Shown here: positions 1-22,303 of the stretch, piece by piece | How the letters are laid out: every line of letters starts with the position of its first letter | How positions within the stretch are numbered: position 1 is the stretch's first letter | The notes under the pieces: model-generated | The model's input: the letters and a program-made list of their open reading frames with translations, nothing else | The model's database searches: none | Told to the model about the DNA's origin: nothing | Translations under genes and position numbers: made by a program | IMG/VR virus record: IMGVR_UViG_3300008110_000468 | Span: 1-22,303 of that record | Direction: 5' to 3' (one strand) | Source of the DNA: a virus | Length of the DNA: 22,303 bases

Positions 1-3000
1 TTGTTTCTTAGGAACGCCGCAGAATTAACCATTGATGCGCTATTTTGAATGATCTTATTGCCATAAGGGACAACATTGCCCAAGTCTCTATAGTTATTTG
101 CACCAAATGCCAATCCCACAAAGTTAGGTGCATTGTTACAAATACTCTTATAGTGACCTCTAATGTCTCCTAAATTAATAGAAGTAATTTCACCATTGAA
201 TGGATTATGATCTAAGTTAGTCGGGATTTGATAATATGCAACTTTGCTAGGTTGATCACTAAACAGCATTACAACAATTTTTGACTCTAATACAGGAGTA
301 GTTGATAGGGTAATTTCAGTACCATAACTTGTTAACGCAATAGTATAGTCAGTATTAGCTAATCGGGAATTGTTAACATAAACAACACTGACTGGCCATG
401 GTGTAGTTGTTTGATCTTTTACAGGAACATCACATTTAAATACTGGATCCAAAGGTGTTCCGGTATATGTATATTCAAAAATTTGATATTGAAAACTTTC
501 AGCCGGCGCTGTTTGCCAACCAATTGCTCTAGTATAGTCAGTTTGAGTAGTGTAGTTGTATACGTATCCGTCACTTACTGACTTAGAAGTAGATACACTA
601 TTAGATAGATAATTAAATGTTTGACTATTTAAAGTTACATCAAATGTAATATCACCTAAATTATTCAACGAACTATATTTGATTGGAAAACCTAGTATTG
701 GGTCATCTGTCCCCGAACCAATCGCATATTCTATTAAAGTACAACCCGTGAAGTCATTACTAGGATAAAAATCATTATCACTAAAACTCACACCATTATT
801 ATCAAATACATCAAATTTTGGCGGTTGATTTAATCTAGTTTTTGTCTGGGCTTCTATCCAATTGATAGCGTCAAACCAATAAGTTTTACCTGCATAAGTT
901 TCACCTAATACTATTACTGTTTGATCATTATATGTGATATCTCCGTCTGGGATCACGGTTAGATTAATAACAGGGTCGGTAGACTCAGATTTTTCTTCAA
1001 AGTTTACAAGCCAAATTTTATTGCGTACTTGCAAGTCAGTGTCACCGGCAAATATTATAGTGCATCCATCAAACAAATATGAACTACCCCCATCCGGGCT
1101 AAAAGAAGTTTGTCCTGCAACTTGAGTAAATGCATCAGTTGCCGTAAAATTAATAAAGTCAGTATTTGTTTTACTTGTATTACCTGCATTGAATAATTTT
1201 ATATTAGGATAAAATTCTAAAATAGGTCTTTTGGCTCTACTATCAGGGTTACCTAATGCTTTTAACGCAATAGGACTACTATTACTAGCAGCAATAGTTG
1301 TATTCAATACGTCAATATGAAACCAGCGATTACTGCGACTCCATCCATTTTTGTCTCTGCTTAATCTTGAAATAGTTAGATAATCTTGATCTGCAGGATA
1401 AGACAATGTTTCTTCATACTTATAAGAATCATATTCAGTATCGTCATACGGAGTAGTTAGTATTTGACTATAAGTTTCTGGTATTTCAAAATCAGTTACG
1501 GGTAACAACTGTATGCCGGTACCCACACCTTCAACGTAATATTGAGTAGCACCATATTCAATTGGGTATATATTTCCTAAAAATTGTACCTTTAAACCAT
1601 TCGTAAACTTTACATTATTAGGACTAGTATAAGTTTTTTTATCTAAAATATCGTTAACATTAATTAATCCATTGTCTACTGAGTCTACTAATTTTATAGT
1701 ACCAATCTTTTCAGGATTTACACCGTCTTGATAATACAAAGTATCTAATGCGGCAGTAAGATGAGGTATTAGTTCTATCGCCCCTAAACTATTTTTAACA
1801 AAATTTCTACTAATATACTTTGATCCGTAACGTATACTAAGTTTAGTATTGTCCGGCAATAATCCAACTTCAGACAAACTAATTACATTATCACCATTAG
1901 ATGTTGGTATGAAGTTGATTTTATAATAGTGTTTATTAATCTCAGTTGCTTTACTTACCTCAAATAGACCTTGATTCACTGTACCTGTCATTGACCCTGA
2001 CGCAGTAGTTAATGTTGGTGTAGTTAATGTATCTCCTGCAGGTTCTTCGCTAATTGTAAACTCTGTACTACTTGAAATTGTTTTAATATAATATGTCTGA
2101 TTGGCTGTTATACCACCAAAAGTAACACCTGAAAAATATATAGCTTGATTAACTACAAATTTAGATGTGCTACTACAAGTAATAAAGTTAGTTGTATCAT
2201 CAGTACTAGTTACAATAACGTTTACTGGTGTTACAAAACTAGATGAATTATCATATGCTCCATCAAAAAATTGACTTATGTAACCGTTTACTCCTGGATT
2301 GGTACCATAGAATAAAAGTGTTTTATCTTTTAGATTGAATACGTCATCAATAGACCCAACGTTACTAACTAGTTTACCATTGATATCATCCCATGATCTT
2401 TCTGTAGCTATATCAATAGGAAAATCTCCAGGTAGTATATAATCATTCTGAGCATTAGCATTTGGTACAGTAAATGTCACAGTACCAAATGATTGTCCAT
2501 TGTTCTCAACCCCATATACGTCACGTGTACTAATATTAGGTTTTGCAACCATGGTCCCTGATATACCGGGCTCAGTTTGAATCCAAAAATCAGAATTCTG
2601 ATCTACTGCAAAAGTATAAGTGCCCCCTCTAACTAAGGTTAGTATAGGATTAGTTTCTGGTGTAGTATCAAATGTTGTACTAAATTTAAAACCAGTTAAT
2701 TCATTATCAACTATGTAATCTAAACTTTTAAACAACGTGGTATTAGTAATCACTACACTATCTGGCCCAATTGGCAACCAATAGTATTGACTAAAGTTTA
2801 TAACTTTGTCAAGGTCTACAAAACTATCCCATGAATAAAATTGATTGCTAAACAAACTTGTATTGTTATCAGTAATACTTCCTTGTAATTTCAAACTGTC
2901 TAGAATACCAGGATAAGTTATCAAATCTACCGCAATCTTAGTATCTTTCTTTTTAAATACAACACTAGGTTCAAGTTGATAATCAGTGCGTATCTTATTA

Positions 3001-3185
3001 GGTTCTACTAGATACTTGTCATTAACTCCTATACCATAACCAAATTTACTTCCAATATAACCTTGAATTCTTCTAAAATCAGGTTGTTGGGTTATTTGGT
3101 CTAATGTAGCTGCTAAGAACTGTTCATTAGTTTTTGTTTTAAAAATTTCTGGTAAGAAATCAATTGTTCTAACTTTTGTTACCAT
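1..3185 (-). CDS. Large virion structural protein at the gp7 position (baseplate wedge candidate), 3' end outside window
   Basis: The reading frame opens at an ATG at 3185, reads MVTKVRTIDFLPEIF, and stays open to the left edge: at least 1061 residues, C-terminus missing. I checked about the last 950 nt triplet by triplet and found no stop. The start lies 14 nt after the gp6 stop with an AGG element upstream and no late promoter of its own, so it is probably read through from gp6. In T4, gene 7 (wedge initiator, about 1030 aa) follows gene 6, which makes a wedge or peripheral baseplate role likely. I recognise the N-terminal style from large structural proteins of marine T4-like phages rather than from T4 gp7 itself. 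Residues about 323-400 form a beta-rich module ending in LTTASGSMTGTV, a type often repeated in such tail proteins. Identity as a structural protein is firm; gp7 orthology is inferred from position. Confidence 0.8.
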   Translation of the reverse strand, partial: MVTKVRTIDFLPEIFKTKTNEQFLAATLDQITQQPDFRRIQGYIGSKFGYGIGVNDKYLVEPNKIRTDYQLEPSVVFKKKDTKIAVDLITYPGILDSLKLQGSITDNNTSLFSNQFYSWDSFVDLDKVINFSQYYWLPIGPDSVVITNTTLFKSLDYIVDNELTGFKFSTTFDTTPETNPILTLVRGGTYTFAVDQNSDFWIQTEPGISGTMVAKPNISTRDVYGVENNGQSFGTVTFTVPNANAQNDYILPGDFPIDIATERSWDDINGKLVSNVGSIDDVFNLKDKTLLFYGTNPGVNGYISQFFDGAYDNSSSFVTPVNVIVTSTDDTTNFITCSSTSKFVVNQAIYFSGVTFGGITANQTYYIKTISSSTEFTISEEPAGDTLTTPTLTTASGSMTGTVNQGLFEVSKATEINKHYYKINFIPTSNGDNVISLSEVGLLPDNTKLSIRYGSKYISRNFVKNSLGAIELIPHLTAALDTLYYQDGVNPEKIGTIKLVDSVDNGLINVNDILDKKTYTSPNNVKFTNGLKVQFLGNIYPIEYGATQYYVEGVGTGIQLLPVTDFEIPETYSQILTTPYDDTEYDSYKYEETLSYPADQDYLTISRLSRDKNGWSRSNRWFHIDVLNTTIAASNSSPIALKALGNPDSRAKRPILEFYPNIKLFNAGNTSKTNTDFINFTATDAFTQVAGQTSFSPDGGSSYLFDGCTIIFAGDTDLQVRNKIWLVNFEEKSESTDPVINLTVIPDGDITYNDQTVIVLGETYAGKTYWFDAINWIEAQTKTRLNQPPKFDVFDNNGVSFSDNDFYPSNDFTGCTLIEYAIGSGTDDPILGFPIKYSSLNNLGDITFDVTLNSQTFNYLSNSVSTSKSVSDGYVYNYTTQTDYTRAIGWQTAPAESFQYQIFEYTYTGTPLDPVFKCDVPVKDQTTTPWPVSVVYVNNSRLANTDYTIALTSYGTEITLSTTPVLESKIVVMLFSDQPSKVAYYQIPTNLDHNPFNGEITSINLGDIRGHYKSICNNAPNFVGLAFGANNYRDLGNVVPYGNKIIQNSASMVNSAAFLRN

Positions 3186-3199
3186 TATTATTACCTATG

Positions 3200-6100
3200 T
3201 TATGCGGTTGGAGTTAATTCACTTGGGGTTAGTGCTGAAATCACTGATATATCAGAAGATTGTGCGGCACTAGTAAAAATTTCATAAGGAGCACTATGTA
3301 TCTCATACAACTCACCAAAACTTAACGTTGGGTCAGTTGGTACTAAAACTACAGAGTTAACCAAGTCTCCTATTGAAGAATGCAAATATGCACTTAATTC
3401 GCTGAAATAAAAGGTGTCACCAAAATCCCAGTTATCAATATTGAAATAAGAATTGATTTCAGTTAATACTGCGGTTATAATTTCGCTGTCACTTGCTGTT
3501 GTGGTAGTAGATTTTATTACTTTAATCGTAGCACGTAGTTGTGGTGCAGCCTTACTTCCAAACAAAGGCTTAAATCTAGCACTATTGATAATCACGCTAT
3601 CAGTTAACATTTTGTATTCATTAATGTTACTATAAGTTTGTGTCAACTCATTAATGGTAGGTCTTGCAGGTTCAGTGATACTACCGGTAGTATCTTGTAT
3701 CCAATTTGTATATTGTGTATAATAACTTTGCGTAAGAACATACAAATCAATAATATTTGATGTTGCAGGATCGATACGAGTAGTTTCACCGGAAATATGT
3801 TTATATTGGAAGTATAAACCTTGTCTACCTGTCTTAACTAGAAAATCAGTTTGTAACTCTAAATTTACAATATTTGCACTAGTAGTATCGTTTACTGATT
3901 TGTAAAACTTACTTTCTAATACTGCATAGTATATTTGTCCAACTGGATATTCATATTTAATTATTGCGATATCAGCTTGTGTCCCGTATCCATATACTAC
4001 GTCAGTACTCGGAATCATCTCATATCTTGCTAACAAATTAGCATCAACTAATCTTTGAAAGAATACAAAATTTTTAGTATTCCTAGTTCCTGGAATATAA
4101 CCAGTAAAGTCAATAAAGAAATCTGGGTTTTTAAAACTACCAGCTGTTGTTAAATCAGCAGTGCTAACTTCAATACTAAAGTCATCTACATAACCATCAG
4201 ACTCAACAGTTTGACCTATTACGTTTAACTTTGCATCTCTAGGGAAAGGATAATTGAAGTTTGGTTGCGTGTTGACTTTCAATAAATTTACAAAATCTTG
4301 TAATAGTTTACCAGTAGAAGGATCATATATTACTTTGTCTCTATCAAATGTAAATCTAACTTCACTGACACTACCAAAATAATATGCTACATTACGCCAC
4401 ACTACTAAATATCTACCAAAACTTATGCTTTGAAAACGTACAAAATAATTTGTATCACCGTATGTGCTAGTAGACCAACGTTCTTGATTTGCTAACAAAC
4501 TATTATCATATACTAAACTGAAGTTTTGATTCAGTCTCATTTTAGTAGTACATTCAGACAATAAGGTAGCACCAAATATATTTGTAAAGCTAGGGATAAT
4601 CACACTTAATATTGCACCATCTGGAACACTGTTTGTTAATGTTACAGGTCCAACACCGTTGTTTAAGTTTCCTTGTCCCGCATTATATCCGTCATTCACA
4701 ACACCAGCACAGCTTGTCCATATAGAAGTTTGATCGCTTGGTAACGGTAAGCCAGCAATTAATCTATTATCCGGTCCAAAGTAATAACCACTCGGGGCAA
4801 CAAAGCCTAACAATGCACCTTCTGTTATGTACTTTACATTTCCAGAAGAATAAATGCCAACTGATATTGGTATAGAATTTTGATAGAAATAACCAGTAGA
4901 CTCACCTGAATTATTACTTGTTTGATTCCAATATACATTGCTACCCATAGTTTCAGGATTTACTAGATATCTAGTATATGCTTGAGTATAGTATTGGTAT
5001 GCACGTTCACCACCTAATTCGTTAGGTAAATATGATGTTAAGAAACTAGTGATATCATTAACTGTACTGACAGCCAATAAAGTAAACCCGTCATTAAGGT
5101 CTTCGTATAAACCACCGTCATCAGCAAAATCATTAGTGCTAGAATATTTGGCACTTGGGTCTAACAAATCAAAATTGCGACTTACACCAATGCTACTGCG
5201 ATTGATTGCTTTACTTTTAATAATTGAACTATACAGTGTATAAGGAAAATTGTTATAATCTTCACCATTAACCATACGATTTTGTGTATAGAAACGTTGA
5301 GGTGCTCTTAATTTAATATCAGCTAATGTTTCACGTGCTTGCGCTGTACTTATAGGAAGTTGTAAGTCTAGAGTTATAGTTAATGTTTCGTTACGACCAT
5401 TACGGCTAACATAAGGTATGTTTACTGTTATTGATTGGAACTCGCTAGGATCAATTACATATGTTAATCCATTGCCTGCACGTACATATGCAACAAAGCT
5501 ACCTACTGGTACTGCACTAAATACCCCGTCTCCAAATACATAAGTTACTTGGTCATTGGTTCTACTATTAACTGAATATACCTTTTTAGTACTTGATAGT
5601 TTTTGCAATGATGCATTTGCATATACACTTTCAACTTGAGTCCACTCAGTAAATGTATCAGTGTTTGCATTTACTTCATATAACCATGTATCTGAATTAT
5701 TAATACCAAGAATATCAATGTCTACTGTTTGATTACTAATTTGTTCTAATACTGTAAAGTTGTATGTTTGTAATGTACCTTGTTTAAAGTACATAAAGAA
5801 TCCTGTATTTGGGCTACCGTATCCCAATTTGTCATTTCTATACACTATATTAAAGTTTGTACTATTACCCGGCGGTATTTCGTATACATCATCACTGTCT
5901 ACGCTGGTAACACTAACACCCTCAAAGTTCATAGATATTCCATCAACTGTAGAACTAAACGGGATAATAGGAGTAGTACCATTAGCCAATACAATACTGT
6001 ATTCGTCTGTTTTTATGTCTAATAAAGTTTGACTATTGCCTGGTTTTCCTACTCGTTGCGTATCAATCAATGCCGCATTAATAATAGAATTAAATTGTTC

Positions 6101-6559
6101 TTGCCAGTTTGGATTTGCCGGGTCATTCCATAATATAGTCAAGTTACTTAAGTTTAAGTTATTGATATCACGTACTTGTTCGCTAGTAGAAATTGAGGTT
6201 ATCTTAGCAAATCCTTGCCCTGCAATGTTTCTTTTTGGAGTATAGCTAACTAGGTTAGCAAGTTTAATAACGCTGTCTCTACGTTCAGCAGTATCAATAA
6301 AGTTTTCACGGGTGTTAAGGTCGCTACGGAATGATAACGCTTGACCCATATAGGCCATAACGTCTAATAATGCTACGTATTCACTACTTTCTACATAGTC
6401 ATTAAATGTTTCAGGGTAATATGTTCGTAAGTAATCTACAAAAGTTTTACGAATAGTTTCGTAATCATAGCTTTGGAAATCCGCTTGGCTATAATTTTTA
6501 TAGATTGCTTTCCAATCATTTACACCAAAAATACTTGATTGTCTTGAACTTGTGGCCAT
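3200..6559 (-). CDS. 6: Baseplate wedge protein gp6-like, enlarged
   Basis: This 1119-residue protein is the wedge subunit that, in T4, dimerises and links neighbouring wedges into the ring around the hub. The N-terminal region (YYPETFNDYVESSEYVALLDVMAYMGQAL, here split: YYPETF at about 48, then ALLDVMAYMGQAL) and the C-terminal region (IDNWDFGDTFYFSELSAYL, about residues 1040-1060) are typical of the gp6/J-like family. T4 gp6 is about 660 aa, so a central insertion of roughly 450 residues rich in Ser, Thr, Asn and Tyr is present. A late-promoter motif GATAAATA lies 18 nt before the start codon, with a purine-rich AAAGAGA as ribosome site. It lies between gp25 and the gp7-position gene, as in T4. 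Confidence 0.9.
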   Translation of the reverse strand: MATSSRQSSIFGVNDWKAIYKNYSQADFQSYDYETIRKTFVDYLRTYYPETFNDYVESSEYVALLDVMAYMGQALSFRSDLNTRENFIDTAERRDSVIKLANLVSYTPKRNIAGQGFAKITSISTSEQVRDINNLNLSNLTILWNDPANPNWQEQFNSIINAALIDTQRVGKPGNSQTLLDIKTDEYSIVLANGTTPIIPFSSTVDGISMNFEGVSVTSVDSDDVYEIPPGNSTNFNIVYRNDKLGYGSPNTGFFMYFKQGTLQTYNFTVLEQISNQTVDIDILGINNSDTWLYEVNANTDTFTEWTQVESVYANASLQKLSSTKKVYSVNSRTNDQVTYVFGDGVFSAVPVGSFVAYVRAGNGLTYVIDPSEFQSITVNIPYVSRNGRNETLTITLDLQLPISTAQARETLADIKLRAPQRFYTQNRMVNGEDYNNFPYTLYSSIIKSKAINRSSIGVSRNFDLLDPSAKYSSTNDFADDGGLYEDLNDGFTLLAVSTVNDITSFLTSYLPNELGGERAYQYYTQAYTRYLVNPETMGSNVYWNQTSNNSGESTGYFYQNSIPISVGIYSSGNVKYITEGALLGFVAPSGYYFGPDNRLIAGLPLPSDQTSIWTSCAGVVNDGYNAGQGNLNNGVGPVTLTNSVPDGAILSVIIPSFTNIFGATLLSECTTKMRLNQNFSLVYDNSLLANQERWSTSTYGDTNYFVRFQSISFGRYLVVWRNVAYYFGSVSEVRFTFDRDKVIYDPSTGKLLQDFVNLLKVNTQPNFNYPFPRDAKLNVIGQTVESDGYVDDFSIEVSTADLTTAGSFKNPDFFIDFTGYIPGTRNTKNFVFFQRLVDANLLARYEMIPSTDVVYGYGTQADIAIIKYEYPVGQIYYAVLESKFYKSVNDTTSANIVNLELQTDFLVKTGRQGLYFQYKHISGETTRIDPATSNIIDLYVLTQSYYTQYTNWIQDTTGSITEPARPTINELTQTYSNINEYKMLTDSVIINSARFKPLFGSKAAPQLRATIKVIKSTTTTASDSEIITAVLTEINSYFNIDNWDFGDTFYFSELSAYLHSSIGDLVNSVVLVPTDPTLSFGELYEIHSAPYEIFTSAAQSSDISVISALTPSELTPTA

Positions 6560-6577
6560 ACTGTAATCTCTTTTAAG

Positions 6578-6585
6578 TATTTATC
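6578..6585 (-). promoter_or_regulatory. Late promoter for gp6 (GATAAATA)
   Basis: GATAAATA on the minus strand matches the NATAAATA late-promoter consensus of T4-like phages recognised by gp55. It ends 18 nt before the gp6 ATG, leaving a leader of about a dozen bases that still contains the AAAGAGA ribosome site. Confidence 0.75.
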
Positions 6586-6607
6586 ATACATAAAAACAGT
6601 GGTTTTG

Positions 6608-7057
6608 TTAGACAGAGAATGCTCTACTAGCGTTTTGATCAAATAGAATTGCTAACTGTTGCACGTTATTAAATGGAGAAATTGCAAATTCTACTTCAAT
6701 TAATATACCGTTTTCTTCTGGATAAGATACGACACTGTTTAGATTAAGTCTAGGATCTAATGCCGCTATTCGTCTTATTTCTGCTTCCAATTGTATTTGA
6801 ACATCAAATGTATTTGGCTCAAAGATAAAACTCCACAATGATGTTCCATAGTCAGGTCTGCCCGGCTTTTGACCCTGCGGGATATTTAATGCATTCAACA
6901 AATCCTGTACTACTAATTCTTCATCTACTGTTCTAAACTTTTTGTTATAACGAATAGGATTAGTTATAGATCCGGCGCCGCCGTCTACTCCGGAGTTTAC
7001 TTGAGTTTTTCTTACCGCATCTACTGCTTGTGTACTGAATCCAATGAATGTTGGCAT
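6608..7057 (-). CDS. 25: Baseplate wedge subunit gp25
   Basis: A 149-residue protein close to the usual gp25 length (T4: 132 aa). gp25 belongs to the family of lysozyme-like but non-enzymatic proteins conserved in all contractile injection systems; it joins the gp53-gp6 wedge core and helps nucleate the sheath. The core motif PDYGTSLWSFIFEPNTFD (about residues 68-85) carries the conserved W and EP, followed by the family pattern of a helix (QIQLEAEIRRIAALDPRLNL) and the beta strand EENGILIEVEFAI. Its start is preceded by AGGA and a late-promoter motif. It sits between gp5 and gp6, separated by 20 and 48 nt. Confidence 0.93.
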   Translation of the reverse strand: MPTFIGFSTQAVDAVRKTQVNSGVDGGAGSITNPIRYNKKFRTVDEELVVQDLLNALNIPQGQKPGRPDYGTSLWSFIFEPNTFDVQIQLEAEIRRIAALDPRLNLNSVVSYPEENGILIEVEFAISPFNNVQQLAILFDQNASRAFSV

Positions 7058-7074
7058 ATGTAATCCTATTATAA

Positions 7075-7082
7075 TATTTATG
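7075..7082 (-). promoter_or_regulatory. Late promoter for gp25 (CATAAATA), overlapping the gp5 stop
   Basis: CATAAATA on the minus strand matches NATAAATA and ends 17 nt before the gp25 ATG. The TAA stop codon of gp5 lies inside the motif, so the promoter and the end of the upstream gene share bases. Confidence 0.75.
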
Positions 7083-10000
7083 CAGACGTTCCAGTGGCTA
7101 ACCCTGCTATTTGTGTTCTAAGTTGTTCAATTTTTTGTAAGCACTCTTTATACGGTGCTTCAGCAGATTGTGCCTCGCTAGAATTAGAACCATATTTTTC
7201 TACAGCATCAAGGTATTTTTTACGCAAGTCCCATTGTAAATCTTCTTGGGTAGTCAAGTCACCTTTTAATGTATCATACTGTTTAATCATTCCCGGATCA
7301 TTTGCAGTTTTAGGAATGTTCAGTGCTCCAAAGTTTAAAGGGGGTATTTTTGGATCGCCTAATAATGTTTTACTTTGACCAAGAATTGATTGAAAGTTGA
7401 AACTATCTTTAGCAACAGTAGGGGCTTTAACACTGACTGAACCACCGGACCCTAAACTTGCTAATGCTCCTTGCAAGTCTGCGGCAGCACCCCCTGGTAG
7501 TCCACCAGTTGCCATAGATGTAAGATTCATTTTACCTGCAATACTTAATGCATTTTTTGCTAACGATAGTGTAGCTGGGTTTATACCCACACTTGCTAAC
7601 GCCGCTGTAGTTCCAGCTTGTATCAGTTGATTTTGTAACTGGGGACCTAGACTAGGAATTCCATTTGGTATGCTTCCTGTTACTGATTGAAGTGCTTGAT
7701 TTACACCTGCTGTACCAACTGATGCATTGCTTGCTCCTGGTAACCCACTAACTACATTTGTAACTGCTCCTGCACCACCTGGTATATTTGGTATTCCTGG
7801 AATTCCTGCGCCTGCAGCCTCTTTGAGTGCAGCGGTTAAATCAGCGTCTGCACCTTCACTACCCGCAGTTGCTAAGTTTTGTGGTTTATTAGCTGTTAGT
7901 GCTTTAAAGCCTCCTGTAATTTTAGCAAAGGCTCCGGCTGCGATACCTTTAAGACTATCACCTATCTTTATCCCACCCAATGCCCCCAATGCTTTGTCTG
8001 CTAAGTTGGCAGCAAAATTTCCACTAGCCATAGCATTTTTTACACTGCCTCCTATATCATTTGCTTGTGTACCTAATTTACCAATAGCACCAGTTAAGTT
8101 ATTTTTTAAATTAGATATATCACCGGTCGCAACTTTACTCAAATCTGATGTTGGTGACATTGCATTTTGAGCAAACTGTAATGTAGCTCCTAATCCCACA
8201 GTGGTTGCACTCAACATTATTCCTGCTGTTTGAGTTGGGCTATTTGTTTTACTAATCATTCCTAAAGATTCTAATGCTGATTTACTTTGATTTAGTAGTC
8301 GTGATGCTACACTAGTTTGTGCTTGAGTATTGTTAATGAATCCGGCAACAGAATTTACTCCATCTTTACCCGTCCAAACATTTGGGGGCATTGCTTGAGC
8401 AAGTGTTTTACCTGATTGTAATGCCGCATTAATTGCAACATCTGCACCAGGCTTAAGATTTCCTGCTGCCACTAATTGTGATGGGTTCACACCTAAACTA
8501 CCCAAAGCGGCTGTAGTTACTCCAGCAGTTGCAACAACTCCTGCTGTTCTTGCTATAGCTGCGGCTGCAGGACCGTTTGCCGCAGTAAGAGCCATTTGTG
8601 ATAGCATTGCACTTCCAGTAGCGGCACTCATCCCACCAAGAGCGGCACCTACGCCCGGAACTGATGCGGCTAATGCGGCTGAAGTAAGACCTTCGGGTGA
8701 TACTGATTCTAAAGAAGAATTAACTTGTTGTAATGCGGCTGATGGGTCGCTTGGTAGATTACTATCAGCACCTATATCAGTTTTAACATCAACCCCTTGA
8801 TTAGCATTAGCCCATGGTGAGTGAGCAGGGGCACGGCTAACAATACTTGCTAGTTTACCCGGAGCAGGAGCGTAACCTTTTGAATTGGAATATAAAGTAT
8901 CAGTATGTGCAACGACTGGTAACTGTTTTACTTTTTCGGGAGATAGTGAACTTTCTCCTGTATTCAAATGTACATTGGGACCGCCTTTAAGATAGTTGGT
9001 ACCTCCACTTTTAATCATACTATCACCGGCACTTTGAAAACTCATCTTTTCATCTACTTTGACAGTATGACTTCCCATAGTATATTGTTTAAAAGTTGAT
9101 CCAACAAATTGATTGGTTGCTTCTAAACTTTCTACATTTACATTAGTAGCAGAAATGTTTAAATCTTTTGCGGCATTGATATTGATATTATTATCAGCAT
9201 GTAAATTCAAATCACCCTGTGTTCTAATATTAACTGAGTTCGTAGAGTACATATCAATTGTGCCCTCTTTACCCAATTCAATATAACTTTGACCATTAGC
9301 GTGAATGATAAACAATGTTTGAGCATAATCATTCATCATTATCATATGACCAGTACTTGTTCTCAATCTTAGTAATTGGTCACGCCCTTGAAGATCACCG
9401 TCATCCATTACTAATGTATGACCACCGCGTCTTCCGACTACTTTAAAATTATTATCTGGTATATCCTGTTGTTTAACGGCATTGCCAATAGTTTCATCTG
9501 TATACCCACCTTGATATATAGGTCTGCCGGGAGTACTCATACCAAATACTCTACTAGGGCTTTCACGCTGACCACTACTAGATATTGCGCCTCTATCTGG
9601 ATCTCTAATTAACCCTTGTTTGTTCAATATAGCCGCTTGCCAGCTATGCACAGGTCTAGGTTGATCAGTAAGTACGGGACTATTATTCTGTTTTGTGTTA
9701 GCATTATTATATTCGCTGACAGGCAATCTTGTAGCGCCACCGTAACCATCTGCTTCCCCTGTATTAGGTATAACATTACTGCTTGCACCAACAGCAGGTG
9801 TCATATGTATCAAACCTTCTATAGGTATTCCACCTATGTAGTATCCAAAGTTTGGATCACCGTTAACAAATATACATACAACTTGTGTTCCTATGTCAGG
9901 TGGTGTAGCCCAAAATCCATAACTATTTGGATTATTAATATATTTACCATCACTATCAGGACTACCTGTATTAGGTGTGTAACCAAAGAAGGGACTCATG

Positions 10001-10203
10001 TAGCTTACCGTAGTCCAATATGCCGGATTATCATCTTCTGCACTATTCAATCGATTTATGTAAACTTGTATTTTTCCTGAATGCATTGGATCGACATTGT
10101 TTCTCACAATACCAATAACAGGATGAGGAATTAAAGATGCACCACCTCTATCATCTTGGTATGCCTTAAATGTTCCTCTTAATTTTACTATATCTTCACT
10201 CAT
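7078..10203 (-). CDS. 5: Baseplate hub / tail spike protein gp5-like, lacking a lysozyme domain
   Basis: A 1041-residue hub and cell-puncturing protein. The N-terminal third (about residues 25-125) is the gp5/VgrG-type OB fold, with VRNNVDPMHSGKIQVYINRL and GTQVVCIFVNGDPNFGYYIGG. Residues about 268-365 (GHMIMMND, YIELGKEGTIDMYS, then alternating INI/LNI strands) form the trimeric beta-helix of the membrane-piercing spike. T4 gp5 carries a lysozyme domain between these parts; I see no catalytic E...D/T lysozyme pattern anywhere. Residues about 475-930 are Ala/Gly/Leu-rich, and the last 85 residues look coiled-coil. The start has AAAGG upstream and lies 15 nt after the 848-aa gene, suggesting co-transcription. 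Confidence 0.88.
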   Translation of the reverse strand: MSEDIVKLRGTFKAYQDDRGGASLIPHPVIGIVRNNVDPMHSGKIQVYINRLNSAEDDNPAYWTTVSYMSPFFGYTPNTGSPDSDGKYINNPNSYGFWATPPDIGTQVVCIFVNGDPNFGYYIGGIPIEGLIHMTPAVGASSNVIPNTGEADGYGGATRLPVSEYNNANTKQNNSPVLTDQPRPVHSWQAAILNKQGLIRDPDRGAISSSGQRESPSRVFGMSTPGRPIYQGGYTDETIGNAVKQQDIPDNNFKVVGRRGGHTLVMDDGDLQGRDQLLRLRTSTGHMIMMNDYAQTLFIIHANGQSYIELGKEGTIDMYSTNSVNIRTQGDLNLHADNNININAAKDLNISATNVNVESLEATNQFVGSTFKQYTMGSHTVKVDEKMSFQSAGDSMIKSGGTNYLKGGPNVHLNTGESSLSPEKVKQLPVVAHTDTLYSNSKGYAPAPGKLASIVSRAPAHSPWANANQGVDVKTDIGADSNLPSDPSAALQQVNSSLESVSPEGLTSAALAASVPGVGAALGGMSAATGSAMLSQMALTAANGPAAAAIARTAGVVATAGVTTAALGSLGVNPSQLVAAGNLKPGADVAINAALQSGKTLAQAMPPNVWTGKDGVNSVAGFINNTQAQTSVASRLLNQSKSALESLGMISKTNSPTQTAGIMLSATTVGLGATLQFAQNAMSPTSDLSKVATGDISNLKNNLTGAIGKLGTQANDIGGSVKNAMASGNFAANLADKALGALGGIKIGDSLKGIAAGAFAKITGGFKALTANKPQNLATAGSEGADADLTAALKEAAGAGIPGIPNIPGGAGAVTNVVSGLPGASNASVGTAGVNQALQSVTGSIPNGIPSLGPQLQNQLIQAGTTAALASVGINPATLSLAKNALSIAGKMNLTSMATGGLPGGAAADLQGALASLGSGGSVSVKAPTVAKDSFNFQSILGQSKTLLGDPKIPPLNFGALNIPKTANDPGMIKQYDTLKGDLTTQEDLQWDLRKKYLDAVEKYGSNSSEAQSAEAPYKECLQKIEQLRTQIAGLATGTSA

Positions 10204-10218
10204 TCATTTACCTTTGTA

Positions 10219-12765
10219 TTAGTTGCCACGCGGGGTTACTGATCGGGTTGCATTTGAAGTATCATAATTTCTTGCAGCACCTCTACCTAAAATTCTAGTC
10301 TTATTAGTTTCTCTAGTATTATCTTGCATTGGAGTATTTACAAATGCCGCTTCGCTGCCTGTTATCATTGAATTATTTTGATCATCATTTGGACTAGCAG
10401 TATTAGTTGTAGCTGGTTTATTTATTACAGAATTACTGCTCTGACCGGATCTTCTAGCAAAATCAGCCATTATAGCTAAACGCCGTTGTTCAACAGAATT
10501 TCTATTATTAGTTACTGTAGTTTTTTTGTTCGGTTCTCGCTGATCATCTTGCGTTTTGACAGCAGGGGTAGATGTAGCACTCGGGAAGTTAGGCAATATA
10601 GTTTTTAAATCTTGCGTGAATGTACCTTTTGAAAATCTACTAATAACTTCTAATATCATGTAAATCATTCTACCGTTAGACTGAGATTTTATTGGTTCTG
10701 GATAGTCCCAAAATAGTATATTACTACTTGGATTTAATAAACCAGACTCTGAATAATTTTGATCTCCTGAATCACTATAGGTAGTATTATAATCTTCTAC
10801 TTGTTTGAAATCTAACTCAATGAATACTTGCCCACTATTAGGATTTATTGCAAAATCATCACCATAAAATTGTTTTGTTATTGATGCTACAGGACCGGAA
10901 CTTGATGGCATCAGATAGTCCGGATCCCCTAATATCTGTATTTGTGCCTTTAATTGATCTGCAGGGCTATATAAGAACGCTTTAATATTATTCTCAAGTT
11001 CAAAAGCGCCCGGCAATTTACCAGTTGCGTCAGCCGACTGGCCCGGTACTGATTTGTTTGGTGCACCATCCTTGATGTTAGCATTTGCCGCCGCACTCAT
11101 TAAGGCGGCAGTATTGAAATACAATAGATTATATTGCTGTTCATATTTTAAAATTTCAGAATTTTTTCCTGTATAAAAATAGTCATATATTTTTGATGCG
11201 CCGGTATACGGCGAATTTGTTCCAGTTACCAAAGAACGCACATACGGTACCTGATATTTTTGTATTACATAATTGATTTTATATGCGTAATCATTACGGA
11301 TAGAGTCTTCTCCAACTATTGATACTTGCGGTGTTATGTTCCACCATGATAATGGTCTAGCTGATTTTCCTTCAAAATCTGTTTGATTATCTAATACATT
11401 CTGAACATTTTCTTTTTCTAATATTTTCATTGCGTCACGAATATATGTACTTTGACTTATAATTTGATCAATAGCAGTTAATATTGGAGTACCACTGTTT
11501 ATCTGAATTAATCTTTTATTTTTTTCTACAGTACTTGCTTGTTGACTTTTTCTTACATTGCTTCCACCAGCATTATTTACTTTTGCTATTGGCGCTCTAC
11601 TTTTTACGTAGCTGTCTTTTTCAACTATTGTTGCATTACCAATTGCAGAGTCATTGAAATATACTGAGTAAATATCTGCTACCTGTTGTTTCTTTTCAGT
11701 AGATTTAGCATTAGTTATTTCATTTTGTTGCTTAGTTATTTTTTTAAATAAATCTTCTATTGCTGATTTAACTGTGTCTGCTTGAATTTCAATTGGTGAT
11801 TGTGTTATGCCACGCTTTAGACCAAAACCAATTTGTTCGTTTATAGCTTTTGCCTCTACATCATAGACAGTAACTTTGTTATCTAATCTGAAGTTAAATT
11901 TAGTTATGACTATAGGAAATGCACGTTCAAAGGCTGCTACTTCATCTGTTTTAGTATAAGTTGATGAGGTATTATTAATGGATCTGGTTACTACTTTCCC
12001 GTTTGAATCGTAACCATAAAATCTAATAACTAATAAAAAAGGAGTGTTGAGTGCTTCAATTTGTTGAGATATATCTTTTTTTATATTAGATTTTTGTTGT
12101 AGTTCTATTTCTGCTTTGACTAATCGTGTTGGGAATGTCATTCCGTAGGGTTCGTAAATTTTGAATTTAAATCCAGTATTATTAGTAGCAGTAGTAGTTT
12201 CTTTGGCATTAATTTTTCCTACTATCTCTAAGTCATCAATAGTGAAATCATAATTAAACCAACTGTTTCTGGGACTATCTAAACCGGCAGTAATACCACC
12301 ACTTTGTACAATCAATTCTAAATCTTTGATTTGCCAATTCCCAGTTATATTGTAATTGTTAAAGGCTTCAGGAGTCATTGCATATAAACTTAATTTGTAT
12401 GTAACGCTACTAAACTCGCTTAACGGATTCCATGTTCTTCTATCAAGTTTGTTAGGATTGGTGCTATTAGTAGTTCCTGTATCAGTTAACGTTTCACTAG
12501 TTGTACTAGATGTTTCATTTCTGCTAGGTGGGGCAATGCGTGAATTTTTTGCATTCCCTCTATCTTGAGCATCATATCGTTTGTTAGCGGCAAACAGCAC
12601 TGCTAAACGCCGCTGTTCTTCAGTTTGTGGTACTGGTTCTGTCAACAATGCTGGTCTGTTAAGCCGAGGATCATTAGACATAGTTCCCCTGCCGCCGGCC
12701 CGAGTCAATGCTAGTAATCTTAGGTTTGGAATTTCACCACCACCGGTATTTATAAATGTTGCCAT
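10219..12765 (-). CDS. Putative baseplate hub structural protein (gp27 candidate), 848 aa
   Basis: I do not recognise this protein by name. It lies directly upstream of gp5, one base after the gp53 stop, so it belongs to the baseplate operon. The central part is beta-rich with repeated folded segments: NPLSEFSSVTYKLSLY (about 114-129), a block around FERAFPIVITKFNFRL, RPLSWWNITPQVSIVGEDSI, and FLYSPADQLKAQIQILGDPD. The last of these resembles the carbohydrate-like hub domains that precede a spike protein. A trimeric gp27-type adaptor between tail tube and gp5 spike is therefore the best guess from position and size. Both termini are low complexity, rich in Asn, Thr, Ser and Arg, and share an EQRRLA motif (residues 50-55 and 759-764). 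An alternative start exists at Met29. Confidence 0.7.
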   Translation of the reverse strand: MATFINTGGGEIPNLRLLALTRAGGRGTMSNDPRLNRPALLTEPVPQTEEQRRLAVLFAANKRYDAQDRGNAKNSRIAPPSRNETSSTTSETLTDTGTTNSTNPNKLDRRTWNPLSEFSSVTYKLSLYAMTPEAFNNYNITGNWQIKDLELIVQSGGITAGLDSPRNSWFNYDFTIDDLEIVGKINAKETTTATNNTGFKFKIYEPYGMTFPTRLVKAEIELQQKSNIKKDISQQIEALNTPFLLVIRFYGYDSNGKVVTRSINNTSSTYTKTDEVAAFERAFPIVITKFNFRLDNKVTVYDVEAKAINEQIGFGLKRGITQSPIEIQADTVKSAIEDLFKKITKQQNEITNAKSTEKKQQVADIYSVYFNDSAIGNATIVEKDSYVKSRAPIAKVNNAGGSNVRKSQQASTVEKNKRLIQINSGTPILTAIDQIISQSTYIRDAMKILEKENVQNVLDNQTDFEGKSARPLSWWNITPQVSIVGEDSIRNDYAYKINYVIQKYQVPYVRSLVTGTNSPYTGASKIYDYFYTGKNSEILKYEQQYNLLYFNTAALMSAAANANIKDGAPNKSVPGQSADATGKLPGAFELENNIKAFLYSPADQLKAQIQILGDPDYLMPSSSGPVASITKQFYGDDFAINPNSGQVFIELDFKQVEDYNTTYSDSGDQNYSESGLLNPSSNILFWDYPEPIKSQSNGRMIYMILEVISRFSKGTFTQDLKTILPNFPSATSTPAVKTQDDQREPNKKTTVTNNRNSVEQRRLAIMADFARRSGQSSNSVINKPATTNTASPNDDQNNSMITGSEAAFVNTPMQDNTRETNKTRILGRGAARNYDTSNATRSVTPRGN
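12747..12754 (-). promoter_or_regulatory. Late-promoter motif TATAAATA inside the start of the 848-aa gene
   Basis: An exact T4-consensus TATAAATA lies on the minus strand over codons 4-7 of the 848-aa frame. A transcript from here could not translate Met1 but would contain Met29 (ATG at 12681), which has AGGGGA about 4 nt upstream. It may drive a shorter form, or simply gp5 further downstream, or be a chance match within ATT-TAT-AAA-TAC codons. Confidence 0.4.
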
Positions 12766-12766
12766 A

Positions 12767-13066
12767 TTATAATCCTAAGGCTGTTTTAAGATTGTCAAAC
12801 TGTGGCAAAAAGATACTCACTCCTGGGACAAAATCAAAAAGAGGATCTTTTAATGTGTTGGGATTTCTTTGTGCAAATACCCACCACAATCTACCATCAC
12901 GGTACATATCAAATGCAAGTAAGTCAGGGCGCATATTATATGCCAATGTTATTTCCCAAAGAGGATCTAATGAATTCATTGGGACAGGTCTATTAATCAT
13001 AGTATCTAAAAATTGATTATTATACACCTTACTAAGATAATATGGGCTAGATTGTGGGTATGACAT
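12767..13066 (-). CDS. 53: Baseplate wedge subunit gp53
   Basis: A 99-residue protein with the gp53 signature: MRPDLLAFDMYRDGRLWWVF, then AQRNPNTLKDPLFDF and a short C-terminal strand region. gp53 is the small clamp that binds gp6 and gp25 in the wedge; T4 gp53 is longer (196 aa), and short versions like this are common in marine relatives. Its ATG shares one base with the gp48 stop (TAATG), indicating translational coupling, and the next gene starts one base after its own stop. Confidence 0.88.
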   Translation of the reverse strand: MSYPQSSPYYLSKVYNNQFLDTMINRPVPMNSLDPLWEITLAYNMRPDLLAFDMYRDGRLWWVFAQRNPNTLKDPLFDFVPGVSIFLPQFDNLKTALGL

Positions 13067-14262
13067 TACCAGATACCTCTCTTTAATAATTCACCTGATG
13101 CGTATTTTTCTAAACTGAAATTATTTGAAATATCTGCGCGGGTTACTATTGGTAAAGCGTTTAAACTTAATTGAATTTTAGTTGGAACATAAGTAGCCGC
13201 ACTATTAGATAATGAATTCCACGTTGGGTCTTTTGATATACCACCGATTGGAACTCTACTAGCCAGTGCTCTTATTTTTGCTACTAGTCCGGCTGCGCTA
13301 CCTGTATCTTTGGCTGCATACGCACTTACATTTTGACCAGCCCATTGTGTTGTACTGCCTGCACGAATGTAATCTACGCCGTCTGGTAAATTATATTGAA
13401 ACGATGTCAGTACGATTGGATGATCGCTAAATTGATATTGACCGTAGCCCAATAAGTAACATAACGGTGGGGGTGTTCCTGCTCTCGGGTCTGCGTCTTT
13501 CCCATAGAACATCTTAGTAACAGATTTGAAAAAATGTATTACGGCTAACATATATAATGCTTCGGTAGTATCTTGTGCTGTGAAGTCGGCAGTAATTTGT
13601 ATTTCTTCTACTGAACTATTTTTATAGAAATATTGTTTATAGTTGGTATGAGTCAAATCGCTAGGGTCATAGTTAGCACGATATGATATATTAATTTGGG
13701 GTGTATACGGGAAAATGACTCCGTTAGTTCCTTTTAATGGGTAAAGAAGATCTCCTTCTTTAGCAGTGTTGTACAAATAGTTAGCTTGTGGTGCAAGTTG
13801 TAGTCTGATTCGCCAATCATCTTGTTGGCGTGCATTTCGTTGAGTTTGTGCGACTGCTCTAGACCTAGCTGAGTTTGCATTGATGCTTCTAGTGCTAGGA
13901 GGCGCTGGACTTTTAGAAAGTAAACTTCTTGTTTCTCTATCTGATTCTTTTGTTTCTCGTTGAGCCTGTATTATAGCGTCTTGTTCAGCTTGGGTAGCGC
14001 CGCCATAAGATTCTGCAGCCGTAGCTTCCAGTTGTGCCCTAATAATGGCATCTTGTTCTGCTTGTGTGGCTCCCCCGGCAGTATCATAATAATTATCCCC
14101 CGGGGCTTGCCCTTCAATTTGATCAAATCCTTCAGGTGGAGGAGGTGCGCTATAGAGATCACCTAATCCGATAGTGGGTGGTGCAGTCTCTATAGTTTCA
14201 TTTGGTCCTCCGTCGGGAATCTCGGGGATGTATGAATCATTGGATGTTGGGTCTGTTGCCAT
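13066..14262 (-). CDS. 48: Baseplate tail-tube cap protein gp48
   Basis: A 398-residue protein whose folded part (about residues 148-398) matches gp48, which binds the top of the baseplate hub and starts tail-tube polymerisation. Typical segments are LYPLKGTNGVIFPYTPQINI, YKQYFYKNSSVEEIQITADF, and MLAVIHFFKSVTKMFYGKDA. Residues 1-147 are a disordered, Pro/Asp/Gln/Ala-rich extension containing a 24-residue tandem duplication (GGATQAEQDAIIxAQxE at 63-79 and 87-103). It is the first gene of the baseplate operon, with a late promoter and AAAGG ribosome site directly upstream. Confidence 0.87.
   Translation of the reverse strand: MATDPTSNDSYIPEIPDGGPNETIETAPPTIGLGDLYSAPPPPEGFDQIEGQAPGDNYYDTAGGATQAEQDAIIRAQLEATAAESYGGATQAEQDAIIQAQRETKESDRETRSLLSKSPAPPSTRSINANSARSRAVAQTQRNARQQDDWRIRLQLAPQANYLYNTAKEGDLLYPLKGTNGVIFPYTPQINISYRANYDPSDLTHTNYKQYFYKNSSVEEIQITADFTAQDTTEALYMLAVIHFFKSVTKMFYGKDADPRAGTPPPLCYLLGYGQYQFSDHPIVLTSFQYNLPDGVDYIRAGSTTQWAGQNVSAYAAKDTGSAAGLVAKIRALASRVPIGGISKDPTWNSLSNSAATYVPTKIQLSLNALPIVTRADISNNFSLEKYASGELLKRGIW
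13954..14076 (-). repeat. 72-bp tandem duplication within gp48
   Basis: Two copies of a segment encoding GGATQAEQDAIIxAQxE lie 72 nt apart in frame. The DNA copies differ at many third positions (for example gcgtcttgttcagcttgg versus gcatcttgttctgcttgt on the plus strand), so the protein repeat is kept while the DNA has diverged. Confidence 0.85.
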
Positions 14263-14283
14263 GGAGTAAACCTTTGCTAAATA

Positions 14284-14291
14284 TATTTATC
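14284..14291 (-). promoter_or_regulatory. Late promoter for gp48 and the baseplate operon (GATAAATA)
   Basis: GATAAATA on the minus strand, 21 nt before the gp48 ATG, with AAAGG in the short leader. It abuts a plus-strand GCTAAATA (14276-14283), so the two motifs face each other and form a near-palindrome. Confidence 0.75.
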
Positions 14292-14343
14292 GCACAAAAA
14301 ATACCACTTTTTTACCATAACGCTTTGTTTCTTACAACAAAAG

Positions 14344-14352
14344 TGTTATACT
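14344..14352 (+). promoter_or_regulatory. Extended -10 promoter (TGTTATACT) for gp55
   Basis: TG-T-TATACT is an extended -10 element of the host sigma-70 type; a weak TTTGTT lies at 14324-14329 with a 17-nt spacer. Transcription would begin about 14359, leaving a short leader with GGAG (14370-14373) just before the gp55 ATG. A host-type promoter suits a sigma factor that must be made before late transcription begins. Confidence 0.55.
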
Positions 14353-14377
14353 TGCCACATCACAATAACGGAGATTT

Positions 14378-15277
14378 ATGAGTATAGCAGTCAAAAAACC
14401 AGTCAATTATCTTAATAACAAAGACATTCTAAAAGAGATTCACCTAAGCAAAAATGCATATTGCACTTTCTTAGATAACGAAGTGGATCACCGATATGAT
14501 TTCATAGTAGATTTACCAACTGAGCCACTAGAAAAATCATTAGCATATGCATTAAAGCGTGATAATATCAGGCAAGCCAAAGAGACTAGGGCGGCACGTC
14601 TAAGTGCTGAGTTGGGCGAAAAGGATAGTGTTGATCCAAAAAAGATTCCTACTACCGATCTAGTATTTCGTGTAATGACTTGGGATCATGTTCCGGTTGC
14701 ACCAAAACAACCCAGAAAAGTTGATAAGAAGAAAACTGCAAAAGATATATTTGAATTTGAAGATGATAAAGATGAGATTTTTGCAGACCTAGAAGATCCT
14801 ACAACTGCTAAAGAAATTGATGACATGGTTCATGTCAAAGTAAATTTCCCACCATTCCAACATTTTAGATTAGATAGTACAAATACTTTTAAATGTATTG
14901 GTAAAAGTCATTGGATTGGTGACTTGGAAACCGGAGAGTTTAGCAAAGATCACGGCAACATTACCAATAAGTTAGCCCGTATGTACATTATGATGTGTGA
15001 AAAATACGCTATGAAATTCAATTGGCGCGGGTACACATATAATGACGAAATGCGTAATTCAGCCATTCTACAGCTTACATATGTTGGATTGCGATTCAAT
15101 GAAGCCAAATCTGCAAATCCATTTGCATACTACACAGCCGCAATTACTAATAGTTTCTGTCGTGTATTGAATAGTGAAAAACGAAATCAAAACATCCGTG
15201 ATGATATTTTAGAAATCAATGGGCTTAACCCAAGCTGGACTAGACAAGGAACGTCTAGTATGGTATACGAAGAATAA
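14378..15277 (+). CDS. 55: Late-transcription sigma factor gp55
   Basis: A 299-residue protein whose C-terminal third (about residues 195-290) is a sigma region 2 domain: GYTYNDEMRNSAILQLTYVG, ANPFAYYTAAITNSFCRVLN, and KRNQNIRDDILE. In T4, gp55 replaces sigma-70 on host RNA polymerase and, with the sliding clamp and gp33, recognises TATAAATA late promoters; the NATAAATA motifs in this window are its expected targets. T4 gp55 is 185 aa. Here a charged extension of about 190 residues precedes the sigma domain, including an acidic stretch near 125-140 and a conserved-looking KCIGKSHWIGDLETGEF block (172-188). The start has GGAG 4 nt upstream. Its stop abuts the stop of the convergent HNH gene with no bases between. 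Confidence 0.9.
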   Translation: MSIAVKKPVNYLNNKDILKEIHLSKNAYCTFLDNEVDHRYDFIVDLPTEPLEKSLAYALKRDNIRQAKETRAARLSAELGEKDSVDPKKIPTTDLVFRVMTWDHVPVAPKQPRKVDKKKTAKDIFEFEDDKDEIFADLEDPTTAKEIDDMVHVKVNFPPFQHFRLDSTNTFKCIGKSHWIGDLETGEFSKDHGNITNKLARMYIMMCEKYAMKFNWRGYTYNDEMRNSAILQLTYVGLRFNEAKSANPFAYYTAAITNSFCRVLNSEKRNQNIRDDILEINGLNPSWTRQGTSSMVYEE

Positions 15278-15904
15278 TTAAACATACTTCCAATTCATAT
15301 ATTTTTTATGGCAGCTGGAACATCTTTTAGATATAGTAGACGGATCTAAATTCAAAGATGTTGCGGCTTCCCTCAGTGAGGGGAAAAGTTTGTTTTCAAT
15401 CATAACCTGTTTTGTGGTTTTAGGTCTTTTACTCATCTTTTCTAAATATTCCAAATTTTTCCAAAGTAATTTGCGAAGTTCAGATTGTCTTTGCCTATGT
15501 TCAGAATTATCCCAAACCTTCTTTGCTCCCAAAGAAGAACGCAGTTTATTTTCTGGTTTGTTCATTTCTTCTGTCATATACTGTGCTCTAGCTTTTTTTA
15601 GCGTATCTATAGTTCTAGAATTAACTATTAAATCTCTTTTATGATTACTAGTTGTCCAAACAGAATATGCGACTATAGCATGAATCATTTTAGCTTTGGA
15701 TAGCCCTGTTGTCATTTTTACTAAAAGCAAATGACATATATAATGTTCACGTGGTGTTAATTTTACCAAATTTGATGATTCATTTGAACCACCCAAAGAT
15801 TTAGGTATGATATGATGTTTTTCAGTATATTTCGTTGTGTTTCGTTCTTTACCGCGATATACTATGTTATAATACCATGTAGAATATTTGTTGTCTAAAT
15901 ACAT
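15278..15904 (-). CDS. Free-standing HNH homing endonuclease
   Basis: A 208-residue protein. The N-terminal HNH nuclease has the HH pair at residues 30-31 (TEKHHIIPKSLGGSNESSNL), N45 and H54/H58 (PREHYICH), the beta-beta-alpha-metal fold that nicks or cuts DNA. The C-terminus carries a modular DNA-binding helix-turn-helix of the intron-encoded nuclease type: FPSLREAATSLNLDPSTISK (about residues 174-193). It is antisense to the flanking gp55 and gp47, both of which are whole, so it is an intergenic homing endonuclease and not part of an intron. AAGGAG lies 9 nt before the ATG. A late promoter and a hairpin precede it. Confidence 0.88.
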   Translation of the reverse strand: MYLDNKYSTWYYNIVYRGKERNTTKYTEKHHIIPKSLGGSNESSNLVKLTPREHYICHLLLVKMTTGLSKAKMIHAIVAYSVWTTSNHKRDLIVNSRTIDTLKKARAQYMTEEMNKPENKLRSSLGAKKVWDNSEHRQRQSELRKLLWKNLEYLEKMSKRPKTTKQVMIENKLFPSLREAATSLNLDPSTISKRCSSCHKKYMNWKYV

Positions 15905-15931
15905 TGCTGATTGCTCCTTGATAGCGTTAGA

Positions 15932-15961
15932 GTAGTTGGGAACGCCAATTCCGCGAACTAC
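15932..15961 (-). promoter_or_regulatory. 5' leader hairpin of the HNH mRNA
   Basis: Outer arms GTAGTT/AACTAC (15956-15961 and 15932-15937) enclose an inner GGAA/TTCC stem. The start site expected for the GATAAATA promoter (15967-15974) is about 15961, so the transcript would begin directly with this hairpin. The ribosome site AAGGAG lies further down and is not paired. Confidence 0.5.
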
Positions 15962-15966
15962 ACTTT

Positions 15967-15974
15967 TATTTATC
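15967..15974 (-). promoter_or_regulatory. Late promoter for the HNH gene (GATAAATA)
   Basis: GATAAATA on the minus strand matches the same consensus as the gp48 and gp6 promoters and lies 62 nt before the HNH start codon, a longer leader than for the virion genes. Confidence 0.65.
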
Positions 15975-15992
15975 TATTTGGTGAAATAAGAG

Positions 15993-16021
15993 TTTACATT
16001 TCTAAAAAAATATAGTATAAT
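15993..16021 (+). promoter_or_regulatory. Sigma-70-type promoter for the gp47-gp46 operon
   Basis: TTTACA (15993-15998) and TATAAT (16016-16021) are separated by exactly 17 nt. The -10 box is perfect and the -35 box has one mismatch. The expected start site, 7 nt after the -10 box, falls on 16028, the A of the gp47 ATG. Confidence 0.75.
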
Positions 16022-16027
16022 ATCATT

Positions 16028-17044
16028 ATGGCAAATTTATTCAAAAAAGCAGCCGTTATGACTGATCTTCATATCGGACTCAAAAGTAACAGTGTGGTCC
16101 ACAACGAAGATTGTTTAAACTTTGTAACTTGGTTTGTTAATCGGGCTAAGAGTGAAAATTGTGATGTAGCTATTGTGTGTGGGGACTGGCATAATCATAG
16201 AGCAAGTATTAATATACACAGCTTACATTACTCAATGCAGTGTTTAGAGTTATTAAATAATAATTTTTCTCAAGTATTCTTTATTACAGGTAACCATGAC
16301 TTGTATTACCGAGATAGGCGTGATGTCCACAGTGTGGCATGGGCCGGATATCTCCCGAACGTAACTATAGTCAACGATATAATAACTGAAGGTAATGTTA
16401 CGCTTTGTCCATGGTTGGTTGGTGATGAATCCAATAGAGTTAAAAAAATAAAATCTAATTATACATTTGGTCATTTTGAATTGGGTAACTTTTACATGAA
16501 CGCACAGGTTTTAATGCCTGAACACGACGGTTCACTAAAAATAGATGATTTTGATAATACCGGAACTGTATTCAGTGGTCACTTTCATAAACGGCAATCA
16601 AAGAAAAATATTTGGTATATCGGTAATGCTTTCCCACATAACTATGCTGATGCAGGTGATGACGCACGTGGTATGATGATATTGGAATGGGGTGAGGAAC
16701 CTGTATTCCATAGTTGGCCACGTCAACCATTGTTTAGAGTTTATAAACTTAGCGATGTACTAGAAAATCCAGAAGGATTGCTATTGATTGATAGCCATGT
16801 TAGAGTACATCTTGATATTGATATTAGCTATGAAGAAGCAAACTTTATCCGTGAAACTATGATTCCAGAGCATAAACTAAGAGAAATGGCATTGATACCT
16901 ATGAAAGTTGAGCAAACTGAGACTCAAGGCTTTGACGGTCTTAAGTTTGAAAGTGTTGACCAAATCGTAATTGACCAGATTAACAGTATTGAATCAAATA
17001 CATATGATAACAAAATCCTGTTGGCGATTTATAACAACCTATGA
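16028..17044 (+). CDS. 47: Recombination endonuclease subunit gp47 (Mre11/SbcD-type)
   Basis: A 338-residue calcineurin-like metallophosphoesterase, the same length as T4 gp47 (339 aa). The metal-binding motifs are in order: DLH (13-15), GDWH (52-55), GNHD (88-91) and GHFH (184-187). With gp46 it forms the Mre11-Rad50-like complex that resects double-strand ends and feeds recombination-dependent replication. No Shine-Dalgarno element precedes the ATG, and the predicted transcript begins at the start codon. The stop overlaps the next start as ATGA. Confidence 0.95.
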   Translation: MANLFKKAAVMTDLHIGLKSNSVVHNEDCLNFVTWFVNRAKSENCDVAIVCGDWHNHRASINIHSLHYSMQCLELLNNNFSQVFFITGNHDLYYRDRRDVHSVAWAGYLPNVTIVNDIITEGNVTLCPWLVGDESNRVKKIKSNYTFGHFELGNFYMNAQVLMPEHDGSLKIDDFDNTGTVFSGHFHKRQSKKNIWYIGNAFPHNYADAGDDARGMMILEWGEEPVFHSWPRQPLFRVYKLSDVLENPEGLLLIDSHVRVHLDIDISYEEANFIRETMIPEHKLREMALIPMKVEQTETQGFDGLKFESVDQIVIDQINSIESNTYDNKILLAIYNNL

Positions 17045-17262
17045 AGATACCCAGAGAAGTTAGAGAGTTAGAATCATTGATAAAAGTTAATAAACATTTG
17101 GGTATTGCTTTGTCTGAGTTGACTAACACTCATTCTTACCTGGGTAGTTTAAGGGAACAAAAGAAACTAATCGGAGTTAAACTTAAACTAGAAGGCGTTA
17201 TTGAGCGCACACTGAAGGCTGAAAAATTAGCCAAAGACAGTTTTTTTAGAAAATTAAAATGA
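17041..17262 (+). CDS. Small helical protein between gp47 and gp46
   Basis: A 73-residue, Lys/Leu/Glu-rich protein predicted to be almost entirely helical (LGSLREQKKLIGVKLKLEGV, VIERTLKAEKLAKDSFF). It overlaps gp47 and gp46 by ATGA at both ends, so it is translationally coupled to both subunits. T4 also has small open frames (46.1, 46.2) at this site, but I cannot claim homology. A partner or assembly factor for the gp46/47 complex is a guess from position only. Confidence 0.75.
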   Translation: MKIPREVRELESLIKVNKHLGIALSELTNTHSYLGSLREQKKLIGVKLKLEGVIERTLKAEKLAKDSFFRKLK

Positions 17263-19331
17263 TAACACTAAAGAATATTACATTACGGAACTTCTTATCA
17301 ATCGGACAAGTCACTCAAGCAGTTGACTTTGACCGCCAAGACTTAACACTTATTCTAGGTGAAAACTTAGACTTAGGCGGTGACGGTGCTCGTAATGGTA
17401 CAGGTAAGACTAGTCTTATTCAAGGTCTATCATACGCATTGTTTGGCGTGCCCATTAACAGTATCAGAAAAGATAATTTAGTTAATCGCACAAATGGAAA
17501 AGGTATGCTAGTTACATTAGAGTTTAGTGTGAATGGCATTGACTATAAGATTGAGCGTGGTCGTAAACCAAACCTATTGAAATTTTATGTAAACAATGAT
17601 TTGCAAAAAGGTTTGGATGACGCACAAGGCGAGAACAAAGAAACACAGGCTCAGATTGAAAAAATCATTTGCATGTCTAGTAGTATGTTTCGCCACATTG
17701 TGGCATTGAATACATATTCAGAACCGTTTCTAGCACTAAAAGCAAACGAACAACGTGAAATCATTGAACAGTTATTGGGTATTACATTACTATCTGAAAA
17801 AGCAGAATCAATCAAAATCTTATTGAAAGAAACTAAAGATAGTATTCAGGGTGAAGAATTCAAAGTTAAAGCTATTGAAGAAGCCAACAAGCGTGTCAAA
17901 GAACAAATTGAAAGTTTAAAGCGTAGACAAGGGTTATGGCAAAAGAAACATGAAAGTGACTTAGCCTATCTAGTTGCACAATATGATGAACTTGCTAAAG
18001 TTGATATTGAAAAAGAGTTATTGGCTCACAAAGAGTTAATTATATATAATCAGCAAAAGAAAGCACAGGATGAGTATAATGCACTAGTTGCTCGTTCCAC
18101 TGCTTGGCAACAAAAACATGATACTGATATTTCAATAGCACATAAGGCTTACTTACTTAAAAATGAGTATGACATTGAATCTGAACTTAAGTCATGGAGT
18201 GACTTGAAAGAATGGCTCAATGATGAATCATCTCAAAAGACTATTGCTACTGCAATAGATAATCAAACCAAAAGTATTGCAAAAGAAAACAAATTAATTG
18301 AAAAATTAGTTCGGGAACTTAAAGAACTTGAAGAACATAAGTGTTATGCTTGTGGTCAAGACTTCCATGATGACAAACATTTAGAAGTTACTACAGAAAA
18401 AACTACATTACTTGAAAATGCCCGTATTGAGTTAGCTGAACTTGAAGCGCAATTAGCAATTGATAAAGCACTGGTTAAAGAGTTAGGTAGTAAACCCACA
18501 CCATCATATAAAACAGAAGCAGAAGCTATTCGTCACAGTGGTGACGTAGCTAACTTAAAGAAAGTTTGGGAAGATAAGAAGCAAGAATCCAATCCATTCA
18601 GCGAACAATTAAGTGAGTTGACTCCGATAGTATTAGGGCCTCAACCTGTCACTCATTATGATACAGAAGTTGAGGCTGTAAAACATTCAAGTCAAGTTGC
18701 TAATATACTAGTGCAGATTGAAAACAAGTCAACTGAAAATGATCCATACAGTGAACAAGTAGTTGAGATGGAAAATAATGCGTTGCAAAGTATTGACTTT
18801 GACGCAATCAATAGACTAACAAAGACTATGGAACATCAGAAATTCTTATTAGATATATTAACTAGCAAAGATAGTTTTGTTCGTAAGAAGATTATTGACC
18901 AAAACTTAAGTTACTTGAATAGTCGTTTAACACATTACTTAGATAAGATTGGGTTACCGCATCAAGTTATCTTTCAAAACGATTTGCAAGTTGAAATTAC
19001 AGAGTTAGGTCGTGAACTTGACTTTGATAACTTGAGCCGTGGTGAACGTAATAGATTGATTCTAGGCTTAAGTTTTGCATTCCGTGATGTATGGGAAAAC
19101 TTATACGCACCAATCAATACACTATTCATTGACGAATTAATTGATAGTGGACTAGACACAATGGGTGTTGAAAACAGTATTGCTATTCTTAAGGACATGT
19201 CACGTAGACGGCATAAGAGTATTTGGCTTGTTAGTCACCGTGAAGAATTAGCAGGGCGTGTGCCCAGTGTCTTAAAAGTTGTAAAAGAAAATGGTTTTAC
19301 ATCATACAACACAGCGGTAGATATGGAATAA
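17259..19331 (+). CDS. 46: Recombination endonuclease subunit gp46 (Rad50/SbcC-type ATPase)
   Basis: A 690-residue SMC-like ATPase, somewhat longer than T4 gp46 (560 aa). It has a P-loop GARNGTGKT (43-51), two long coiled-coil arms meeting at a zinc hook CYAC (362-365), the ABC signature LSRGERNRL (about 592-600), Walker B LFIDE ending at E626, the D-loop SGLD and the switch histidine in VSHREEL. It binds DNA ends with gp47 and regulates its nuclease. The second arm contains an imperfect repeat (KTEAEAIRHSGDVANLK and DTEVEAVKHSSQVANIL), which probably accounts for the additional length. Confidence 0.95.
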   Translation: MITLKNITLRNFLSIGQVTQAVDFDRQDLTLILGENLDLGGDGARNGTGKTSLIQGLSYALFGVPINSIRKDNLVNRTNGKGMLVTLEFSVNGIDYKIERGRKPNLLKFYVNNDLQKGLDDAQGENKETQAQIEKIICMSSSMFRHIVALNTYSEPFLALKANEQREIIEQLLGITLLSEKAESIKILLKETKDSIQGEEFKVKAIEEANKRVKEQIESLKRRQGLWQKKHESDLAYLVAQYDELAKVDIEKELLAHKELIIYNQQKKAQDEYNALVARSTAWQQKHDTDISIAHKAYLLKNEYDIESELKSWSDLKEWLNDESSQKTIATAIDNQTKSIAKENKLIEKLVRELKELEEHKCYACGQDFHDDKHLEVTTEKTTLLENARIELAELEAQLAIDKALVKELGSKPTPSYKTEAEAIRHSGDVANLKKVWEDKKQESNPFSEQLSELTPIVLGPQPVTHYDTEVEAVKHSSQVANILVQIENKSTENDPYSEQVVEMENNALQSIDFDAINRLTKTMEHQKFLLDILTSKDSFVRKKIIDQNLSYLNSRLTHYLDKIGLPHQVIFQNDLQVEITELGRELDFDNLSRGERNRLILGLSFAFRDVWENLYAPINTLFIDELIDSGLDTMGVENSIAILKDMSRRRHKSIWLVSHREELAGRVPSVLKVVKENGFTSYNTAVDME

Positions 19332-19364
19332 TTTCAAATATCAATTTAAGCGATAAGTAGTAGT

Positions 19365-19931
19365 ATGCCAAGTCCACAAAAAGCAAAAGGTTCAGGATAT
19401 GAAAGAGAAGTTGCAAAATTTCTCTCAGATTTGTACGGTGAAAGTTTCATTCGTGCTCCTGGATCCGGCGCATATGTGGGTGGCAAGAATCAAGCCAGAA
19501 CTCAATTCTTACATGAGGGACAGATTCGTTCTTTTAAGGGCGACATTGTTCCGGGAGAGAGTTTCAGCAAAATGAATGCAGAGTGCAAGTTCTATCAGGA
19601 CTTCCCGTGGCACCTATTACTCACAGGTGAATGCAAACAACTTGATTCGTGGCTAGAGCAATTGCTTGACGTAGAAGATATTGACGATTTAAACATTCTT
19701 TTTATGAAGTTTAATCGTAAAGGTCAATATGTCGCAGTACAAGGGAAACTAACATGGAAAGCAGACAACTGTTTATTCTATAGTAGTCCAACATACGGTG
19801 ATTGGGTCGTAATGGAACATTCTAGCTTTTTCAAAAATAATGCAGAATTAGTAAAATCATATTCAGGCACATCAGACACCAAGTCAAAACCAAATATTCT
19901 TACTTTTAATACACCACAATTAGCAGGCTGA
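19365..19931 (+). CDS. PD-(D/E)XK nuclease, Holliday-junction-resolvase-like
   Basis: A 188-residue protein with the layout of the PD-(D/E)XK superfamily: YERE near the N-terminus (12-15), RAPGSGAYVGGKN (30-42), then GD at 59-60 and ECK at 73-75 as probable metal and catalytic residues. Such proteins in phages are often annotated as Holliday junction resolvases; a VSR- or RecB-like nicking enzyme is also possible. It follows gp46 after 33 nt on the same strand, so it probably acts in the same recombination pathway. The start lacks a strong ribosome site, only AAG near -9. Confidence 0.75.
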   Translation: MPSPQKAKGSGYEREVAKFLSDLYGESFIRAPGSGAYVGGKNQARTQFLHEGQIRSFKGDIVPGESFSKMNAECKFYQDFPWHLLLTGECKQLDSWLEQLLDVEDIDDLNILFMKFNRKGQYVAVQGKLTWKADNCLFYSSPTYGDWVVMEHSSFFKNNAELVKSYSGTSDTKSKPNILTFNTPQLAG

Positions 19932-20129
19932 GTTGTCAGTCCTCCTTGAGTTTGTACAGATTGTGCTGTGCTGACGGATCTGGAGTATGCGTGTTAGCAA
20001 TAACATGGAACACCGAGAAGGCAATCGGAAAAGCGAACCTTCAATGAGTTTATATCTCACTTTATCTTGCGGATATAAAACATGCGTTGTCGAAGAACCA
20101 AACTGAATTTGGTAGCTTCACTACAGTCC

Positions 20130-20137
20130 CATAAATA
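20130..20137 (+). promoter_or_regulatory. Plus-strand late-promoter motif (CATAAATA) without a clear gene
   Basis: CATAAATA is the only exact NATAAATA I found on the plus strand of this window. No convincing protein gene follows before the convergent gp26-like unit; the next plus-strand gene begins 1.4 kb away. Confidence 0.4.
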
Positions 20138-20228
20138 CTTTACAGGACAACCGGTGGCAAATAGTGACATAAAAAGTTAATTATTTGGGGAATAGATAAC
20201 AATGGATGACGGGCATGGCAAGTTACCA

Positions 20229-20253
20229 ATGGTAGTGCAATTTGCACTACCAT
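20229..20253. repeat. 12-bp perfect inverted repeat
   Basis: ATGGTAGTGCAA and its exact complement TTGCACTACCAT are separated by a single T. No T-run follows on either strand, so it is not a standard terminator. A one-base loop cannot close, so as RNA the innermost pairs would open; as DNA it could cruciform or bind a dimeric protein. Confidence 0.8.
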
Positions 20254-20322
20254 GGCTTCAAAGCGGCAATGTATCTCTAACTCAATAATCCTTTATGAAT
20301 ATCTAAAACAATACCGATTGTG

Positions 20323-20372
20323 ATACTGAGCGAAGCGAAGTATTACAGAAGGTAGATGACCGAAGGTCATCT
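20323..20372. repeat. Two adjacent hairpins with GAA loops
   Basis: The first has arms ATACT/AGTAT (20323-20327, 20339-20343) around GCGAAGC, a DNA heptamer known to form an unusually stable mini-hairpin. The second is AGATGACC-GAA-GGTCATCT (20354-20372), an 8-bp perfect stem. They lie 45-95 nt downstream of the 58-codon frame and could end or protect its transcript, though no T-tract follows. Confidence 0.6.
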
Positions 20373-20417
20373 CTAAAGAATAAGTGATAGTAAATGATGA
20401 TAAATGAACAGCTACGG

Positions 20418-20594
20418 TTAAAAGAATGGTAACTTGCTATTCTTAGTAGTCTCTAAGTTATCATCAATAATTTTAGATATGGTTTCTCGTTCTGAGATGC
20501 TAAGGTTTAAGATATCTGTGTAAGATATTCCACCTCTCATATACCACGCCATCCTCAAAGAATCCGACTTAATAGCGTTACATTCTTTATCCAT
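20418..20594 (-). CDS. 58-codon downstream frame of the gp26-like gene (probable -1 frameshift extension)
   Basis: The frame starts at ATG 20594 and ends KLPFF. It contains SDSLRMAWYMRGGISYTDIL, a pattern I associate with small proteins next to gp26 in marine T4-like phages. There is no ribosome site at a proper distance; the nearest GAAGG is about 20 nt away and lies inside a hairpin. The same frame is open a further 18 codons upstream to the end of the gp26-like gene, where a slippery site would place ribosomes in it. It is therefore best read as the C-terminal part of a fusion, although separate translation from the ATG is possible. Confidence 0.75.
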   Translation of the reverse strand: MDKECNAIKSDSLRMAWYMRGGISYTDILNLSISERETISKIIDDNLETTKNSKLPFF

Positions 20595-21466
20595 GTTTTC
20601 AATAAGACTTGATACACCTTCGGAATCAAGTGTAAGAAGTCTTAGTCGAAAAAATCAGTAACATTAACACTGAATGGTTGTTCGTATCCGTGACCACAAT
20701 GAACACATGTTATTTTTAACGGTTTGTTTTCTGTGCTTCTGCGTAAGGTTACACTATGTTCTTGTACGGTATCATAAGTTTTCTTGTCACATTGAGTTAA
20801 GAACTCAAATATGAATTGATTTTCAAATACAGTAGCTGTGGGTACTCTCATGTATTCAATAGTTGATGCAACTAATTTCATAGTCATCTGATTAATTTCT
20901 AGTAATAATTCACTACCTTTTGCATCTCTACTAGTGTCATCTTCAATTTTAGATAGCATCTGCAAAGCCTTCTGTACGTGAAATTGTGCCAATGTAGCTT
21001 CATTCATTTCGCTAAATTTCAATGGTTTAAACTTAAACGTAATCTCACCAATTATTAATGGTTCGTTATAGTTTCCGGGTTTGAAATCGGCTAATACCCC
21101 TGATAGATTCAAATCGTATTTACCAGTTTCTTTGCATTCAGGGCAGTCAGTTTCTATTTCCATATTGCTACCATGGGTAGCGGCACGTATTGCAACTAAT
21201 ATAGGATCTATATCTACATTAGATAGTTGCCATGGATCTTTGATATTAGGAATACAGCTTTTTATTACCTCTACTACAGCAGTGCCATTGAACAATGCAT
21301 CAGGGGTTCTGCTAGTAATCTCATCAATAGCAGTCATTGGATACACGGGTAATTCTCCGGTATCAGGCATATCTATAGTTCCTTCTGGATATCCTAGTCC
21401 CCCGCTGGGTAATTTTAGATAAACGGCCGGTCTACGGAAATACTGCTTTAGTGGATTGTCTGACAT
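20418..21466 (-). CDS. Predicted -1 frameshift fusion product (gp26-like + 58-codon frame), 349 aa
   Basis: Ribosomes slipping back one base at T TTT TTC (20654-20648) would read residues 1-273 of the gp26-like protein, then 18 linker codons (RLRLLTLDSEGVSSLIEN), then the 58-residue segment, ending at 20418. No stop interrupts this path. In lambda and many other long-tailed phages a rare -1 slip makes a G-T fusion, and both G and G-T chaperone the tape-measure protein. Here a tape-measure-like gene is the immediate divergent neighbour. The fusion is a prediction; no protein data were available. Confidence 0.65.
20603..20654 (-). promoter_or_regulatory. Programmed -1 frameshift signal: slippery TTTTTTC plus downstream hairpin
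   Basis: On the minus strand the end of the gp26-like gene reads GAT TTT TTC GAC TAA. T TTT TTC (20654-20648) fits the X XXY YYZ rule in the zero frame. After a 3-nt spacer comes an 8-bp stem TAAGACTT/AAGTCTTA (20644-20637 with 20610-20603), a small CT/TC internal loop, and an inner TACAC/GTGTA stem (20634-20630 with 20617-20613). The zero-frame stop lies at the base of the stem. Confidence 0.7.
20642..21466 (-). CDS. 26: gp26-like baseplate hub assembly / tail assembly chaperone protein
   Basis: A 274-residue protein of the gp26-like family of marine T4-like phages; T4 gp26 (208 aa) is needed to assemble the baseplate hub but is not found in quantity in the virion. Two cysteine pairs, CPEC (108-111) and CVHC (254-257), look like a split zinc ribbon, an ancient gp26-family trait rather than a catalytic site. 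The N-terminus (KQYFRRPAVYLKLPSGGLGY) and the SNVDIDPILVAIRAATHGS segment are typical. AGGAG lies 5 nt before the ATG. The last codons hold a frameshift signal leading into the 58-codon frame. Orthology to T4 gp26 is by family resemblance; a chaperone role is inferred from the frameshift and from the neighbouring tape-measure gene. Confidence 0.8.
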   Translation of the reverse strand: MSDNPLKQYFRRPAVYLKLPSGGLGYPEGTIDMPDTGELPVYPMTAIDEITSRTPDALFNGTAVVEVIKSCIPNIKDPWQLSNVDIDPILVAIRAATHGSNMEIETDCPECKETGKYDLNLSGVLADFKPGNYNEPLIIGEITFKFKPLKFSEMNEATLAQFHVQKALQMLSKIEDDTSRDAKGSELLLEINQMTMKLVASTIEYMRVPTATVFENQFIFEFLTQCDKKTYDTVQEHSVTLRRSTENKPLKITCVHCGHGYEQPFSVNVTDFFD

Positions 21467-21488
21467 AAAAACTCCTATTATTCGGTAT

Positions 21489-21517
21489 GCTAAATACTAT
21501 ATACCCAATTATTTAGC
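21489..21517. promoter_or_regulatory. Face-to-face GCTAAATA elements between gp26-like and tape-measure genes
   Basis: GCTAAATA (21489-21496, plus strand) and its exact reverse complement TATTTAGC (21510-21517) form an inverted repeat with a 13-bp centre. Each is a one-mismatch version of NATAAATA, and they point toward each other, so both strands would start transcription near 21503. They precede the only two genes in this divergent pair. Confidence 0.45.
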
Positions 21518-21529
21518 GACTAAAAAACT

Positions 21530-22303
21530 ATGGCCGATATTTCTCCTGAACAACAAGACTCGTTTAACCGATTTATGGAATCAGTTACTGAGGCACAGGT
21601 ACGCCTTACTGTAGCTTCAGCGACCATCACTACATCTTCAACTAGCATATCTGACAGTTTGTTTAAAGCAAGAGGAGATTTAAACAAACTATCTGACGCA
21701 TTAAAAATCAGTACTGTAAATTTAGGAAATCTTGCAACTGCGCTTGGGGAGCAGGCAGAAAATACTAAAAAAGCATCTGAAAATGTTGAACAAGCATTTG
21801 AAAATGTAGCAAAGTCTGCCGGTAATGTAAATTTTGGTAATTTAAATCAAAGTACTATCGCAATGGTGGAAGCATTCAGCAAATTGACTGGAACCACTCA
21901 TGACCAAAGTGTTGCAATGTTATCTGCTAATGGTACATTAAATGCGTTTGGATTACACCAAACGGAAGTGTTAGAGTTAGTAAAGATTGAAAAAGAATTA
22001 AAAGAGAAAGCAGATAAACTTAGAGCCTCATTTGATCAATTTGCAACTACACTTGGTAGTGCTGGCATAGGAATGTTCAAAGCATTAAACAAAGCTGAAA
22101 CAGGTACTGGCAAATATGCTGATAGTGTAGAAAAAGCAGCCGGCGCCACGGCAGATTGGTTAGGTTCATTTGGCCCATTAGGCAAGATTGTTGGCATGTT
22201 GGTCAACGTTATGGGCACGTTAGTAGGAGAAAGCCTAAGACAGAACGATGCACTTGTTAAAACTTATCAATCACTATCTAAGATTGGTCAAATTGACAGT
22301 ACA
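21530..22303 (+). CDS. Tail tape-measure-like protein, 3' end outside window
   Basis: The first 258 residues of a longer protein that runs off the right edge, beginning MADISPEQQDSFNRF. It is almost wholly helical and rich in Ala, Ser, Thr and Lys, with heptad-like patterns (about 55-100 and 150-170) and a hydrophobic Gly-rich stretch (about 206-235: WLGSFGPLGKIVGML). This is the composition of tape-measure or gp29-like hub proteins. The divergent neighbour is a gp26-like gene with a frameshift signal, the usual partner of a tape-measure gene. No clear ribosome site precedes the ATG. A different long helical structural protein is possible, since the diagnostic length is not visible. Confidence 0.6.
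   Translation, partial: MADISPEQQDSFNRFMESVTEAQVRLTVASATITTSSTSISDSLFKARGDLNKLSDALKISTVNLGNLATALGEQAENTKKASENVEQAFENVAKSAGNVNFGNLNQSTIAMVEAFSKLTGTTHDQSVAMLSANGTLNAFGLHQTEVLELVKIEKELKEKADKLRASFDQFATTLGSAGIGMFKALNKAETGTGKYADSVEKAAGATADWLGSFGPLGKIVGMLVNVMGTLVGESLRQNDALVKTYQSLSKIGQIDST

Follow-up and report, generated by a model that had tools for sequence, protein, structure and literature searches.

The window analysed here is the whole 22,303-nt stretch of the viral contig IMGVR_UViG_3300008110_000468, whose minus strand carries a gp26-like gene that ends in a candidate programmed -1 frameshift site. This gene, an ORF running from 21466 to 20642 (-), matches PF12322 (E 4.9e-17, 62.8 bits for a cut-off of 24.5) and phrog_150 (E 3.2e-18), both of which T4 gp26 and T4 gp51 match as well. 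By direct reading, the gene ends in ...GTT ACT GAT TTT TTC GAC TAA..., and the following features were delineated around this end:

20642-21466, minus strand: gp26-like gene, 274 aa, predicted short form (TAC-N), from PF12322 (T4_baseplate) and phrog_150
20654-20648, minus strand: slippery heptamer T TTT TTC in the zero-frame register, from sequence reading and conservation in homologues
20644-20642, minus strand: zero-frame stop TAA, one codon (GAC) past the heptamer
20603-20644, minus strand: hairpin with an 8-bp outer and a 7-bp inner stem, probable frameshift stimulator, from shuffles and synonymous-codon nulls
20418-20648, minus strand: -1 frame of 76 codons and a stop, open in every homologue that covers it, with purifying selection, an AlphaFold2 model and a profile match to gp51
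21530-22303, plus strand: start of a divergent, long and fast-evolving ORF that runs off the window, candidate tape measure protein, from homology to the neighbours in relatives

AlphaFold2 predicted a mixed fold for the gp26-like protein (pLDDT 88). Foldseek gave no significant match in the PDB, and no tail assembly chaperone (TAC) stood clear of noise in a second structural comparison; HK97 gp13 (2ob9), aligned with gp26 residues 1-104, gave a Z of 5.8 over 88 residues at 6.2 Å, which is noise level. The partial ORF 21530-22303 on the other strand is homologous to the 650-830 aa neighbours of gp26 in relatives, many of which are homologous among themselves. The peptidoglycan hydrolase domains of these neighbours vary, with VanY in locus L005, a transglycosylase SLT domain in L009 and an endolysin-like stretch in L004. 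Varying domains of this kind are typical of tape measure proteins. None of the tape-measure family models matched the divergent neighbour; from its homologues and their domains it is likely to be the tape measure protein. One could accept the frameshift and still take gp26 for a structural component of the baseplate hub rather than for a tape-measure chaperone, as databases label the family 'baseplate hub' and genetic studies support the presence of gp26 and gp28 in the hub (PMC3004832). However, the same source places T4 gp26 and gp51 among the chaperones of hub assembly, the record of phage Stupor already calls both of them tape measure protein assembly chaperones, and the gene adjoins a tape-measure-like gene. 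We regard a structural role in the hub as improbable and favour the predicted chaperone role.

The surroundings of the gene hold further elements. A conserved structured RNA of about 185 nt (20007-20190, +) lies within a conserved non-coding stretch at about 19940-20290, between the -1 frame and a RusA-like gene; it is downstream of the latter and on the same strand. In an alignment of 20 sequences it comprises 41 pairs in 6 helices, 29 of which (29/41 pairs) changed on both sides, and 98.4% of the cells pair as compared with 81.5% after shuffling, no slid version coming close. With a covariance model, 25 of 52 searched loci gave hits to this RNA of about 1e-39 or better, as did each of the 80 pattern loci examined, of which two are truncated at a contig end. 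At least 100 large-phage contigs carry the RNA, which is thus common among viral contigs. No credible match was found in Rfam, nor any match by blastn in 50,697 cultured phage records; the RNA possibly represents a new class and is arguably more novel than the frameshift. Between convergent genes, a perfect 12-bp palindrome, GGTAGTGC..GCACTACC (20229-20253), is nearly invariant in relatives; it lacks a T-run and is a possible bidirectional terminator. Elsewhere in the window, a gene for an HNH-type homing endonuclease (15278-15904, -) adjoins the late sigma factor gene (14378-15277, +).

A first, sequence-only reading of this DNA had placed a T TTT TTC heptamer in register one codon before the zero-frame stop, followed by a 3-nt spacer, an 8-bp outer stem and a stop-free path of 18 codons into a 58-codon frame devoid of its own ribosome site. 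All these elements are found in the letters as described. A scan of viral contigs gave 56 homologues, with identities of 32-100%. The run of six T at the end of gp26 was in register in 56/56 of these homologues and in 39/39 members of a non-redundant set that takes in five cultured jumbo phages; in the latter set none of the six T varies, and the heptamer ends in C in 38 members (TTTTTTC) and in T in one (TTTTTTT). This conservation exceeds chance, because Phe codons elsewhere in these genes are mixed (264 TTT versus 113 TTC) and a Phe-Phe pair is almost absent. The distance from the heptamer to the zero-frame stop is one codon in most homologues and reaches 10 codons in a few, so that the fixed element is the heptamer and not the stop. 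A second set of loci was assembled with the pattern of the neighbouring, unrelated RNA, which fetched at least 119 loci; a gp26 gene was present in 102 of the matches listed. Among these listed gp26 loci, 101/102 displayed TTTTTTC, a stop one codon further on and a -1 frame 60 or more codons long. The two sets overlap in part: the second is independent by the choice of its marker, though not in every member. The sequence-only reading had also considered that relatives might keep the frame and lose the T-run, or carry the 58-codon frame in another register or away from gp26; in the homologues, the T-run is invariant and the frame lies beside gp26 in the same register.

Downstream of the heptamer, the spacer GAC (20647-20645) is followed by an outer stem of 8 bp formed by TAAGACTT (20644-20637) with AAGTCTTA (20610-20603). 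The inner stem announced by the first reading does exist, but the minimum-energy fold gives it 7 bp instead of 5. The segment 20650-20575 folds at -21.3 kcal/mol, compared to a mean of -10.6 kcal/mol for dinucleotide shuffles (z -4.5), and none of 200 shuffles was as low. RNAalifold found no consensus hairpin in the frameshift region, as the position of the stems shifts by about one column from member to member, and we therefore used a null computed for each sequence separately, in which the -1 protein is kept and synonymous codons are shuffled. All 23 members of the window's clade proved more stable than at least 95% of their synonymous nulls (mean z -3.37, as compared with -0.50 for downstream controls), while 7 of 16 distant members passed the same test (mean z -1.22). 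The expected conservation of the hairpin thus holds in the window's clade but does not extend to the distant members, which keep the heptamer without a consistent hairpin. Pair counts taken in one fixed register were modestly above controls, again because the stem slides, and some covariation is synonymous on both sides, such as a G-C to A-U change between columns 15-49 of alignment A2 (codons read by eye). Judged by these nulls, the hairpin of the window's clade is selected beyond protein coding and is a probable frameshift stimulator; we have not seen it described before.

The conserved poly-T run would also suit transcriptional slippage, in which RNA polymerase inserts or omits a U while copying the six T and the edited mRNA is read in frame, a process used productively elsewhere, for instance at nine Ts in Thermus dnaX (PMC5009743). 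Yet high-frequency cases are reported at runs of nine (PMC5009743), whereas here six T and a C are held in a single register, in the X XXY YYZ phase of tandem tRNA slippage, in 38/39 non-redundant homologues, and a hairpin selected beyond the protein suits a ribosomal stimulator. Slippage of the polymerase is accordingly very unlikely in our view, and we favour slippage of the ribosome.

The -1 frame is free of stops from 20648 down to its own stop at 20420-20418. Its first ATG, at 20594, has 18 codons before it and opens the 58-codon frame, and no Shine-Dalgarno-like sequence was found ahead of this ATG. In the viral-contig homologues long enough to show it, the -1 frame spans 76-78 codons; it is usually closed within a few codons 5' of the heptamer, its conservation starts right at the heptamer, and neither a conserved start codon nor a consistent ribosome site was found for it across the homologues. 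Close pairs revealed purifying selection on the -1 product, with dN of 0.012-0.054 versus dS of 0.15-0.83. That the 58 codons form a separate small gene, expressed by re-initiation or coupling, finds support in the ATG at 20594 and in GenBank annotations such as 121Q gene 595 and Phosso 319, but is hardly credible, since, besides the lack of a consistent ribosome site and the onset of conservation at the heptamer, the first usable start in L056, L024 and L004 comes much later, at the core motif or within it, PA5oct has no start in the first 150 nt, and both parts are fused in frame in one relative (G001, see below).

The -1 frame had no match in Pfam and no significant match in PHROG. AlphaFold2 predicted an all-helical domain of four helices (pLDDT 89). 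T4 gp51 consists of a gp26-like domain with about 50 additional residues, and its C-terminus could be aligned by profile comparison with the cyanophage-type -1 frames, a group of cyanophages, Schizotequatrovirus, Ackermannviridae and others, at 95.9% probability (E 5e-9). Direct comparison of the -1 frame of the window's clade with the gp51 C-terminus by hhalign was weak, at 38% probability and E 3e-4, and so was that with the cyanophage-type frames, both links lying at 34-38% with E about 4e-4; the weak alignment centres on the stretch around I-x-Y-x-(D/E)-I-x-N-(M/L)-x-x-x-ER. The -1 frame of the window may thus correspond to the C-terminal region of T4 gp51, a relation that is weak when compared directly and strong through the cyanophage-type members.

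Taken together, these data argue that the shift at T TTT TTC would yield a short gp26 and a 349-residue fusion, forming a TAC-N/TAC-NC pair; we infer the slippage, its efficiency and the chaperone function from the comparison of homologues, and give this reading a probability of about 90%. The original proposal, that a programmed -1 shift provides the gp26-family chaperone in two lengths, is strongly supported by this comparison. Most ribosomes would stop at 20644-20642 and release the short protein, TAC-N. A fraction would slip back by one base at T TTT TTC, the two phenylalanine tRNAs re-pairing on TTT TTT, and in this clade the hairpin 3-7 nt downstream would aid the slip. Slipped ribosomes would read 76 further codons, so that the product, TAC-NC, should consist of gp26 residues 1-273 joined to the -1 frame and end in a helical tail that would correspond to the C-terminal part of gp51. 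By analogy with lambda gpG/gpGT (PMC5009743), the short form would be abundant and coat the tape measure protein (probably the divergent neighbour), and the long form would be rare and recruit the tail-tube subunits. Two forms sharing their N-terminus are predicted from the shift; separate long and short genes are present in T4-type phages and in G001. The predicted hairpin-stimulated slip site offers a defined point at which the chaperone ratio could be measured in large phages.

The same layout is widespread among phages in culture. The heptamer T TTT TTC, followed by an open -1 frame, was found in Phosso, Atu_ph07, PA5oct, RaK2, 121Q, Serratia BF, SCTP-2, the cyanophages Sf-FS3 and MbCM1 (Kyanoviridae), Vibrio VH7D (Schizotequatrovirus), Aeromonas phiAS5 (Chrysonvirus) and Rhizobium IC12, and basal Straboviridae also carry it. 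The slip site varies to T TTT TTG in RHph_Y68 and to a run of seven T in XacN1. Weaker sites occur in Ackermannviridae, in Vibrio K444 and in Cygsa01: the Ackermannviridae PhiSH19 (L081), RC-2014 (L082) and MDA2066 (L083) share the gene layout and have an open -1 frame behind a non-canonical ATT TTC ATT TAA, and Vibrio K444 (L079) has the same layout and an open -1 frame with a non-canonical C TTT TTG. A tblastn search with the -1 frame retrieved only Atu_ph07 (two records) and Phosso among cultured phages, the others being found via gp26. None of the GenBank records examined annotates a joined CDS across both frames; the -1 part is omitted, called hypothetical or named 'baseplate hub assembly catalyst', and the annotation of the whole family can be corrected on this basis. 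In T4, Aeromonas 31 and Acj9, genes 26 and 51 are divergent and gene 26 has no slip site.

The sole exception among the 102 gp26 loci listed for the RNA pattern is G001 (contig IMGVR_UViG_3300047548_000628, 147.6 kb; locus 60234-62174, L217), in which the slip site reads TATTTTCGG and is destroyed. There, gp26 and the tail domain form one ORF of 357 codons, and directly behind it lies a second gp26 copy, an ORF of 289 codons ending in ...DINVNSI, with neither the Phe-Phe slip nor the tail domain; each of four other large contigs searched holds a single gp26 copy. A homopolymer assembly error is unlikely, as the T-run is interrupted by another base rather than just shorter, and gp26 is present twice. 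Both copies sit on long branches within the window's family in the tree; of the two, the short one joins the window's subclade (97/95) and no placement was resolved for the long one. As read from its genes, G001 is the T4 arrangement, a fused long gene with a short paralogue, arrived at a second time. We have not seen this second, independent gene split described before, and it can be read as a natural experiment that points to a need for both lengths.

A tree of the domain common to these proteins unites T4-type gp26 and gp51 in a single clade (95/89) that stands beside Schizotequatrovirus and Chrysonvirus (90/90) and is nested among the frameshifters under a midpoint root. We consider it probable that the -1 shift is the ancestral route to the gp26-family chaperone pair in T4-like and jumbo phages, and that a short gene plus a fused long one took its place on two or more independent occasions, once in the T4 lineage of Straboviridae and once within the window's own family, in G001, where the loss of the slip coincides with a second copy and with fast divergence of both. 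An ancestral frameshift replaced by duplication is the simplest reading of a tree rooted by midpoint only. Our findings fit an origin of T4 gp26 and gp51 as the two halves of a gene that was once frameshifted.

The frameshift of the gp26 family had initially been thought undescribed, which is not so. According to papers that cite them, Vladimirov et al. 2022 identified the chaperone genes of T4-like phages (PMC10885494, PMC12846349); of these citing papers, one mentions that, in place of a frameshift, some T4-like phages have two genes, a short one and a long fused one (PMC10885494), and the other poly-T slippery sites in their TAC-N genes (PMC12846349). The mechanism is thus already known in tailed phages, and our comparison supports it for this group of large phages. 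In the chaperone locus of Vandenendeviridae and Andersonviridae (phage Adele, PMC12846349), a -1 shift likewise takes place at a poly-T at the end of TAC-N, and all genomes keep the -1 frame free of stops, usually under a wrong annotation, but the motif is GTTTTT and the chaperone gene is upstream of the tape measure gene. Lambda gpG/gpGT, the G-T proteins of siphophages and P2 E/E' also provide short and long products through a -1 shift near the 3' end, linked to the tape measure, as predicted here; the likeness drawn here is one of layout, and unlike in lambda, the site is T TTT TTC with a hairpin and the gene and the tape-measure candidate diverge instead of following one another directly. 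A further close counterpart is T4 gp26/gp51 (PF12322), whose gp26 domain is homologous and whose gp51 combines a gp26-like domain with an extension that would correspond to the -1 product; T4 and its close kin, however, use two divergent genes without a slippery site, whereas the phages described here would obtain both proteins from one gene and a conserved -1 shift.
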